Positions 1 through 64,000 of a stretch of 64,000 nucleotides of DNA are shown here, one piece after another. The translations under genes and the position numbers were made by a program. The notes under the pieces were generated by a model. The model was given only the letters and a program-made list of their open reading frames with translations. It was not told where the DNA came from and searched no databases. This stretch comes from Sphingopyxis sp. LC363 (lineage in GTDB: Bacteria; Pseudomonadota; Alphaproteobacteria; Sphingomonadales; Sphingomonadaceae). The DNA is taken from contig NZ_JNFC01000016.1 in NCBI RefSeq assembly GCF_000756385.1, forward strand, positions 1 through 64,000, read 5' to 3'. Position 1 is the first letter of the stretch; each line of letters starts with the position of its first letter.

Positions 1-1494
1 GGTTTCGGGCTCCGGCGTCGGCTCGGGCGGCGGCGGCAACGTTGATCGGAGATACCAGTTCTCGCCGCTGCCAGCCGTGGTGCCGCCGCGAAACAGGAAA
101 TATTCAAAGGCGCCGACGGCGATCCGGCTGTTGAGTGCGAAGGCACCGCTTGCGGTCGTCGCGCCATTGATCGCCTCGACGACAAGAATGCCGTTCTGCT
201 GGGTGACCGCGCCGGTTCCGCCGGCATTGAACACACTGATCCCCGTCGTGCCCGAGGCACTGCCGCCATCGATCACCAGCTTGTCGGAAAGCGATGCGTC
301 GTCGCCCAGTACGGTATCGATCAGCAACAATCCATCGTTGCCGACATAGTCGCCGCCGACGGTAAAGCTGTCGCCCGGCGCATTGCCGCCGTTGGTCAGA
401 TCGATGCGTCCGGCGTTGATCAGCGTCGCGCGCTCGCCCGCCGTGAAGGCGACGATCCCGCCTTGCTGGCCACCGCCGAAGATCGTGCTCGACGCGTCGA
501 GTTCGAAGCGCCCGGTGCCCGTGCCCGCGTCGCCGAGCGTCAGCAAGCCGTCGAACGTCAGTTCGCTGTCGTTCGTCGCCTGGATATTTTCCCAGCCGTC
601 GAAGCGCGCGACCCCGTCCGTCGTGACATTGTCGAAAACCAGCGCATCGCTGCCCACCCCGCCCGTGATCCGCGGCGAGCCGCCGAGGTTGGCATTGGTT
701 AGATTGGCAAGCCGGGCGCTGTCGTCGTCGCCGCCCAGGTCGACCGTGCCGTGGACGACGCCGCCGCCGTCCCAGACGAGGCTGTCGGTGCCGACGCTCA
801 TCAGCACGTCGCCGCCCACCGACCCGCCGGTGATCGTCATGCTGTCGGTGCCGCCCGACACGCTGATATTACCGCCGATCGTCCCGCCCGAAAGGATGAT
901 CGTGTCGTTGCCGAAGCCGGCGACGAGGTTGCGGTCGATGATCCCGCCCGACATGTCGAAGAGATTGTCGGCAAGCTTCATATTGACGCGGCCGATCCGC
1001 CCGCCGGTCATCCGTGCCGTGTCGCCGTCGTCGAAGGCATCCACGATGCGGCCGCCGGTCATCTGGAACGTATCCATCGAACCGCCCTGATTGAGCCGGT
1101 CGATCTCGCCGCCCGTCATGACAAAGTCGTCAATGCCTTCGCCTTGCTGCACCTGGCCGGTGACGGTCCCGGCGCTAATCGAGAAGCTGTCGTCGCCATT
1201 GCCTTGGTCAACCGCGCCCTCGATCCGGCCCGAATCGATGACGACGATGTCGGCGCCGCCGCCGAAGTTGACGTCGCCCGCGAGGGTGCCGGTGCCGCCG
1301 GCCGGGAGGGTGAGTTGGTTGTTTCCGCCCGGATCGTCGAGCCCGCCCACGGACGTGCCGCTGTCGCAGATATGGAGATCGTCACCCGCGGTGGGCGTAA
1401 AGACGCATTGCGCAAGGGCGGGAGAGGCCTGTCCAAGCGCGAGGGCGGCGACGGAAGACAGGAGTATCGGCCTGAGGGACTGCTTCGGGGACAT
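1..1494 (-). CDS. Autotransporter outer membrane protein, N-terminal 498 residues (3' end beyond window)
   Basis: The leftward frame is open from a start at 1494 to base 1, so the C-terminal beta-barrel lies outside the window. Residues 1-28 are a signal peptide ending SPALA. Residues about 60-250 are a glycine/aspartate-rich passenger in which short units of the type GG-x-I-x-G-x-V and GxDxxxMxGG recur, as in a beta-helix. Residues about 445-490 carry the segment typical just before an autotransporter barrel (ASGAFAL, then GAFEYFLFRGG and ENWYLRS), followed by a proline/glutamate linker. Type V secretion is the expected route; the passenger function cannot be read from this. A ribosome site AAGGGAG lies about 12 bases upstream. 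The gene appears to have its own promoter overlapping the end of the upstream DUF4126 gene. Confidence 0.85.
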   Translation of the reverse strand, partial: MSPKQSLRPILLSSVAALALGQASPALAQCVFTPTAGDDLHICDSGTSVGGLDDPGGNNQLTLPAGGTGTLAGDVNFGGGADIVVIDSGRIEGAVDQGNGDDSFSISAGTVTGQVQQGEGIDDFVMTGGEIDRLNQGGSMDTFQMTGGRIVDAFDDGDTARMTGGRIGRVNMKLADNLFDMSGGIIDRNLVAGFGNDTIILSGGTIGGNISVSGGTDSMTITGGSVGGDVLMSVGTDSLVWDGGGVVHGTVDLGGDDDSARLANLTNANLGGSPRITGGVGSDALVFDNVTTDGVARFDGWENIQATNDSELTFDGLLTLGDAGTGTGRFELDASSTIFGGGQQGGIVAFTAGERATLINAGRIDLTNGGNAPGDSFTVGGDYVGNDGLLLIDTVLGDDASLSDKLVIDGGSASGTTGISVFNAGGTGAVTQQNGILVVEAINGATTASGAFALNSRIAVGAFEYFLFRGGTTAGSGENWYLRSTLPPPPEPTPEPET

Positions 1495-1540
1495 GGGACA
1501 TCGCTCCCTTATCGGGTCGGTGCCCCCCTGTTCGTCGAGC

Positions 1541-1569
1541 TTATTAACTGAATATTGCCAAACTGTTAA
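1541..1569 (-). promoter_or_regulatory. Candidate sigma-70 promoter of the autotransporter gene
   Basis: Read leftward, TTAACA (1569-1564) is followed by a 17-base spacer and TAATAA (1546-1541), a near-consensus pair in an AT-rich patch within otherwise GC-rich DNA. It overlaps the DUF4126 stop codon and lies about 47 bases upstream of the autotransporter start. Confidence 0.55.
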
Positions 1570-2192
1570 GCATCGATTGGCGCCGCCGGCTCGTCGCCCA
1601 GCGCGCGCTTCAGCGTCGCCTTGACGTTGCGGAGCAGCCGCCGCAGTGCGATGATCACCACGATCGCGGCCACCGCGAGCAGGATCGCGATAATGATCGC
1701 GAGCGGCGGATAGGCGATGGCGAGTGCGAGCAGGCCGCCCGTCGCGACATCTTCGCCGGTGGAAACCGCGGCGTTGCTGAAGGGCTCGGGGCTGACGTTG
1801 ACGACCGCGCGTGTCGTCGCCTTCGCCCCGTGGCTAAGCAGCGCGCCGCCACCGCCGAGCAGGAAGGCAATGACCTGCCATGCGGGGTCCGAGGAATCGA
1901 CGAGCGCAAGCGCGAGGAGCGCACCGCCCAGAGGGCGGACGATGCCGTGAACCGTGTCCCAGACCGAATCCACCCACGCGATCTTGTCGGCGAGGAACTC
2001 GGCGAGCGTCCCAATTGCCGCCACGCCCAACACCCAGGGATTGGCGAGAATCTGCAGCGCCGCGAGATGTTCGGGGAGCGGGAGCCAGCCGAACCGCATC
2101 GCGACGCCGGTCGCCAATATAGTGAGGTAGAGCCGCCAGCCGGCAAGAAGGCTGAGGCTGCCGGCGACGCCCAAAATCTCGACGATTCCCAA
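1566..2192 (-). CDS. DUF4126 family integral membrane protein
   Basis: 208 residues with several hydrophobic segments: one near residues 8-30, others around 50-65, 85-118, and a long one at about 150-185, followed by a basic tail RRLLRN. The pattern and the conserved GWRLYLT and WVDSVWDTVHG stretches match the DUF4126 family, whose function is unknown. The only plausible start is TTG at 2192, with GGGGAGCAGGA just upstream; the next in-frame ATG is about 30 residues inside the conserved region. It lies upstream of the autotransporter on the same strand, but that gene seems to have its own promoter. Confidence 0.8.
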   Translation of the reverse strand: MGIVEILGVAGSLSLLAGWRLYLTILATGVAMRFGWLPLPEHLAALQILANPWVLGVAAIGTLAEFLADKIAWVDSVWDTVHGIVRPLGGALLALALVDSSDPAWQVIAFLLGGGGALLSHGAKATTRAVVNVSPEPFSNAAVSTGEDVATGGLLALAIAYPPLAIIIAILLAVAAIVVIIALRRLLRNVKATLKRALGDEPAAPIDA

Positions 2193-2279
2193 TATCCTGC
2201 TCCCCGTTCCGGATCGCCCGATTGCGCGTCATCTTGCACCCGTCCGCGCGCACCCGCAATGCCGGGATGAAATGCCGAG

Positions 2280-3113
2280 ATGACAGGGCGGCGCGGCACA
2301 GTTATCGATTTCGTCATGACCGACACCACTTCGCCGACCACACCGCCCGCCGTCTTGCCCGATGGCGCCGTGCCCGCTGCGACGCTTGTGATCATGCGGC
2401 CGTCGGACAGCGGCGGCCCCGACGAGATATTGATGGTCAAGCGGTCGGCAAAGATGGCCTTCGCGGCGGGCGCCGTCGTATTTCCGGGGGGGCGGGTCGA
2501 TCCCGACGATTATCGCGTGGCGGGCCGCTATGGCTTCGGGGTCGACGAGGCCGATGGCGCGGCGCGTGTCGCCGCGCTGCGCGAGACGCTGGAGGAAACC
2601 GGGCTGGCGGTCGGCTGGCCGGGGTTGGCGGAAAAAGAGGTGGCGGAGGTGCGTCGAGCGCTGCTCGACGGCACGCTGCTTTCCGATATTCTGGCTGCGC
2701 GCGGCGATCGAATCGCGTTGGAATCATTCGTTCCCTTCGCCCGCTGGTGCCCGAATTTCAAAGAGGCCCGGACATTCGATACGCGATTTTATGCCGTCGC
2801 CGCCCCGCCGCACAGCCATGAACTGACGGTCGAAGAAGCCGAGCACAGCCATATCTTCTGGGCGAGCGCCGAGGAGACGCTGGCGATGGCTGATCGCGGC
2901 GAGGTGTCGGTGATCTTCCCGACCCGCCGCAATCTCGAGCGTATTGCACAAGCCACTGATTTTGCAGGATTTTCCGTTCATTCTCGGCAGTTTCCGGTCG
3001 AACTCGTCACGCCGTGGGTCGAAGATCGCGAAGGGCAGAGCTATCTGTGCATTCCAGCGCATCTCGGCTACCCCGTGACAAGCGAATCCTTCGATCGCGT
3101 GCGGCGCGGATAA
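2280..3113 (+). CDS. NUDIX hydrolase
   Basis: 277 residues. The Nudix box core RETLEETG is at residues 101-108, preceded by FPGGRVD at 68-74, so the metal-binding glutamates are present. The spread of the box and the C-terminal PTRRNLERI and LGYP segments resemble the NUDT19/acyl-CoA diphosphatase-like branch; I infer hydrolysis of a nucleoside diphosphate-linked substrate, possibly a CoA derivative, but the substrate is not shown. The start is uncertain: ATG at 2280 or an in-frame ATG at 2316 (MTDTTSP), neither with a clear ribosome site. It is divergent from the DUF4126 gene. Confidence 0.85.
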   Translation: MTGRRGTVIDFVMTDTTSPTTPPAVLPDGAVPAATLVIMRPSDSGGPDEILMVKRSAKMAFAAGAVVFPGGRVDPDDYRVAGRYGFGVDEADGAARVAALRETLEETGLAVGWPGLAEKEVAEVRRALLDGTLLSDILAARGDRIALESFVPFARWCPNFKEARTFDTRFYAVAAPPHSHELTVEEAEHSHIFWASAEETLAMADRGEVSVIFPTRRNLERIAQATDFAGFSVHSRQFPVELVTPWVEDREGQSYLCIPAHLGYPVTSESFDRVRRG

Positions 3114-3288
3114 GCGCTATTCTTTGCGACAAGTTTTTCCCTATTTATTATTTACTAAGATTTGGCGAGCTAGGGCAAATCGTCGTTGCAATTGCTGAAG
3201 GCCGTGCCTAAGAAGGCGCTGCAGAAGCAGACCGGGGAGGTTCCTCCGGTGTGATTCGACAAGAGTAATCCAGTGGACGGAGAATAAG

Positions 3289-3516
3289 ATGAACCTGCTT
3301 AAGAAGGCTGCGATCTCTCTCGCAGCGACCTCGATGCTCGCGGCTCCGGTCGCCGCATCGGCAGCCCCCGCGGCTCGCGCGGCTTCGGCCGTTGACGGCC
3401 AGAGCGAACTCGAAGGCAGCACGAGCTGGATCATCGCTGTCCTCGCTCTCGTTGCCGTCGTTGGTGGCATCATCATCGCGTCGGACAACGACGACGACGA
3501 ACCGACCAGCCCGTAA
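3289..3516 (+). CDS. Small exported/membrane protein with acidic C-terminus
   Basis: 75 residues: a signal-like N-terminus (MNLLKKAAISLAATSMLAAP, then VAASAAPA), a hydrophilic middle with VDGQSELEGS, a hydrophobic stretch of about 18 residues (WIIAVLALVAVVGGIIIA), and a very acidic tail with five aspartates and one glutamate in eight residues, ending PTSP. The start has a purine-rich GGAG site 8-12 bases upstream, and a strong terminator follows directly, so it is probably a monocistronic, possibly abundant transcript. I do not recognise a functional family. If the first segment is cleaved, the product would be a single-pass membrane peptide. Confidence 0.7.
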   Translation: MNLLKKAAISLAATSMLAAPVAASAAPAARAASAVDGQSELEGSTSWIIAVLALVAVVGGIIIASDNDDDEPTSP

Positions 3517-3539
3517 TTTCGGCTGATCGTACCGATACC

Positions 3540-3570
3540 AAAAGGCTCCGAGCTCCGCTCGGGGCCTTTT
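3540..3570 (+). terminator. Rho-independent terminator after the small exported protein
   Basis: A 14-bp stem with one G-T wobble (arms 3540-3553 and 3557-3570) and a three-base loop, with A4 on the left and T4 on the right arm. It lies 24 bases after the stop of the 75-residue gene, and its T-rich side fits rightward transcription. With A and T runs on both sides it may also serve the leftward nitrilase-family gene. Confidence 0.85.
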
Positions 3571-3627
3571 GTGCATTTGGGGTTCCGAATATCGATGGCT
3601 GGCGCGCGCAGCCATTGCGTCGATTGG

Positions 3628-4488
3628 TCAGGGCGTGATGTTTCGCATTGCGCGGGATCGTTCCAGCGGGATCGCCAGACGAGCGCGTTCGCTGGCCGCC
3701 GCATCGACGGGGGCCAGCGCCAGCACATAGTCCTTCCCGGCCATCGCTTCCTCTCCGTTGGCGTCGGCAAGGATCGCTCCCCATGGATCGATCGCGACGC
3801 TGTGGCCATAGGTTTGCCGGCCGTCGACGTGCGTGCCGCATTGCGCTGCTGCCAGGACATGGCATTGCGTCTCGATCGCGCGCGCGCGCATCAGCACATG
3901 CCAATGCGCCTCGCCGGTCGATACGGTGAAGGCGGCAGGAATCGCGATGACCGTCGCGCCGCGGTCGGCCAGCGCCCGATAGAGTTCGGGAAATCTCAAA
4001 TCGTAGCATATGCTGAGACCCATCCGTCCGAGCGGCGTGTCGACGATCGTCAACCTGTCCCCGCCCACATAAGTCGCCGATTCCCGCCAGTTTTCGCCTG
4101 AAGGCAGCGCGACGTCGAACATGTGGATCTTGTCATAGCGCGCCCGGATGCCGCCGTCGGCGGCGATGACATGACTGCGGTTGACGCGCCGCTCGCCGTC
4201 GTCGGCAAGCAAGGGCATCGATCCCGAATGTAACCAGACTCCGTGCTTTTGAGCCATTTCCTGTAACGCCGAGGGCCAAGGGCTGTCGGCTTCGCGGGCG
4301 ATATGCCCGCCCGATCGCGTGCGGTCGCGGTCGAGCAGCAGCGACATCTCGGGAAGAAAGGCCATGGCAGCGCCCCGCGCCGCGGCCTCCGCTAGCGCGC
4401 GATCGATGGTCGCCAGATTCGCGTCGGGGTCGATGCCGCTCGTCATCTGGATCAGCGCGGCGAGCGGGACGGGAGATGAAGCGTTCAT
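3628..4488 (-). CDS. Carbon-nitrogen hydrolase (nitrilase superfamily, Nit-like)
   Basis: 286 residues with the complete nitrilase triad: Glu47 in FLPEMS, Lys120 in YDKIHMFDV and Cys161 in ICYDLRFPELYR. The FPELYR context places it with the NIT1/NIT2 omega-amidase-like group, which hydrolyses deaminated glutathione or alpha-keto acid amides; that assignment is by family resemblance only. Length is normal for the family. It is cytoplasmic, with no signal peptide. It ends about 58 bases from the terminator of the rightward gene and stands alone on this strand. Confidence 0.9.
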   Translation of the reverse strand: MNASSPVPLAALIQMTSGIDPDANLATIDRALAEAAARGAAMAFLPEMSLLLDRDRTRSGGHIAREADSPWPSALQEMAQKHGVWLHSGSMPLLADDGERRVNRSHVIAADGGIRARYDKIHMFDVALPSGENWRESATYVGGDRLTIVDTPLGRMGLSICYDLRFPELYRALADRGATVIAIPAAFTVSTGEAHWHVLMRARAIETQCHVLAAAQCGTHVDGRQTYGHSVAIDPWGAILADANGEEAMAGKDYVLALAPVDAAASERARLAIPLERSRAMRNITP

Positions 4489-4572
4489 TCTAGCTGGCTA
4501 AGCCCATGCTGCGCCCCGGGCAAGCATGACAGTTCAGTGGCCAGCAAGGTTCGGAGGCGATAAGAAGGGGCA

Positions 4573-7506
4573 ATGTCCTATTCTCCCCCGCGCCGCCCGC
4601 TTCGTTTCGCCCGTTCGCTTTTTCTGTCCGGCGCCGCCGCACTGCTTCTGGCACCGCTCGCCGCAAGCGCGCAGGCAGACAGCGCGACGGCGACCGCGCA
4701 GAGCCAGGCGAAGAACGCCGACTGGCTCTATGCCGGCAGCGACATTCCGCGCGACACCGCGTGGCAGTTCGGCGTGCTCCCCAACGGCGTGCGTTATGCC
4801 GTGCGTAACAACGGCGTGCCGCCGGGGCAGGTGTCGATCCGCGTGCGCATGGACGTGGGGTCGATGTTCGAAACCGACGAAGAGCGCGGCTATGCGCATT
4901 TGCTCGAACATCTGACTTTCCGCGGGTCTGAACATATCCCTGACGGCGAAGCGAAACGCATCTGGCAGCGCTTCGGCGTGACCTTCGGAAGCGATTCGAA
5001 CGCGCAGACGACGCCGACGCAGACGGTCTACCAGCTCGACCTGCCCAGCGTCACGCCGGCCAATCTCGACGAAGGCATGAAATTGCTGTCGGGGATGATC
5101 CGCGCTCCGCGCATCTCCGAGCTTGCGGTCGCCGCCGAACGCGGCGTCGTGATGGCCGAACTGCGCGAATCCGATGGTCCGCAAAAGCGGATCGCCGATG
5201 CGACCAACGCGCATCTTTTCGCCGGCCAGCTGCTCGGCGATCGCTCGCCGATCGGCACCACGGAGTCGCTCGGCAAGGCGAGCGCGACAACGGTCGGCGC
5301 CTTTCACGATCGCTGGTATCGCCCCGACCGGGCGGTGGTCGTCATCTCGGGCGACGGCGACCCGGCCGAATTCGCCCGGCTGATCGCCAAATATTACGGC
5401 GACTGGCAGGCGGACGGCCCGAACCCGCGGGCGCCCGATTTTGGCAAGCCCGATCCGAAACAGCCCGCCGCGCTCGAAATTGTCGAGGCCAGCCAGCCGC
5501 TCGCAATCACCCTCGCGATGGTGCGGCCGTGGAAGAAACGCATCGACACGGTCGAAAACACACGGCGGCTCTACCTCGAATATATCGCCCAGGCGCTCGT
5601 CAACCGCCGTCTCGAAAACACCGCGCGCGCCGGGGGCAGCTATCTCGTCGCGACGGTCGAGCAGCAATATGTCAGCCGCAGCGCCGACGTGACGATGGCG
5701 TCGATCGTTCCCCTGAGCGACTGGAAGGCCGCGCTCGCCGATGTGCGCGGGGTGATCGCCGACGCCGTGAAAACCCCGCCGTCGCAGGCCGACATCGACC
5801 GCGAGATGAACGAGATCGAGGCCTTTCTGCTGAAGGAGCTGGAGAACGCCCGCAACGAACCCGGTGCGCGGCTCGCCGACGATATGGTGCGCGCGGTCGA
5901 TATCGGCGAGACGGTGACGAGCCCGCAGGGTCAGGTCGACATGTTCAAGGCGATCCGCGCCTCGGCGACCCCGCAGGTGATGCTCGACATCAGCAAGGCG
6001 ATCTTCGCCGCGCCGGTCACGCGCGTCGTGCTGACGACGCCGACGTCGGCGGGCGGCAACGCCGCAGTGCTCGCCGCGCTGAAGGCGCCGGTGACGGCGC
6101 GCGACGATCGGCTGGCGGCGGTCGACGCCGACTTCAAGCAGCTGCCCGCGCTTGGTCCAGCGGGGACCATCACGTCGACCAGCCCCATCCTCGGGCTGCG
6201 CGCCGAGCGCATCGAATTCGCCAACGGCGTGACCGCGCTGGTTTCGAACAACAAGGTCGAACCGGGCAAGGTCCGCGTCAATGTGCGCTTCGGCACCGGC
6301 AATCGCAGCGTCGCTGCCGACGCGCCGAATCTCCTGTGGACCGGCGATTATGCGCTGGTCGCGAGCGGGATCGGCCCATGGGGTCAGAACGAGATCGACA
6401 AGCTGACCAATGGTCGCCAGATTCAGATGAATTTCGCGATCGACGACGATGCGTTCGAGCTGTCGGCCGAAAGCCGCCCCGCCGACCTTGCCGACCAGAT
6501 GCGGCTCATCGCGGGCAAGCTGGCCGTTCCCCGCTGGGATCCCGCACCGGTCGAGCGGCTGCGTATCGGTTATCTCACCGGATATGATCTCAACGACGCG
6601 ACGCCCAATGCGGTGCTCGACCGCAATCTGCGCGGCTGGCTGACCGACAATGACGCGCGCTGGGCGGCGCCCGACAAGGCGCAGATCGAGGCGCTGACGC
6701 CCGCCGCCTTCCGCGCCTTCTGGGAGCCGCGCCTCGCGAGCGGGCCGATCGAGGTGCAGATTTTCGGCGACCTCGAAACGGTCGATTACAAGAAGATCCT
6801 TGCCGAAACATTGGGCGCGCTGCCGTCGCGCAAGACCCTCGCGCCGCCGAGCGGCCAGCGGGTCGCCTTCGCCAAGCATGTGACCGAGCCCGACATCGCC
6901 TATCACCGCGGCGAGCAGGGGCAGGCGGCGGCGATGACGGCCTGGCCCACCGGCGGCGGCCTTGCCAGCCCGCGCGACGCGCGCGGGCTCGAGATCCTCG
7001 CGGCGATCTTCAATGATCGCTTGTTCGATCGTCTGCGCGCCGAACAGGGCGCAAGCTATGGCCCCGTCGTCGACAGCCACTGGCCGACCGGCTTCGACAG
7101 CGGCGGCTATCTGCTCGTCGGCAGCTTGCTCGCGCCGAAGGATCTCGACCGCTTCTATGCCATCGCGCGGGAAATCGCCGCCGATCTGGTGTCAAAGCCA
7201 GTCAGCGCCGACGAGTTGGCGCGCAACGCCGGGCCGATCCGCGAACAGGTCGCGCGCGCCTCGACGGGCAATGTCTATTGGATGTTCCTGCTCGAAGGCG
7301 CGACGCGCGACCCGCGCGTCGCTGCGGCGGCGCTATCGATCCAGGACGATATCTCGGCGGTTACCGCCGCCGACGTCCAGCGGCTCGCGCGTCAATATCT
7401 GGCGCCCGAGCGGCAATGGTCGCTGGCGATCCTGCCCAAGGGGATGACGCTGGCCGATGCGCGCGGGATGGATGCTGCATCGGCGGGGGGGCAGGCGGCC
7501 AATTGA
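4573..7506 (+). CDS. M16 family zinc metallopeptidase, exported, two-repeat type
   Basis: 977 residues. A signal peptide covers about 1-35 (twin Arg near the start, hydrophobic core, cleavage near ASAQA). The inverted zinc motif HLLEH is at 109-113 and the third ligand candidates are Glu189 and Glu196. The second half repeats the M16 fold without the zinc motif, as usual for the inactive half. The protein resembles the large periplasmic insulinase/pitrilysin-like peptidases of sphingomonads; it probably degrades peptides in the periplasm. AAGGGG precedes the start. The long open frame on the opposite strand of this gene is a codon-usage shadow. Confidence 0.9.
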   Translation: MSYSPPRRPLRFARSLFLSGAAALLLAPLAASAQADSATATAQSQAKNADWLYAGSDIPRDTAWQFGVLPNGVRYAVRNNGVPPGQVSIRVRMDVGSMFETDEERGYAHLLEHLTFRGSEHIPDGEAKRIWQRFGVTFGSDSNAQTTPTQTVYQLDLPSVTPANLDEGMKLLSGMIRAPRISELAVAAERGVVMAELRESDGPQKRIADATNAHLFAGQLLGDRSPIGTTESLGKASATTVGAFHDRWYRPDRAVVVISGDGDPAEFARLIAKYYGDWQADGPNPRAPDFGKPDPKQPAALEIVEASQPLAITLAMVRPWKKRIDTVENTRRLYLEYIAQALVNRRLENTARAGGSYLVATVEQQYVSRSADVTMASIVPLSDWKAALADVRGVIADAVKTPPSQADIDREMNEIEAFLLKELENARNEPGARLADDMVRAVDIGETVTSPQGQVDMFKAIRASATPQVMLDISKAIFAAPVTRVVLTTPTSAGGNAAVLAALKAPVTARDDRLAAVDADFKQLPALGPAGTITSTSPILGLRAERIEFANGVTALVSNNKVEPGKVRVNVRFGTGNRSVAADAPNLLWTGDYALVASGIGPWGQNEIDKLTNGRQIQMNFAIDDDAFELSAESRPADLADQMRLIAGKLAVPRWDPAPVERLRIGYLTGYDLNDATPNAVLDRNLRGWLTDNDARWAAPDKAQIEALTPAAFRAFWEPRLASGPIEVQIFGDLETVDYKKILAETLGALPSRKTLAPPSGQRVAFAKHVTEPDIAYHRGEQGQAAAMTAWPTGGGLASPRDARGLEILAAIFNDRLFDRLRAEQGASYGPVVDSHWPTGFDSGGYLLVGSLLAPKDLDRFYAIAREIAADLVSKPVSADELARNAGPIREQVARASTGNVYWMFLLEGATRDPRVAAAALSIQDDISAVTAADVQRLARQYLAPERQWSLAILPKGMTLADARGMDAASAGGQAAN

Positions 7507-7592
7507 TTCTGGGTCGCATGTGCTTGACAGCGTCGGGAGTAGAACAGATCGTCTGCGCGAATGTGACTGTGCGATTTGGGAAGCGTATAGAG

Positions 7593-8489
7593 ATGCGACG
7601 GTTGATGTTGCTGATTGCGTTGGTCTGGGCCGCGCCGGTTTCCGCCCAGGAAAATGTTGATCGGGAGACGCCGATCATCGTGACCGGCGAGCGTGCGGAG
7701 CAGGCCGAGCGCGCCGCCGATCAAGCTCGAGCGATCACGTTGCGCCCTTCGGCCGACAATCCGCTTCCGCGTCGCTATGCGCCGCTGTGCCTTAAACTTT
7801 TTGGCATCGACGCCGCCTATGGCGCTGCCATTGCCGAGCGCATCCAAGACAATGTGCGCACGCTGCGCCTGACGGTCGGCGGCGGCGATTGCCAGCCCAA
7901 CATCTGGATCGGGTTCGTTCGCGATAGCCGGGCCGCTGTGAGGCGCCTGAGCCAGGAAGCGCCGGAACTTTTCTCGTCGCTCAAATCCTTTGAAATCGAT
8001 CGCATTTTTCGCGGCAGTGGCAAGGCGCAGCTGTGGAACGCCACCGAAATCCGCAACCGTGACGGCCGGTCGATCCCTGTATTTGTTGATGGCCAAACGG
8101 GTGCCGAGTACAAGAGCAACAGCCTGTATCAAACCGGGCGGCTGACTTCCCCTATTCGCAGCGATATTAACGGCACGATCCTGCTGTTCGATTCCGGTCA
8201 TGCCAACGGCCACAGTGTGCGGCAGCTTGCCGATTATGCCACCTTTCGGATTCTTGCGCCGGTGCAAGATTTTGCTGAGGTACCGCAAGGGGGGATGGCA
8301 TCCATCCTGACGCTCTTTACCGAAGGCGCCGCGCCCCCCGATGGGCTGACCGATTTCGACTGGGCCTATCTTTCCGCATATTACCGGCTGGACCGCGGAG
8401 CCAAGGCCAGCGCGGTGCATGATGCCGTCAAGCGGACGGTTCTGGATGGTTCCGGCCAAAGGTTGCGCGAACAAGCGTCCGCCGAATAG
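7593..8489 (+). CDS. Secreted protein of unknown function
   Basis: 298 residues starting at ATG 7593; the same frame is open further upstream into the M16 gene, but the signal peptide (MRRLMLLIALVWAAPVSAQ) fixes this start. A short charged segment (GERAEQAERAADQAR) follows, then a mixed alpha/beta region with two cysteines (PLCLK and GGDCQPN) that could form a disulfide. I recognise no catalytic motif or named family. It lies 86 bases after the M16 gene on the same strand and may be co-transcribed with it. Confidence 0.75.
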   Translation: MRRLMLLIALVWAAPVSAQENVDRETPIIVTGERAEQAERAADQARAITLRPSADNPLPRRYAPLCLKLFGIDAAYGAAIAERIQDNVRTLRLTVGGGDCQPNIWIGFVRDSRAAVRRLSQEAPELFSSLKSFEIDRIFRGSGKAQLWNATEIRNRDGRSIPVFVDGQTGAEYKSNSLYQTGRLTSPIRSDINGTILLFDSGHANGHSVRQLADYATFRILAPVQDFAEVPQGGMASILTLFTEGAAPPDGLTDFDWAYLSAYYRLDRGAKASAVHDAVKRTVLDGSGQRLREQASAE

Positions 8490-8563
8490 CGAGGCTTGCG
8501 AAGCCGGCGTCGGAGTAATCTTTCGTCGCGTCGGACTTTGTCCAGACATGGAGTCTTGTCCTC

Positions 8564-10348
8564 CTAGAGCGACTCCTCACCCGCCGCGTGACGGCGCGTC
8601 CGCCTGATCCGTGGCTCCTGCTCGAGCTTGCCCTTGGTCATGATGTCGTGGCGCATCTTGGCACGCACGTCGTGGATCGATGCGATCACCGGCCCCATCG
8701 CGACGCCAAGGTCGATCAGCACCGCTTCGGCGAGTTGCAGCGAGCTTTCGAGCGTTTCGGGCACCGCATCGTTCGCGCCCGCCTGATAGAGTGCGCCGGC
8801 GTGGTCGGCGTCGCGCGCGCGGCTGATGATCGGCAGCGCCGGGTACTTCCGCCGCAGCTGCCGCGTCATACGCAACTGCTGAACGGGATCGTCCATCGTC
8901 AGCACGATGGCCTGGGCATGCTCGATGCCCATCTTGTCGAGGCTGCCGGCGCGCGCGACGTCGGCGAAGCGGACGCTGAAACCGTCGCGCCGCGCCGCGG
9001 CGACCGTGTCGATATCGGCATCGACCGCGATATAGGGTCGGCCATGTTGGCGCAGCAGCTCGGCAACGGTGTGTCCGACGCGCCCGAAACCCACGATGAC
9101 GGTGCGACCTTCGGGCGTTTCCTCGGTCCGTACGTCGCCTGTACGCATCTCGATCCGCCGCGCGACGTCATGCCCGATGCGCGCGAGCAGGGGGGTGATC
9201 GTCAGGCCGATTGCGGTGACGAGCTGCCAGAATTCGGCCGTGCTGCGGCTGATCAGCTGCGCCTGCAAGGCGGTCGCGAGCACGATCAGGGTCGTTTCGG
9301 ACGGGCTGGCCATCAGGAGGCCGACTTCGGCGGCGGTCCCGCGCCGGACAAGGCCCGAAAAGCGGAGCAGGGCGGCGGTCACGATCGCCTTGGCCAGAAC
9401 GACACCGACGACCGCGGCGATCAGCTGCGGCCACTGGGCGGCGATGGTTTTCAGGTTCAGCCCCATGCCGACGCTGATGAGGAACACGCCGAGCGCCAAT
9501 CCCTTGAACGGCGCGGTGATCGCCTCGACTTCCTCGTGATACTCGGTTTCGGCGATCATCAATCCCGCGAGCAGCGCGCCGACGATCGGTGACAGCCCGA
9601 CGGCGGCGGTCGCGAGCGCCGCGACGATGACGACGAGCAGGCTGGCCGCGAGGAATAGTTCGGGATCCTTCGCGCGCGCGGCCTGCGCGAAGATGCGCGG
9701 GAGCAGGAACCAGCCGCCGATCGCCAGTGCTGCGACAACCACGGCGCCCTGCCACAGGGTCGTCAGCAAAAGCTCGGCGCTGTCGCCCGTCGCCGTTGGA
9801 GCAAAGGCGCCGAGTACAAAAATGATCGGAACGATCGCAAGATCTTCGAACAGCAGCATCGAAAAGGAGGCGCGACCGACCGCCGACTTCGTGCCGGCGA
9901 TCGGCAGCACCAGCGCCGTCGAGGACAGCGCGAGCGCGATGCCAAGGCCATAGGCCGATGCTGCCGACTGATCGCGAAACAACAGGATGGCGGTGCCGAG
10001 GATAGCGCCGCCAAGGAAGAGTTCGGCCGCCCCGATCCCGAAAACGAGCTTTCTGAGCTGCCACAGGCGGCGGAACGACAGCTCGAGGCCGATCGAGAAG
10101 AGCAGCAGGATGATGCCGAATTCGGCGAACAGCGCGATATCCTCGGTCGAGGCGATCGTGACATGTTCGAGCCACGGATAATCGGCCGCGAGCGCGCCGA
10201 GCCCCGACGGGCCGACGAGCAGCCCGACGAGGATGAAGCCGATCACCGGCGAAATCCGGAATCTCGCGAAGGCGGGGATTACGACGCCCGCCGCGCCAAG
10301 GACAACCAGCGCGTTGCCGATGGCGGAGGTTTCGGTTTCGGATACCAT
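8564..10348 (-). CDS. Monovalent cation:proton antiporter (CPA2 family, KefB/YbaL type) with RCK domain
   Basis: 594 residues. About twelve hydrophobic segments fill residues 10-390, including the CPA2 signatures near FILVGLLVGPSGLG and LSSTALVLP. A TrkA-N/RCK nucleotide-binding domain follows (VIVGFGRVGHTVAELLRQ at about 418-435, with acidic VDAD about 18 residues later). The family exchanges K+ or Na+ for H+ across the inner membrane, gated by a nucleotide or glutathione adduct. It is downstream of icd on the same strand, 64 bases apart, with a stable hairpin just before its start codon. Confidence 0.9.
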   Translation of the reverse strand: MVSETETSAIGNALVVLGAAGVVIPAFARFRISPVIGFILVGLLVGPSGLGALAADYPWLEHVTIASTEDIALFAEFGIILLLFSIGLELSFRRLWQLRKLVFGIGAAELFLGGAILGTAILLFRDQSAASAYGLGIALALSSTALVLPIAGTKSAVGRASFSMLLFEDLAIVPIIFVLGAFAPTATGDSAELLLTTLWQGAVVVAALAIGGWFLLPRIFAQAARAKDPELFLAASLLVVIVAALATAAVGLSPIVGALLAGLMIAETEYHEEVEAITAPFKGLALGVFLISVGMGLNLKTIAAQWPQLIAAVVGVVLAKAIVTAALLRFSGLVRRGTAAEVGLLMASPSETTLIVLATALQAQLISRSTAEFWQLVTAIGLTITPLLARIGHDVARRIEMRTGDVRTEETPEGRTVIVGFGRVGHTVAELLRQHGRPYIAVDADIDTVAAARRDGFSVRFADVARAGSLDKMGIEHAQAIVLTMDDPVQQLRMTRQLRRKYPALPIISRARDADHAGALYQAGANDAVPETLESSLQLAEAVLIDLGVAMGPVIASIHDVRAKMRHDIMTKGKLEQEPRIRRTRRHAAGEESL

Positions 10349-10351
10349 AAG

Positions 10352-10374
10352 GGCCGACCTTATGCAGGCCGGCC
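10352..10374 (-). promoter_or_regulatory. Stem-loop abutting the antiporter start codon
   Basis: A 9-bp stem with one G-T wobble (arms 10374-10366 and 10360-10352, loop of five) ends three bases before the ATG at 10348. No U-run follows, so it is not a typical terminator, and no free ribosome site is visible. It could control translation initiation of the antiporter or protect the icd 3' end. Confidence 0.45.
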
Positions 10375-10412
10375 CCGATTGGCTAGATGGCTATCTCAAC
10401 TAATTCGCTTGT

Positions 10413-11627
10413 TTAAGCGCCCATCTTCTTGTCGAGATTTTCGACGATCGCCTCGAAGAAGCCTTCGGTCGTCAGCCAATTCTGGTCGGGACCGATCAGC
10501 AGCGCGAGATCCTTGGTCATCTTGCCGCTCTCGACCGTCGCGACGCAGACCTTTTCGAGGTCGTCGGCGAACTGCACCAGCGCGGCATTGTCGTCGAGCT
10601 TGCCGCGGTGCTTGAGGCCGCCCGTCCACGCGAAGATCGATGCGATCGGATTGGTCGAGGTCGCCTTGCCCTGCTGGTGCATGCGATAGTGGCGGGTGAC
10701 GGTGCCGTGCGCGGCTTCGGACTCGACGGTCTTGCCATCGGGGGTCATCAGCACGCTCGTCATCAGCCCGAGCGAACCGAAGCCCTGCGCAACGGTGTCC
10801 GACTGGACGTCGCCGTCGTAATTCTTGCAGGCCCAGACGAACTTCCCGCTCCACTTGAGCGCCGAGGCGACCATGTCGTCGATCAGGCGGTGTTCGTAGA
10901 CGATGCCGAGCGCGTCGAACTGCGCCTTGAATTCCGCCTGGAACACTTCCTCGAACAGGTCCTTGAAGCGGCCGTCATAGGCCTTGAGGATCGTGTTCTT
11001 GGTCGAGAGGTAAACCGGCCATTCGCGAGCGAGGCCGTAGTTCAGGCTGGCGCGCGCGAAGTCGCGGATCGAATCGTCGAGGTTGTACATGCCCATCGCG
11101 ACGCCCGACGACGGGAACTGGAACACTTCCTCGTCGATCAGCGTGCCGTCCTCGCCTTCGAAAACCAGGCGCAGCTTGCCGGGGCCGGGGACGCGGAAGT
11201 CGGTCGCCTTATACTGGTCGCCGAACGCGTGACGGCCGACGACGATCGGGTCGGTCCAGCCGGGGACGAGGCGCGGGACGTTCTTCATGACGATCGGTTC
11301 GCGGAAGACGACCCCGCCGAGGATGTTGCGGATCGTGCCGTTCGGCGATTTCCACATCTTCTTGAGGCCGAACTCCTCGACGCGGGCTTCGTCGGGGGTG
11401 ATCGTCGCGCATTTCACGCCGACGCCATATTTCTTGATCGCGTTCGCGGCATCGACGGTGATCTTGTCGTCGGTGCGGTCGCGTTCCTCGATGCCGAGGT
11501 CGTAATAATGAAGGTCGACGTCGAGATAGGGAAGGATCAGCCGCTCGCGGATCCACTGCCAGATGATCCGGGTCATTTCGTCGCCGTCGAGTTCGACGAC
11601 CGGATTGGCTACCTTGATCTTGCCCAT
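10413..11627 (-). CDS. icd: NADP-dependent isocitrate dehydrogenase
   Basis: 404 residues, the length of the eukaryotic-like homodimeric NADP-IDH common in alphaproteobacteria. The N-terminus [20 protein letters not shown] is characteristic and fixes the start at 11627, although the frame stays open upstream to 11753. Other markers are [10 protein letters not shown], the substrate-loop region around [12 protein letters not shown], and the metal-binding YDGDVQSD stretch. It catalyses oxidative decarboxylation of isocitrate to 2-oxoglutarate in the TCA cycle. It is divergent from psd across a 160-bp gap. Confidence 0.97.
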
Positions 11628-11787
11628 GCTTTCAGCCTTTTTCCTTGGGGAGTCGGAGTTGCAGCGGGCCTTAGGCAAAGCGGGACGATTGATCAACCGC
11701 CCGTCGTGCGTCCTCGGTGGTCCGGGCGGCAACGATCGGGCTGCCTTATCCATTGTCAGTATAGAAGCCGCACCTTAGAAGAACGCC

Positions 11788-12525
11788 ATGTCCATAATCA
11801 TCTCATCGAACCGGCCCGGCGGCGGCATCAAATGGCAATGGCCCTCGGTTCATCCCGAAGGCCGGAAATTCCTGCTGATCTCGGGCATTATCACCCTCTG
11901 TCTGTGGCTGCTGCCTATCTGGAACCTGTTCGGCTGGCTGATGCTCGGCGTGACAATCTGGGTCGGCGCCTTCTTCCGCGATCCGGTGCGCATCACCCCG
12001 GCGAGCAGCGACCTGATCGTCGCGCCCGCCGACGGACTCGTCACCCAGATCGCCGAAGTGCCACCGCCGCCCGAAATCGCGGGCCCCGACGGGCTCGGCG
12101 CCGCGCCGATGCTGCGCGTCTCGATTTTCATGAGCGTCTTCGACGTCCACATCAACCGCACCCCCGTCGCGGGCGCCCTGCGCAAACTCGTCTATATCCC
12201 CGGCAAATTCGTAAACGCCGACCTCGACAAGGCGAGCGAGGAGAATGAACGCCAGCATTTCGTCGTTGAGCGCGCTGACGGCGTGCGCATCGGCTTCACC
12301 CAGATCGCGGGGCTGGTCGCGCGGCGGATCATGCCCTTCGTGTCGATGGGTAACGAACTCAAAACCGGCCAGCGCGTCGGCCTCATCCGGTTCGGCAGCC
12401 GCGTCGACGTCTATCTGCCTGCGGGGACGACGCCGCAGGTGCTGCTCGGTCAGCGCACGCTGGCGGGCGAGACCATCGTCGCGCGGATTGGCATCGGGGA
12501 GACGATCGAAGGCGTCGGGCAATAG
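11788..12525 (+). CDS. psd: Phosphatidylserine decarboxylase (short alphaproteobacterial type)
   Basis: 245 residues. The self-cleavage site is FGSR with Gly203-Ser204 (in [15 protein letters not shown]), the short-form signature in place of LGST; Ser204 would become the pyruvoyl group of the alpha chain. A hydrophobic segment at about 28-55 anchors it at the inner membrane, and VFDVHINR carries the conserved histidine region. It converts phosphatidylserine to phosphatidylethanolamine. pssA follows after only two bases, so the pair makes PE from CDP-diacylglycerol as one operon. Confidence 0.95.
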
Positions 12526-12527
12526 GG

Positions 12528-13301
12528 ATGGCGGAAGACGCCCAAGTTTCTCTCGATGCCGAGCATCGCCGCATCGGCGGGATTCCGCTGCGCGCCTTTG
12601 CGCCCAATGCGATCACGCTGCTCGCGCTTTGCTCGGGGCTGACCGGGGTCCGTTTTGCGATCGATGGCGATTGGGCGGCGGCGATAACGATGATCATCGT
12701 CGCCGGGGTGCTCGACGGAATGGACGGACGGATTGCGCGGCTGCTGCGCGCGCAAAGCAAGTTCGGCGCCGAGCTCGATTCGCTCTCCGACGTGATCGCC
12801 TTTGGCGTCGCGCCGGCGATGATCCTGTTCTTCTGGTCGCTCAACGCGGCGCCGAAATTTGGCTGGACCGCCGCGCTCGCGCTCGCCGTGTGCTGCGCGC
12901 TTCGGCTCGCGCGTTTCAATTCGCGCATGGATGCCGAATTTCAGCCGCACAAGTCGGCAGGCTTCAACACCGGCATTCCTGCACCGGCGGGGGCGGGACT
13001 GTCGTTCGTGCCCATCTATCTGTGGCTGACGACGGGCAACGACCTGTTTCGCGAATGGTATGTCGTGATGCCGTGGGCGCTCGGCATTGCGATGCTGATG
13101 ATCTCGGCGATCCCGACCTACAGCTGGTCGTCGATCCGGCTGCGCCGGTCGTGGCGCCTGTTCGCTCTCGCGGGGGTAGGCCTCCTCGGCGCTGCGCTTG
13201 TCACCGCGCCCTGGCTGACCTTGCTTGCGGTCTGTGCGCTCTATGCCGCGACGCTGCCTTTCGGCCTCGCTAGCTATGCGAAGGTCAGGCGGCGCGGCTG
13301 A
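12528..13301 (+). CDS. pssA: CDP-diacylglycerol--serine O-phosphatidyltransferase
   Basis: 257 residues with a complete CDP-alcohol phosphotransferase motif: Asp63, Asp66, Gly67, Ala70, Arg71, Gly80, Asp84 and Asp88, all with correct spacing. Several membrane segments follow, ending near the C-terminus. It makes phosphatidylserine, the substrate of the Psd product encoded two bases upstream. The last 17 bases overlap the 3' end of the convergent small membrane-protein gene. Confidence 0.96.
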   Translation: MAEDAQVSLDAEHRRIGGIPLRAFAPNAITLLALCSGLTGVRFAIDGDWAAAITMIIVAGVLDGMDGRIARLLRAQSKFGAELDSLSDVIAFGVAPAMILFFWSLNAAPKFGWTAALALAVCCALRLARFNSRMDAEFQPHKSAGFNTGIPAPAGAGLSFVPIYLWLTTGNDLFREWYVVMPWALGIAMLMISAIPTYSWSSIRLRRSWRLFALAGVGLLGAALVTAPWLTLLAVCALYAATLPFGLASYAKVRRRG

Positions 13302-13545
13302 TCGCCGGCCGCATCCGCGCCGCGGCGCGGATCGGGCGCGGGGCATCGCGGCGCGCCGGTGAACGGCGCAGCGTCACCTTGTGCGGAGCGGGGCCGGGTT
13401 GCGGCGCGGCGTCGGCCGGGAAGGCGCCTTCGCCGAGCAGCGCCGACAGAATCGCATCTTCATTATTCTTGAGCATGGCGAGGATCACCGTGACGCCGAG
13501 CCCCGCGGCGAGGGCGAAGAGAAGAGCGGCTGCGACCTGAACCAT
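13285..13545 (-). CDS. Small single-pass membrane protein with basic tail, candidate SOS-regulated
   Basis: 86 residues. One hydrophobic segment spans about 3-23 (starting VQVAAALLFALAAGLGV), then a short acidic stretch NNEDAILSALLGEG, a proline/alanine linker and a C-terminal region rich in arginine (TLRRSPARRDAPRP). The start at 13545 has a good AAGGA ribosome site nine bases upstream, supporting a real gene. A GAAC-N7-GAAC site sits about 74-88 bases upstream in the correct orientation and overlaps a TTGAGA -35-like hexamer. No known family recognised; small inner-membrane SOS proteins of other alphaproteobacteria (for example Caulobacter SidA) act on cell division, which is a hypothesis here. 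Confidence 0.65.
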   Translation of the reverse strand: MVQVAAALLFALAAGLGVTVILAMLKNNEDAILSALLGEGAFPADAAPQPGPAPHKVTLRRSPARRDAPRPIRAAARMRPAISRAA

Positions 13546-13618
13546 GATCTTGTCCTTCCGGCTTTCTTGTGCGAAACCTTCGTAATCAGCGACGGTTTTC
13601 GTGGGATTTTTGTTCCAT

Positions 13619-13633
13619 GTTCCCGTTTTGTTC
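13619..13633 (-). promoter_or_regulatory. Candidate LexA (SOS) box
   Basis: On the leftward strand the site reads GAAC-AAAACGG-GAAC, a perfect alphaproteobacterial LexA direct repeat with a seven-base spacer. A third GAAC follows three bases later. TTGAGA overlaps the first half-site and could be the -35 element, so bound LexA would block the promoter of the 86-residue gene. Eight fixed bases are expected by chance about once per 65 kb per strand, so the case rests on position and orientation. Confidence 0.6.
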
Positions 13634-13723
13634 TCAAGTCTTTTGCGACGAACGGAGTCGCTTTATCGCCGAACCGAGTCCGTCACGCGCGCTCGATTGA
13701 GCGCGAAAAGGCGCCGACACCCC

Positions 13724-13752
13724 TTGCTTTTGGCGGCCAAGGCGGCTAACGG
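13724..13752 (+). promoter_or_regulatory. Candidate promoter of rpsB
   Basis: TTGCTT (13724-13729), a 17-base spacer and TAACGG (13747-13752) give a plausible sigma-70 pair. Transcription from about 13759 would give a leader of close to 100 nucleotides before the rpsB start. Confidence 0.45.
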
Positions 13753-13856
13753 GCCGCCCATTCCACATGGAAGGCGCACATACCGGTGCCGGGATCATCT
13801 CTTCGCGGATGCCTCGGTTCTTGCTTTCCAGAGGACTAACCGGAAGGAGAAAGACT

Positions 13857-14708
13857 ATGGCGGCACCTGTCGTCACGATGCAGAATCTTATCGAAGCTGG
13901 CGCCCACTTCGGCCACCAGACCCACCGTTGGAACCCGCGCATGAAGCCGTATATCTTCGGCGCGCGCAACGGCATCCACATTCTCGACCTGTCGCAGACC
14001 GTGCCGCTCTTCGCGCGCGCGCTCGACTTCATCGCCTCGACCTCGGCCGCCGGCGGCAAGGTGCTGTTCGTCGGCACCAAGCGCCAGGCGCAGGGCGCGA
14101 TCGCCGATGCGGCGCGTGCGTCGGGCCAGCACTTCGTCAACCACCGCTGGCTGGGCGGCATGCTCACCAACTGGAAGACGATCTCGGGTTCGATCAAGCG
14201 CCTCAAGACACTCGAAGAGCAGCTCTCGGGCGACACCTCGGGCCTCACCAAGAAGGAAGTGCTCAACAAGACCCGCGAACGCGACAAGCTCGAGCTCAGC
14301 CTCGGCGGCATCCGTGACATGGGCGGCATTCCCGACGTGATGTTCGTGATCGACGCGAACAAGGAAGAGCTGGCGATCAAGGAAGCCAACGTCCTCGGTA
14401 TCCCGGTCGTCGCAATCCTCGATTCGAACGTCTCGCCCGACGGCATCGCTTTCCCGGTTCCGGCGAACGATGATGCCGCGCGCGCCATCCGCCTCTATTG
14501 CGAAGCGGTTGCCCAGGCGGCAACGCGCGGCGGCCAGCAGGCCCGCGCGAACCGCGGCGAAGATCTCGGCGCCGCGGTCGAGCCCGCCGCCGAAGCCGCG
14601 CTGACCGAAGAAGCGGCCCCGGTTGCCGACGCCGCTGCTCCGGTGACCGAGGACGAGCAGGTCCCGGCCGAAGCCGCCGCCGAAACCGAACGCCAGAGCG
14701 ACGCCTGA
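13857..14708 (+). CDS. rpsB: 30S ribosomal protein S2
   Basis: 283 residues beginning [20 protein letters not shown], fixed by a strong GGAAGGAG ribosome site; the frame is open upstream to 13767. The S2 signatures [13 protein letters not shown] and the [12 protein letters not shown] stretch are present. Residues about 240-283 form an alanine/glutamate-rich acidic extension beyond the usual S2 core, common in alphaproteobacteria. It is the first gene of the run that continues with tsf, pyrH and frr. Confidence 0.98.
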
Positions 14709-14720
14709 TCGCTTGCAGGC

Positions 14721-14762
14721 ATGACGGGACGGCGCGGCAAGGGTTCGCGCCGTCCCTGTCAT
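14721..14762 (+). promoter_or_regulatory. Stem-loop between rpsB and tsf
   Basis: The inner stem GGACGGCGCG pairs with CGCGCCGTCC across a nine-base loop, and an outer ATGAC/GTCAT helix extends it past a small internal bulge. No T-run follows, so it is more likely an attenuator or mRNA-processing structure setting the S2:EF-Ts ratio than a simple terminator. Confidence 0.55.
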
Positions 14763-14842
14763 CGCATTGACTTATCGCCCCGCCATGCGCGCGAGGCGTC
14801 CCGCGGGCCAGACGGGCTCGCCCCTTTTGAAAGGAATATTCC

Positions 14843-15769
14843 ATGGCTGAAATCACGGCCGCTCTCGTCAAGGAACTGCGCGACCGCACGGGCGCAGGCA
14901 TGATGGATTGCAAGAAGGCGCTCGCCGAAAACAACGGCGACATCGAAGCGTCGATCGACTGGCTGCGTACCAAGGGCCTCGCCGCCGCCGCCAAGAAGGC
15001 CGGCCGCGTCGCCGCCGAAGGCCTCGTCGGCGTCGCCACCGACGGCAACCGCGGTGCGATGGTCGAAGTGAACAGCGAAACCGACTTCGTTGCCAAGAAC
15101 GAACAGTTCCAGGGCTTCGTCCGCGACGTGACGCAGGTTGCGCTCGCGGGCAGCATCACCGACATCGACGCGCTGAACGTCGCCGCCTATCCGGGCGGCG
15201 CCACCGTCGCCGAACAGCTGACGCAGAATATCGCGACGATCGGTGAGAACCAGTCGCTGCGTCGCTCGGCGATCGTTTCGGTGAACTCGGGCGTCGTCAC
15301 CGGCTATGTCCACAACGCCGCCGCGCCCGGCATGGGCAAGATCGGCGTGCTCGTCGCGCTCGAATCGACCGCCGGCGCCGACGTTCTCGAACCGCTCGGC
15401 AAGCAGCTCGCGATGCACGTCGCCGCCGCGAACCCGCTGGCCCTGAACGGCGACGATCTCGACGCCGACCTCGTCGCCCGCGAACGCGCGATCGCCGAGG
15501 AAAAGGCCGCCCAGTCGGGCAAGCCCGCCGATATCGTTTCGAAGATGGTCGACGGCGCGATCGCCAAGTATCGCAAGGAAAACGCGCTGCTGTCGCAGCT
15601 CTTCGTGATGGACGGCAAGACCCCGGTCGCCGAAGTCGTCGCCGCCGCCGGCAAGGATGTCGGCGCGACGATCACGCTGAAGGGCTTCGTCCGCTTCCAG
15701 CTCGGCGAAGGCATCGAGAAGGAAGCAAGCGATTTCGCGGCGGAAGTCGCGGCGGCCGCTGGCGTCTGA
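14843..15769 (+). CDS. tsf: Translation elongation factor Ts
   Basis: 308 residues. The N-terminal UBA-like domain contains [16 protein letters not shown], and the TDFVAKN motif that contacts EF-Tu is at 80-86. The dimerisation region and C-terminal helices are full length. It exchanges GDP for GTP on EF-Tu. AAAGGAATATTCC before the ATG supplies the ribosome site. It follows rpsB, as is usual in bacteria, with a hairpin in the 134-base gap. Confidence 0.98.
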
Positions 15770-15810
15770 AAGACACGATACGGATTGCCGCATTCGCCGC
15801 GGCAGTCCGC

Positions 15811-15839
15811 TTGGCAATGGCGCGTGCCCGCTCTAGGGT
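15811..15839 (+). promoter_or_regulatory. Candidate promoter of pyrH-frr
   Basis: TTGGCA (15811-15816), a 17-base spacer and TAGGGT (15834-15839) make a good sigma-70-like pair 46 bases upstream of the pyrH start. Inverted GGCGCG/CGCGCC arms flank the -10 and could form a hairpin or operator. Confidence 0.5.
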
Positions 15840-15884
15840 GCGCGCCATTCGCTTATTCATCGATACCAAGAGGTTCCCCACGAC

Positions 15885-16607
15885 ATGGCATTGCCCGGCA
15901 TGAAACGCATTTTGCTCAAGCTGTCGGGCGAGGCGCTGATGGGCCCCAGCCCCTTCGGCATCGACCCCGAAACGGTCGCGAGCATGGCGGCCGAGGTCAA
16001 GGAAGCCAAGGGCCGCGGCCTTGAAATCTGCCTCGTCATCGGCGGCGGCAATATCTTTCGCGGCATGGCGGGCGCGGCCAAGGGTATGGACCGTGCGCAG
16101 GCCGACTATATGGGCATGCTCGCGACCGTGATGAATGCGCTCGCGATGCAGAATGCACTCGAGCAGCTCGGCGTCGAAACGCGCGTCCAGTCGGCGATCG
16201 AGATGGACAAGGTGTGCGAGCCGGTGATCCGCCGCCGCGCCGAACGCCATATGGAAAAGGGGCGCGTCGTGATCTTCGCTGCGGGCGTCGGCGCGCCCTA
16301 TTTCACCACCGACAGCGGCGCCGCACTGCGCGCCGCCGAAATGAAGTGCGACGCGCTGCTCAAGGGCACCAGCGTCGACGGCGTCTATAACGCCGACCCC
16401 AAGAAGGATGCTTCGGCGGTGCGTTACGACACGCTGAGCTATGACCGCGTGCTCGCCGACAATCTCAAGGTGATGGACGCGAGCGCGGTGGCGCTCTGCC
16501 GCGACAACCATATCCCGATCGTCGTGTTCAACATCCGCGAGCCCGGCAATCTGGCGCGCGTGCTGGCGGGCGAGGGCGTTTCGACCGTCGTCGGCGACGC
16601 CGGCTGA
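15885..16607 (+). CDS. pyrH: UMP kinase
   Basis: 240 residues. The amino-acid-kinase fold begins with [12 protein letters not shown], followed by the GGGNIFRG phosphate-binding loop and the [15 protein letters not shown] nucleotide site. It phosphorylates UMP to UDP in pyrimidine synthesis and is typically a hexamer regulated by GTP and UTP. It sits between tsf and frr in the standard bacterial order and probably has its own promoter. Confidence 0.98.
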
Positions 16608-16632
16608 CAAGATATTCAGAGAGGAAAGACAG

Positions 16633-17187
16633 ATGGCGAAATATGACAAGGCCGACCTCGAACGACGCATGCACGGCGCGGTCGAATCGCTGAAGCACGA
16701 CCTTGCAGGCCTGCGCACCGGCCGCGCGCACACCGCGCTGCTCGATCCGGTGACGGTCGAGGTCTATGGCAGCCACATGCCGCTGAACCAGGTCGCCTCG
16801 GTCAGCGCCCCCGAACCGCGCATGCTGTCGGTGCAGGTGTGGGACAAGTCGAACGTCGGCCCGGTCGACAAGGCGATCCGCTCGGCGGGCCTTGGCCTCA
16901 ACCCGATCGTCGACGGCCAGATGCTGCGCCTGCCGATCCCCGAAATGACGCAGGAGCGCCGCAAGGAGCTGTCGAAGCTCGCCGGCCAATATGCCGAAAA
17001 GGCGCGCGTGGCCGTCCGCAACGTCCGCCGCGACGGCATGGACAATCTCAAGGCCGACGAAAACAAGAAGGAAATCAGCGAGGACGAGCGCAAGCGCCAC
17101 GAGACCGAGGTGCAGAAGCTGACCGATGCGACGATCGCCGACATCGACGCCGCCGCGACCGCCAAGGAAAAGGAAATCCTGGGCTAA
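16633..17187 (+). CDS. frr: Ribosome recycling factor
   Basis: 184 residues with the RRF signatures [14 protein letters not shown], the MLSVQVWD strand and the helical [12 protein letters not shown]-terminal domain. It splits post-termination ribosomes together with EF-G. AGAGGAAAGACAG before the ATG is the ribosome site. It is 25 bases after pyrH and probably in the same transcript. Confidence 0.98.
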
Positions 17188-17216
17188 GCCAATGCACGAC
17201 GCAGCGGCCATCGCGA

Positions 17217-17343
17217 TCCTCCCCGGAACGGGGAGGGGGACCATGCGCAGCATGGTGGAGGGGCACCCTCCATCATACGCTCCGTGTATCCTCATGTGCC
17301 CCTCCACCACCTTCGGCGGTCCCCCTCCCCGTGCCGGGGAGGA
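17217..17343. repeat. REP-doublet palindrome (element A), frr-uppS gap
   Basis: Two inverted copies of a roughly 48-base unit (17217-17265 and 17297-17343) flank a 31-base centre. Each unit contains CCTCCCCGG, then GGGGAGGGGGACC, a small internal hairpin and GGTGGAGGGGC. The outer GGGGAGGA of the right copy lies three bases before the uppS ATG, so the repeat itself provides the uppS ribosome-binding site. The same unit type recurs near 30.4 and 42.2 kb. Confidence 0.85.
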
Positions 17344-17346
17344 TTT

Positions 17347-18027
17347 ATGAGTCATCATGGCGCGCGCCATGTCGCGATCATCATGGATGGCAACGGCCGC
17401 TGGGCGAAAAAGCGCCTGCTGCCCCGCGTCGCCGGACACAAGGCGGGGGTCGAGGCGGTGCGGACGATCGTGCGCGCCGCGGGCGACCTCGGCATCGAGG
17501 CAATGACGCTCTACGCCTTCAGCTCCGAAAACTGGAAGCGGCCCGAGGAAGAGGTCAGCGACCTGATGGGGCTGATGAAGCGCTTCATCCTCTCCGACCT
17601 CGACGAATTCGCCGCGAACGATGTGAAGCTGAAAGTGATCGGCAACTGGCGCGCGCTCGCGCCCGACGTCGTCGCGCTGATCGAAAATGCGCTCGAGCGC
17701 ACTTCGGGCAACAAGCGCACGACGCTCGCGGTCGCGCTCAACTATGGCGCACAGGACGAACTGGTGCGCGCTGCGAGCGCCGCCGCCGCGCAGGGCGGGA
17801 TCACGGCGGAAGCGATCGAGGCGAACCTCGACACCGCCGACATGCCGCCGCTCGATTTGCTCATCCGCACCTCGGGCGAGGTCCGGCTGTCGAACTTCCT
17901 GCTGTGGCAGTCGGCCTATGCCGAACTCTATTTCACCGACACCTTGTGGCCGGACTTCAAACCGGCCGATCTCAAAGCGGCGCTCGACCATTTCGCGCGC
18001 CGCGATCGCCGTTACGGGGGACTTTAA
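17347..18027 (+). CDS. uppS: Isoprenyl (undecaprenyl diphosphate) synthase
   Basis: 226 residues. The catalytic aspartate is Asp14 in HVAIIMDGNGRWA, and the RVAGHKAGVEAVR and FSSENWKRP motifs of cis-prenyltransferases follow. The C-terminal RTSGEVRLSNFLLWQSAYAE is also diagnostic. It builds the C55 lipid carrier for cell wall and polysaccharide synthesis, including the exopolysaccharide encoded at the right of this window. The start at 17347 uses an SD sequence lying inside a REP palindrome; the frame is open further upstream through that repeat. Confidence 0.97.
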   Translation: MSHHGARHVAIIMDGNGRWAKKRLLPRVAGHKAGVEAVRTIVRAAGDLGIEAMTLYAFSSENWKRPEEEVSDLMGLMKRFILSDLDEFAANDVKLKVIGNWRALAPDVVALIENALERTSGNKRTTLAVALNYGAQDELVRAASAAAAQGGITAEAIEANLDTADMPPLDLLIRTSGEVRLSNFLLWQSAYAELYFTDTLWPDFKPADLKAALDHFARRDRRYGGL

Positions 18028-18031
18028 GGGC

Positions 18032-18703
18032 ATGGCGACAGCGGCGAAATCGGATCTCTGGGTGCGGCTCGTCTCGGCGATCATCCTGTTCGCGATCGCG
18101 GGCGCCGCGCTATGGTTCGGCGGCATCGCCTTCGGTCTGTTGCTGCTGGTCGGCGGGGCGCTCGTCCTCGTCGAATGGTTCCAGCTTGTAAAGGCGATGA
18201 CGCTCGGCGGCGGCGGCAAAACCGCGTTCCACATCCTCGGCCCGATCCTCGTGCTCGGCGCAATGGCGGGGCTGTGGTTCGTTCGCGACCATCTCGGCAT
18301 GACCGCGGCGCTGTGGGTGTTCGGCATGGTCTGGGCGACCGACATCGGCGCCTATTTCGCCGGCCGCGCCTTCGGCGGCGCGCGTCTCGCGCCGAAAATC
18401 AGCCCGTCGAAAACCTGGTCGGGGCTGTTCGGCGGCATGGTCGCGGCGCTGATCGCCAGCGCGACGATCGGCGACCGCGCCGGCATCGTCGGCGTGCCGC
18501 TGTGGATCGGCCTGTTCATGGGCCTCCTCGCGCAGCTCGGCGACCTCGCGCAAAGCTGGATGAAGCGCCGCGCCGGGGTCAAGGATTCGGGCAAGCTCAT
18601 CCCCGGTCACGGCGGCCTTTTCGACCGCGTCGATGGCGTGCTGCCCGTGGCGTTGCTGCTCGGCGCGCTGGCCTTCGCGGGCCAGATCGCGGTGCGCGGC
18701 TGA
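18032..18703 (+). CDS. cdsA: Phosphatidate cytidylyltransferase
   Basis: 223 residues with multiple membrane segments and the CdsA signature near the C-terminus (SWMKRRAGVKDSGKLIPGHG, then GLFDRVD). It makes CDP-diacylglycerol, the precursor used by the PssA protein encoded at 12.5 kb. It is four bases after uppS. At 223 residues it is shorter than the E. coli enzyme but keeps the catalytic C-terminal half. dxr starts one base after its stop. Confidence 0.96.
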   Translation: MATAAKSDLWVRLVSAIILFAIAGAALWFGGIAFGLLLLVGGALVLVEWFQLVKAMTLGGGGKTAFHILGPILVLGAMAGLWFVRDHLGMTAALWVFGMVWATDIGAYFAGRAFGGARLAPKISPSKTWSGLFGGMVAALIASATIGDRAGIVGVPLWIGLFMGLLAQLGDLAQSWMKRRAGVKDSGKLIPGHGGLFDRVDGVLPVALLLGALAFAGQIAVRG

Positions 18704-18704
18704 C

Positions 18705-19868
18705 ATGACGCGCCGCCTCTCCCTGTTCGGTGCAACCGGCTCGGTCGGGCAATCGACCCTCGATCTCGTGCGCCGCGATGGAGAGGCCTGGCGGGTCGCG
18801 GTGCTGACCGCCAATTGCGACGTTGCCGAACTCGCAAAGCTCGCCAAGGAATTCCGCCCAGAATTGGCGGTCGTAGCCGACGAAAGCTGTCACGTCGCGC
18901 TTAAGGACGCGCTTTCAGGGACTGGCATCGAAACCGCCGCGGGCGCCGCCGCGCTCGTCGAGGCGGCGCAGCGGCCCACCGACCTCGTCATGGCGGCGAT
19001 CGTCGGCACCGCGGGCCTCGCGCCGACGATGGCGGCGCTCGAAGCCGGTCATGACGTCGCGCTCGCCAACAAGGAGGCGCTGGTGTCGGCGGGCGAGTTG
19101 ATGACGGCCGCCGCACGCGCCTCGGGCGCGACGATCCTGCCCGTCGACAGCGAGCATAATGCGATCTTCCAGTGCCTTTCGGGCGGGCGCATCGATCAGG
19201 TCCGGCGCATCATCCTGACCGCCTCCGGTGGTCCCTTCCGCACGATGCGCGCCGCCGACATGGGCGCCGTCACCCCGGCGCAGGCGGTCGCGCATCCCAA
19301 CTGGTCGATGGGCGCAAAGATCAGCGTCGATTCGGCGACGATGATGAACAAGGGGCTCGAACTGATCGAGGCGCATCATCTGTTCCCCGTCGGGCTCGAC
19401 CGCATCGAAATCCTCGTCCACCCGCAGTCGGTTATCCACAGCCTCGTCGAATATATCGACTGCTCGACGCTCGCGCAGCTCGGATCACCCGACATGCGAA
19501 TCCCGATCGCGTCGGCGCTCGCCTGGCCGCAGCGGATGGCGACGCCGTGCGCGCCGCTCGACCTCGCGACCATCGCGCGGCTCGATTTCGAGGCGCCCGA
19601 CGAGGTGCGCTTCCCCGCGACCGCGCTCTGCCGCGCCGCGATCGCCGAGGGCGGCGCGCGCCCGGCGCAGCTCAACGCCGCGAACGAGGTGGCGGTCGCC
19701 GCCTTCCTTGGCGGCCGCATTTCCTTCCCCGCGATCGTCGACACGGTGCGCCGCGTGATCGATGCCGACGCCCCGGCCGTCCCGACCTCGCTTCAGGACA
19801 TATTCAGCGTCGATACCGCATCCCGCGCGGCCGCTCAGCATTTTGTGGACCAGCTCGAACATGCCTAA
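18705..19868 (+). CDS. dxr: 1-deoxy-D-xylulose 5-phosphate reductoisomerase
   Basis: 387 residues. The NADPH-binding start FGATGSVGQSTLDLV is at 8-22, the metal/substrate site includes PVDSEHNAIFQ, and LTASGGPFR, HPNWSMGAKISVDSATMMNKG and the C-terminal LNAANEVAV follow, all diagnostic. It commits DXP to the MEP isoprenoid pathway that feeds uppS. It overlaps the start of rseP by eight bases, indicating translational coupling. Confidence 0.98.
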   Translation: MTRRLSLFGATGSVGQSTLDLVRRDGEAWRVAVLTANCDVAELAKLAKEFRPELAVVADESCHVALKDALSGTGIETAAGAAALVEAAQRPTDLVMAAIVGTAGLAPTMAALEAGHDVALANKEALVSAGELMTAAARASGATILPVDSEHNAIFQCLSGGRIDQVRRIILTASGGPFRTMRAADMGAVTPAQAVAHPNWSMGAKISVDSATMMNKGLELIEAHHLFPVGLDRIEILVHPQSVIHSLVEYIDCSTLAQLGSPDMRIPIASALAWPQRMATPCAPLDLATIARLDFEAPDEVRFPATALCRAAIAEGGARPAQLNAANEVAVAAFLGGRISFPAIVDTVRRVIDADAPAVPTSLQDIFSVDTASRAAAQHFVDQLEHA

Positions 19869-20991
19869 CGTGCCCATCTGGCTCTATTTCGTCGCTTTTC
19901 TGGCGGTGCTCGGCCCGCTCGTCTTCGTGCACGAATATGGTCATTATATCGTCGGCCGCTGGTGCGGGGTGAAGGCCGACGCCTTCTCGATCGGTTTCGG
20001 GCGCAAGATCCTCGGCTGGACCGACAAGCGCGGCACCGAATGGAAGATCGGCTGGCTCCCGCTCGGCGGCTATGTCCAGTTCGCGGGCGACCGCGACGCG
20101 GTCAGCCAGCCCGACGCCGAATGGCAGCAACTGCCCGCTGAAGCGAAATCGCACACCTTCCCCGCGCAGCCGGTGTGGAAGCGTGCGTTGATCGTGCTCG
20201 CGGGGCCGGTGACCAACTTTCTGTTCGCCATCCTGATCTTTGCGGCCTTTGCAATGGTTTACGGCGTTGGCCGCACCCCGGCCGTTATCGGCGCGGTAGA
20301 GGCGGACAGCGCCGCGCAGGAAGCGGGGCTGCGGGCCGGCGACAGGATCGTCAGCATCGACGGTCGAACAATGGATACGTTCAACGACATTCAGGGCGCG
20401 GTGGCGTTCAACCTCGGCAAACCCGCCAGCCTTGAGATTGCGCGCGGCAACGAGCGGTTGAACGTCATATTGCGGCCGCGGATCATCTCCGAACGCGACT
20501 CCTTCGGCAACAAGAGCGAGCGCGCCGTGATAGGGATCCGTTCGGGGCCGCCGGTTTATACGGCCGTGGGTCCCGTCGCGGCGTTCCAGGAAAGCACTGC
20601 GCAAACCTGGGAGATGGTACGGCTGACGGGGAGCATCCTCGGCCAGTTCGTAACCGGCCAGCGTTCGATCAAGGATATGGGCGGACCGGTCAAGATCGCC
20701 AAGCAGTCGGGCGAGATGGCGACACTGGGGATCGGCACGCTGATCTTCTTCGCCGCCTTCATCTCCATCAATCTGGGGTTCATCAACCTCTTGCCATTGC
20801 CGATGCTCGATGGCGGTCATCTGGCCTTTTACGCCTATGAGGCGATCCGGCGACGTCCCGCGCCCCCAGAAGCGCAGGAATGGGCGTTCCGATTCGGTTT
20901 TGTGGCGATCGCGACCCTCATGCTGGTCGTGACTTTCAACGATTTGGGCTCAATTGGCGTGTGGGACAGGATCGCCCGCTTGATTGGCTAG
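19861..20991 (+). CDS. rseP: RIP site-2 metalloprotease RseP
   Basis: 376 residues. The zinc motif HEYGH is at 24-28 in the first membrane segment, a PDZ domain lies at about 135-215 (AQEAGLRAGDRIVSIDG), and the LDGGH motif near 318 supplies the third zinc ligand. The final membrane segment is near residue 350. It cleaves anti-sigma factors and signal peptides within the inner membrane. Only one PDZ repeat is clear, where E. coli has two. Confidence 0.96.
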   Translation: MPNVPIWLYFVAFLAVLGPLVFVHEYGHYIVGRWCGVKADAFSIGFGRKILGWTDKRGTEWKIGWLPLGGYVQFAGDRDAVSQPDAEWQQLPAEAKSHTFPAQPVWKRALIVLAGPVTNFLFAILIFAAFAMVYGVGRTPAVIGAVEADSAAQEAGLRAGDRIVSIDGRTMDTFNDIQGAVAFNLGKPASLEIARGNERLNVILRPRIISERDSFGNKSERAVIGIRSGPPVYTAVGPVAAFQESTAQTWEMVRLTGSILGQFVTGQRSIKDMGGPVKIAKQSGEMATLGIGTLIFFAAFISINLGFINLLPLPMLDGGHLAFYAYEAIRRRPAPPEAQEWAFRFGFVAIATLMLVVTFNDLGSIGVWDRIARLIG

Positions 20992-21017
20992 CGAGTCTGG
21001 GGCAGGGAGTGGCGCCA

Positions 21018-21042
21018 AGCCCGCGGTCAGGCGGGTTTGTCG
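21018..21042 (+). terminator. Possible attenuator/terminator between rseP and bamA
   Basis: CCCGC (21020-21024) pairs with GCGGG (21031-21035) over a six-base loop and is followed by TTTGTCGCTTTT. The stem is short, so it would be a weak terminator that could let bamA-ompH-fabZ be partly uncoupled from the upstream genes. Confidence 0.4.
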
Positions 21043-21063
21043 CTTTTGAGTTATTTTTTCGGG

Positions 21064-23745
21064 ATGAACAGCGTGGCTTCACACAAATTTTCGGCGCGGA
21101 CGCAGCTGTCGGTGGTTCTTCTGGCCGGCACGATGCTCGCGACGCCGTTGATGGCGCAAGAAGTTGCGCCGCCGCCCGTCCCTGCGCCGACGGTGCCGGC
21201 GCCGGCCCCCGAAGCGGCGCCGACCGCGACGACGGTCCAGTCGATCACGGTCGTCGGCAACCAGCGGCTCGAGGCGCAGACGATCCTGTCGTACCTGCGC
21301 TTGCGGGTCGGCCAGCAATATGACCGCGCGGTGCTCGACCAGGCGCTGAAGGACCTCGCCGCGACCGAGCTGTTCAAGGATTTCCAGATCACCGACAACA
21401 ATGGTGCGCTGACGATCCAGGTCACCGAAAACCCGGTGATCAACCGCGTGATCCTCGAGGGCAACAAGCGCCTCAAGGAAGACAAGATCCGCCCCGAGAT
21501 CAAGATGGCGCCGCGCCAGATCTACACACGCTCGAAAGTCCGCGCCGACGTCGCGCGCATCATCGAACTCTACAAGCGGCAGGGCCGCTTCGCCGCGACC
21601 GTCGAGCCCAAGATGGTCTCGCTCGACCAGAACCGCGTCGACGTCGTCTTCGAAATCAACGAAGGACCGAAGTCGAAGGTCCGCCAGATCAACATCATCG
21701 GCAACGAGAAGTTCAGCGACGGCGACCTCAAGGACGAGATGGCGACCAAGGAGGCGGGGCTGCTGACGATCCTGTCGTCGAACACCAGCTACGACCCCGA
21801 TCGCCTCGCCTATGACCAGCAGAAGGTGCGCCTTTTCTACCTGACCAACGGTTACGCCGACTTCCGCGTGATTTCGGCGGTGGCCGAGCTCACGAGCAAC
21901 AAGCAGGACTTCATCATCACCTATGTCGTCGAGGAGGGCGAACGCTACAAGTTCGGCGACGTCGACGTGCAGAGCGAGATCCGCGACTTCCAGCCCGAGA
22001 TGCTGAAAAAGCTGCTGCCGATGAAGACCGGCGACTGGTACGACGCCAAGCTGGTCGAGGATACGGTCGAAAGCCTCAGCGAGACCGCGGGCTTGTTCGG
22101 CTACGCCTTCGCCGACATCAATCCCGAATTCCGCCGCAATCCCGAAGACCGGACGATGGCGATCACCTTCAACGTCGGCGAAAGCCCGCGGACTTATGTC
22201 GAGCGCATCGACGTCAACGGCAACACGCTGACCCACGACAAGGTTGTGCGCCGCGAGTTCCGCCTGAACGAGGGCGACGCCTTCAACAGCTTCGGCGTCA
22301 AGCGGACCGAGAGCCGCATCAACAGCCTCGGTTATTTCCAGGAAAATCTGGAGATCGAGCGCAAGGAGGGCAGCGCGCCCGACCGCATCATCCTCGAAAC
22401 CAATGTCGAGGAAAAGCCGACCGGTGAACTGTCGCTCTCGGCCGGTTTCTCGTCGATCGAGAATTTCCTGCTCCAGGCGTCGATCCGCCAGCGCAACTTC
22501 CGCGGTCTCGGTCAGCAGCTCCAAGCCTCGGTCAATTATTCGAGCTATTCGAAGTCGATCGAGCTCGGCTTCACCGAACCCTATCTGTTCGATCGCAACA
22601 TCTCGATCGGCGGCAGCGTCTATCGCCGCGATTTGAACTCGTTCAACTTCATCGACAACGACCGCCGCACGACCTTTGAACAGGTCACGACCGGCGCGCA
22701 GATCAACGTCGGCGTGCCGCTGACCGAATTCATGTCCTTCTTTGGCCGCTACAGCATCAACTTCGACGATGTGACGCTCGACAGGTCGATCTATTATTTC
22801 GGCGACGAATGCGATCCGCTGGTCGCCGGCCGTTATCTGTGCGACGCGATCGGCAGTCGCACGACGTCGCTGCTCGGTTACACGCTCGCCTATGACGACC
22901 GCGACAATCGCATTCGTCCGACGCGCGGCCAATCGCTGTCCTTGAGCCAGGATTTCGCCGGGCTCGGCGGCAGCGTCAAATATGTCCGCACGCGCCTCGC
23001 GGGCAGCAAGCACTTCAACCTCGGCAGCCGCTTCATTCTCAATATCTCGGCCGAGGGCGGCTATATCTATCCGTTTGGCGGGCGCCCGACCCCGACCAGC
23101 GACAAGGTTCGTCTGACCGACCGCTTTTTCCTCGGCGAACCGCAGATGCGCGGCTTCGACATCCGCGGCGTCGGTCCGCGCGTCATTCGTTATGCCGCGA
23201 CCTATGATCCGCTCAATCCGGTGATCGACACCAGCAACGACAATCGCGGCCAGATCGACGACGCGCTCGGCGGGCGTGCCTATTATCAGGGGCGGATCGA
23301 GCTCGATATCCCGCTCGGCACCGGGGCGAAGGAACTGGGGCTCAGGCCGTCGATCTTCCTCGATGTCGGCTCGGTGTTCAGCGTGAAACGCCCGACGCTG
23401 ACCACGCTCGCCGATTTCCGCGATCCCGCGGACGGCTTCACAAAATTCCTCTGCCGCAACGCGACGACGGGCGTCAGCCAATTCGCGACCGAAACCACGA
23501 CGACGACCGATGGGGTTACGACGGGAACCGGCGACTATACGACCTGCCCGGAAGGCTTCTCGTCGCTCGCGCCGTTCGAGGAACGTTTCTTCGGCGACAC
23601 CTGGATGCCGCGCGTCTCGATCGGCGCCGGGGTCAACTGGAACTCTCCTTTCGGTCCCTTCCGGATCGATTTCGCTTACGCCCTTCGCAAAGAAGAGGGC
23701 GATGATATCAAACGCTTCTCATTCAATGTAGGAACCCAATTCTGA
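21064..23745 (+). CDS. bamA: Outer membrane protein assembly factor BamA
   Basis: 893 residues from ATG 21064. A signal peptide ends near LMAQ at about 32, a proline/alanine linker follows, then five POTRA repeats occupy about 60-400 (first one starts SITVVGNQRL; each has the GN(K/E/T) strand-turn). The C-terminal 16-strand barrel ends FAYALRKEEGDDIKRFSFNVG plus TQF, with terminal Phe as expected. The barrel's FLGEPQMRGFD segment corresponds to the conserved (V/I)RGF loop. A TTG at 21037 is also in frame but would break up the signal peptide. The stop overlaps the ompH start by one base. Confidence 0.97.
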   Translation: MNSVASHKFSARTQLSVVLLAGTMLATPLMAQEVAPPPVPAPTVPAPAPEAAPTATTVQSITVVGNQRLEAQTILSYLRLRVGQQYDRAVLDQALKDLAATELFKDFQITDNNGALTIQVTENPVINRVILEGNKRLKEDKIRPEIKMAPRQIYTRSKVRADVARIIELYKRQGRFAATVEPKMVSLDQNRVDVVFEINEGPKSKVRQINIIGNEKFSDGDLKDEMATKEAGLLTILSSNTSYDPDRLAYDQQKVRLFYLTNGYADFRVISAVAELTSNKQDFIITYVVEEGERYKFGDVDVQSEIRDFQPEMLKKLLPMKTGDWYDAKLVEDTVESLSETAGLFGYAFADINPEFRRNPEDRTMAITFNVGESPRTYVERIDVNGNTLTHDKVVRREFRLNEGDAFNSFGVKRTESRINSLGYFQENLEIERKEGSAPDRIILETNVEEKPTGELSLSAGFSSIENFLLQASIRQRNFRGLGQQLQASVNYSSYSKSIELGFTEPYLFDRNISIGGSVYRRDLNSFNFIDNDRRTTFEQVTTGAQINVGVPLTEFMSFFGRYSINFDDVTLDRSIYYFGDECDPLVAGRYLCDAIGSRTTSLLGYTLAYDDRDNRIRPTRGQSLSLSQDFAGLGGSVKYVRTRLAGSKHFNLGSRFILNISAEGGYIYPFGGRPTPTSDKVRLTDRFFLGEPQMRGFDIRGVGPRVIRYAATYDPLNPVIDTSNDNRGQIDDALGGRAYYQGRIELDIPLGTGAKELGLRPSIFLDVGSVFSVKRPTLTTLADFRDPADGFTKFLCRNATTGVSQFATETTTTTDGVTTGTGDYTTCPEGFSSLAPFEERFFGDTWMPRVSIGAGVNWNSPFGPFRIDFAYALRKEEGDDIKRFSFNVGTQF

Positions 23746-24428
23746 TGAAGAAAATATTTGCCGCATCCGCGCTGGCGATCGCCGCGCTGTCGGTTTCGCC
23801 CATCCTGTCGGCCCCCGCCATCGCGCAGGCGAAGGGCGTCGGCGTCGCCGACGTGCGCGTCGCCGCCGCGCGTTCGAACGCCTTCCGCACCGCGTCGCAG
23901 CAGATCGAAACCACCTACAAGGCGCAGATCGACCAGCAGCAGTCGCGCGGCCAGACGCTGCAGGCCGAAATCAATGTCCTGATCGCCAAATATAACGAAG
24001 AGGCGAAAAAGACGCCGCAGAACCAGGCCGCGCTCCAGGCCGCGGCCAAGGCGGTGCAGGACAAGCGCCAGGCCGCCCAAGCCGAACTCGGCCAGATCGG
24101 CGCGCCGGTCGACCTCGCTATCGCCTATGTCGAAGACCAGATCAGCGTCCGCATGAACGAGGCGATCAAGGCCGCGATGACCGCGAAGAAGATCGACCTG
24201 CTGCTCAACCCCGACGCCGTGCTCGCGCGCGAAAACAATGTCGATATCACCGACGCGGTGGTGACCGAACTCAACCGTATCCTGCCCAGCGTTTCGATCG
24301 CGGTCCCGGCCGGCTACCAGCCCGGCCAGCTCGTCCAGCAGCGCAACCAGCAGTTGATGGACGCGGCCCGCGCGTCGCAGGGCACTCCGGCTCCGGCGCC
24401 GACCGGCACCCAGCCGACCACGCGCTGA
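23745..24428 (+). CDS. OmpH/Skp family periplasmic chaperone
   Basis: 227 residues with a signal peptide ([20 protein letters not shown], cleavage near AIAQA) and a long charged/glutamine-rich coiled-coil region at about 45-115 typical of the Skp tentacles. A C-terminal proline/alanine/threonine tail is present. Members escort unfolded outer-membrane proteins to BamA, matching the one-base TGATG overlap with bamA. It is longer than E. coli Skp, mainly because of the tail. Confidence 0.92.
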
Positions 24429-24432
24429 TCCG

Positions 24433-24912
24433 ATGGCGGACGGGGAAAATGGGGCAGGGGCGCTGGGCCCGGTGGACATCCGCCGGATCCTGACGCTGCT
24501 GCCGCACCGTTATCCGATGCTGCTCGTCGACCGGGTGGAATCGATGGTGAAGGACACCTCGATCCACGCGGTCAAGGCGGTGACGATGAACGAGCCCTTC
24601 TTTCAGGGGCATTTCCCCGGCCGGCCGATCATGCCCGGCGTCCTCATCGTCGAGGCGCTGGCGCAGGCCGGCGGCATCCTCGCGGTCGAATCGCTCGGCC
24701 TCGGCGGCTCGGGCAAGCTCGTCTATTTCATGGGAATCGACGGGGTGAAGTTCAGGAAGCCCGTCGAACCCGGCGTGCTGCTCGATCTCCACGTCACGAT
24801 CCTCCAGGCGAAGCGGAATATCTGCAAATTCGAAGGGCGGGCGATGCTGGGCGATCAATTGGCGACCGAATGCCAGTTCACCGCGATGATCGCCGATCCG
24901 CCGAGCGACTAA
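24433..24912 (+). CDS. fabZ: 3-hydroxyacyl-[acyl-carrier-protein] dehydratase FabZ
   Basis: 159 residues. The catalytic His60 and Glu74 lie in [20 protein letters not shown], the full FabZ hot-dog signature. It dehydrates 3-hydroxyacyl-ACP in type II fatty-acid synthesis. It follows ompH by four bases. In most Gram-negatives lpxD lies between ompH and fabZ, and lpxA after it; both are missing here, consistent with a sphingomonad envelope without LPS. Confidence 0.96.
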
Positions 24913-24925
24913 GCGACACGTCTCC

Positions 24926-25006
24926 GCTTCGTCACCCCGGACTTGACCCGGGGTCCACGACTTCGACGCCGCGATGGACCCCGGATCAAGTCCGGGGTGA
25001 CGAAGC
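24926..25006. repeat. Long inverted repeat (GTCACCCCGGACTTGA type)
   Basis: 32-base arms (24926-24957 and 24975-25006) are near-perfect reverse complements around a 17-base centre. The motif CACCCCGGACTTGA with GGGGTCCA is a dispersed element often seen in sphingomonad genomes. Placed 14 bases after fabZ, the resulting hairpin may protect or end the upstream transcript. Confidence 0.85.
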
Positions 25007-25112
25007 AGGGGAGTTGCATTTTTCCAGCCAGCCCACTAAGGGCGCCACTTCGCGTTCTCGGACGCACAGACTCAGCCGCTGGTCGGTAACCAGCGGCACA
25101 GGAGCTTGAGAC

Positions 25113-25340
25113 ATGAAAAAAGACGTTCACCCCGACTATCACATGATCACGGTCAAGATGACCGATGGCACCGAATATCAGACGCGCTCGACCTGGGGCA
25201 AAGAGGGCGACGTAATGACGCTCGAAATCGACCCCACCGCGCACCCGGCCTGGACCGGCGGCACCGGACGCCTGCTCGACGCCGGCGGCCAGGTCGCGAA
25301 GTTCAACAAGCGTTTCGGCGGTCTCACCCTCAAGCGTTAA
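25113..25340 (+). CDS. rpmE: 50S ribosomal protein L31
   Basis: 75 residues beginning [20 protein letters not shown] and ending with the conserved [12 protein letters not shown] region. There are no cysteines, so this is the zinc-independent (C-minus) form even though it is short like the zinc form. AGGAGCTTGAGAC before the ATG is a good ribosome site. It stands alone between the fabZ repeat and the convergent glpK gene. Confidence 0.97.
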
Positions 25341-25341
25341 T

Positions 25342-25364
25342 TCGGCTCCTCAGCCGAGGACTTT
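25342..25364 (+). terminator. Candidate terminator of rpmE
   Basis: TCGGCT-CCTC-AGCCGA (25342-25357) forms a 6-bp stem followed by GGACTTTT. It begins two bases after the rpmE stop and overlaps the last codons of the convergent glpK gene, where little other space exists. Confidence 0.5.
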
Positions 25365-26822
25365 TGCAAGCGCGCTTTGCCATCCGGCAAGGCGCGTTTT
25401 GCGTTTCCGGGCGTCCAGTGCCGGCGTGAAACGCGTCGCGGTGCCGCGCATTGTCGCGGCGGCGCTCGCGAGATCGGGATAAAGGCCGGCCCCCGTCGCG
25501 GCGAGCATCGCGGCGCCGAGCGCGGTGCTTTCGACGAACCCCGGGCGTTCGACCACCAGATCCAGCATGTCGGCCAGATCCTGAGCCATCCAGTCGTTCG
25601 CGGCCATGCCGCCGTCGATCCGCAACTCGGCCCAATCGACCCCGTCGGCGGCGAAGGCCGATTTGAGGTCGTGCGCCTGATAGGCCTGCGCCTCGAGCGC
25701 CGCGCGCGCGACATGCGCTTTCGTGCTCGCAAAGCTGAGCCCCGACAGCGCCGCGAGCGCATCGGGCCGCCAGTGCGGGGCGCCGAGCCCCGCGAGGGCG
25801 GGGACCAGATAGACGCCGCCATTGTCGGCGACCGACCGCGCGAGCCCCTCGCTCTCGCCCGCACTCGCCAGCAGGCCCAGCCCGTCGCGCAGCCATTTGA
25901 TCAGGCTGCCGGCGACGAACACCGATCCCTCGAGCGCGTAAGAGCGGGCGCTCTCCTCCTGAACCAGGATGGTCGCGAGCAGGCGGTTCGCCGACTGCGG
26001 CCGTTCGGGACCGCTCGCCGACAGGATGAAAGCGCCGGTGCCGAAGGTCGCCTTGGTCTGCCCGGGCGACAGGCACGCCTGTCCGATCGTCGCCGCCTGC
26101 TGGTCGCCTGCCATGCCGCAGATCGCGATCGGACTCCCGAACAGCGCGGGTTCGGTCACGCCGACGCGCGTCGTGCAGCCGGTGATTTCGGGGAGCAGCG
26201 CCATGGGCACGCCGAGCAGGTCGCACAATTGCTCGTCCCAGCCGCCATCGCCGTTGATATCCATCAGCAGCGTGCGCGAGGCGTTGGTCGCATCGCTGAC
26301 ATGGGCGCCGCCGGTCAGGCGGTAGACAAGATAGGATTCGACCGTCCCGACCGCGAGCCGGTCGCCCGCTTCGCGAAGCTGCGGCCAGTGTTGCAGTGCC
26401 CAGCCGATCTTGCTCCCCGAAAAATAGGGATCGAGCAGCAGGCCGCTTCGCTCCTGCACCATCGCCTCGTGCCCCGCCTCTTTCAGCGCCGCGCAATCGG
26501 CGGCGGTGCGGCGGTCCTGCCAGACGATTGCGGGCGCCAGCGGCTCGCCCGTCTTGCGGTCCCAGAACACCACCGTTTCGCGCTGGTTGGTGATGCCGAT
26601 CGCGGCGACCTGATGCGCGCCGCCCGCCCGTTCGACCATATCGCGCGTGCAGGCGAGCGTCGCGTCCCAGATTTCGGCCGCATCATGCTCGACGAGCCCC
26701 GGTGCAGGATAATGTTGCCGAAACTCGCGTTGGGCGCTGCCGAGCGGGGTGCCGTCGGCGTCGAAGAGCATCGTGCGGGTCGAGGTCGTGCCTTCGTCGA
26801 TCACGATGATCTTTTCCGGCAT
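25350..26822 (-). CDS. glpK: Glycerol kinase
   Basis: 490 residues. The FGGY-kinase N-terminus IIVIDEGTTSTRTMLFD starts at residue 5, followed by IGITNQRETVVFWD, the RTLLMDIN stretch and the C-terminal RIDGGMAANDW motif. It phosphorylates glycerol to glycerol 3-phosphate for lipid synthesis or catabolism. GGGAGGACATC before the ATG fixes the start at 26822. No glpF, glpD or regulator lies next to it, so it is an isolated kinase gene here. It ends nine bases from the convergent rpmE. Confidence 0.97.
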   Translation of the reverse strand: MPEKIIVIDEGTTSTRTMLFDADGTPLGSAQREFRQHYPAPGLVEHDAAEIWDATLACTRDMVERAGGAHQVAAIGITNQRETVVFWDRKTGEPLAPAIVWQDRRTAADCAALKEAGHEAMVQERSGLLLDPYFSGSKIGWALQHWPQLREAGDRLAVGTVESYLVYRLTGGAHVSDATNASRTLLMDINGDGGWDEQLCDLLGVPMALLPEITGCTTRVGVTEPALFGSPIAICGMAGDQQAATIGQACLSPGQTKATFGTGAFILSASGPERPQSANRLLATILVQEESARSYALEGSVFVAGSLIKWLRDGLGLLASAGESEGLARSVADNGGVYLVPALAGLGAPHWRPDALAALSGLSFASTKAHVARAALEAQAYQAHDLKSAFAADGVDWAELRIDGGMAANDWMAQDLADMLDLVVERPGFVESTALGAAMLAATGAGLYPDLASAAATMRGTATRFTPALDARKRKTRLAGWQSALAKVLG

Positions 26823-26837
26823 GATGTCCTCCCTCTC

Positions 26838-26871
26838 CCGTTCGCTCTTCGCCAAGCTCAGCACGAACGGG
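26838..26871. repeat. Short dispersed repeat (CCCGTTCG ... CGAACGGG)
   Basis: CCCGTTCG and CGAACGGG arms flank CTTCGCCAAGCTCAGCA. The same core, with CTTCGACAAGCTCAGG, appears at 46701-46730 and in variant form at 28621-28649. Confidence 0.6.
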
Positions 26872-27077
26872 GGAAGCGAGCAATCCCGTGCCGAGCAATA
26901 ATCTTGCAATATCGCGCAACCCATGCCATATGATGGTGCAGCGCAGCATGGCGGACCCTTCCGCCGTAACCACCGGCAGCGTGATTTTCCCGCCCGAAAC
27001 AGGCGCGGGACGAGCCGGACCGGCGCTTTGTCCCCAGAGGCACCCTTTCACGCGGGTCGTTTCGAACCCGCGGCCGT

Positions 27078-27107
27078 GCGCCGTCCGTTCGATGCGAACG
27101 GATGCGC
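27078..27107 (+). promoter_or_regulatory. Stable hairpin in the helicase 5' leader
   Basis: An 8-bp perfect stem, TCCGTTCG/CGAACGGA with an ATG loop (27084-27102), is extended by an outer GCGC/GCGC helix. It ends 27 bases before the helicase start. DEAD-box helicase mRNAs often carry regulated leaders; whether this one is such a structure is inference. Confidence 0.4.
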
Positions 27108-27134
27108 CTGCGCGTCGCCCCATGTGAGTATTTT

Positions 27135-28541
27135 ATGACGACTTTTAACGACTTTGGCCTGCACGCCGACATCAACCGCGCGCTTGCCGCCAAGGATTAT
27201 ACCCAGCCGACCCCGATCCAGACGCAGGCGATCCCGCCGCTGATGAAGGGCCGCGACCTGTGCGGCATCGCGCAGACCGGCACCGGCAAAACCGCGGGCT
27301 TTTCACTGCCCTCGATCCATCACCTCCTGACCTATCCGCACCGCGCCAACCCGCGCAGCTGCCGGATGCTCGTGCTCGCGCCGACGCGCGAGCTCGCGGC
27401 GCAGATCGCGCAAAGCTGCCGCGACTATGGCCGCTTTACCAAGCTCAGCGTCTCGACCGTCTTTGGTGGCGTGCCCATCAACAAGCAGATCCGCGACCTG
27501 TCCGGCGGCGTCGACATCCTCGTCGCCACGCCGGGCCGCCTGCTCGACCTGATCGACCAGCGCGCGCTGCGTATGGACGACGTCGAAATCTTCGTCCTCG
27601 ACGAAGCCGATCAGATGATGGACATGGGCTTCATCCATTCGCTGCGCCGCATCGCCAAGCTGCTGCCGTCGCGCCGCCAGAACCTGTTCTTCTCGGCGAC
27701 AATGCCGAAAGAGATCGCGGGCCTCGCCGACCAGTTCCTCAACGACCCGGTCACCGTGTCGGTCGCGCCGCAGGCGACGACCGCCGAGAAGATCCGCCAA
27801 TATTCGACCTTCGTCGAACAGAAGGAAAAACAGGCGCTGCTCACCGCGGTGATCGGCCGCGAGGATATCGATCGCGCGCTTATTTTCACCCGTACCAAGC
27901 ATGGCGCCGACCGCGTCGTGCGCCACCTTGCGGGCGCGAAGATCAAGGCGATGGCGATCCACGGCAACAAGAGCCAGTCGCAGCGCACGCAGGCGCTGCA
28001 GGCGTTTCGCTCGGGCGAGATCAAGCTGCTCGTCGCGACCGACATCGCCGCGCGCGGCATCGACGTGTCGGGCGTCAGCCATGTGATCAACTTCGAGATC
28101 CCGAATGTTCCCGAACAATATGTCCACCGCATCGGCCGCACCGCGCGTGCCGGCGCGGAAGGTAAGGCGATCAGCTTTATCGCCCCCGACGAGCGCACCT
28201 ATATGCGCGACATCGAACGCGTGACGCGGACCAAGTCCGAACCGATGCCGCTGCCCGAGAATTTCAGCGAGCTGGTGCGCAACCTGCCCAAGCCGGTCCA
28301 GCCGCCGCGCGATACCGGCAGCAAGGGCCGCAACCCGCAGCGTCAGCGCGAGGACGCGCACCGTCAGCGGGATGGGGGCCAACGCGCCGCCGGGCACCGT
28401 GATGGCGGTCAGCCGCGCGGCGATCGCGGCCCGCGCCGTGAGGTTCCGGCTGCCGATGACCAGCCCCAGCGCAAGCGCCGCTTCCGCCCGCGGAACAAGA
28501 GCGTCGGCGCACACAAGGGCGCGGTGAAGCGCGTCGGCTAA
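27135..28541 (+). CDS. DEAD-box ATP-dependent RNA helicase, RhlE-like
   Basis: 468 residues. The Q motif FNDFGLHADINRAL with PTPIQ, motif I AQTGTGKT (46-53), PTREL, DEAD (in VLDEADQMMDMGF), SAT and the C-terminal HRIGRTARAG are all present, so both RecA domains are complete. Residues about 390-468 form a basic, arginine/glutamine-rich tail likely to bind RNA. The MDMGF after DEAD is typical of the RhlE group, which works in ribosome assembly and RNA turnover. The start at 27135 precedes the Q motif directly. Confidence 0.95.
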   Translation: MTTFNDFGLHADINRALAAKDYTQPTPIQTQAIPPLMKGRDLCGIAQTGTGKTAGFSLPSIHHLLTYPHRANPRSCRMLVLAPTRELAAQIAQSCRDYGRFTKLSVSTVFGGVPINKQIRDLSGGVDILVATPGRLLDLIDQRALRMDDVEIFVLDEADQMMDMGFIHSLRRIAKLLPSRRQNLFFSATMPKEIAGLADQFLNDPVTVSVAPQATTAEKIRQYSTFVEQKEKQALLTAVIGREDIDRALIFTRTKHGADRVVRHLAGAKIKAMAIHGNKSQSQRTQALQAFRSGEIKLLVATDIAARGIDVSGVSHVINFEIPNVPEQYVHRIGRTARAGAEGKAISFIAPDERTYMRDIERVTRTKSEPMPLPENFSELVRNLPKPVQPPRDTGSKGRNPQRQREDAHRQRDGGQRAAGHRDGGQPRGDRGPRREVPAADDQPQRKRRFRPRNKSVGAHKGAVKRVG

Positions 28542-28620
28542 ATTACAGACAAACCTCATTTTCCGTTCGTGCGCTTGTCGAAGCACCGCCCTTTCCTCTA
28601 GCATTGCGCAAAAGGAAGAA

Positions 28621-28649
28621 CGGCCCCTCGACGGGCTCAGGGCGAGCGG
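28621..28649. repeat. Short dispersed repeat, variant copy
   Basis: CGGCCCCTCGACGGGCTCAG then GGCGAGCGG is a diverged copy of the element at 46701-46730. It lies in the helicase-transporter gap. Confidence 0.5.
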
Positions 28650-28688
28650 ATGTTGGGATGAACCACTTCCGAAAAAAGGGAGTGGCAA

Positions 28689-30356
28689 ATGACGGACGGC
28701 GCGGGCGTAGCGACAACAGCACTCGGCACCCGCCAAAGCGAGCGCAAGGTCATCCTCGCGTCATCGCTCGGCACGGTGTTCGAATGGTATGATTTCTATC
28801 TCTACGGCCTGCTCGCGACGATTATTTCGGCGCAATTCTTCTCGGGCGTCAACGAAACCACCGGCTTCATCTTCGCGCTCGCGGCTTTCGCCGCGGGCTT
28901 CGCGGTAAGGCCGTTCGGCGCGCTCGTCTTCGGGCGCATCGGCGATCTCGTCGGGCGCAAGAACACCTTTCTCGTCACCATGGGGCTGATGGGCGCCTCG
29001 ACCTTCCTCGTCGGCGTGCTGCCCAGCTATGCGTCGATCGGCGTCGCGGCGCCGATCCTGCTCGTGCTGCTCCGCCTCATCCAGGGACTCGCGCTCGGCG
29101 GCGAATATGGCGGCGCCGCGACCTATGTCGCCGAACATGCCCCCGACGGCAAACGCGGCCTGTTCACCAGCTTTATCCAGACCACCGCAACGCTCGGCCT
29201 GTTCGCGGCGCTCGGCGTCGTCATCGCGATCCGCACGGCGATGGGCGAGGCGGCGTTCGCCGACTGGGGCTGGCGCATCCCCTTCCTGATCTCGATCGTC
29301 CTGCTCGGCGTTTCGCTCTGGATCCGCCTCCAGCTCGAGGAAAGCCCGGTCTTCAAGCAGATGAAGGAGGAGGGGACGACGTCGAAAGCGCCGCTGACCG
29401 AGGCGTTCGGGCGCTGGGAAAATCTCAAATGGGTGCTCGTCGCGCTCTTCGGGGCGGTCGCGGGGCAGGCGGTCGTCTGGTATTCGGGGCAATTCTACGC
29501 GCTCTTCTTCCTCGAAAAGACGCTGAAGGTCGACGGTGCGACCGCGAACATATTGATCGCCATCGCGCTCGCGCTCGGCACGCCCTTTTTCATCTTCTTC
29601 GGCTGGCTCAGCGACAAGGTCGGGCGCAAGCCCATCATCCTCGCAGGCTGCGCGCTCGCCGCGCTCACCTATTTTCCCGCCTTTCAGATGCTGACCGAAG
29701 CCGCCAATCCGGGGCTCGCGGCCGCGCAGGCCAAGGCGCCGGTGACGGTGATCGCCAACCCCGCCGCCTGCTCGTTCCAGTTCGATCCCATCGGCAAGAA
29801 CAAGTTCGATCGAACCGCGTGCGACGTCGCGAAATCGCATCTGGCCAAGGCCGGCGTGCCCTATGTTTCGCAAGACGCGGGGAGCGACTGGGCGACGGTC
29901 ACCATCGGGCGAGAAGTGATCACGATCGCCAATCCGCAAGGGGGTCTCGGTCCCGGCATGAACGCCGCCGGCATTCCCGCCCGGCTTGCCGAGATGGACG
30001 CGGCGCTCGCCGCCGCCGGCTATCCCGCCAAGGCCGACCCCGCCGTGATCGACAGGCCGCTCGTCGTCGCGATCCTCTTTTACCTCGTGCTGCTCGTGAC
30101 GATGGTCTACGGCCCGATCGCCGCCTTGCTCGTCGAGCTGTTCCCCAGCCGCATCCGCTATACCGCGATGTCGCTGCCCTATCATATCGGCAACGGCTGG
30201 TTCGGCGGCTTCCTGCCGACGACGGCGTTCGCGATGGTCGCGGCGACGGGCAACATCTACTACGGGCTCTGGTATCCGGTGGTCGTGGCGATGATCACCT
30301 TGGTGATCGGCCTGTTGTTCCTGCCCGAGACCTTCCGGCGTAAAATTCACGAATAG
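28689..30356 (+). CDS. MFS transporter, metabolite:H+ symporter (MHS) type with extracytoplasmic insert
   Basis: 555 residues, longer than the usual 430-450. The MHS signature FEWYDFYLYGLLATII is near residue 30, followed by the RIGDLVGRKNTF loop and GLALGGEYGGAATYVAEHAP. About six segments precede residue 210 and more follow to about 345. A hydrophilic block at about 345-455, with two cysteines, interrupts the second half before the last segments (LVVAILFYLVLL onward, with PSRIRYTAMSLPYHIGNG). Relatives import dicarboxylates, proline/betaine or aromatic acids; the substrate is not evident. No enzyme cluster is adjacent. Confidence 0.88.
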   Translation: MTDGAGVATTALGTRQSERKVILASSLGTVFEWYDFYLYGLLATIISAQFFSGVNETTGFIFALAAFAAGFAVRPFGALVFGRIGDLVGRKNTFLVTMGLMGASTFLVGVLPSYASIGVAAPILLVLLRLIQGLALGGEYGGAATYVAEHAPDGKRGLFTSFIQTTATLGLFAALGVVIAIRTAMGEAAFADWGWRIPFLISIVLLGVSLWIRLQLEESPVFKQMKEEGTTSKAPLTEAFGRWENLKWVLVALFGAVAGQAVVWYSGQFYALFFLEKTLKVDGATANILIAIALALGTPFFIFFGWLSDKVGRKPIILAGCALAALTYFPAFQMLTEAANPGLAAAQAKAPVTVIANPAACSFQFDPIGKNKFDRTACDVAKSHLAKAGVPYVSQDAGSDWATVTIGREVITIANPQGGLGPGMNAAGIPARLAEMDAALAAAGYPAKADPAVIDRPLVVAILFYLVLLVTMVYGPIAALLVELFPSRIRYTAMSLPYHIGNGWFGGFLPTTAFAMVAATGNIYYGLWYPVVVAMITLVIGLLFLPETFRRKIHE

Positions 30357-30365
30357 GCCAAATTG

Positions 30366-30501
30366 CTCCTCCCTGTCGCGCAGCGATGGGGAGGTGGCAG
30401 CCCGAAGGGCTGACGGAGGGGCTTTGACGTCACCGTCGCGGCCCCTCCACCACTCGCTTCGCGAGCGGTCCCTCTCCCCATCGCTGCGCGAGGGGAGGAG
30501 C
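30366..30501. repeat. REP-doublet palindrome (element B)
   Basis: Two inverted REP-like units (about 30366-30424 and 30440-30501) start and end with CTCCTCCC/GGGGAGGAG. The left unit has the GGTGGCAG...CTGACGGAGGGGC version and the right has the GGACC-type/GGTGGAGGGGC version of the internal hairpin. It lies between the transporter and the alpha/beta hydrolase genes. Confidence 0.85.
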
Positions 30502-30562
30502 TTCACATTGACGGAGCAGCTCGGCGCGCTAGGGTCGCTTCACGCCTTGAGGGGGGCGCGTG

Positions 30563-31603
30563 ATGGTTGCTGACGATATGGATTTCGACGAGCCGCAGCC
30601 GCGGCGGCGTCCCTTGTTCCGGCGCAAGCGGGTGCTGATCCCGCTCGGCGTCCTGCTCGCGATCGTCGCCGGTTTCCTGCTGCTGTTGACCCCCGACACC
30701 GATCGCGACGCGATGATCGCCAAATATGGCGGCCCGGACGCGGCCTTTGTCGCGGGGCCGGCCGGCCAGCGTATCCATTACCGCGATCAGGGCCGCGCCG
30801 ACGGCCCGCCGATCATCCTGATCCACGGCGCCAACGCCAGCCTCCATACGTGGGAGCCGCTGGTGAAGCGGCTCGGCGCCACCTGGCGCATCGTCACGCT
30901 CGACCTGCCCGGGCACGGACTGACCGGCGCGACCCCCGACACCGATTATTCGGCCGAGGGAATGATGAACGCCGTCGACGTCGTCGCGGCGAAGCTCGGC
31001 CTCGATCATTTCATTCTCGGCGGCAATTCGATGGGCGGCTGGGTCGCGTGGCGCTATGCGCTCGCGCAGCCCGCGCGCGTCGATGCGCTGCTGCTGATCG
31101 ACGCCTCCGGCATGCCGTTGCGGCCGGGGGAGAAACGGCCCGAATCGAACGTCGGCTTCCGCGTCCTCGAATATCCGTTCGGCCGCTGGCTGGCGACGCG
31201 GGTGACGCCGCGGATGCTCGTCGAACAGTCGCTGCGCGGCTCGGTCGAGAAAGAGGACATCGTCGATGACGCGATGATCGACCGCTATTGGGAGCTGCTC
31301 CTCTTCCCCGGCAATCGCGAAGCCACGGTGCTGCGTGCGCGGATGGATCGCGAGCCCGAGTTTGCGGCGCGGGTCGGCGAAATCGCGGCGCCGACCCTGA
31401 TCCTGTTCGGCGACAAGGATCGGGTGATCAATCCGAGCGCGGCCAAGACGTTCAACGAACGGATAAAGGGGTCGGAGGTCGTGATCCTGCCGGGCATCGG
31501 TCATTTGCCGATGGAGGAAGCGCCCGATGCGACCGCCGCTGCCATTTCCGGCTTTCTCAAGCGGCGGCTTGCGCCCGCTCCGGCTGGTCCAGAAACGCGC
31601 TGA
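30563..31603 (+). CDS. Membrane-anchored alpha/beta hydrolase
   Basis: 346 residues. A cytoplasmic basic stretch (RRRPLFRRKR) precedes one membrane segment at about 29-44 (starting VLIPLGVLLAIVAGFLLLL), so the catalytic domain should face the periplasm. The oxyanion LIHGANAS, the nucleophile elbow GGNSMGGW, LFGDKDRV and the GIGHLPMEE histidine give a complete triad. Substrate unknown. The start is ATG 30563 after GAGGGGGG; a GTG one codon earlier is also possible. Its last 47 bases overlap the convergent PhaZ-like gene. Confidence 0.85.
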   Translation: MVADDMDFDEPQPRRRPLFRRKRVLIPLGVLLAIVAGFLLLLTPDTDRDAMIAKYGGPDAAFVAGPAGQRIHYRDQGRADGPPIILIHGANASLHTWEPLVKRLGATWRIVTLDLPGHGLTGATPDTDYSAEGMMNAVDVVAAKLGLDHFILGGNSMGGWVAWRYALAQPARVDALLLIDASGMPLRPGEKRPESNVGFRVLEYPFGRWLATRVTPRMLVEQSLRGSVEKEDIVDDAMIDRYWELLLFPGNREATVLRARMDREPEFAARVGEIAAPTLILFGDKDRVINPSAAKTFNERIKGSEVVILPGIGHLPMEEAPDATAAAISGFLKRRLAPAPAGPETR

Positions 31604-32309
31604 TCCGTACCGAAATCGTCGCCGCGTGGGTGAAGGGGAAGAGGTGCGATCCCGGCACCACCTCCAGCTCCGCGCCGTCGATCAACTCGGCGATCGCCTG
31701 GCCGTGGCACGCGGGAACGACGCCGTCGCGCTCGCCCATCAGGACCAGTACGGGCGTGCCTTTGAGGTGCGGCAGCATCGCGGCGCTCGTCCACCCCGCC
31801 ATTGCCATCGACTGATAGGCGAGGCCGAGCGGGGTCGCGGTCGGCAGCTTGAGGCCGCTCGCCAGCATATCGTCGTCGAGCAAAGCCCCCCAGCCGATCC
31901 CCGGCGCGCCCACCGTCGGGGTCGTCGCCATCAGCACCAGCCGGCGCATGCGCCCGGGAAACTGGATCGCGACCTGCTGCGCCAGCGCGCCGCCCCAGCT
32001 GAACCCCGCGACGTCGATCACCTTGTGACCGAGCCGGTCGGCAATCTCCATCACCACCGCCGCGATCGTGGGGGCGGCATAGGGCAGCAGCGCGTCGGGC
32101 GAGCCGCCGACGCCGGGCATGTCGAGCGTCCACACTTCACGGCCGTCGATCTGCGCGAGCAAAGGCGCAGCGGCGGCGATGTCGGCGCCGATGCCGTTGA
32201 GGAACAACAGCGGTGTACTGGGCGCGCCTTCGCGCCAGCGCGCGACGCGCAGGCTCAGGCCGTAAACATGCTCGGTGCTGATGGTGGGCCGCCCGCTGAT
32301 CCTGCTCAT
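31557..32309 (-). CDS. Alpha/beta hydrolase resembling intracellular poly(3-hydroxyalkanoate) depolymerase (PhaZ-like)
   Basis: 250 residues. The order of motifs follows medium-chain PHA depolymerases: FLNGIGA oxyanion loop, DMPGVGGSP, the nucleophile elbow GFSWGGALAQQ, GWTS, MGERDGVVP and GSHLFPFTHA with the catalytic histidine. This suggests mobilisation of stored polyhydroxyalkanoate, but no PHA synthase gene is in the window, so the call is by family. The start is ATG 32309; the frame stays open upstream. It is 46 bases after the 79-residue membrane gene on the same strand, probably one operon. Confidence 0.75.
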   Translation of the reverse strand: MSRISGRPTISTEHVYGLSLRVARWREGAPSTPLLFLNGIGADIAAAAPLLAQIDGREVWTLDMPGVGGSPDALLPYAAPTIAAVVMEIADRLGHKVIDVAGFSWGGALAQQVAIQFPGRMRRLVLMATTPTVGAPGIGWGALLDDDMLASGLKLPTATPLGLAYQSMAMAGWTSAAMLPHLKGTPVLVLMGERDGVVPACHGQAIAELIDGAELEVVPGSHLFPFTHAATISVRISAFLDQPERAQAAA

Positions 32310-32355
32310 GGGCCGTGCCTTGGCATATCCTGATGACCGGCGAAAGTCCGGTGCG

Positions 32356-32595
32356 CTAGCCCGCCCGCCTCGCGGCCTCCGCCGCCTGCTCGTAGCGCAG
32401 ACAGTCGAAAATCTTCGCGCCGGCAAGGAATACTGACCCCGTGCAGGCCAACAGCAACAATTTGCCGCCGTAACCGGGATATTCGTGCAGATAGGCCGCG
32501 CCGCGCGCCATCGCGCCGACGGCGAGCGCATAGATGATCAGGCACGCCTCGAGGCGGGTCTTGATGACGAACAGGCGTCCGATCTTTTTCAGCAT
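32356..32595 (-). CDS. Small two-segment membrane protein of unknown function
   Basis: 79 residues with two hydrophobic stretches (about 17-36, LEACLIIYALAVGAMARGAA, and 46-62, LLLLACTGSVFLAGAKI) joined by LHEYPGYGG. The basic N-terminus suggests an N-in, C-in topology. It has ATG at 32595 and lies just upstream of the PhaZ-like gene. I recognise no named family; the regular membrane pattern and codon use support a real gene. Confidence 0.6.
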   Translation of the reverse strand: MLKKIGRLFVIKTRLEACLIIYALAVGAMARGAAYLHEYPGYGGKLLLLACTGSVFLAGAKIFDCLRYEQAAEAARRAG

Positions 32596-32756
32596 CGCCC
32601 TATCCCAAGCAAGCGCCGTGCCACCGGCGCAAATCGGGGATTCGACGCGCCGGTCTTATGGTAAATTGTAAGTTAATCCGACAGGTGACGGAAGGGCCGG
32701 GAGCTTGCACATAGCGCGAAACCGGCCCGACCTGCCGCGTCCGGCCAGTAACGGAT

Positions 32757-33428
32757 CTATCCCGCCCGCGCGAACCAGATCACGTGCCGCGCGCCCTTGC
32801 CGCCCGCTCGCGCCCGAACGCCGACCTCCTCGACCCGAAACCCTGCCGCCATCAGCCGCCGCGTAAAGCGCGCGTCGGGGGCGGCCGACCAGATCGCGAG
32901 CACCCCGCCCGGCCGCAGCGCCGCTTTCGCCGATGCGAGCCCCGCCGCCGAGTAAATCCCGTCGTTCGCCGCGCGCACCAGCCCGTCGGGGCCATTGTCG
33001 ACGTCGAGAAGGATCGCATCATAGCGGCTTCGCCCGCCCGCAATGGCCGCTGCGACGTCGCCGACGACCAGCTCGACGCGCGGATCGTCGAGGCAGCCCG
33101 CCGCAAGCTCCACCATCGGCCCGCGCGCCCAGTCGATGATTTGGGGGACGAGTTCGGCGACGGTGACTTTCGCGTCCGGGCCCAGCGCCGCCAGCGCGGC
33201 GCGCAGCGTGAACCCCATGCCATAACCGCCGATCAGCAATTGCGCCGCGTCGGGCCCGCGCAGCCGGTCGCAGCTCATCACCGCGAGCGCCTCTTCGGAG
33301 CCGCTCATTCGGCTGTTCATCAATTCATTGCCGCCGATCGCGATGATGAAATCGTCTCCGCGCCGGTACAGGCGGAGTTCGTCTCCGCCCGGAATCTGAG
33401 CGGTGTCGATCAGTTCGCGTATCTTCAA
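32757..33428 (-). CDS. Spermidine synthase-like SAM-dependent methyltransferase-fold protein
   Basis: 223 residues. The region LLIGGYGMGFTLRAAL is a Rossmann glycine loop, VTVAELVPQIIDWARG places the acidic residue of strand 2, and YDAILLDVDNGPDG resembles the spermidine-synthase active-site strand. A substrate cannot be assigned. The start is TTG at 33428, since an in-frame TGA (the astB stop) lies just two codons upstream; there is no ATG before the conserved core. It is six bases after astB and likely co-transcribed with it. Confidence 0.75.
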   Translation of the reverse strand: MKIRELIDTAQIPGGDELRLYRRGDDFIIAIGGNELMNSRMSGSEEALAVMSCDRLRGPDAAQLLIGGYGMGFTLRAALAALGPDAKVTVAELVPQIIDWARGPMVELAAGCLDDPRVELVVGDVAAAIAGGRSRYDAILLDVDNGPDGLVRAANDGIYSAAGLASAKAALRPGGVLAIWSAAPDARFTRRLMAAGFRVEEVGVRARAGGKGARHVIWFARAG

Positions 33429-33434
33429 GGAAGA

Positions 33435-34685
33435 TCAGTCCAGTTCGCTGAGGCCAAGCTCGGCGAGCAGGGCGCTCCGTGCCTTGCGTACGTCGCTCGC
33501 CAACGCAGCCGAGCCAAGGTCGCCAGGCGCGATCGCCTCGGGCCAGAGTTTCGCCACCACGGCGGCGATGCTATCGAGTTTCGCCTCGTCGGCGATGAAG
33601 CGCGGATCGACGGTGGCGGGATCGGCGACGACGCGCAGACGCAGGCAGGCGGGGCCGCCGCCGTTCGCCATCGACTGGCGGACATCGACGGGCAGCAGGC
33701 GGCGGATCGGGCCGTTGCCCGCGATCATAGCTTCCAGCCAGTTCCACACCGCCGGCGTGCCCTGCGCCTCGGTCGGCAGCACCAGTCCCATGCCGCCGCC
33801 ATCGGGCAGGCTGACGAGCTGCGCGTTGAACAGATAGGATTTGATCGCATCGGGCAGGCTCACCGCGCTGGCCGGCACCTCGACGATCTCGACCGCGGGG
33901 AAGGCCGCGCGGATTTCGGCGTGCGCCGCCTCGCGGTCCTCGAACGCGGTTTCGTGCGTGAACAGCACATGCTCGTTGGCGACCGCGACGACGTCATTGT
34001 GAAAGGCGCCGCCCTGGATCGCGCTGTCCGACTGGCGGATGAACAATGTGCGCGCCGGGTCGAGGCGGTGCGTCCGCGCGATCGCCTTCGACGCGTCGAG
34101 ATGCTGGCGCGCGGGGAAGCGGCCGCCACCGACGCCATAAACAAAGATTTCGACGCCTTGCCCGTCGTGCCCGCTGCAGAGCCGCATATGGTTCGCCGCG
34201 CCCTCGTCGCCGAACGGCGCGGGGACTGGGGCGTGTACCTGAAACGCCGGATCGGCGAACGCAAGGCGAAGCTGCGCGAGCGTGCCCGGCCATTCGTGGC
34301 TGCGGTGCGGCATGGTGACGAGGTTCGCGACGGTCAGATGGCATTTGCCGTCGGCGCTGTCGGGCGCGGGCGAGACCGTCGCGGCATTCGCCGCCCACAT
34401 CGACGAGGCCGACCAGGCCTGCGCGCGCAAATGGCTTTCGGCCTCCTCCAGCGTCGTGCCGAGCGCCGCAAGCCAGGGCGCATCGGGACGATCGAGCGGG
34501 ACGAGAAAACCTTGCGGCAGCCCGAGCGCCAGATTGTGGCGCATCTTCTCGATGCCCTGCAGCGCCGCGGCGCGCGGCTGCGACACGTCGCCGGCATGGC
34601 TCGCCGACGCGATATTGCCGCGGCTGAGCCCCGCATAATTGTGGCTGGGGCCGATAATCCCGTCGAAATTGATTTCGGTGAGCAT
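33435..34685 (-). CDS. astB: N-succinylarginine dihydrolase
   Basis: 416 residues. The N-terminus NFDGIIGPSHNYAGLS, the QHLDASKAIARTHRLDPART block, FHNDVVAVANEHVLF and NGGGPACLRLRV, which carries the catalytic cysteine, identify AstB. It hydrolyses N2-succinylarginine to succinylornithine, CO2 and ammonia, the second step of the arginine succinyltransferase pathway. The gap to astA is two bases. Confidence 0.95.
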   Translation of the reverse strand: MLTEINFDGIIGPSHNYAGLSRGNIASASHAGDVSQPRAAALQGIEKMRHNLALGLPQGFLVPLDRPDAPWLAALGTTLEEAESHLRAQAWSASSMWAANAATVSPAPDSADGKCHLTVANLVTMPHRSHEWPGTLAQLRLAFADPAFQVHAPVPAPFGDEGAANHMRLCSGHDGQGVEIFVYGVGGGRFPARQHLDASKAIARTHRLDPARTLFIRQSDSAIQGGAFHNDVVAVANEHVLFTHETAFEDREAAHAEIRAAFPAVEIVEVPASAVSLPDAIKSYLFNAQLVSLPDGGGMGLVLPTEAQGTPAVWNWLEAMIAGNGPIRRLLPVDVRQSMANGGGPACLRLRVVADPATVDPRFIADEAKLDSIAAVVAKLWPEAIAPGDLGSAALASDVRKARSALLAELGLSELD

Positions 34686-34687
34686 GG

Positions 34688-35689
34688 TTACCGCCCGATC
34701 CAGCTGATTTCGTCGCCCTTGCCGACGCCCAAAATGCGCGCCGCCTCCGCGTCGACCGTGCCGTCGGCGCCGACCTTTCCGAAACAGCAGCGGAAATCGC
34801 CGAGCCGCCCGGTCGCGATCAGCGCGTCCTCGCCGCTTTCGGCGATGCCCGTCACCTCGACATGTTTCGCATCGCGCACGCTCGCGACCTGATCGGTGCG
34901 TGCTGTCATCGTCGGGCCGCCATCGAAGATGTCGACGTAATTTTCGAACGCGAAACCTTCATTTTCCAGCATCCGCATCGCGGCGCGGCCGGTCGGGTGC
35001 GGGACGCCGATCACGCTGCGTGCATGTTCGTTCAGCATCGCGATATAGACGGGATGCTTGGGCATCAGGTCGGCGATGAACTGATTGCCGTGGACGGCGT
35101 TGAACTGGTCGGCTTCCTGGAAATTCATCCCGAAGAATTTGCCCGCGACCCCGTCCCAGAAGGGCGATCCGCCCGCCTCGTCGATCACCCCGCGCAGCTC
35201 GGCGAGGATACGGTCACCAAAGCGCGCACGGTGCCGCGCGATGAACAGATAGCGCGAGCGTGCGAGCAGCAGCCCGAGCCCGCCGGCGCGCGCCGCGGGA
35301 TGCAGGAAAAGTCCGCCGACTTCGCTCGCACCGTTGAGGTCGTTGCTCAGCATCAGCACCTGTGCATGAAAGGTGCGGCCCAGCTGCTCGCTATGCTTGC
35401 TGTCGGTGCCGATGCGATAGGAATAAAAGGGCCAGCGCTGGCCGACCTGCCCGAAAATCTGGCAGGTGCCGCGCACTTCGCCGCTGTCCAGATCCTCGAG
35501 CACCATCAGGTAAAGCTCGTCGGCGGGATATTCCTTTTCCGATGCGAAACTCGCTTCGGCGCGCTCGAGCTTGGCGCGGAGCGCCTTCTTGTCGGGGGGC
35601 AGGTTGGTGAAGCCGCCACCGGTCAGCTTCGCCATCTCGTAAATGCTTTGCAGGTCGCCCGGTTTGGCCGCCCGGATCACATAATTCAC
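34688..35689 (-). CDS. astA: Arginine N-succinyltransferase
   Basis: 333 residues. The GNAT-like N-terminus (IRAAKPGDLQSIYEMAKLTG with GGFTNLP) and GGLFLHPAARAGGLGLLLARSR, FFGMNFQEADQFNAV and LMPKHPVYIAML are AstA signatures. It transfers succinyl from succinyl-CoA to arginine. The start is GTG at 35689, overlapping the M20 gene stop by four bases (GTGA), a strong coupling sign. Order on this strand is M20 peptidase, astA, astB. Confidence 0.95.
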   Translation of the reverse strand: MNYVIRAAKPGDLQSIYEMAKLTGGGFTNLPPDKKALRAKLERAEASFASEKEYPADELYLMVLEDLDSGEVRGTCQIFGQVGQRWPFYSYRIGTDSKHSEQLGRTFHAQVLMLSNDLNGASEVGGLFLHPAARAGGLGLLLARSRYLFIARHRARFGDRILAELRGVIDEAGGSPFWDGVAGKFFGMNFQEADQFNAVHGNQFIADLMPKHPVYIAMLNEHARSVIGVPHPTGRAAMRMLENEGFAFENYVDIFDGGPTMTARTDQVASVRDAKHVEVTGIAESGEDALIATGRLGDFRCCFGKVGADGTVDAEAARILGVGKGDEISWIGR

Positions 35690-36897
35690 ACTACCCCCCG
35701 TTCCGCTATTCTCAACATGGTCAGCGCCGACAGCCGCGCCCGTTCGGCGAGGCTGTCGACGATCAGAAATTCGTCCGAGCTATGAATCGCGCCGCCTCGC
35801 GGTCCCATCGTGTCGACCACCGGAATCCCGCACGCGGCGATATTGTTGCCGTCGCACACGCCGCCGGTCGCGTTCCAGCCGATCGCCGGCAGGCCGAGCG
35901 CCGTCCCGCAGTCGCGCACCAGCTCGAACAGCCGCGTCGCGGCGGGGTCGAGCGGCTTCGGCGGCCGGTTGAAACCGCCATGGACATGGCAATGCACGTC
36001 ATGTTCGCGCGACACCGCCGCGACGGCATCGCGCATCGCGGCTTCGGCCGCCGCCATCGCTTGCGGAGTTGTTGGGCGCATGTTGACGCGCAGGATCGCC
36101 TGATCGGGCACGATATTGTTCGGCCCGCCGCCGTCGATCTTCGCCGGATTGACCTTCAGCGCATCGGATTTGAGCGCGCCGAGCCGCAGCGCGAGGTCGG
36201 CGGCGGCGAGCAAGGCGTTGCGCCCCTCCTGCGGGTTGCGCCCCGCGTGCGCGGCGCGGCCGTGGACGATTACCGAGAAATTGCCGCTCCCCGGTCGCGC
36301 GCCCGCGAGCGTGCCGTCGGGGAGGGCGGGTTCATAGGTCAGCGCCGCGGTCTTGCCCTTCGCGAGCTCGGCGATCAGCCGCGCCGACGCCTGGCTTCCC
36401 GTTTCCTCGTCGCTGTTGATCATCACGTCATAGCCGACGCGCTCGGCGAGCGGCGAGGCTTCGAGTCCCGCGAGCGCGGCAAGGATCACCGAAATGCCCG
36501 CTTTCATGTCCGCGGTCCCGGGGCCGTTGAGCACGCCGGGCTCGAGCCATTTCAGCGTCTGGAACGGATGGTCGGCGGCAAAGACCGTGTCCATATGGCC
36601 GGTCAGCAGCAGCTGCACGGGCGCGTCGGGCCGCACGCTAAGGTGCAGATGGTCGCCGCGCTGGATGATGTTGACGGTGCCGGCGCTATCGACGCTCTCG
36701 ACCGGATCGGCGGCGACGAGCCGGACCTCGCCCGGTAACGCGGAAAAGGCATCGGCCAACTGGCCCGCGACGCTCTTCAGCCCCGCAAGATTGCCCGTGC
36801 CGCTGTTGATCGCGGCCCATCGCTCGACCTGCGCGAGCATGGGCGCGTCGGCGGCGCTTTCGAGCGCGGGGGCCTCGGCGGTCGTGACGGAGTTCAT
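35686..36897 (-). CDS. M20 family metallopeptidase in the ast locus
   Basis: 403 residues. The two-zinc M20 ligands are visible: His in LLTGHMDTVFA, Asp in GPGTADMKAG, the catalytic Glu pair in NSDEETGS, Glu in TYEPALPDG and the C-terminal His in AIHSSDEF. The dimerisation domain contains GRAAHAGRNPQEGRNA. It resembles glutamate carboxypeptidase/CPG2-type enzymes that release glutamate from N-acyl or folyl conjugates. Its four-base overlap with astA suggests it acts in arginine degradation, possibly replacing AstE by cleaving succinylglutamate; that is inference. Confidence 0.88.
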   Translation of the reverse strand: MNSVTTAEAPALESAADAPMLAQVERWAAINSGTGNLAGLKSVAGQLADAFSALPGEVRLVAADPVESVDSAGTVNIIQRGDHLHLSVRPDAPVQLLLTGHMDTVFAADHPFQTLKWLEPGVLNGPGTADMKAGISVILAALAGLEASPLAERVGYDVMINSDEETGSQASARLIAELAKGKTAALTYEPALPDGTLAGARPGSGNFSVIVHGRAAHAGRNPQEGRNALLAAADLALRLGALKSDALKVNPAKIDGGGPNNIVPDQAILRVNMRPTTPQAMAAAEAAMRDAVAAVSREHDVHCHVHGGFNRPPKPLDPAATRLFELVRDCGTALGLPAIGWNATGGVCDGNNIAACGIPVVDTMGPRGGAIHSSDEFLIVDSLAERARLSALTMLRIAERGVV

Positions 36898-36944
36898 GCG
36901 CCGGCTATAGACGTGCCTGCCGCCCTTTTGCCACCCCCGACGCG

Positions 36945-38156
36945 CTATGGGGTCTTTGCAGCAGTAGCGACGGGTTCGAGGAGCGGTGTATAACCGCGAA
37001 GCTGCAACGCCTTGCGCGGCGAAAGCGTCGCGGCGAGCGTGCCCAGCACTTGCTGCGCCCGCACATCCTTGCCCTCAGCGAACAGGGTGCGGGCGAGTTC
37101 GACCCGCGCCCGCTGGCGCACGTCCAGATTGCCGAAGGGGTCGAAAAAGGAATCGATGCGGCTCTTATCCTTGACGCCGGTCCAACCGAAAGGCTTGGCG
37201 CTGGCCGCATCCTCGGCAATCGTCGTATAGCTCCGTGCGGCTTCTGCGAGCGATATCTTGCCCGTCAATATGCCGTATCGCGTCTGGAACAGCCGCGCTT
37301 CGGGCGAGGGCGCCTCGCCCGCGAAATCGGCGAGAATGCGCTCGACCCATCCCCAGTTCACGACGCCCGTGGTCGCCTGCATTCCGAGTAGGTTGAAGGC
37401 GAGGATCGCACCGCGATGGTCCGCTGTCGTCGCCGCGCGCACGGCAGCGTCGCCGGGGCGGCCGAGGCTCGCGGCGGGCACGAGTTCGATCGCGGGATCG
37501 TGCTTCAGGATCGCCTCGATGTCGGGCTTGTGGAAATATCCGACGACCACCAGCACGGTTTCGCCTTTCCGCTTATGCGCGATCGCGCGGACGCGCTGCG
37601 CCTGCATGAAGGTGCGATAGAGATAGAGGCGGCGCGGCAGGTCGCGGTCGGCACGCGGCGCGGGCTCGGTTGCCCATTTCTGCAACGGCGCGAGCGTCGC
37701 GGGGTCATCGGCCGAAAAGAAATCCCAACCGAGTATCTTGCGGTCGGGGAAGGTCAGGAAGCCCTGAAATCCCTGCGCCTTCCGCACTTCGAGCGGCGTA
37801 TCGAGATCGAGGCCGAAGCCGAGCAGTTGGTCGTGGGCCGGCGGCATCCAGTCGATCGGGCACAGCTCGGTCGCATTCTTCGCGGCCCAAGGCAGGATGA
37901 TGCCCTGGATTTCATAAGTGAATTCGTAATAGTCCTGCCGCGACGCCTGTTCGGGCGGGCGTTCGATACACACCGCCGCGGGCTTTACGAGATCGAGCCA
38001 GGCCGCGAGCATCCCCGGTTGATCCTTTTCGGCGACGAGCTGGGCGGCGTGCTCGACGCCGAGGATCGCGACGCGCGTTCTGACTTCTTGGGCATGGACA
38101 AGGGACGGAATGACGGCGACCAGGAGAGCAAACCACGGAAAGGCACGTCGCAGCAC
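36945..38156 (-). CDS. Exported protein, TraB/EreA/ChaN-clan-like
   Basis: 403 residues with a signal peptide ending VHAQ at about 23. The order VAILGVEHAAQLV, KPAAVCIERPPE and later VLVVVGYFHKPDIEAIL parallels the GxxH, xxE and VGxxH elements of the TraB/ChaN/erythromycin-esterase clan, so a metal- or proton-assisted hydrolase in the periplasm is plausible but unproven. The C-terminal third looks helical, perhaps TPR-like. The start is GTG at 38156 with GAGGAT nine bases upstream; no ATG is available before the signal peptide. It is 47 bases upstream of the M20 gene on the same strand. Confidence 0.6.
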   Translation of the reverse strand: MLRRAFPWFALLVAVIPSLVHAQEVRTRVAILGVEHAAQLVAEKDQPGMLAAWLDLVKPAAVCIERPPEQASRQDYYEFTYEIQGIILPWAAKNATELCPIDWMPPAHDQLLGFGLDLDTPLEVRKAQGFQGFLTFPDRKILGWDFFSADDPATLAPLQKWATEPAPRADRDLPRRLYLYRTFMQAQRVRAIAHKRKGETVLVVVGYFHKPDIEAILKHDPAIELVPAASLGRPGDAAVRAATTADHRGAILAFNLLGMQATTGVVNWGWVERILADFAGEAPSPEARLFQTRYGILTGKISLAEAARSYTTIAEDAASAKPFGWTGVKDKSRIDSFFDPFGNLDVRQRARVELARTLFAEGKDVRAQQVLGTLAATLSPRKALQLRGYTPLLEPVATAAKTP

Positions 38157-38361
38157 GGTAGATATCCTCGGCTAAGGAAATGGATGCTCGCATAGCATGG
38201 GTGGCGGCGGGGGCAACGCGGGAACCCGCGATACGGTAAAGTCGCTGCGGCGGGCCCGCCAATCGGCTAACACGCGCGCGAATCAGCCCGAATCGCAATA
38301 TATTAACCGAAAGTTGGGGACAGTCCGGCTAGGCTGACGGACCGATGATGAGTGGGGGGCG

Positions 38362-39534
38362 ATGACTTCTGCCTTTATATTCGGCATTAGCATGTCCGTG
38401 GCGGCCATTTTTGCCGTCGCGTTTGCCGTGGTCGCCGCGACCAACCGCACCGCGCGCGGCGCGCGGTGGCTCGCGCTGGGCTACGGCATGGGGATCATTT
38501 ATGTCGGCCTCGAATTTCTGCTGACGCAGCAGGCCGATCCGACCGGCGTCGGCATCGGCATTTTCCTCGTCTTCATGCTCGCGCTCAGCTTCGCGCTGGT
38601 CGGCGTTGCGCATCATTATCGCGTGCCACTGCCCTTGCCTGCGATGGCGGTAATATGGGGCCTCACGATCCTCGCCGTGCCCGCGATCTTCAGCCTGACC
38701 TATGGCTCGACGCTGCGGCTCACCCTCTATCAGCTTCCCTATTTCGCGATGCAGTCGCTGCTCGGGCTGGTGATCTGGCGCTCGGGCCGCCGCCAGGCGC
38801 TCGACCTGCTGCTGATTGCGCTGCAGGCGGTCGCGGCGATCATCTATGTCGCCAAGCCCTTCATCGCGGCGACGGTCGGAACGGCGAGTTCGCCGCAGGA
38901 CTATATGGCGACGACCTATGCCGCCATCTCGCAGACTGGCAGCGTCGTTACCCTCATGGCAATCGCGCTTGTCATGCTGCTCGTGATCATGCGCGACACG
39001 ACGGCGGAAATGGTCGCGCGTTCGGAAACCGATCCGCTGTCGAGCGTGCTCAACCGGCGCGGTTTCGAACATCATGCCGAAATGGCGTTTTTGCGCGGTG
39101 GGGCGGCGGTGCTGATCACCGCCGATCTCGACGATTTCAAGAAGATCAACGACAGTTTCGGCCATGCGGCGGGCGACGGCGTGATCGCGCATTTCGCGGC
39201 GATGCTGGCCGGTGCCGCGCCTGCCAATGCGATCGTGGGCCGCATCGGCGGCGAGGAGTTCGCGGTCCTGCTTCCCGACGCCTTGCTGTCCGATGGACGG
39301 CTTTATGCCGAAACCGTGCGCGCCGCGTTTGCATCGGCGCGCTTGCCGGTGCTCGGGGTCGATCGCGGCTTCACGGCGTCGTTCGGCGTCGCCCAGCGAA
39401 CGTCGGACCGTTCGCTGTTCGAACTGGCGCGCCGCGCCGACGCCGCGCTCTATCGGGCCAAGGCCGCGGGACGGAACCAGGTTCGCGTCGCGCTCGGTGA
39501 AATGCCGCCTGTGCCGGCAGTAGGCGTCGCCTGA
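38362..39534 (+). CDS. Membrane-bound diguanylate cyclase (GGDEF domain)
   Basis: 390 residues. Six or seven membrane segments fill residues 1-212, a sensor of the unnamed integral type. The GGDEF domain follows from about 220: DPLSSVLNRRGF, ADLDDFKKINDSFGHAAGD and the active-site GGEEF, all consistent with c-di-GMP synthesis. The position of the RxxD inhibitory site, ten residues before GGEEF, reads PANA, so product feedback inhibition at the I-site is probably absent. The start at 38362 follows GGGGGGCG. Confidence 0.93.
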   Translation: MTSAFIFGISMSVAAIFAVAFAVVAATNRTARGARWLALGYGMGIIYVGLEFLLTQQADPTGVGIGIFLVFMLALSFALVGVAHHYRVPLPLPAMAVIWGLTILAVPAIFSLTYGSTLRLTLYQLPYFAMQSLLGLVIWRSGRRQALDLLLIALQAVAAIIYVAKPFIAATVGTASSPQDYMATTYAAISQTGSVVTLMAIALVMLLVIMRDTTAEMVARSETDPLSSVLNRRGFEHHAEMAFLRGGAAVLITADLDDFKKINDSFGHAAGDGVIAHFAAMLAGAAPANAIVGRIGGEEFAVLLPDALLSDGRLYAETVRAAFASARLPVLGVDRGFTASFGVAQRTSDRSLFELARRADAALYRAKAAGRNQVRVALGEMPPVPAVGVA

Positions 39535-39536
39535 CG

Positions 39537-39848
39537 TCAGACGCCGAGCAGCGGCGTGTCTTCCTCGCGCGGGGGTGCCGCTTCGAAACCGGGCAGGGGC
39601 TCGAAACCCTCTTCGCTGAGCTCGATCGACGCGAGGCCGCCGAGCTTGAAATGTCCCAGCCGCGGCTCTTCGTCCGACCGCCAGCTCTTATTGAGATTCA
39701 GCGCGCTGATGAACAGGTCGCCGCGGCGTTCGAACAGCAAATGCGGCGCCAGTGTAAGCGTCTGGCCGTTATACTGCGCCGTCACCAGCTTCTTGCGGGC
39801 GATGGCTTCCATCAATTTCAGTCGTGTGTCGTCCATGGATCCGGTCAT
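39537..39848 (-). CDS. Small WYL-like protein of unknown function
   Basis: 103 residues from ATG 39848 (an in-frame ATG at 39836 and TTG at 39881 are alternatives). The pattern LMEAIARKKLVTAQYNG, then LAPHLLFERRGDLFISALNLN and LGHFKLGGLASIEL, resembles a lone WYL domain: a helix, a beta-barrel-like core and the P-x-x-L-x-x-R-x-G-x-x-x turn. WYL domains sense nucleic acids or ligands, mostly in regulators; this one has no helix-turn-helix. It ends two bases from the convergent diguanylate cyclase stop. Confidence 0.6.
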   Translation of the reverse strand: MTGSMDDTRLKLMEAIARKKLVTAQYNGQTLTLAPHLLFERRGDLFISALNLNKSWRSDEEPRLGHFKLGGLASIELSEEGFEPLPGFEAAPPREEDTPLLGV

Positions 39849-40004
39849 CAGGGGAGGGTGTTTTTTCGTTGTGCGTTGCAACGTAACCTACGCGGCTCCC
39901 ATTGAAAAGCGCCCATTGCCAATCGAATCCAATCGCGGCATAGGGCGCTGGCCCTTTCCTCCCCGGGTCCACTGGCGCAGCCGCGCCGACCAGAGGGTAT
40001 TTGC

Positions 40005-42098
40005 ATGACCGAATTTCTCGATCGCTCCGGCCTGTCCGTCGATTCGCGACTGGCCGATTTCATCGAACGGCGCGCGTTGCCGGGGACCGGGCTCGACGCC
40101 GCCAAATTCTGGAGCGATTTCGCCGGGCTGCTCAGCAAGTTCGCACCCGAAAATGCCGCGCTGCTGGCGAAGCGCGAGGATCTGCAGGCGCAGATCGATG
40201 CGTGGCACGAAGCGCGCGCTGGACAAGCGCACGATGCCGCCGCCTATCAGGCTTTCCTGCGCGAGATCGGCTATCTCGTCCCCGAACCCGCGCCGTTCAG
40301 CGTCGGCACAAAAAATGTCGATCCCGAAATCGCGACGATGGCGGGGCCGCAGCTCGTCGTGCCCGCGCTCAATGCGCGCTTCGCGCTCAACGCCGCCAAT
40401 GCGCGCTGGGGCAGCCTTTACGACGCGCTTTACGGCACCGACGCACTCGACGCGCCGCCCGCGAAGCCCGGCGGCTATGATGCGGAGCGCGGCGCGGCGG
40501 TGATCGCGCGGGCGAAGGCATTCCTCGACGAAGCGGTGCCGCTCGCGTCGGGGAGCTGGGCCGACTGGCAGGGCGGGCAGCTCGCGCTCGCCGACCCGGC
40601 GCAATGGGCCGGCAGCAAGCCCGGCGGCATTTTGCTGAAGCATAACGGCCTTCACATCGAACTGGTGATCGACCCCGACAGCGCGATCGGCAAGACCGAC
40701 CCCGCGGGCATCGCCGACGTCCTGATCGAGGCCGCCCTGACGACGATCATCGACCTTGAGGACAGCGTCGCCGCGGTCGACGGCGAGGATAAGGTTCTCG
40801 GCTATGCAAACTGGCTCGGCTTGATGCGCGGCGATCTCGTCGAAAGTTTCGACAAGGGCGGCAAGACGGTCACGCGCGCGATGGAAGCCGACCGCGAATG
40901 GACTTCGCCGTCGGGTGAGGCGTTCACGCTCCACGGCCGCAGCGTGATGTTCGTGCGCAACGTCGGTCATCTGATGACGACGCCGATGATCAAGCTGCCG
41001 AACGGCGCCGAAGCGCCCGAAGGGCTCTGCGACGCGGTGATCACCAGCCTCTGCTCGCTGCACGACCTCAAGGGCCTCGGCACGCTCAGGAACAGCCGCG
41101 CGGGCAGCATCTATATCGTCAAGCCCAAGCAGCACGGGCCCGAGGAATGCGGCTTCACCGACAGGCTGTTCGACGCGGTCGAGGACATGCTCGGCCTTGC
41201 GCGCCACACGATCAAGGTCGGCGTGATGGACGAGGAGCGCCGCACCAGCGCGAACCTTGCCGCGTGCATCGAAGCGGTGAAGAACCGCATCGTCTTCATC
41301 AACACCGGCTTCCTCGACCGCACCGGCGACGAGATCCACACCTCGATGCGCGCGGGACCGATGATCCCGAAGGGCGAGATGAAGGCATCGGACTGGATCG
41401 CGAGCTACGAGGATCGCAACGTCCGTATAGGCCTTGCCTGCGGCCTGTCGGGCAAGGCGCAGATCGGCAAGGGCATGTGGGCGATGCCCGACCTGATGCG
41501 CGGCATGCTCGACGCCAAGATCGGCCATCCGAAGTCGGGCGCGAACACCGCTTGGGTGCCGTCGCCGACCGCGGCGACCTTGCACGCGCTGCATTATCAT
41601 CAGGTCGACGTCTTCGCGCGCCAGAAGGAAATTGCGGGCGAGGCGGTGCCGTCGCTCGACCGGCTGCTCGCGATTCCCGTCGCCACCGGCCGCAACTGGA
41701 GCGAAACCGAAATTGCGCGAGAGCTCGACAATAATTGCCAGGGCATCCTCGGTTATGTCGTGCGCTGGATCGACCAGGGCGTCGGCTGCTCGAAGGTCCC
41801 CGACATCGACGACGTCGGATTGATGGAAGACCGCGCGACGCTGCGCATTTCGAGCCAGGCGCTCGCCAACTGGCTGCTCCACGGTGTCTGCACCGAGGCG
41901 CAGGTCGACGCGGCGCTGGCGCGCATGGCGGCCAAGGTCGATGCGCAGAACGCGGGCGATCCGCTCTATGAAAAACTGTCGCCCGACGGCATCGCTTATC
42001 GCGCCGCGCGCGCGCTGATCTTCGAAGGCGTGGCGCAGCCGTCGGGCTATACCGAGCCGCTGCTGCACAAATACCGGCAGATGAAAAAGGCGGGTTGA
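40005..42098 (+). CDS. glcB: Malate synthase G
   Basis: 697 residues, somewhat shorter than the about 720 usual for isoform G. Diagnostic stretches are [33 protein letters not shown], the [17 protein letters not shown] loop, [30 protein letters not shown] and [19 protein letters not shown]. It condenses glyoxylate with acetyl-CoA to malate, the second step of the glyoxylate shunt or of glycolate use. No isocitrate lyase gene is nearby. Confidence 0.97.
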
Positions 42099-42136
42099 AA
42101 GAGCTGCGGCCGCTTACGGCCGATAGCTGCGATTGA

Positions 42137-42271
42137 TCCTCCCTGCGGCGAAGCCGTGGGGAGGGGGACCGCCGCGGAGCGGTGGTGGAGGGGCCGCATC
42201 GGCCGCGTCATAGCCCCTCCGTCAGCGCTTCGCGCTGCCACCTCCCCATCAATGCGCGACAGGGAGGAGCT
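42137..42271. repeat. REP-doublet palindrome (element C)
   Basis: Inverted REP-like units occupy about 42137-42195 and 42213-42271. The left unit carries GGGGGACCGCCGCGGAGCGG and GGTGGAGGGGC; the right carries the GCCACCTCCCC version with GTCAGCGCTTCGCGCTG. Same architecture as the elements at 17.2 and 30.4 kb. It fills much of the 254-base glcB-dmeF gap. Confidence 0.85.
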
Positions 42272-42352
42272 TACGGCCGGTCTTCACCCCAAAGCCATCT
42301 CCACACCCACGCCCCTTGTCGAATAAGCCGCGATGCGAAATAGATAGGCGGC

Positions 42353-43255
42353 ATGTCCGAATCCCCGTCCACCCAGCATCTGCATGACTTCCTCGGCGCC
42401 TCGCACGACGAGAATGCGAAGCGCACCCTGTGGGTCGTCGCGCTGACCGCGGTGATGATGGTTGCGGAGATCGCGGCGGGTTACTGGACCGGGTCGATGG
42501 CGCTGCTCGCCGACGGCTTCCATATGGCGACCCACGCCGGCGCGCTCGGCCTCGCCGCGCTCGCCTATCGCTATGCCAAGAAGCATCGCCACGATCCGCG
42601 CTACAGCTTCGGTACCGGAAAGGTCGGCGACCTCACCGGTTTTGCTTCGGCGCTGATCCTTGGCATTTTCGCGATCGGCATCGCGGTCGAATCCTTCCTG
42701 CGGCTGATCGATCCGGTTCGCGTCGATTTCGCGAGCGCGACGCTCGTCGCGGTGCTCGGCCTTCTGGTCAATGTCGTCAGCGCGCTGCTATTGATGGGCG
42801 GACATCATCATCATGGGCACGGACATGACCATGATCACGCCCACCACCACGGTCACGACAATAACCTTCGTTCGGCCTATTTCCACGTCCTCGCCGACGC
42901 GCTGACCTCGCTGCTCGCGATCGGCGCGCTGCTCGCGGGGCGCTATCTCGGACTCCACTGGATGGACCCCGCGATGGGTATCGTCGGGGCGCTGGTGATC
43001 GCGCGCTGGTCGTGGGGACTGATGCGCGACACCTCCGCGATCCTGCTCGACACGAATGACGATGAGGCGGCGGCGGCGATCCGCTCGCGCGTCGAGGCGG
43101 CGGGGGCGGTCGTCACCGACCTCCACGTCTGGCGCGTCGGGCCAGAGGCGCGCGCGGCGATCGTCGAAGTGAAGGGCGACGTGTCGTGCGAGGAGCTGCG
43201 CGACCGGCTGACGGACATCGTGGCGGTCGCGCATCTGACGATCGCGCTGCGCTGA
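42353..43255 (+). CDS. dmeF: Cation diffusion facilitator, DmeF-like Co/Ni (Zn) exporter
   Basis: 300 residues with six membrane segments. The N-terminal HLHDFLGASHDENAKRT and MALLADGFHMATHAGAL with FGTGKVGDLTGF are characteristic of DmeF. A histidine-rich cytoplasmic loop at about 144-163 (over ten histidines, with several aspartates) lies between segments 4 and 5, followed by YFHVLADALTSLLA with the metal-site His and Asp. The C-terminal cytoplasmic domain begins near 230. It exports divalent metal in exchange for protons. No RcnR/FrmR-type regulator is adjacent. Confidence 0.9.
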   Translation: MSESPSTQHLHDFLGASHDENAKRTLWVVALTAVMMVAEIAAGYWTGSMALLADGFHMATHAGALGLAALAYRYAKKHRHDPRYSFGTGKVGDLTGFASALILGIFAIGIAVESFLRLIDPVRVDFASATLVAVLGLLVNVVSALLLMGGHHHHGHGHDHDHAHHHGHDNNLRSAYFHVLADALTSLLAIGALLAGRYLGLHWMDPAMGIVGALVIARWSWGLMRDTSAILLDTNDDEAAAAIRSRVEAAGAVVTDLHVWRVGPEARAAIVEVKGDVSCEELRDRLTDIVAVAHLTIALR

Positions 43256-43293
43256 CCCGTCGATAGCGGTTGCGCCGCGGCGCGATTTGATTA

Positions 43294-43308
43294 GAACATA
43301 GAGGGAAC
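43294..43308 (+). promoter_or_regulatory. Candidate LexA (SOS) box
   Basis: GAAC-ATAGAGG-GAAC is a perfect direct repeat with seven-base spacing, 17 bases upstream of the start of the 164-residue gene. TTGATT lies two bases before the first half-site and may be the -35 hexamer. Orientation and position fit LexA control of the rightward gene. Confidence 0.65.
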
Positions 43309-43325
43309 ATTCTGGAGTCCCGCCT

Positions 43326-43820
43326 ATGTCCGCTGCCGTCGATCGCGCCTATCGCCACCATCCGAAAGCAGCGCGCTATCATTCGTGCGTCGAGGCCGGC
43401 GGCGCCGCGCTGAAACTCTATCATCTGACCGCCCCCGACGCGCCGGTGCCGGACGATGTCAAGACGCTGGCGGCGCAGTGGTTCGCGGAGCAGGCGCCCG
43501 CGACGCTGACCGAAAATGATTGCGGCTTCGTCATCCTCCACCGCTGCGGCGCCGATTTCTATTTCCTGCTCGTGTCGGTGTGGCGCGGCTCGAACGAGCT
43601 GTGGGAAGCGGTCTGGTACCGGCATGGAGACATGCCCGCCTTCGTGCCCTTCGACGCGGCCTATCCGCCGCAGCCGGGCGTGGTGCGCCCGACCTTCTGT
43701 GTCTGGGAGCTCGGCATCGTCGCGCACGAAAGCGCGGCGTGGGCCCGCTATCTCGGTTCGCCGCGCGACGATGCCGCGCGGTCGCGCTGGGTTGATGACA
43801 TCTTCGAAGGCGCGGTGTAG
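43326..43820 (+). CDS. Conserved-looking protein of unknown function, candidate SOS gene
   Basis: 164 residues, no signal peptide or membrane segment. It is rich in tryptophan and tyrosine (WFAEQAPATL, FYFLLVSVWRGSNELWEAVWY, FCVWELGIVAHESAAWARYL), with two cysteines. GGAG nine bases upstream of the ATG is a good ribosome site. I do not recognise the family. A perfect LexA-type direct repeat precedes it, so it may be induced by DNA damage. A GTG-started DJ-1/PfpI gene follows 43 bases later and may be in the same transcript. Confidence 0.75.
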   Translation: MSAAVDRAYRHHPKAARYHSCVEAGGAALKLYHLTAPDAPVPDDVKTLAAQWFAEQAPATLTENDCGFVILHRCGADFYFLLVSVWRGSNELWEAVWYRHGDMPAFVPFDAAYPPQPGVVRPTFCVWELGIVAHESAAWARYLGSPRDDAARSRWVDDIFEGAV

Positions 43821-43863
43821 GCGCGAGCCCCTTTGGTCCTTCATCTTTCGCAGGAGTTTTTAC

Positions 43864-44487
43864 GTGCAGATCGCGGTGCTGACCTTCGACGGCTTCAACG
43901 AACTTGATTCGTTCGTCGCCGCCGCCATCCTCAACCGCCTGCGCGGACAGGGCTGGGAGGCGCATATCACCGCGCCGACGCCGCAGGTCACCTCGATGAA
44001 CGGCGTGACGATCGAGCGGCAGCAACCGCTCGACTTCGCGGCAAAGGCCGATGCGGTGATCATCGGCAGCGGCATCCGGACGCGCGAGATCGCGGCCGAT
44101 CCGCTGATGCTCGGCCGCATCCGGCTCGACCCCGCACGCCAGCTTGTCGGCGCGCAATGTTCGGGAACGCTGCTGCTCGCGCGGCTCGGGCTGATCGGCA
44201 ATCTCCCCGCCTGCACCGATCTCACCACCAAACCTTGGGTGATCGAGGCGGGGGTGGAGGTGCTCGATACGCCCTTCGTCGCGCACGGCAATGTCGCGAC
44301 GGCGGGCGGCTGCCTCGCGTCGCAATATCTTGGCGCGTGGATCATCGCGCGCCTCGCCGGGACGGCGGCGGCCGAAGAAGCGCTCCACTATGTCGCGCCG
44401 GTCGGCGAAAAGGCCGATTATGTGAGCCGCGCGATGGCGGCGGTGCGGCCGTTCCTGCCGGTCGAGACCCTCGCGCGCAGCGCTTAG
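43864..44487 (+). CDS. DJ-1/PfpI family protein
   Basis: 207 residues starting at GTG 43864 with AGGAG upstream. The fold markers are IAVLTFDGFNELD at the N-terminus (Glu13 in the acid position), DAVIIGSG, and the nucleophile elbow GAQCSGTLLLARLGL with Cys99. Relatives include glyoxalase III/deglycase-like, isonitrile hydratase-like and AraC-fused sensors; the exact activity is not evident. It lies just downstream of the candidate SOS gene. Confidence 0.88.
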   Translation: MQIAVLTFDGFNELDSFVAAAILNRLRGQGWEAHITAPTPQVTSMNGVTIERQQPLDFAAKADAVIIGSGIRTREIAADPLMLGRIRLDPARQLVGAQCSGTLLLARLGLIGNLPACTDLTTKPWVIEAGVEVLDTPFVAHGNVATAGGCLASQYLGAWIIARLAGTAAAEEALHYVAPVGEKADYVSRAMAAVRPFLPVETLARSA

Positions 44488-44579
44488 GGTCGGCTCTGAT
44501 TGGCGATCCCATACAATACAGCTTGCTCCACCCCCCTATAAGGCGGCATTTTGCGGCATTGGGCAATGGGGGCAGGGCG

Positions 44580-46595
44580 ATGACGGCACCGTTCAATTTC
44601 GGGCAGCTCAAATTTCTGAAGGCGCTGACCGAGGCGCTGTTCCACGAGGCCGAGATGGTGATTTCGGCCGACCAGGTCGTCGCCAATGTCTGCGATCTGT
44701 TCGAAAAGGTTGGTGGCACCAAGCTCGATGAAATCCGGCTGTCGCTGACCGCGACCGAGCTAGTGCTCGGCGGGCCCTTTTTCACCGAGAATGATATCGC
44801 GGACCGCGTGGAACGGCTGACCGATCGCCTCAAGAACAGCCAGATCGATCTGTTTCAGGATATGGCGCGGCTGCGCGGCATCATCTACGCCTGCTATTAC
44901 GGCCATTGGCAGCCGGGGCTGGAACCCGGCGATCAGGGTGCCAATGCCGCCAATCCGGTGCATCGGCAGATCGGCTTCACGCTTCCCGCCTTTCGCCAGC
45001 GCGGCGCCTTCGAGGTCCCGCTCGACCCCGTCCACGGCCGCGAAATCGACCCAGCGCACATATTGGATGCTGGCAGCGTCGAAGATGAATATGACGTCGT
45101 CGTCATCGGCTCGGGCGCGGGGGGCGGGGTCGCCGCGCGCAATATCGCGGCGCAGGGTTACAAGGTGCTGATCGTCGAGGCGGGGCCCTTCTATCCCAGC
45201 CACGCGATCACCCATCACGAACTCGACATGATCGCGCGGCTCTACAAACATGGCGCGCTGCAAACCTCGACCAACCGCGATTTCGTCGTGTTCCAGGGCC
45301 GCTGCGTTGGCGGGTCGTCGACGATCAACAACGGGATTTGCCTGCGCGTCAACGAAGCGGGGCGGACGCATCCCGACGCGCAGGATGTGCTCGCCAAATG
45401 GGCGAGCATCGGCGCCCCGATCGACGCCGCCGCCTTTCACGCCAGCTATGACGCGGTGCAGGCGCGGCTCGGCATCGCGCCGATCGAACCGCGCAGCGGG
45501 CGTCACAACGGCCCACATCTGATCGAGGGGTGGCGCGCTTATGCCGCGACGTCGAACAACCCGCGCGATCAACGTGCCGTTACCGACTGGTTCGCCAAGA
45601 ATTTCGGCCCGCCGAATACGGCCAGTGCCTGCGCTTATTGCGGCTATTGCAATTCGGGCTGCGCCTACGGCCGCCGCATGGGGATCGCGCAGACATATCT
45701 GCCCGAGGCGTGCCGCGATTTCGGGGCGCGGATACTCCCCGATACCAAGGTCGACCGGATCGTTTGGCAGACCGCCTACGACGGCCGGCGCGAGGCCGAG
45801 GCGGTGAAGCTGGTCCTGCCCGACGGGTCAAAGACGCTCGTCCGCGCGCGCGTCGGCGTCGTGGTCGCGGCGGGGACGATCGCCTCGTCGAAGCTGCTCG
45901 ACCGTAGCGACATCGACCGCACCGGCTATCAGGTCTCGCTCAACGTCGCTTCGCCGGTCGTCGCGCTGATGCCCGATGGCGTCGGCGGCGCCGCGTGGGA
46001 CGAGGATCAGATGTCGAGCTATGTCGATTGCGGCGACTATCTGCTCGAAAGCCATTTTCAGCCGCCGATGTCGATGGCGTCGCTGATGCCCGGCTGGTTC
46101 GGCGATCACGCGAACCGCATGAAGAATTTCGGCCGCGTCCATTCGGCGGGCATCTTGTTCCCGGCCGACCGGCGCGGGCGGGTGAAGGACGGCAAGCTCG
46201 AATTCCGGCTCGACACCAGCGACGACCTGCCGGTGCTGCGCGACGCGATGGCGACGCTGACCAAGGTCCATTTCGCCGCCGGCGCGCTCGAATGCTATCC
46301 CGCGCTGGCGAAGGGGCAGAAGGTGACGCCCGACATGGATGTCGATGCCTTCTTCCGCGATGCGATCCGCGAACAGGACGATGTGACGCTGTCGAGCAGC
46401 CATCCGCACGGCGGCAATGCGATCAACGAGGATCCGCAACATGGCGTCGTCGACCTCGATTGCCGCGTCCACGAAACGACCAATGTGCTCGTCACCGACG
46501 CCAGCGTCTTTCCGAGCTGCATCCGCGTCAACGCGCAATGGACGACGATGGCGATGGCGCAATATGCGACCGGGCGGGGCGATCCGTTCGGGTAA
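44580..46595 (+). CDS. GMC-family FAD oxidoreductase with fused N-terminal domain and clustered cysteines
   Basis: 671 residues from ATG 44580. Residues 1-165 form a helical domain (FNFGQLKFLKALTEAL, then CDLFEKVG) reminiscent of the small subunit of gluconate/glucose dehydrogenases. The FAD Rossmann motif DVVVIGSGAGGGVAARNIA starts at 172, with CVGGSSTINNGICLR near 242. Cys351, 354, 357 and 361 form C-x2-C-x2-C-x3-C, a spacing also seen in iron-sulfur proteins and, with some cysteines, in long-chain alcohol oxidases. The C-terminal SSHPHGGNAINED with VNAQWTTMAMA matches the GMC catalytic His/Asn region. Probably an alcohol or sugar dehydrogenase; substrate unknown. Confidence 0.88.
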   Translation: MTAPFNFGQLKFLKALTEALFHEAEMVISADQVVANVCDLFEKVGGTKLDEIRLSLTATELVLGGPFFTENDIADRVERLTDRLKNSQIDLFQDMARLRGIIYACYYGHWQPGLEPGDQGANAANPVHRQIGFTLPAFRQRGAFEVPLDPVHGREIDPAHILDAGSVEDEYDVVVIGSGAGGGVAARNIAAQGYKVLIVEAGPFYPSHAITHHELDMIARLYKHGALQTSTNRDFVVFQGRCVGGSSTINNGICLRVNEAGRTHPDAQDVLAKWASIGAPIDAAAFHASYDAVQARLGIAPIEPRSGRHNGPHLIEGWRAYAATSNNPRDQRAVTDWFAKNFGPPNTASACAYCGYCNSGCAYGRRMGIAQTYLPEACRDFGARILPDTKVDRIVWQTAYDGRREAEAVKLVLPDGSKTLVRARVGVVVAAGTIASSKLLDRSDIDRTGYQVSLNVASPVVALMPDGVGGAAWDEDQMSSYVDCGDYLLESHFQPPMSMASLMPGWFGDHANRMKNFGRVHSAGILFPADRRGRVKDGKLEFRLDTSDDLPVLRDAMATLTKVHFAAGALECYPALAKGQKVTPDMDVDAFFRDAIREQDDVTLSSSHPHGGNAINEDPQHGVVDLDCRVHETTNVLVTDASVFPSCIRVNAQWTTMAMAQYATGRGDPFG

Positions 46596-46610
46596 GGCCA
46601 ATCTTCATAT

Positions 46611-46688
46611 CGTCATCCCGGCGAAGGCCGGGATCTCAACCTCCCGTCATGACGATCCGGCGAGATCCCGGCCTTCGCCGGGATGACG
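46611..46688. repeat. Long inverted repeat (GTCATCCCGGCGAAGGCCGGGA type)
   Basis: 27-base arms (46611-46637 and 46662-46688) are exact reverse complements around a 24-base centre; each arm also folds on itself at CCCGGCGAAGGCCGGG. It follows the GMC gene by 15 bases and may act as a transcript end or stabiliser. Confidence 0.85.
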
Positions 46689-46700
46689 GAATGAAGGGAA

Positions 46701-46730
46701 ACGGCCCTTCGACAAGCTCAGGGCGAACGG
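46701..46730. repeat. Short dispersed repeat
   Basis: ACGGCCCTTCGACAAGCTCA plus GGGCGAACGG. The CCTTCGACAAGCTCAGG core is a widespread intergenic element in sphingomonads; related copies are at 26838-26871 and 28621-28649. It lies 17 bases before the trhO start. Confidence 0.6.
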
Positions 46731-46747
46731 CTATGGGGGCGGGCGCC

Positions 46748-47476
46748 ATGACCTACACCGTCGCCGCCCTCTACCGCTTCGCCTCGTTCGACGATCCCGC
46801 GGCATTGCGTCAGCCCTTGCTCGACCTGTGCATGGACGAAGGCATCAAGGGAACGCTGCTCCTCGCGCGCGAAGGCATCAACGGCACCATCGCGGGAACC
46901 GTCGATGGCATCGCCGCCGTCATCGACCATATCCGTGCGCTTCCCGATTGCGCCGGGCTCGACGTCAAATATTCGGCCGCCGCCAACATGCCGTTTCAGC
47001 GGATGAAGGTGCGGCTGAAGAAGGAAATCGTCACGCTCAAGGTTCCCGGGCTCGACCCGGCGCGCGAAGCCGCGCCTTATGTCGACCCCGCCGACTGGAA
47101 CGCGCTCGTCGACGATCCCGATACGGTGCTCATCGACACGCGCAACGCGTTCGAGGTCGGCTATGGCAGCTTCGCGGGCGCGGTCGATCCCGGCACGCAA
47201 AGCTTCGGCGACTTCCCCCGCTGGTGGCGCGCCAACGCCGATAAATTCGCGGGCAAGCGCGTCGCGATGTTCTGCACCGGCGGCATTCGCTGCGAAAAAT
47301 CGACCGCTTTCCTGCGCCACGAAGGCGTCGAGGACGTCGTCCACTTGAAGGGCGGCATCCTCGCCTATCTCGAACAGGTGCCCGAGGGCGACAGCCGCTG
47401 GCACGGCAGCTGCTTCGTTTTCGACGAGCGGGTGAGCGTCGGGCACGGACTGGTCGAGGTAGGCGAGAAGAATTGA
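46748..47476 (+). CDS. trhO: tRNA uridine-34 hydroxylase TrhO (rhodanese-related)
   Basis: 242 residues. The N-terminal acylphosphatase-like domain contains LLLAREGINGTIAG; the rhodanese domain from about 110 carries the active cysteine in FCTGGIRCEKSTAFL and GGILAYLE. The family (YceA/TrhO) hydroxylates U34 of certain tRNAs on the way to 5-methoxyuridine or cmo5U. An alternative in-frame ATG at 46733 exists, but the shorter form matches the family start TYTVAALYRF. The start region is crowded by repeats. Confidence 0.93.
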   Translation: MTYTVAALYRFASFDDPAALRQPLLDLCMDEGIKGTLLLAREGINGTIAGTVDGIAAVIDHIRALPDCAGLDVKYSAAANMPFQRMKVRLKKEIVTLKVPGLDPAREAAPYVDPADWNALVDDPDTVLIDTRNAFEVGYGSFAGAVDPGTQSFGDFPRWWRANADKFAGKRVAMFCTGGIRCEKSTAFLRHEGVEDVVHLKGGILAYLEQVPEGDSRWHGSCFVFDERVSVGHGLVEVGEKN

Positions 47477-47481
47477 GCCCG

Positions 47482-48108
47482 TCAGCCCGCCGAGTGCGCG
47501 ACGCCATATTCGACCCAGCCGAACGGCCGCGGCGTTTTCGGCATATAGGCGGCGCCCTGCCGGTCGACGGCAAATCCCGCCTTTTCATAAGCGTCGCCAA
47601 TCGGACGCGTGAGGTGGCAATTGCCGCCGATGCGCTTCCAGATCGGTTCGATCCGCCGCTGCCATTTCGCGACCCCCGCGTCGGGTGCGGAGCCATGCTC
47701 GAGGAACAGTGCCGTCCCGCCGGGCTTCAGCACGCGGCGGATTTCGGCGAGCACCGCCGCCTGATCGGTTACCGAACAGAGGGTGAAGGTCGTGACCACG
47801 GTGTCGAACCGCGCGCTTTCGAACGGCATCGCCTCGCCGACGCCGCTCCGGATGTCGGCGTCGATCCCGCGTTCCGCAGCGGCCGCGTGGCTCATCGCGA
47901 GCAGCTCGGGCGAGGGGTCGAGGCCCGAAAAGCTCTCGATCTGCCCGGGCCGGTAGAATTCCATATTGATCCCGCCGCCGCAGCCGAGTTCGAGCACATG
48001 GCCGCGCGCGAGCGGCACGACCCTGCTCCGCACCTTCATGATCTGCCCCTGCGAACAGGCGCATTTGATCAGCCGCGGCACTCCATGACGTTCCCACCAG
48101 CTTGCCAT
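47482..48108 (-). CDS. Class I SAM-dependent methyltransferase
   Basis: 208 residues. Motif I VLELGCGGGINMEFY, the acidic strand-2 end GLDPSPELL, motif II/III FDTVVTTFTLCSV and LKPGGTALFLEHG give a complete methyltransferase core resembling the METTL7/ubiquinone-type group. The substrate is not indicated. It ends five bases from the convergent trhO stop and is divergent from trxB across 92 bases. Confidence 0.85.
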   Translation of the reverse strand: MASWWERHGVPRLIKCACSQGQIMKVRSRVVPLARGHVLELGCGGGINMEFYRPGQIESFSGLDPSPELLAMSHAAAAERGIDADIRSGVGEAMPFESARFDTVVTTFTLCSVTDQAAVLAEIRRVLKPGGTALFLEHGSAPDAGVAKWQRRIEPIWKRIGGNCHLTRPIGDAYEKAGFAVDRQGAAYMPKTPRPFGWVEYGVAHSAG

Positions 48109-48200
48109 TCGCCAGTCTCCCCTTGGCGCGGAAGGTGACCCTTGCTAGCGCAGTTGGCAACACCCATCTGTGCCTGCCGCACAGCCAATGAAAGATCGCC

Positions 48201-49166
48201 ATGCCCGCCGTTCACCATACCAAGATGCTCATCCTCGGTTCCGGCCCCGCCGGCCTCTCGGCCGCCATCTATGCCGCGCGCGCGGGCATGATGCCGATCG
48301 TGGTGCAGGGGCTCCAGCCCGGCGGCCAGCTGACGATCACCACCGACGTCGAAAATTATCCGGGTTTCGCCGAGGTGATCCAGGGCCCGTGGCTGATGGA
48401 ACAGATGACCGCGCAGGCGACGCACGTCGGCACCAGCATGATCTGGGACACCATCGTCGACGTCGACCTGTCGCGCCGCCCGTTCAAGCTGACCGGCGAC
48501 GGCGGCGACCTCTACATGGCCGAAACGCTCGTCATCGCGACCGGCGCGCAGGCGAAATGGCTCGGCGTTCCAGGCGAGCAGGAGCTGGGCGGCAAGGGCG
48601 TATCGGCGTGCGCGACGTGCGACGGCTTCTTCTATCGCGGCAAAAAGGTCGTGGTGATCGGCGGCGGCAACACCGCGGTCGAGGAGGCGCTCTACCTGAC
48701 TAACCATAGCGACGATGTGACGCTGATCCACCGCCGCGACAGCCTGCGCGCCGAAAAGATCCTGCAGGACCGGCTGCATGCCAACCCCAAGATCAAGGTG
48801 CTGTGGAACAAGAAGGTCGACCGCTTCGTCGCGGGCGAGGGCGTGTCGGGGCTCGTCGGCGTCGACCTGATCGACACCGTCACGGGTGAGGCGAGCCACG
48901 AGCCGACCGACGGCGGTTTCGTTGCGATCGGCCACAGCCCCGCGACCGAGCTGTTCAAGGGCAAGCTGCCGCTCGACGCCGACGGCTATCTCGAAGTGAC
49001 CCCGGGCACCTCGCTCACCGCGATCCCCGGCGTCTTCGCCGCGGGCGACGTCACCGACAAAATCTATCGCCAGGCGGTGACTGCTGCGGGCATGGGCTGC
49101 ATGGCCGCACTCGATGCGGAGCGGTTCCTCGCCGAAGCCGAATATCACGCGATGGCGGACGCCTAG
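48201..49166 (+). CDS. trxB: Thioredoxin reductase
   Basis: 321 residues. The FAD motif LILGSGPAGLSAAIYAARA begins near residue 10, the redox-active CATC is in VSACATCDGFFYRGK, the NADPH motif VVIGGGNTAVEEALYL follows, and FAAGDVTDKIYRQAVTAAG closes the FAD site. It reduces thioredoxin with NADPH. Its TAG stop at 49164-49166 shares the palindrome CTAG with the stop of the convergent hydrolase gene. Confidence 0.97.
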   Translation: MPAVHHTKMLILGSGPAGLSAAIYAARAGMMPIVVQGLQPGGQLTITTDVENYPGFAEVIQGPWLMEQMTAQATHVGTSMIWDTIVDVDLSRRPFKLTGDGGDLYMAETLVIATGAQAKWLGVPGEQELGGKGVSACATCDGFFYRGKKVVVIGGGNTAVEEALYLTNHSDDVTLIHRRDSLRAEKILQDRLHANPKIKVLWNKKVDRFVAGEGVSGLVGVDLIDTVTGEASHEPTDGGFVAIGHSPATELFKGKLPLDADGYLEVTPGTSLTAIPGVFAAGDVTDKIYRQAVTAAGMGCMAALDAERFLAEAEYHAMADA

Positions 49167-49984
49167 ACGACCAGAGCCGCCAAAACCCGCGCCGTCAGCC
49201 AATCGCCATCCTCGCCGGCAAAGCTGTGCGACGCGCTGTCGAGGCGCTCGACGCGGATTGTGCCCGGCTCTTTCCCGCTACAGGCCAGCGCCCGACCGCA
49301 GCTCTCCGCAAAGGCCTGCGCGGTGCGGTCGCCGGTCGCGAGCAGGATCGTCACCGGGCAGGAAAGTTCGGCGAACGCGCTTTCGAGGCGGTGGGCGAGG
49401 CTGTCCGCCATTGCCGGTCGCGGCGCTTGTTTGAGCGCCGAAAGGCCGCGGAACAATTTGCGGAGATCGATCTCGCCCTTCAGCAGGCGGAGCAGGCTAC
49501 TGGGGTTCTTGAGACGCGACAGATAACGCGCGCGGATGGCGGACGCGGGCGGCAGCGCGGATTTGTCGCTGCCATCCTCATCCGGCCCTTCGTAAGTCCA
49601 TGGATTGGCGAGGATCAGCGCGTCCAGCGCGAGCGGCTGGTGCAGCAGCAGCGCGCTCGCCGCGTCGCAATTGCCAAAGGCGACGACGCGCGTGACATGG
49701 GGCGCAGCCTGCCGGAAGGCGGCGATCGCGGCAGCGATGTCGGGGCCGCTTCCTTCGAAGCCGCGGTTTTCGCCTTCGCTGTCGCCGATCCCGCGCCGGT
49801 CGAAACGGAATACCGGATGCCCCGCCGCCGCCACGCGCTGCGCCAGCATCGCCATGCCTCGATGCGCGCCGCTGCGGATTTCATTGCCTCCGGACACGAT
49901 CAGCAGCCCGGTGCCGCCGGGCGCATCGTCGAGCGAGGCGGCAAGCGCCGCGCCTTCGCAGTCGAAGCTCAACTGATGCCGCAT
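49163..49984 (-). CDS. XrtA-system-associated alpha/beta hydrolase 1
   Basis: 273 residues from ATG 49984 (an in-frame ATG at 49996 is an alternative). The N-terminal core LLIVSGGNEIRSGAHRGMAM with VFRFDRRGIGDSEGENRGF is the pattern of hydrolase 1 of exosortase-A loci; the nucleophile position GNCDAASALLLH departs from a classical GxSxG elbow, since Asp-Ala-Ala follows Cys, so catalysis is uncertain. It overlaps hydrolase 2 by 16 bases and is the last gene of the leftward half-operon. Function in the locus is not known. Confidence 0.8.
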   Translation of the reverse strand: MRHQLSFDCEGAALAASLDDAPGGTGLLIVSGGNEIRSGAHRGMAMLAQRVAAAGHPVFRFDRRGIGDSEGENRGFEGSGPDIAAAIAAFRQAAPHVTRVVAFGNCDAASALLLHQPLALDALILANPWTYEGPDEDGSDKSALPPASAIRARYLSRLKNPSSLLRLLKGEIDLRKLFRGLSALKQAPRPAMADSLAHRLESAFAELSCPVTILLATGDRTAQAFAESCGRALACSGKEPGTIRVERLDSASHSFAGEDGDWLTARVLAALVV

Positions 49985-50637
49985 GACGTGCTCCATGCCG
50001 CAATGTCGGCCGCGAGCGCCGCTGCCATCGCGGCATCCTCGCCGGGTTCGGCGCGCAGCCACAGCGGCGTGCCCGCGATGCCATCGGCGCCCAGCGCGAT
50101 GCTGCGCAGCGGTTCGACGGACTGCGCTTCGGCGGCGCCCAGTTGGGCGACCATCGCGGGCGACAACGCATTGCCGGCGACAAGCAGCGGCGCGGTTTCC
50201 GCCGCGGCCTGCAGGCTTTCGAGCGACGAGTTGAGCCCCGCCTCGCGGTCGGCGGCGATGCGCGCGCGCATCAGCGTCCGGAGCAGCGAAGCGCCGCCGA
50301 CGGGGGCAAGGCGCCACCATGCCGCGACGCCCGCGCGATGATCGATCAGCGCGCCGCCGCGAACCGACGCGGCGATAACCGGGCCGTCGATGGCGGCCGC
50401 AACCTCGGCGAGCGCGTCCTGCCAGCGCGTCAGGTCGGCCTCGACCAGCGGGACGAGGCTTTCATTCTGACCCGGCAGGTCGGGCAGGACCGCCGCGAAG
50501 CCATGGGCCGCCAGCGCGCTCATCGCGAGCACCAGCGTCCGGCGCGTGCGGTTCGCTTCCTCGAACAGCGGCGGAACGATCAGGACGGTGGCGCGCGGCG
50601 CGCCGACGGGGTCGATACGCAGCAGATGTTCGATCAT
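49969..50637 (-). CDS. XrtA-system-associated alpha/beta hydrolase 2
   Basis: 222 residues. The VLIVPPLFEEANRTRRTLVL stretch is the hallmark of hydrolase 2 proteins of exosortase-A loci. The expected nucleophile elbow region reads AASVRGGALI, with Ser but an atypical context, so it may be a degenerate or acyl-binding member. It lies between the acyl carrier protein gene (16 bases upstream) and hydrolase 1 (overlapping). A role in releasing or trimming an ACP- or CoA-bound intermediate is conceivable but unsupported. Confidence 0.8.
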   Translation of the reverse strand: MIEHLLRIDPVGAPRATVLIVPPLFEEANRTRRTLVLAMSALAAHGFAAVLPDLPGQNESLVPLVEADLTRWQDALAEVAAAIDGPVIAASVRGGALIDHRAGVAAWWRLAPVGGASLLRTLMRARIAADREAGLNSSLESLQAAAETAPLLVAGNALSPAMVAQLGAAEAQSVEPLRSIALGADGIAGTPLWLRAEPGEDAAMAAALAADIAAWSTSCGIS

Positions 50638-50653
50638 GCGCGCATCGGCGAGT

Positions 50654-50932
50654 TCAGCCGTTCACCTTGCGCCACGAGAAGGCGAGAAGATTGCCATAGG
50701 TTTCAAAGATTTCGCCATCGACCTCATCATCGTCGATGACGATACCGAGCCGGTCCTCCATCTCGGTGAGCACCGTCGCCACCGCCATCGAATCGAATTC
50801 GGGAAGCTCGCCGAACAGTCCGCTGTCGTCGGTCAGCGCGGCCGCGCGCGCTTCGCCGAGCCCGAGCACATCGGCGAGCAGCGCGCGAAGGGTGGCGTCG
50901 ACGCCGGTTGCGTCAGGGGCGGGTTCGGTCAC
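50654..50932 (-). CDS. Acyl carrier protein of the XrtA-associated locus
   Basis: 92 residues from GTG 50932. Ser48 in PEFDSMAVATVLTEME is the phosphopantetheine attachment site, with the acidic helix II that docks partner enzymes. The start overlaps the stop of the upstream transferase gene as GTGA and has GAGGA nine bases upstream; an ATG further upstream would add a segment unlike any ACP. Together with the acyl-CoA ligase encoded divergently, it implies a carrier-bound acyl intermediate. Confidence 0.88.
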   Translation of the reverse strand: MTEPAPDATGVDATLRALLADVLGLGEARAAALTDDSGLFGELPEFDSMAVATVLTEMEDRLGIVIDDDEVDGEIFETYGNLLAFSWRKVNG

Positions 50933-51918
50933 TTCTCTTTCCTCAGCAGCGAGTGGGCAAAAGCCTTCAACGCCGGTCCCCATGCCGCGACACGCGACGG
51001 ATTGAAAGCCTCGATACGCCACAGCCGCTCGTGCCGGTTCATCCAGTCGCGCTTATAGGCGTCGTTGCCGGTGCCGAAATCGACGCGATTCACCCCATCG
51101 ACCTCGATGACATGACGGAACAGCGCCGCCGAGAGCAAAGTGCCGGGTGAGGCTTTCAGACTGTCCTCGACATGCGCGAGCTTGTGAATGAAGGCCGTAC
51201 CGTCCTCGACCGTCCAGAACTGCGCGGCGACCGGGACTCCCTCGATCCGGGCGATTCCCATGCGAAAAGTCTCGCGCGCGCTTTCCATTTCCGCGAAGGC
51301 GCGGAGCAGCGCGGGGTCGCCTTCTTCGGGCTTCCAGCTCGCGGCGTAGATTTGTTCATAGGCCGCCCAGCTTCCGGGATCGAAAGTGGTGAGTAGCTCG
51401 ACCGCGACGATCCCCTTTTTTGCCTTGCGCTGGACGGTGCTGCGCAGCGCCCCGGGGCGGCTTGCCCACCAGCTATCATGGTCCAGATCGGACAGATCGA
51501 GCCAGTGGCGGTCGCCGACGGGGTTGGCTTTCACCCACCAGCCGGCGTCGCGAAGCGCCGACGCGATGCCCGCCCGGTCTTCGTCGCGAACCGGATAAAG
51601 CGTCAACCGCGCCGCTTGGGAGCGCAGATCGCGAAACAGCGCGAGCAGCGCGGCGCGATGGTCGCTTCCGCCCAAAAAAAGCGGCCGGATCGCAAAGCTG
51701 TACCAGTTCGTCAGCCCCGCCAGATGCCCCGGCCTTTCGACACGCAGCGGCAGCGACGCCGCGGTGCCGTTCGCTGCGCCGCGTGCATCGATCCGGCCTT
51801 GCCCCGCAAAGCCATGCGCCGTCAGCAGGTCGAACCATTCTGCCCGATCGAAGGGCGAGACGAAGCCTGCGGCGCGCGCCGCAATATCATTAGCCTGATC
51901 TTCACCGTTCCCTTGCAT
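50929..51918 (-). CDS. GNAT/FemAB-like acyltransferase, XrtA locus
   Basis: 329 residues from ATG 51918 (GTG 51936 is possible). WWASRPGALRSTVQRKAKKG and YEQIYAASWKPEEGDPALL, then IARIEGVPVAAQFWTVEDG and HKLAHVEDSLKASPGTLL, match the CelD/BcsL-type GNAT domain found in polysaccharide loci. It may transfer an acyl or aminoacyl group to a sugar, taking it from the neighbouring ACP, with which it is translationally coupled; that is inference. AGAGGG precedes the start. It is the first gene of the leftward half of the locus. Confidence 0.82.
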   Translation of the reverse strand: MQGNGEDQANDIAARAAGFVSPFDRAEWFDLLTAHGFAGQGRIDARGAANGTAASLPLRVERPGHLAGLTNWYSFAIRPLFLGGSDHRAALLALFRDLRSQAARLTLYPVRDEDRAGIASALRDAGWWVKANPVGDRHWLDLSDLDHDSWWASRPGALRSTVQRKAKKGIVAVELLTTFDPGSWAAYEQIYAASWKPEEGDPALLRAFAEMESARETFRMGIARIEGVPVAAQFWTVEDGTAFIHKLAHVEDSLKASPGTLLSAALFRHVIEVDGVNRVDFGTGNDAYKRDWMNRHERLWRIEAFNPSRVAAWGPALKAFAHSLLRKEK

Positions 51919-51953
51919 CGTGCGGCCCTCTATCACCTCACTCCTAACAGCCG

Positions 51954-53486
51954 ATGACCAAAGCCGAAAACCCGCCTTCGTTTCCGATCGACCATCTCGC
52001 CCTTCGCGGCGCGGCGGATGCGGCTGCGCTGCTGATCGGCGACAAGGTCACGACCTTCGCCGAACTCGACGCCGGGATCGGCCGCCTCGCCGCGTGGCTG
52101 CTCGAACAGGCGGTTGGACCCGGCGAACGCGTCGCGAGCTGGAGCGCGAAAACCAGAGCCGCCTGCCTGATGCCGCTCGCCGCGGCGCGCGCGGGGCTGA
52201 TCCATGTGCCGGTCAACCCGCTGCTCAAGGGGCCGCAGGTCGCGCATATCCTCGCCGACAGCGGGGCGAAGCTGCTCGTCACCAATGGCTCGCGCGCCGA
52301 TATGCTCGGCGATGGACGTCCCGAAGACTGCGCGCTCCAGGATTTGAAGATCGCCGAAGAGGTGATCGATTCGGGCGGGCAGGGGCTGCCGCCGTCGATC
52401 GCCGAGCCCGACGATCTTGCCGCCATCCTCTACACCAGCGGTTCGACCGGGCGGCCGAAGGGCGTGATGCTGAGCCACGCGAACCTGTGGCTCGGCGCCG
52501 AAAGTGTCGCCTCCTATCTCAAGCTGTTCCCCGACGACCGCGTGCTCGGCGTGCTGCCGCTCAGTTTCGACTATGGGCAGAATCAGTTGCTTTCGAGCTG
52601 GTACGCGGGCGCGGCGGTCGCGCCGCTCGACTATCTCACCGCGCGTGACGTCGTGAAGGCGGTCGCGCGGCACGCGATAACGACGCTCGCCGGGGTGCCG
52701 CCGCTCTGGGTGCAGCTCGTCGAGGCTGAATGGCCCGCCGAGACCGCCGGCGTACTCCAACGCCTGACCAACAGCGGGGGGGCGCTGACGCCGTCGCTGA
52801 TCGACGCAATGCGCCGGACGTTCCCGGGCGCCGACATCTACCCGATGTACGGGCTGACCGAGGCGTTCCGCTCGACGTATCTGGATCCCACGCTCGTCGC
52901 CGATCATCCAACCTCGATGGGCCGCGCGATCCCGCACGCCGAAATCCTCGTCTGCCGTCCCGACGGCAGCGTCACCGCCGACGACGAGCCGGGCGAACTC
53001 GTCCATGCGGGACCTCTGGTCGCCAAAGGCTATTGGCGCGACGAAGAACGAACCGCGCAGCGCTTCAAGCCCGCGCCCGCCGCCTCGCGCTATGGCGGCA
53101 CCGCGGTATGGTCGGGCGACACCGTTCGCCGCGATGCCGAAGGCCTGCTCACTTTCGTCGGCCGCGACGATGCGATGATCAAGACCGCGGGCAATCGCGT
53201 CAGCCCGACCGAGGTCGAGGATGTCGCGGTCGCGTCGGGGCTGATCTATGAAGCCGTCGCCTTCGGCGTGCCCGATGCGCGGCTCGGCGCCGCGATCGTC
53301 CTGATCGTGCGCGGCAGGGACGGCGCCGCCGACGACGAGAGTCTCGCGGCTTATCTTCGCCAGAACCTCCCCAATTTCATGCAGCCGCAGGCCATCGAAT
53401 GGCGGAGTGAACTGCCGCGCAATCCGAACGGCAAGCTCGATCGCGTCGCGATCGCCGCGGGCTGGACGCGGGAGGAAGTGCAATGA
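51954..53486 (+). CDS. Acyl-CoA ligase (AMP-forming), exosortase-A system-associated
   Basis: 510 residues. The adenylation P-loop LYTSGSTGRPKGVMLSH is at 160-176, YGLTEAFRSTYLDP is the A5 motif, SGDTVRRDAEGLLTFVGRDD is A7/A8, and the C-terminal lysine is in NPNGKLDR. It activates a carboxylic or amino acid as acyl-AMP and passes it to CoA or an ACP. The protein matches the ligases that accompany XrtA. It shares a four-base ATGA overlap with the PLP decarboxylase gene and starts 35 bases from the divergent transferase gene. Confidence 0.92.
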   Translation: MTKAENPPSFPIDHLALRGAADAAALLIGDKVTTFAELDAGIGRLAAWLLEQAVGPGERVASWSAKTRAACLMPLAAARAGLIHVPVNPLLKGPQVAHILADSGAKLLVTNGSRADMLGDGRPEDCALQDLKIAEEVIDSGGQGLPPSIAEPDDLAAILYTSGSTGRPKGVMLSHANLWLGAESVASYLKLFPDDRVLGVLPLSFDYGQNQLLSSWYAGAAVAPLDYLTARDVVKAVARHAITTLAGVPPLWVQLVEAEWPAETAGVLQRLTNSGGALTPSLIDAMRRTFPGADIYPMYGLTEAFRSTYLDPTLVADHPTSMGRAIPHAEILVCRPDGSVTADDEPGELVHAGPLVAKGYWRDEERTAQRFKPAPAASRYGGTAVWSGDTVRRDAEGLLTFVGRDDAMIKTAGNRVSPTEVEDVAVASGLIYEAVAFGVPDARLGAAIVLIVRGRDGAADDESLAAYLRQNLPNFMQPQAIEWRSELPRNPNGKLDRVAIAAGWTREEVQ

Positions 53487-54712
53487 AACCGCACGGCCCG
53501 ATCCCGCCCGGCTTTCGTGCCGATCCCGATGGCATGCTGCTGATCGGCGGCGACCGCGCCGCCGCGCTCGCCGACGTCGCGGGCGACACGCCGCTCTTCG
53601 TATACGACAGCGCGATGCTCGCCGCGCGCGTCGCCGAATGGCGCGCCGCGATGCCTGCCGAGGTGCAGCTTCATTATGCGATGAAGGCGAACCCCTATGC
53701 GCCGCTGCTCGCCTTCATGGCGGGGCTCGTCGACGGCTTCGACGTGGCATCGGGCGGCGAACTCAAGGCCGCGCTGGCGAGCGGCATCGCGGCGGCGGAC
53801 ATCAGCTTCGCCGGTCCCGGCAAGCGCGACCGCGAGCTCGAAGCGGCGATCGGCGCCGGCGCGACGCTCAATCTCGAATCGGCGGGCGAGGCGGCACGCG
53901 CGCTGTCGATCGCCGATCATCTGGGCGTGACGCCAAGACTTGCGGTGCGCGTCAACCCCGACTTCGACCTCAAGGGGTCGGGGATGAAGATGGGGGGCGG
54001 CGCCAAGCCTTTCGGGGTCGATGCCGCCGAGGTTCCCGCGCTCGTCCGCCGCCTGATCGACGCCGGCGCCGACTGGCGCGGCTTTCATATCTTTGCGGGG
54101 TCGCAGGCGCTGGGCGCGGCTGCGATCGCCGAGACGCAGGCGCAGACCGTTGCGCTCGCCGCGCGGCTGGCGAGTGAAATCGGCGGGCCGCCGCCGCTCG
54201 TCAATATCGGCGGCGGCATGGGGGTGCCCTATTTCCCCGGCGACATGGCGGTCGATGCGATGGCGGTCGGGCAGGCGCTCGGCGAAACGCTGCGCGCGCG
54301 CGACCCGGTCCTCGCGGACAGCCGCTTCGCGATGGAACTCGGCCGCTGGCTCGTCGCCGAGGCGGGGGTCTATCTGACGCGCATCGTCGATCGGAAGGTC
54401 AGCCACGGCGAGACCTTTCTCGTCACCGACGGCGGCCTCCACCACCAGCTCGCCGCGAGCGGCAATTTCGGCACGGTGATCCGGCGCAACTATCCGATCG
54501 CTCTCGCCAACGCCTTCGGGCGCGAGCCTGTCGAGACGGTATCGGTCGTCGGCTGCCTTTGCACCCCGCTCGACCGGCTCGGCGATCAGGTCGCGCTCCC
54601 GCGCGCCGAGGTCGGCGACCTGATCGCGATCTTCCAGGCGGGCGCTTATGGCGCGAGCGCGAGCCCGGCGGCGTTTCTGGGGCAAGGGCCGGCGCGCGAA
54701 ATGCTCGTCTGA
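53483..54712 (+). CDS. PLP-dependent decarboxylase, exosortase-A system-associated
   Basis: 409 residues of the alanine-racemase-fold (group IV) decarboxylase family, like diaminopimelate and ornithine decarboxylases. Lys68 in HYAMKANPY binds PLP; ASGGELKAAL, NPDFDLKGSGMKMGG, FHIFAGSQ and GGGMGVPYF shape the cofactor site, and the C-terminal VVGCLCTPLDRLGDQ holds the cysteine/aspartate active-site loop. It presumably decarboxylates a basic or diamino acid, or such an acid tethered to the ACP. It is coupled to the ligase by overlap. Confidence 0.92.
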   Translation: MKPHGPIPPGFRADPDGMLLIGGDRAAALADVAGDTPLFVYDSAMLAARVAEWRAAMPAEVQLHYAMKANPYAPLLAFMAGLVDGFDVASGGELKAALASGIAAADISFAGPGKRDRELEAAIGAGATLNLESAGEAARALSIADHLGVTPRLAVRVNPDFDLKGSGMKMGGGAKPFGVDAAEVPALVRRLIDAGADWRGFHIFAGSQALGAAAIAETQAQTVALAARLASEIGGPPPLVNIGGGMGVPYFPGDMAVDAMAVGQALGETLRARDPVLADSRFAMELGRWLVAEAGVYLTRIVDRKVSHGETFLVTDGGLHHQLAASGNFGTVIRRNYPIALANAFGREPVETVSVVGCLCTPLDRLGDQVALPRAEVGDLIAIFQAGAYGASASPAAFLGQGPAREMLV

Positions 54713-54878
54713 CGCCGCACGACCTGTTCCCAATCGGGACAGTTTGATGCGGCCGCGGTCCAGACTTATGTCAATACTAACATTATGTTCACCCTTTCCG
54801 AGCAAGGACGGACGCTGACGCAATGGCTGTCGCCGCTTAAGTTCTGACCGCGGCTCCCCCCGGCGGCTCGAAAGGTTG

Positions 54879-55538
54879 ATGATTATGGCTTCGTTTCCCT
54901 CGCTCCGTATCGCGCGCGCCGCGCTCGTCTCGGGCATTGCCGCGACCGCGCTCACCGGCTGTATGGGGGCGGGAAACGCGCCGCAGCTTCCCAGCGCGAA
55001 TTTCGTCGCGAACCAGGAAGGGCCGGGCGAGGAATATATCATCGGCCCGCTGGACGAGCTCCAGATCTTCGTGTGGCGCAACCCCGAACTCGGCGGCAAG
55101 GTGCAGGTGCGCCCCGACGGGCGCATCACCACGCCGCTGATCACCGACATGCCCGCGGTGGGGAAAACCCCCACGATGCTGCAGCAGGATATCAAGCTCC
55201 AGCTCAGCCAATATATCAACGACCCGATCGTCAGCGTGATCGTCACCAGCTTCAACAGCACCTTCTCGCAGCAGGTGCGGATCGTCGGCGCGACCGAGAA
55301 GCCCGCCTCGATTCCGTTCCGCGCCAACATGACCGTGCTCGACGCGATGATTGCAGTCGGCGGCCTGGGCGAATATGCCGCTGGGAACAAGGCGCGACTC
55401 GTCCGTTTCGACAAGGGCAGTGGGAAGCAGCAGGAATTTGCCCTGCGGCTTAATGACCTGATCAAGCGCGGCGATATCAAGGCGAACGTGCGGCTTCAGC
55501 CGGGCGATGTGATCATCATCCCCGAAAGCATGTTCTGA
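54879..55538 (+). CDS. XrtA-associated polysaccharide export lipoprotein (Wza/EpsD-like)
   Basis: 219 residues. The signal peptide ends in the lipobox ALTGC with Cys28 as the lipidated residue. YIIGPLDELQIFVWRNPELGG begins the Poly_export domain, followed by DGRITTPLI, and a SLBB-like domain at about 135-210 (VRIVGATEKPASIPF, ending LQPGDVIIIPESMF). It forms the periplasmic/outer-membrane export channel for the polymer. ATG 54879 is preferred over 54885. A 166-base gap with an imperfect palindrome and likely promoter separates it from the decarboxylase gene. Confidence 0.94.
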   Translation: MIMASFPSLRIARAALVSGIAATALTGCMGAGNAPQLPSANFVANQEGPGEEYIIGPLDELQIFVWRNPELGGKVQVRPDGRITTPLITDMPAVGKTPTMLQQDIKLQLSQYINDPIVSVIVTSFNSTFSQQVRIVGATEKPASIPFRANMTVLDAMIAVGGLGEYAAGNKARLVRFDKGSGKQQEFALRLNDLIKRGDIKANVRLQPGDVIIIPESMF

Positions 55539-55586
55539 TATCGACCGGCGGCCACTCACCCATCTCCCAAGGATAGATTTCGAGCG

Positions 55587-57116
55587 ATGAACAGCCTCTA
55601 CGACGAATTCCGGGTGGCAGTGCACAGCGTCTGGACGCGCCGCTGGCTCGTGCTCGCGGTCGCGTGGGGTATTTGCATCCTCGGCTGGCTCGCGATCGCG
55701 TCGATCCCGAACCGCTATGACAGCCGCGCGCGTTTGCTCGTCGAGATCAACCAGATTCTGCCCGACGAGGCGCAGGGCGGCCGGGGGCCGCGCATCGACC
55801 AGATCCGCGAGACGCTGACCAGTGCGCGCAATATGGAAAAGGTCGCGGCGACGACGGGCCTGCTTCCGGCGGGCGCGAACGACCGCGAAAAGGCCGGCAC
55901 GGTCGCGATGCTGCAAAAGAGTATCAAGGTCGTTCCGCAGCAGGACAATATCTTCGAAATCACTTCGAGCATCGCGGTGGGCAGCCTTTCCGACGCCGAC
56001 AATGCAAAGCTCGCGTCGGGGGTGCTCGACAGCCTGATCACCGTGGTTCGCGACGATCAGCTGCGCGGCGGCCGGATGAACGCGCGCGAGAGCCTGAAAT
56101 TCCTCGATTCGCAGATTGCCGACCGCGAAAAGGCGCTGCGCGAGGTCGAGGCGCGCCGGGCGGCGTTCGAGGCGCAGAATATCGGGCTGATCCCGGCTGG
56201 TGCGGGCTCGCCCGCGCAGCGCGTCGAGGCGGCGCGCGCCGAACTCAGCCAGATCGATTCGCAGCTCGTCTCGGCGCAGGCGCAGCTCGCGGCGGCGAAC
56301 GGACAGCTCGCCTCGACCCCGCAGTCGATCCCCGGCGGCGGCGGCGGCGTCGGCGGCGGCGTCGCGCGCCAGCAGCTCGCCGGTGCGCAGAACGAGCTGT
56401 CGGCGATGCGCGCACGCGGCCTGACCGATGCGCACCCCGACATGATCGCGATCAAAAGCCAGATCGCCTCGCTGAAGGCCATCGCCGACCGCGAAGGCAC
56501 GGGCGGCGGTGGCGGCATCCAGAACCCCGCCTATGCCTCGCTCGCCGCGATGCGCGCCGAGCGTCAGGCGACGGTGAGCGCGCTGTCGGCGCGCAAGAGT
56601 CAGCTGATGGGCGACATATCGAAGATCACGGCGCAGCAGATCCAGAACCCCGGCATCGCCGCCGAATATGACCGGATCAACGGCGAATATACGGCGTTCA
56701 AGGCGCAATATGACAAGCTGCTCGCGCAGCGCGAGCAGGTGCGCCTGCGCGGCGAGGTGCAGACCGAAACCGACGCGGTGAAGATCGAGCTGCTCGACCC
56801 GCCGTCGAAACCGACAAGCCCCGCAGCACCCAACCGGCCGCTGTTCCTGACGCTCGTGCTGCTTGCCGGGATCGGCGGCGGCATCGGTGCCGCCTTCGGA
56901 TTGGCCCAGGTGCGCACGAGCTATGCAACCGCGGCGAAGCTCGAACGCGCGAGCGGGCTGCCGGTGATCGGCTCGATTACCGAGGTGGTGACGCCCGAAC
57001 GCCATGTCGAGCGGCGCAAGAAGCTGGTCTGGCTGGCCAGCGGCGGCGGTGCGCTCGTCGGGCTTTATGCGTTGCTGCTCGTCGCCGAATTCATCCAGCG
57101 CGGCATGGTTGCGTGA
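55587..57116 (+). CDS. XrtA-system chain-length determinant (Wzz/GumC-like)
   Basis: 509 residues. A membrane segment at about 18-38 (LVLAVAWGICILGWLAIAS), a Wzz domain, a long coiled-coil periplasmic region at about 165-370 interrupted by a glycine-rich linker (PGGGGGVGGGVARQ near 248-262), the GNVR-type end VKIELLDPPSKPTSPAAPNR, and C-terminal membrane segments (PLFLTLVLLAGIGGG and LASGGGALVGLYALLL). It sets polymer length together with the kinase encoded next. Its stop overlaps a GTG codon in the kinase frame. Confidence 0.93.
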   Translation: MNSLYDEFRVAVHSVWTRRWLVLAVAWGICILGWLAIASIPNRYDSRARLLVEINQILPDEAQGGRGPRIDQIRETLTSARNMEKVAATTGLLPAGANDREKAGTVAMLQKSIKVVPQQDNIFEITSSIAVGSLSDADNAKLASGVLDSLITVVRDDQLRGGRMNARESLKFLDSQIADREKALREVEARRAAFEAQNIGLIPAGAGSPAQRVEAARAELSQIDSQLVSAQAQLAAANGQLASTPQSIPGGGGGVGGGVARQQLAGAQNELSAMRARGLTDAHPDMIAIKSQIASLKAIADREGTGGGGGIQNPAYASLAAMRAERQATVSALSARKSQLMGDISKITAQQIQNPGIAAEYDRINGEYTAFKAQYDKLLAQREQVRLRGEVQTETDAVKIELLDPPSKPTSPAAPNRPLFLTLVLLAGIGGGIGAAFGLAQVRTSYATAAKLERASGLPVIGSITEVVTPERHVERRKKLVWLASGGGALVGLYALLLVAEFIQRGMVA

Positions 57117-57130
57117 CGGGGGACGATGAC

Positions 57131-58156
57131 ATGAACGATCAACGCAAAGTCAAACGTCCGCCCTCGCTCCTCGAACGCGCCGCCGATATGTTCGGGCTCG
57201 ATCCCGTCGCCAACGCGCCGACGATCGACGTGTCGAACCTGCCGCCCGAGCCGGAGAAAAAAGCGAAGAAGGTCGAGCCGGCCGAACCCGCGGCCGAGGC
57301 GCCGCAGCCCGAAATTCTCGAGCCGGTCGTCGAAGCCGCGCCCGCCGTCGAACCCGCGCCGGCGCCGAAGCCGTCGCCGCGCAAGGATGTCGCGAAGGCC
57401 GCGGCCGCGATCGTTCCGGCGCGCCAGGGGACGATCGACCGCGAGCGGCTCGCATCGCGCGGCATGATCGTACCCGGCACGCCGGTCACCGGCATCGCCG
57501 AAGAATATCGCATCGTGAAGCGCGAGCTGATCCGCAATTTCGGCGGCGCGGGCAACCGCCCGATCCTGCCGCGCGGGCACCGCGTGCTCATCGCCTCGGC
57601 GAACCCGGGTGAGGGCAAGACCTTCTCGGCGGTCAATTTGGCGCTCAGCCTCGCGGTCGAGGCCGATCACGACGTGCTGCTGATCGACGCGGATATCGCG
57701 AAGCCGAGCGTGCTCGATGCGCTCGGACTGGAAGACGGTCCAGGCCTGATGGACGCGCTCGCCGACCCGCATCTGCCGCTCGGCGATTGCCTGATCCAGA
57801 CCGACATCGCGGGGCTGAAGGTCATGCCCGCCGGCACCCAGCATATGCACGACACCGAGCTGCTCGCTTCGGCACGTACCGAGACCTTGCTGGCCCAGCT
57901 CGAAGCCGGCGCGCCGGGCCGCATCCTGATCCTCGATTCGCCGCCGGTGCTCGCCGCCTCGCCCGCCGCCGTGCTCGCCGGCCATGTCGGTCAGACGATC
58001 ATGGTCGTGCGCGCCGACGAGACGCTTGAATCGGCGCTGCGCGACGCCATCGGATTGATGGGCGCGTGCCCGCATATCCAGCTGCTCCTCAACGGGGTGA
58101 AATATTCGCCGGGCGGCCGCCGCTTCGGCACCTATTACGGACAGGGAGGCGCGTGA
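57131..58156 (+). CDS. XrtA-associated tyrosine autokinase (BY-kinase)
   Basis: 341 residues from ATG 57131 with GGGGGA upstream; GTG 57113 is in frame but lacks a ribosome site. Residues about 35-95 are a proline/alanine/glutamate-rich linker. Walker A is SANPGEGKT (156-164), Walker A' is VLLIDADIAKP (182-192) and Walker B is ILILDSPPVLA. The C-terminus has only a short tyrosine pair (RFGTYYGQ) in place of the usual tyrosine-rich cluster. It works with the chain-length protein to regulate polymerisation. Its stop overlaps the next start as TGATG. Confidence 0.93.
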   Translation: MNDQRKVKRPPSLLERAADMFGLDPVANAPTIDVSNLPPEPEKKAKKVEPAEPAAEAPQPEILEPVVEAAPAVEPAPAPKPSPRKDVAKAAAAIVPARQGTIDRERLASRGMIVPGTPVTGIAEEYRIVKRELIRNFGGAGNRPILPRGHRVLIASANPGEGKTFSAVNLALSLAVEADHDVLLIDADIAKPSVLDALGLEDGPGLMDALADPHLPLGDCLIQTDIAGLKVMPAGTQHMHDTELLASARTETLLAQLEAGAPGRILILDSPPVLAASPAAVLAGHVGQTIMVVRADETLESALRDAIGLMGACPHIQLLLNGVKYSPGGRRFGTYYGQGGA

Positions 58157-59865
58157 TGCGCTCCGCCACCACCGCGCGTCATGTTGCGACGCTGGCGGCG
58201 CTTCTGTTCGCCGGAACCGCAACGGGCGCGCACGCGCAATTTTCGGGCGATCCCGGTGCGAGCGCCGGTGAAGCGCCAACAGGCGTGCCCACGGCCGAGC
58301 CGGGCCGCGCGGAGAGCCGGGCCGAAGGCCGCCGAGCCCAGCGCCAGGTCGACGTCAGCCCCTATCTCGAGGTCGGGCAGGTGCTGACCGCCGATCTCAA
58401 GAACGGCGGCGACGTGCTCACCTACACAACTGTCGCGGCCGGCATCGACGCCGCGATCGTGACGCGCCGCGCCGAACTCGCCGCGACCTTGCGTTACGAG
58501 CATCAATTCGGCTGGGGCGATCAGGGCGATACCGACGTCGTCAGCGGCCTTGCGCGCGGGCGGCTCGAAGTCGCGCGCGGCCTCAATCTCGAAGGCGGCG
58601 CGCTCGCGACGCGCACGCGCGCCGACGGGCAGGGCGCCGACAGCGGCCTGTTCATCGGCGACGCCAGCAATGTCGCCAACCTCTATTCGGTCTACGCCGG
58701 GCCGACGCTCGCGCGGCGGATCGGCGGGCTCGACTTCGGCGTCGGCTATCGCTTCGGCTATACCAAGGTCGATATCGACCAGCCCGCGATCCTGTCGCCC
58801 GATGTGCAGCCGCAGGATATTTTCGACAGCTCGACCAACCATGTCGCCTGGGCCAGCCTCGGTGCGCGCCCCGGCGACCTGCCGTTCGGCTGGCAGGTTT
58901 CGGGCGGTTACGAGCGCGAGGATGCGAGCCAGCTCGACCAGCGTTACGAGGGCAAATATGCCCGCGCCGACGTCACGGTGCCGATCGGCCCGACCGTCGC
59001 GCTGCTCGGCGGCGTCGGTTACGAGGATATCGAGATCGGCCAGCGCGATCCTGTGCTGGACGCCGATGGCGTTCCGGTGCGCGACGCGAACGGCCGCTTT
59101 GTCACCGACAAATCGAGCCCGCGCCGCCTGTCGTTCGACACCGACGGGCTGATCTGGGATGCCGGGGTGATGTGGCGGCCGAGCCGCCGGACGTCCCTGA
59201 CGGCAAGGGTCGGGCGCCGCTATGGCGATACCATCTATACCGGCAGCTTCGCCTATCGCGCCGACCATGCGACGTCGATCCAGGTCGGCGTCTATGACGG
59301 ACTGTCGAGCCTCGGCCGCGGCCTGTCGGGCGGACTGGCCGCGCTGCCGACGCAGTTCGATCCGACGCGCAACCCGGTCGGCGGCAATATCAACCCGTGC
59401 GTGTTCGGCCAGCAGGGCGGTGGTTGCCTCAACAACCAGCTCGGCAATGCGACCTCGGCGCAATATCGCAGCCGCGGCGTGCAGGCGACGCTGTCGTCGC
59501 GTTTCGGCGGCTGGGCCTATGGCGTTGGCCTCGGTTATGACCAGCGCAAGCTGCTCGCGCCGCAGCTGTCGCCGATCGGCGGGCTTAACGGAATCAAGGA
59601 TGAGAGCTATTATCTCTTCGTTTCGGCGGGCCGTCAGCTCGACGTCGATTCGGACCTCAGCCTGTCGGGCTACGTCAATTATTTCGACAATGGCGCCCCG
59701 GGGGCAAGCGACGTCCAGTCGGCCGGATTGTCGGCTGCCTATTCGCGGCGCTTCTGGCGCGGCCTGACCGGGACCGCGGCGGCCAGCCTCAACGCCTTCG
59801 ATCAGGAAGGCTTCAACAGCCAGCTTATCGGCTCAGCTTTGGTGGGACTGCGTTACAACTTCTGA
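58156..59865 (+). CDS. XrtA-locus outer-membrane beta-barrel protein
   Basis: 569 residues with a signal peptide (cleavage near AHAQ at 28), a charged linker and then regularly alternating polar/aromatic strands to a C-terminal VGLRYNF with terminal Phe, as in outer-membrane barrels. Strand-like segments recur (VDVSPYLEVGQVL, GVGYRFGYTKVDID, GFSAAYSRR-like). It is of the type found beside the XrtA kinase, possibly the outer-membrane exit or anchoring pore. AGGGAGG before the ATG is a strong ribosome site. The precise function is unknown. Confidence 0.88.
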   Translation: MRSATTARHVATLAALLFAGTATGAHAQFSGDPGASAGEAPTGVPTAEPGRAESRAEGRRAQRQVDVSPYLEVGQVLTADLKNGGDVLTYTTVAAGIDAAIVTRRAELAATLRYEHQFGWGDQGDTDVVSGLARGRLEVARGLNLEGGALATRTRADGQGADSGLFIGDASNVANLYSVYAGPTLARRIGGLDFGVGYRFGYTKVDIDQPAILSPDVQPQDIFDSSTNHVAWASLGARPGDLPFGWQVSGGYEREDASQLDQRYEGKYARADVTVPIGPTVALLGGVGYEDIEIGQRDPVLDADGVPVRDANGRFVTDKSSPRRLSFDTDGLIWDAGVMWRPSRRTSLTARVGRRYGDTIYTGSFAYRADHATSIQVGVYDGLSSLGRGLSGGLAALPTQFDPTRNPVGGNINPCVFGQQGGGCLNNQLGNATSAQYRSRGVQATLSSRFGGWAYGVGLGYDQRKLLAPQLSPIGGLNGIKDESYYLFVSAGRQLDVDSDLSLSGYVNYFDNGAPGASDVQSAGLSAAYSRRFWRGLTGTAAASLNAFDQEGFNSQLIGSALVGLRYNF

Positions 59866-59888
59866 CCAGTCGAACGGGAATTCAAGCG

Positions 59889-61145
59889 ATGTACGATCAA
59901 TATTATGGTTTCACCGGCCGTCCGTTCCAGCTGACGCCTGACCCGAATTTCTATTTCGAAAGCGGCACGCACCGCAAGGCGATGTCCTACCTCGGTTATG
60001 GCCTCGCGCAGGGCGAAGGCTTCATCGTCATCACCGGCGACGTCGGCGCGGGCAAGACGACGCTCGTCGGCCATCTGATGAACACGATCGACCCCAATCG
60101 CCTGACCGCGGTCAAGCTGGTGTCGACACAGGTCGAGGGCGACGATCTGCTCCGCCTCGTCGCCGAACAGTTCGGGATCGAATGGGAAGGGCAGAGCAAG
60201 GCCGAACTGCTGCGTTCGATGGAACAATATCTGCGCGAACAGGCGCGCGCGGGTAAACGCACGCTGCTGATCGTCGACGAGGGACAGAACCTTGCCATCT
60301 CGGCGCTCGAAGAGCTGCGGATGCTCTCGAACTTTCAGCTCGGCGGCCATTCGCTGCTCCAGATCTTCCTGCTCGGCCAGCCTGAATTTCGCCAGACGCT
60401 CTTTCACTCGCCGACGCTCGAACAGCTGCGCCAGCGCGTGATCGCGACGCACCACCTCGACCCGATGGAGCCCGAAGAGGTCGAACCCTATATCCTGCAC
60501 CGTCTCGGCAAGGTCGGCTGGACGGGGAACCCCAGCTTCAGCCCCGACGCGTTCGAGGAAATTTTCGATTACAGCGAAGGCGTGCCGCGCAAGCTCAATG
60601 TCCTCGTCAGCCGGCTTTTGCTCTATGGCGCGGTCGAACAGATGAATCGCATCACCGCGCAGAATGTGCGCTCGGTCGTCGCCGAGATCGAGGCCGATCG
60701 CGGCATCGACGCCTCGACGCTCGCCCCGCTGCCGGTCGAAGAGGTCGTCGCGGCCGCCGCGACGGCGGTCGCACCGACCCCCGCGCCCTTCGCCGCCCCG
60801 GCGGCCACGAACGAAACGCCCGAATGGCCGCAGCGTGCGGCAGCACCTGCCACGGAGGGGCCGGCGCCTTTCGCCGTGCCCGCCGAACCGGCGCAGGTCA
60901 TCACGCTGACCCCGCCTGCCGCCGACGCGGTCGCGCCCGACGCGACCGAAATCACCCCGCCGGCCGCGCCGGCGATCGACCCCGAACATCTCGCGGCGCT
61001 CGAGGCGCAGGTCGCCTCGCTCGAGGCGCGGCTGGTCGAACAGGATGAAGCGCTTCGCCGCGTTCTCGACCTGCTCATCGAATGGGTCGAGCGCGATCCC
61101 GACAACGCGCCCAACCCGGCGACGTCGCGGACCTGGGCCGCCTGA
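59889..61145 (+). CDS. XrtA-associated AAA ATPase (ExeA/GspA-like)
   Basis: 418 residues. MYDQYYGFTGRPFQLTPDPN is the family start; Walker A is GDVGAGKTT (50-58), Walker B is LLIVDEGQN, and LGQPEFRQTL carries sensor residues. After about 275 the protein becomes a proline/alanine/threonine linker of roughly 90 residues, then ends with a coiled coil (HLAALEAQVASLEARLVEQD). This ATPase accompanies nearly all XrtA loci; it likely powers or regulates export complex assembly. It follows the barrel gene by 23 bases. Confidence 0.93.
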   Translation: MYDQYYGFTGRPFQLTPDPNFYFESGTHRKAMSYLGYGLAQGEGFIVITGDVGAGKTTLVGHLMNTIDPNRLTAVKLVSTQVEGDDLLRLVAEQFGIEWEGQSKAELLRSMEQYLREQARAGKRTLLIVDEGQNLAISALEELRMLSNFQLGGHSLLQIFLLGQPEFRQTLFHSPTLEQLRQRVIATHHLDPMEPEEVEPYILHRLGKVGWTGNPSFSPDAFEEIFDYSEGVPRKLNVLVSRLLLYGAVEQMNRITAQNVRSVVAEIEADRGIDASTLAPLPVEEVVAAAATAVAPTPAPFAAPAATNETPEWPQRAAAPATEGPAPFAVPAEPAQVITLTPPAADAVAPDATEITPPAAPAIDPEHLAALEAQVASLEARLVEQDEALRRVLDLLIEWVERDPDNAPNPATSRTWAA

Positions 61146-61190
61146 CACGCCGGCCGAAATCGGCTATCCCGCTGATGAAGGTGAGGGAAA

Positions 61191-62051
61191 ATGCAGAACG
61201 GCCTGTCGGTCGATGTCGAGGACTGGTTCCAGGTCGGCGCCTTTGAGCGCACGATCGACCGCGCCGACTGGCCGACGCTCGAATGCCGCGTCGAGGCGAA
61301 TTGCGACGCGGTGCTGCGGATTTTCGCCGACGCCGGCGCGACGGGGACCTTCTTCACCTTGGGGTGGGTTGCCGAACGCTATCCCGCGCTGATCAAGCGC
61401 ATCGTCGCGGCGGGGCACGAGCTTGCCAGCCACGGTTATGATCACAAACGCGTGTTCAATATGACGGCGGACGAATTCGCCGCGGACCTCAAGAAGACGC
61501 GGGCCATCCTCGAAGACCTCGGCGGAGCGCAGGTGCGCGGCTATCGTGCGCCGAGCTTCTCGGTCGATACGCGCACGCCTTGGGCGCACGCGGTGCTCGC
61601 CGAACAAGGCTATGCCTATTCGTCGAGCGTCGCGCCCGTGGTCCACGATCATTATGGCTGGCCGCAAAGTCCGCGCCATGCGTGGCGCCCGCTTGCCGAC
61701 AGCGACCTCGTCGAATGGCCGGTGACGACCGCACGTTTTGCCGGGCGGACATTGGCGGCGGGCGGCGGCGGCTTCATGCGAATGCTGCCCTATGGCTTCA
61801 CGCGCTGGGCGATCGCGCGGATGAATGAAGAGGGGCATCCGGCGATCCTCTATTTCCACCCGTGGGAAATCGACCCCGGCCAGCCACGCGTCGCCGATGC
61901 GCCGATCAAATCGAAAATCCGCCATTACAGCGGCTTGTCGGCAATGGCTGGCAAGCTGAAGAAATTGCTTGCCGATTTCGAATGGACGCGCGCCGACGCC
62001 CTGCTCCCCGCGCAGCAACAACGCGCACAGCGATGGCGCGCCGCGGCGTGA
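61191..62051 (+). CDS. XrtA-associated polysaccharide deacetylase (NodB fold)
   Basis: 286 residues without a signal peptide. GLSVDVEDWFQVGAFER holds the catalytic and metal-binding aspartates, GTFFTLGWVAERYP the first NodB strand, HELASHGYDHKRV the two metal histidines, and RGYRAPSFSVD and YFHPWEIDPGQPR the remaining motifs. It removes N-acetyl groups from the nascent polysaccharide or a lipid-linked sugar. GAGGGAAA before the ATG is the ribosome site. Confidence 0.94.
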   Translation: MQNGLSVDVEDWFQVGAFERTIDRADWPTLECRVEANCDAVLRIFADAGATGTFFTLGWVAERYPALIKRIVAAGHELASHGYDHKRVFNMTADEFAADLKKTRAILEDLGGAQVRGYRAPSFSVDTRTPWAHAVLAEQGYAYSSSVAPVVHDHYGWPQSPRHAWRPLADSDLVEWPVTTARFAGRTLAAGGGGFMRMLPYGFTRWAIARMNEEGHPAILYFHPWEIDPGQPRVADAPIKSKIRHYSGLSAMAGKLKKLLADFEWTRADALLPAQQQRAQRWRAAA

Positions 62052-63115
62052 ACGCGCCGGGGCTTGCCGCGAAGAACGCCTTTTCGGGCGCGCCGCTCTC
62101 CGATGCGGGCGAATGGGACGCCTATGTCGCCGCGCATCTGGAAGCGACCCCCTTCCACAGCCGCGCCTGGTGCGAGGCGATCACCAGCGCGACCGGGCAT
62201 CGCTGTCACCTCGTCACCGCGCGCGACGCGGCGGGCGCGCTCACCGGTATCCTGCCGCTCCACCATATCCGCTCGCCGCTCTTCGGGCAGGCGCTCGTCG
62301 GCAGCGGCTTCGCGGTCGGCGGCGGCATATTGGCCGACGATCCCGCCGTCGCGACGACGCTGGCGCAAGGCGCGGCCTCCATGGCGAAATCGCTCGGCGT
62401 GCCGTCGGTCGAACTGCGCGGCGGCGCGCAGCCCGAAGGCGAGGGCTGGGCCCGAGAGGAGGGCGTCTACGCCGGCTTCGCGCGCGACCTCGCGGCGGAC
62501 GATGATGCCGAACTCCTCGCCATCCCGCGCAAGCAGCGCGCCGAAGTGCGCAAGGTTCTGGAAAGCGCGCTGACCGTCACCACCGGCCGCGATGCCGCCG
62601 AACGCCGCGACCACTACCGCATCTATGCGACCAGCGTTCGCAACTTGGGAACGCCCGTCTTTCCGAAAGCCTTGTTCGACGCGGTCCTCGATGCCTTTGG
62701 CGACACGGCGGATATCCTGACGGTGCGCGAAGGCGGTCGCCCCGTCGCCAGCGTGCTCAGCCTATACTGGCGCGGAACCGTCATGCCCTATTGGGGCGGC
62801 GGCACCGCCGACGCCCGCCGTCTGCGCGCCAACGAACTCATGTATTTCGCGCTGATGCGCCACGCGCGCGAACGGGGCTGCACGCGCTTCGATTTCGGCC
62901 GCTCGAAGCTCGGCACCGGCCCGTTCGCCTATAAGAAGAATTGGGGTTTCGAACCGCAGCCGCTCATCTACACGCGCTGGCTCGCGCCCGGGGAAACGCC
63001 GCGCGATACCAATCCGAACAGCGCCCGATACCGGCTGCAGGTCGACCTCTGGAAGAAGCTGCCGCTTTGGGCGGCGAACCGGATCGGGCCGCTGATCGCG
63101 CGCGGGCTTGGCTAG
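62033..63115 (+). CDS. XrtA-associated FemAB family protein
   Basis: 360 residues from ATG 62033 (GTG 62048, which overlaps the deacetylase stop as GTGA, is equally possible). EWDAYVAAHLEATPFHSRAW is the FemAB start, HHIRSPLFGQALVGSGFAVGG, IPRKQRAEVRKVLE, and the C-terminal GNAT half with NELMYFALMRHARERGCTRFDFGRSK and GPFAYKKNWGFEP follow. FemAB proteins add amino acids or acyl groups to wall or polysaccharide precursors. It is a second such transferase in this locus, besides the one at 50.9 kb. Confidence 0.92.
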   Translation: MARRGVNAPGLAAKNAFSGAPLSDAGEWDAYVAAHLEATPFHSRAWCEAITSATGHRCHLVTARDAAGALTGILPLHHIRSPLFGQALVGSGFAVGGGILADDPAVATTLAQGAASMAKSLGVPSVELRGGAQPEGEGWAREEGVYAGFARDLAADDDAELLAIPRKQRAEVRKVLESALTVTTGRDAAERRDHYRIYATSVRNLGTPVFPKALFDAVLDAFGDTADILTVREGGRPVASVLSLYWRGTVMPYWGGGTADARRLRANELMYFALMRHARERGCTRFDFGRSKLGTGPFAYKKNWGFEPQPLIYTRWLAPGETPRDTNPNSARYRLQVDLWKKLPLWAANRIGPLIARGLG

Positions 63116-64000
63116 TGGCCGAAATCCTGTTCCTCGTTCACCGCGCGCCATGGCCCCCCGACCGCGGCGACCGGATCCGCAGCTGGCATATGTTCGAGGC
63201 GCTGGCGAAGCTCGCGCCGGTGCATGTCGCGGCGCTCGCCGACAATCAGGCCGACGCCGCGCTCGCTCGCGAAAAAATGACGCCGCTTTGCAAAAGCTTG
63301 GCGATCGAAGTGCGCAAGGCATCGCGCCCGCTTGCGCTCGCGCAAGCGGTCCTGACCGGCGATCCGGTGTCGAACCGCCTGTTCCGCAGCGCCGCGCTCG
63401 CCCGCCATGTCGACGCGCTGATCGGACAGGGCGGCATCAGCCATATCGTCGCCTTCTCGGGCCAGATGGCGCAATATCTCCCGGCCTGTTTCGACGGGCC
63501 GGTGCTGATGGATTTCGTCGACGTCGATTCGGCCAAATTCGCCACCTATGCGGAACAGGACAAGCGCCAGCCGCTGCATTGGGTGCACAAGCGCGAGGCG
63601 CGCGTTCTTGCCGCCTATGAAGCGGACGTCGCGCGCCGCGCCGATGCGAGCCTCTTCGTCAGCGACGCGGAGGCGGCGCTGTTCCGCAGCCAAAGCGGTC
63701 TCGGCGCCGACAAGGTGCGCGCGGTTGGGAACGGCATCGACACCGATCGCTTCGATCCGGCTATCCCGTTGGAACGGGTCGAGACGGGGGAGGGACCGCT
63801 CGCGGTCTTCACCGGCCAGATGGATTACCGGCCCAATATCGACGCGGTCCGCTGGTTCGCGAACGACATTCTGCCGCTGGTCCGCAAGCGCCAGCTGCGA
63901 GCACGCTTCGCGATCGTCGGCCGCGCGCCGACCGAGGAGGTGCGTGCGCTGGAAGCTCTGCCCGGCGTGACCGCGACCGGCGAAGTAGCCGACGTGCGCC
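63115..64000 (+). CDS. XrtA-system glycosyltransferase, N-terminal 295 residues (3' end beyond window)
   Basis: The frame is open from GTG 63115 to the window end. ILFLVHRAPWPPDRGDRIRS is the diagnostic N-terminus of the PEP-CTERM/XrtA-associated GT4-like glycosyltransferases; VMDFVDVDSAKF, VGNGIDTDRFDP and VFTGQMDYRPNIDAVRWFAND follow in the expected order. It transfers a sugar from a nucleotide donor in assembly of the exopolysaccharide. The GTG start overlaps the preceding TAG by one base (TAGTG). The missing part is roughly the last quarter of a usual protein of about 400 residues. Confidence 0.93.
   Translation, partial: MAEILFLVHRAPWPPDRGDRIRSWHMFEALAKLAPVHVAALADNQADAALAREKMTPLCKSLAIEVRKASRPLALAQAVLTGDPVSNRLFRSAALARHVDALIGQGGISHIVAFSGQMAQYLPACFDGPVLMDFVDVDSAKFATYAEQDKRQPLHWVHKREARVLAAYEADVARRADASLFVSDAEAALFRSQSGLGADKVRAVGNGIDTDRFDPAIPLERVETGEGPLAVFTGQMDYRPNIDAVRWFANDILPLVRKRQLRARFAIVGRAPTEEVRALEALPGVTATGEVADVR

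Follow-up and report, generated by a model that had tools for sequence, protein, structure and literature searches.

What does a small open reading frame encode that points away from the gene for ribosomal protein S2, ends inside a gene of phospholipid synthesis and lies behind a repeat of the LexA type? The question is raised by a stretch of 64,000 nucleotides from Sphingopyxis sp. LC363, referred to here as the window. In this region psd (phosphatidylserine decarboxylase, PF02666; 11788..12525, +) lies upstream of pssA (12528..13301, +), whose name is taken from the initial annotation of the window and whose Pfam matches (PF01066, PF08009) support a CDP-alcohol phosphatidyltransferase. The divergent neighbour is rpsB (ribosomal protein S2, PF00318; 13857..14708, +). 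Between them, on the minus strand, an ORF of 86 amino acids occupies 13285..13545 including the stop codon, with its ATG at 13545 and its stop at 13287-13285; sequence, orthologues and an AlphaFold2 helix identify it as encoding a single-pass membrane protein whose N-terminus is hydrophobic and whose tail is basic. The good ribosome-binding site and the convergent overlap with pssA that had been ascribed to this ORF are both present: an AAGGA motif (13553..13557, -) precedes the ATG by 7 nt and is retained almost throughout the 39 rows of alignment A3, and the overlap amounts to 17 nt (13285..13301, both strands), the ORF stop lying opposite the pssA codons GTC-AGG. On the other side of the intergenic region, a sub-threshold match to the Rfam rpsB leader RF01815 (13764-13857, +; 28.7 bits for a cut-off of 40) directly precedes rpsB.

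The operator and promoter region

LexA of Alphaproteobacteria recognizes a direct repeat of GAAC or GTTC with a spacing of 7 nt. Such a repeat, GAAC-N7-GAAC, is found in the promoter region of the ORF at 13633-13619 (-), where it reads GAACAAAACGGGAAC and stands 88 nt ahead of the ATG; the conservation counts for this box are 30/30, 47/47 loci and 44/59 family regions. Taken by itself, the window gives the repeat no significance: it has three occurrences for 1.73 expected, and a count of three is reached in 26 of 100 shuffles. Its conservation across relatives is far beyond chance. The box is perfect, 80-91 nt ahead of the ATG, in all 47 loci of a named collection, which are nearly all labelled Sphingopyxis, the remainder being unclassified sphingomonads or proteobacteria, and which partly repeat the 36 same-genus genomes considered below. 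Because the box is perfect in every one of these loci, the eight half-site columns are 100% identical; identity is 81% in the spacer, 80% in the upstream flank and 69% in the downstream flank.

The box is overlapped, as initially described, by the hexamer TTGAGA (13637-13632, -), a probable -35 element in which TTG is conserved in 100% and the following A in 98% of the 47 loci. The promoter of the genome's own lexA likewise reads TTGAGAAC. At a 17-nt spacing from TTGAGA, the stretch TGGAACAAA (13609..13617, -) could serve as an extended -10 element; seven of its nine columns are conserved at 91-100%, the remaining two at 77% and 53%, and the alignment of the 47 loci places the corresponding TGnAACrAA at -10 spacing. 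TTGAGA and TGnAACrAA would thus be promoter elements with the operator between them. A consensus scan of 13200-13900 scored no sigma-70-like promoter and left the candidate -10 unrecognized. The initial annotation had also drawn attention to a third GAAC. This motif is present (13615-13612), but its spacing is wrong for a LexA half-site and its G is kept in only 77% of loci, so that it cannot be counted among the conserved elements of the operator; a role within the -10 region is more likely.

Two further elements of the region deserve mention. The sequence TTCGTCGCAA (13643-13652, -), located 10-19 bases upstream of the box, has columns conserved at 81-100% in the 47 loci and could be part of the promoter that serves rpsB on the opposite strand. 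A conserved 5′ hairpin GAAACC...GGTTTC, spotted by eye, is not predicted by RNAalifold.

The SOS motif of the genome

The extended pattern GAACAN6GAACA occurs 20 times in the genome of the strain, versus three times for a reversed control pattern. Genes near these boxes include recA, an SRAP gene, two genes for radical-SAM proteins and one for an S24 peptidase, along with several others that are not usual SOS genes. The genome's own lexA carries TTGAGAACGATAGTGGAAC upstream, so the same motif is found at both lexA and recA. An imuA-like protein at locus L050 was recognized by eye and has no Pfam match at 1e-5. Taken together with the conserved box, these occurrences make it almost certain, as far as a prediction from sequence can go, that the 86-aa gene is under SOS (LexA) control.

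Expression data exist for a relative. During anoxic growth of S. granuli TFA, the lexA, recA, imuAB-dnaE2 and SRAP genes are reported to be induced (PMC6472365); the passages of that RNA-seq study naming induced SOS genes make no mention of a gene of the 86-aa type (PMC6472365).

Several boxes of the genome (L031, L032, L035, L047, L048 and others) adjoin genes that are seldom linked to SOS, for example those named by eye as encoding an SDR oxidoreductase, a VOC protein and a 2′-5′ RNA ligase-like protein (the last with no Pfam match at 1e-5). The window itself holds a second SOS-type box, GAACATAGAGGGAACA (43294-43309, +), 16 nt ahead of the ATG of a 164-aa ORF (43326-43820, +). This ORF has no Pfam or NCBIfam match and is possibly another LexA target of no named family.

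Conservation within the genus and across the family

A protein search finds the 86-aa protein in 33 of 36 same-genus genomes, its own included. Two of the three misses (G015 and G017) still have, at the end of pssA, the box together with a small membrane ORF that has diverged (L184, L185), and the third (G021) has no pssA match. A further genome of the genus, G316, has neither the box nor a comparable ORF at its locus (L186). One weak match outside the genus (G045, E 3.5e-4) contains three internal stops and was taken as chance. NCBI taxonomy assigns Sphingopyxis to Sphingopyxidaceae; the family sampled for comparison is what we take to be the Sphingomonadaceae of GTDB.

A profile search with the Sphingopyxis alignment recovers the protein from no more than 10 of 397 genomes of the family, in 2 of 96 genera, and for this reason position was used in place of sequence. 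The survey covers 59 genomes from 58 genera; rpsB was found in all 59, and all 59 upstream regions were read. GAACN7GAAC occurs on the strand divergent from rpsB in 44 of these regions, compared with 1/59 for the GTTC orientation, 3/59 for CAAGN7CAAG and 10/1180 for random Markov sequences. In 44 of the 59 genomes pssA is detected beside rpsB, and at every one of these 44 pssA-rpsB loci a small membrane ORF converges on pssA and overlaps it by 17-107 nt. Under a slightly stricter ORF rule the counts are 44/44 on this strand, 0/44 on the other strand and 3/880 in random sequences. The box is perfect in 42 of the 44 loci and has one mismatch in the other two (L104 and L139); the perfect boxes of the 44 rpsB regions comprise these 42 loci together with L107 and L146, two loci of special interest discussed below. 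The conservation of box and gene in other sphingomonads, on which the initial annotation had made its LexA reading depend, is thus borne out in most genera examined.

A box lying between two divergent genes could in principle serve rpsB, the ORF being incidental, and the good conservation of TTCGTCGCAA upstream of the box is compatible with such a role. The loci in which the two neighbours are separated decide against it. In 13 rpsB loci without pssA and the ORF, two of them cut short by contig ends, a perfect box is never found (0/13), L157 showing a one-mismatch repeat. When pssA was sought elsewhere in these 13 genomes, G084 gave no match and the locus of G066 was left out, leaving 11 relocated pssA loci; a perfect box lies near the pssA end in nine of them (L188, L189, L190, L192, L193, L195, L196, L197, L210). 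Across the 44 loci, with the box nearest to the ORF taken where there are several, the distance from box to ORF also varies less than that from box to rpsB (sd 25 < 47). The box therefore tracks the ORF and pssA rather than rpsB, and a LexA box for rpsB, rejected on these grounds, is scarcely credible as an explanation.

The box is accompanied by a membrane ORF overlapping pssA in 8 of the 11 relocated loci, the ORFs of L192, L193 and L210 being found only under a looser rule. In L196 the perfect box is followed by just a 35-aa non-overlapping ORF, L187 has the ORF without the box, and L194 shows neither a box nor a comparable ORF in the 383 nt beyond pssA. Two pssA matches were left out: L209, which has an internal stop, and L202, the first piece of the pssA match of G110, which is represented by its second piece, L210. 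The counts of members exclude four hydrophobic ORFs of pssA-less rpsB loci (L137, L158, L159, L160) as well as ORFs of neighbouring genes at pssA (L186, L191, L198, L204, L207). In other families of the same order, the box is absent from 22/22 rpsB loci and from 10/10 pssA loci (one with just 63 nt beyond pssA), and the overlapping small ORF was not seen. The survey places the predicted gene at the 3′ end of pssA in most of the family.

The stop codon inside pssA

The ORF stop lies at the same place in 43 of the 44 loci, opposite the pssA motif Y-x-K/R-V/I-K/R-R. When L145, whose stop is in another frame, is left out of the codon count, the arginine at that position of pssA is encoded by AGG in 23/23 cases, versus 19/786 for arginine codons at other sites of these pssA sequences (Fisher 2e-33). 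Two codons earlier, a comparable K/R position has AGG in 3/23 (6e-10). As the genera are related, these p-values overstate independence, a relatedness that the internal control shares. The fixed register of the stop and the invariant AGG indicate that the end of the predicted ORF is under selection. That the gene seldom leaves pssA and that the proteins end in RAAA can both be explained by the overlap itself; a conserved C-terminal RAAA acting as a functional tail was discarded, being explained by the K-V-R-R motif of pssA on the opposite strand.

Two loci show what happens when the overlap is lost. In L107 (genome G065), the ORF comes directly after psd (PF02666); the locus has lost pssA, and the genome yielded no close pssA match, although it holds two PF01066 relatives. 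In L146, pssA and the ORF are separated by a gene for an Asp/Glu racemase (PF01177). Both loci keep the box and the ORF. The loss of pssA at L107 also raises the question of the substrate source of psd, in a genome with two other PF01066 genes.

These exceptions bear on the proposal, already made in the initial annotation, that SOS-induced transcription runs antisense into pssA and lowers phosphatidylethanolamine synthesis. An overlap of 17-107 nt in 44/44 pssA-rpsB loci would allow such an effect at the RNA level, and a scan of 13200-13900 found no terminator-like site. However, purifying selection acts on the N-terminal half of the protein, selection also maintains the stop codon, and L107 and L146 retain box and ORF without an overlapping pssA. 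A main function in antisense control of pssA is therefore hard to uphold, and the proposal, weakened by these two loci, is now very improbable.

The same neighbourhood could suggest an SOS-induced adjuster of the envelope or its lipids, acting for example via PssA/Psd or membrane stress signalling, or another membrane role outside division. The psd-pssA neighbourhood is near-constant and the overlap conserved, as such a role would predict. Yet the overlap makes the two genes hard to separate, so their linkage needs no functional cause, and L107 retains box and ORF in a genome with neither pssA at the locus nor a close match to it elsewhere. A lipid or envelope function accordingly appears improbable, if less so than an antisense effect.

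The protein and its relatives

AlphaFold2 predicts a helix over residues 2-27 (block pLDDT 91, 95 and 86 over residues 1-30), a short helix over 29-36 and a tail without predicted structure; hydropathy and this model agree on a small protein with one membrane helix. Neither the window protein nor any of eight further members scores above cut-off against Pfam or NCBIfam, in agreement with the original description of a single-pass membrane protein of no named family. Most members have 70-111 amino acids and a few are shorter. Within the family, the stretch preceding the helix carries no net charge on average and 47 of 48 members have a positive tail (mean +6.6), so by the positive-inside rule the basic tail is predicted to be cytoplasmic.

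The ratio pN/pS, calculated on 47 sequences with the partial L088 left out, is 0.23 for residues 1-43, 0.67 for residues 44-76 and 0.84 for residues 77-86, near or in the overlap. On these values selection acts on the predicted membrane helix and on the segment behind it. The same part links distant members: the profile of the Sphingopyxis set (A1) and that of 13 sequences from other genera (A5) match over the helix and the following segment with a probability of 98% (E 2.3e-13). A second set of 12 sequences from other genera (A4) has the consensus L-A-D-S-x-x-R-G behind the helix; its profile shows no detectable homology to A1 (6%) and a weak link to A5 (40%). As A4 and A1 lack detectable sequence homology, one function shared between them would follow from position, box and architecture, and common descent of A4 with the other sets is suggested by position, overlap register and box. 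The comparisons thus show a real, selected gene for a small protein of predicted membrane type behind a conserved SOS-type operator.

Comparison with known SOS membrane proteins

Small membrane proteins that respond to DNA damage are described in several bacteria. SidA of Caulobacter crescentus is a LexA-controlled small inner-membrane protein that blocks division through FtsW, and SidA and DidA are both described as damage-induced membrane division inhibitors (PMC4211646). SidA resembles the 86-aa protein in being alphaproteobacterial, small and located in the inner membrane, LexA control being predicted here from the box; it has 29 amino acids, whereas the protein studied here has 86 and a basic tail, and the two are set side by side by description, not by sequence. 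DidA, also of Caulobacter crescentus, has 71 amino acids and one transmembrane helix and is damage-induced, and its ORF is described as overlapping the end of an ORF annotated in a sister strain (PMC4211646), which recalls the overlap with pssA. DidA is SOS-independent and driven by DriD, whereas the 86-aa gene has a LexA box.

In Gram-positive bacteria, SosA of Staphylococcus is an SOS-induced division inhibitor with a single transmembrane segment and, as reported, no clear homology to other Gram-positive ones (PMC6851548), and YneA of Bacillus is a damage-induced membrane division inhibitor (PMC13396833). Like the present family, SosA and YneA have one transmembrane segment and are conserved by position more than by sequence; the conserved part of SosA is described as the membrane-adjacent stretch, as in the 86-aa protein (PMC6851548). 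Differences exist as well. The SosA and YneA genes commonly stand beside lexA (PMC6851548), whereas the 86-aa gene stands beside pssA; the C-terminus of SosA is predicted outside and the basic tail of the 86-aa protein inside; YneA has a LysM domain and the 86-aa protein is without a Pfam match. SulA is a different case: no PF03846 match exists anywhere in the genome, and the 86-aa protein has no Pfam match at all.

Among known SOS proteins with a single transmembrane segment, the division inhibitors SidA, SosA and YneA appear closest by analogy, given the single segment and, for SosA and its kin, positional conservation. Assuming SOS control, the analogy makes inhibition of division the probable function, with modest confidence.

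The main competing analogy is with membrane toxins such as TisB and DinQ of E. coli, in which an SOS-induced helix inserts, membrane potential and ATP fall, growth slows and persistence is favoured. TisB and DinQ peptides are shorter than most members here (70-111 aa), and behind the helix the present proteins carry a further conserved segment. A toxin would be consistent with LexA control and with a single hydrophobic helix, and DinQ is described as an SOS-regulated single-transmembrane peptide that depolarizes the membrane, TisB being named as similar (PMC3567139). The two differ from the present case in being short type I toxins with antisense RNA, a class that also has an inhibitory 5′ structure. 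In the present family none of the six pairs predicted by RNAalifold covaries among 39 sequences (0/6), so no structured leader is supported. The helix of the window protein, moreover, carries no charged residue. A toxin of this type is unlikely on this evidence.

A proposed mechanism

The reading preferred here is that of a single-pass membrane effector repressed by LexA and induced in the SOS response, most likely a division inhibitor of the SidA/SosA type; it is held by a narrow balance of confidence. We infer LexA binding, induction, topology and the divisome target as follows. LexA would bind the GAAC-N7-GAAC box overlapping the TTGAGA promoter element and keep the gene off. Upon DNA damage, RecA-triggered cleavage of LexA would release the gene, and a small inner-membrane protein would be made with its N-terminal helix in the membrane and its basic tail in the cytoplasm. 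The helix and the segment just after it would be the working part, which most likely would bind a membrane protein of the divisome, such as one of the FtsW/FtsI/FtsN group. Septation would thereby be delayed until the DNA is repaired, as with SidA in Caulobacter and with SosA and YneA in Firmicutes.

A broader form of this proposal can be offered tentatively, with slightly less confidence than would be needed to prefer it: a family-wide, fast-evolving SOS checkpoint protein, LexA-controlled, single-pass and conserved by locus, that would arrest division in sphingomonads, its gene anchored by a stop codon internal to pssA over at least 40 genera.

Implications for sphingomonads

Among the literature matches listed, with subscription journals, preprints and supplements outside their scope, none deals, in its title or the opening of its abstract, with an SOS division inhibitor in sphingomonads or the 86-aa gene. 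The present analysis points to one locus, which can be found by the 3′ end of pssA in most genera examined although its sequence drifts beyond profile detection; since it can be found by position, the question of a sphingomonad SOS division inhibitor becomes directly testable. The conserved overlap and the rare codon forced on a lipid-synthesis gene reveal a hidden small gene, and the approach could find others. If the proposal is true, the stop codon set in a fixed register inside pssA would mean that a lipid-synthesis gene and a checkpoint gene can hardly drift apart. Most sphingomonad genera examined have a predicted small membrane protein behind a conserved LexA switch, which, by analogy with known inhibitors, may be their damage-induced brake on division.
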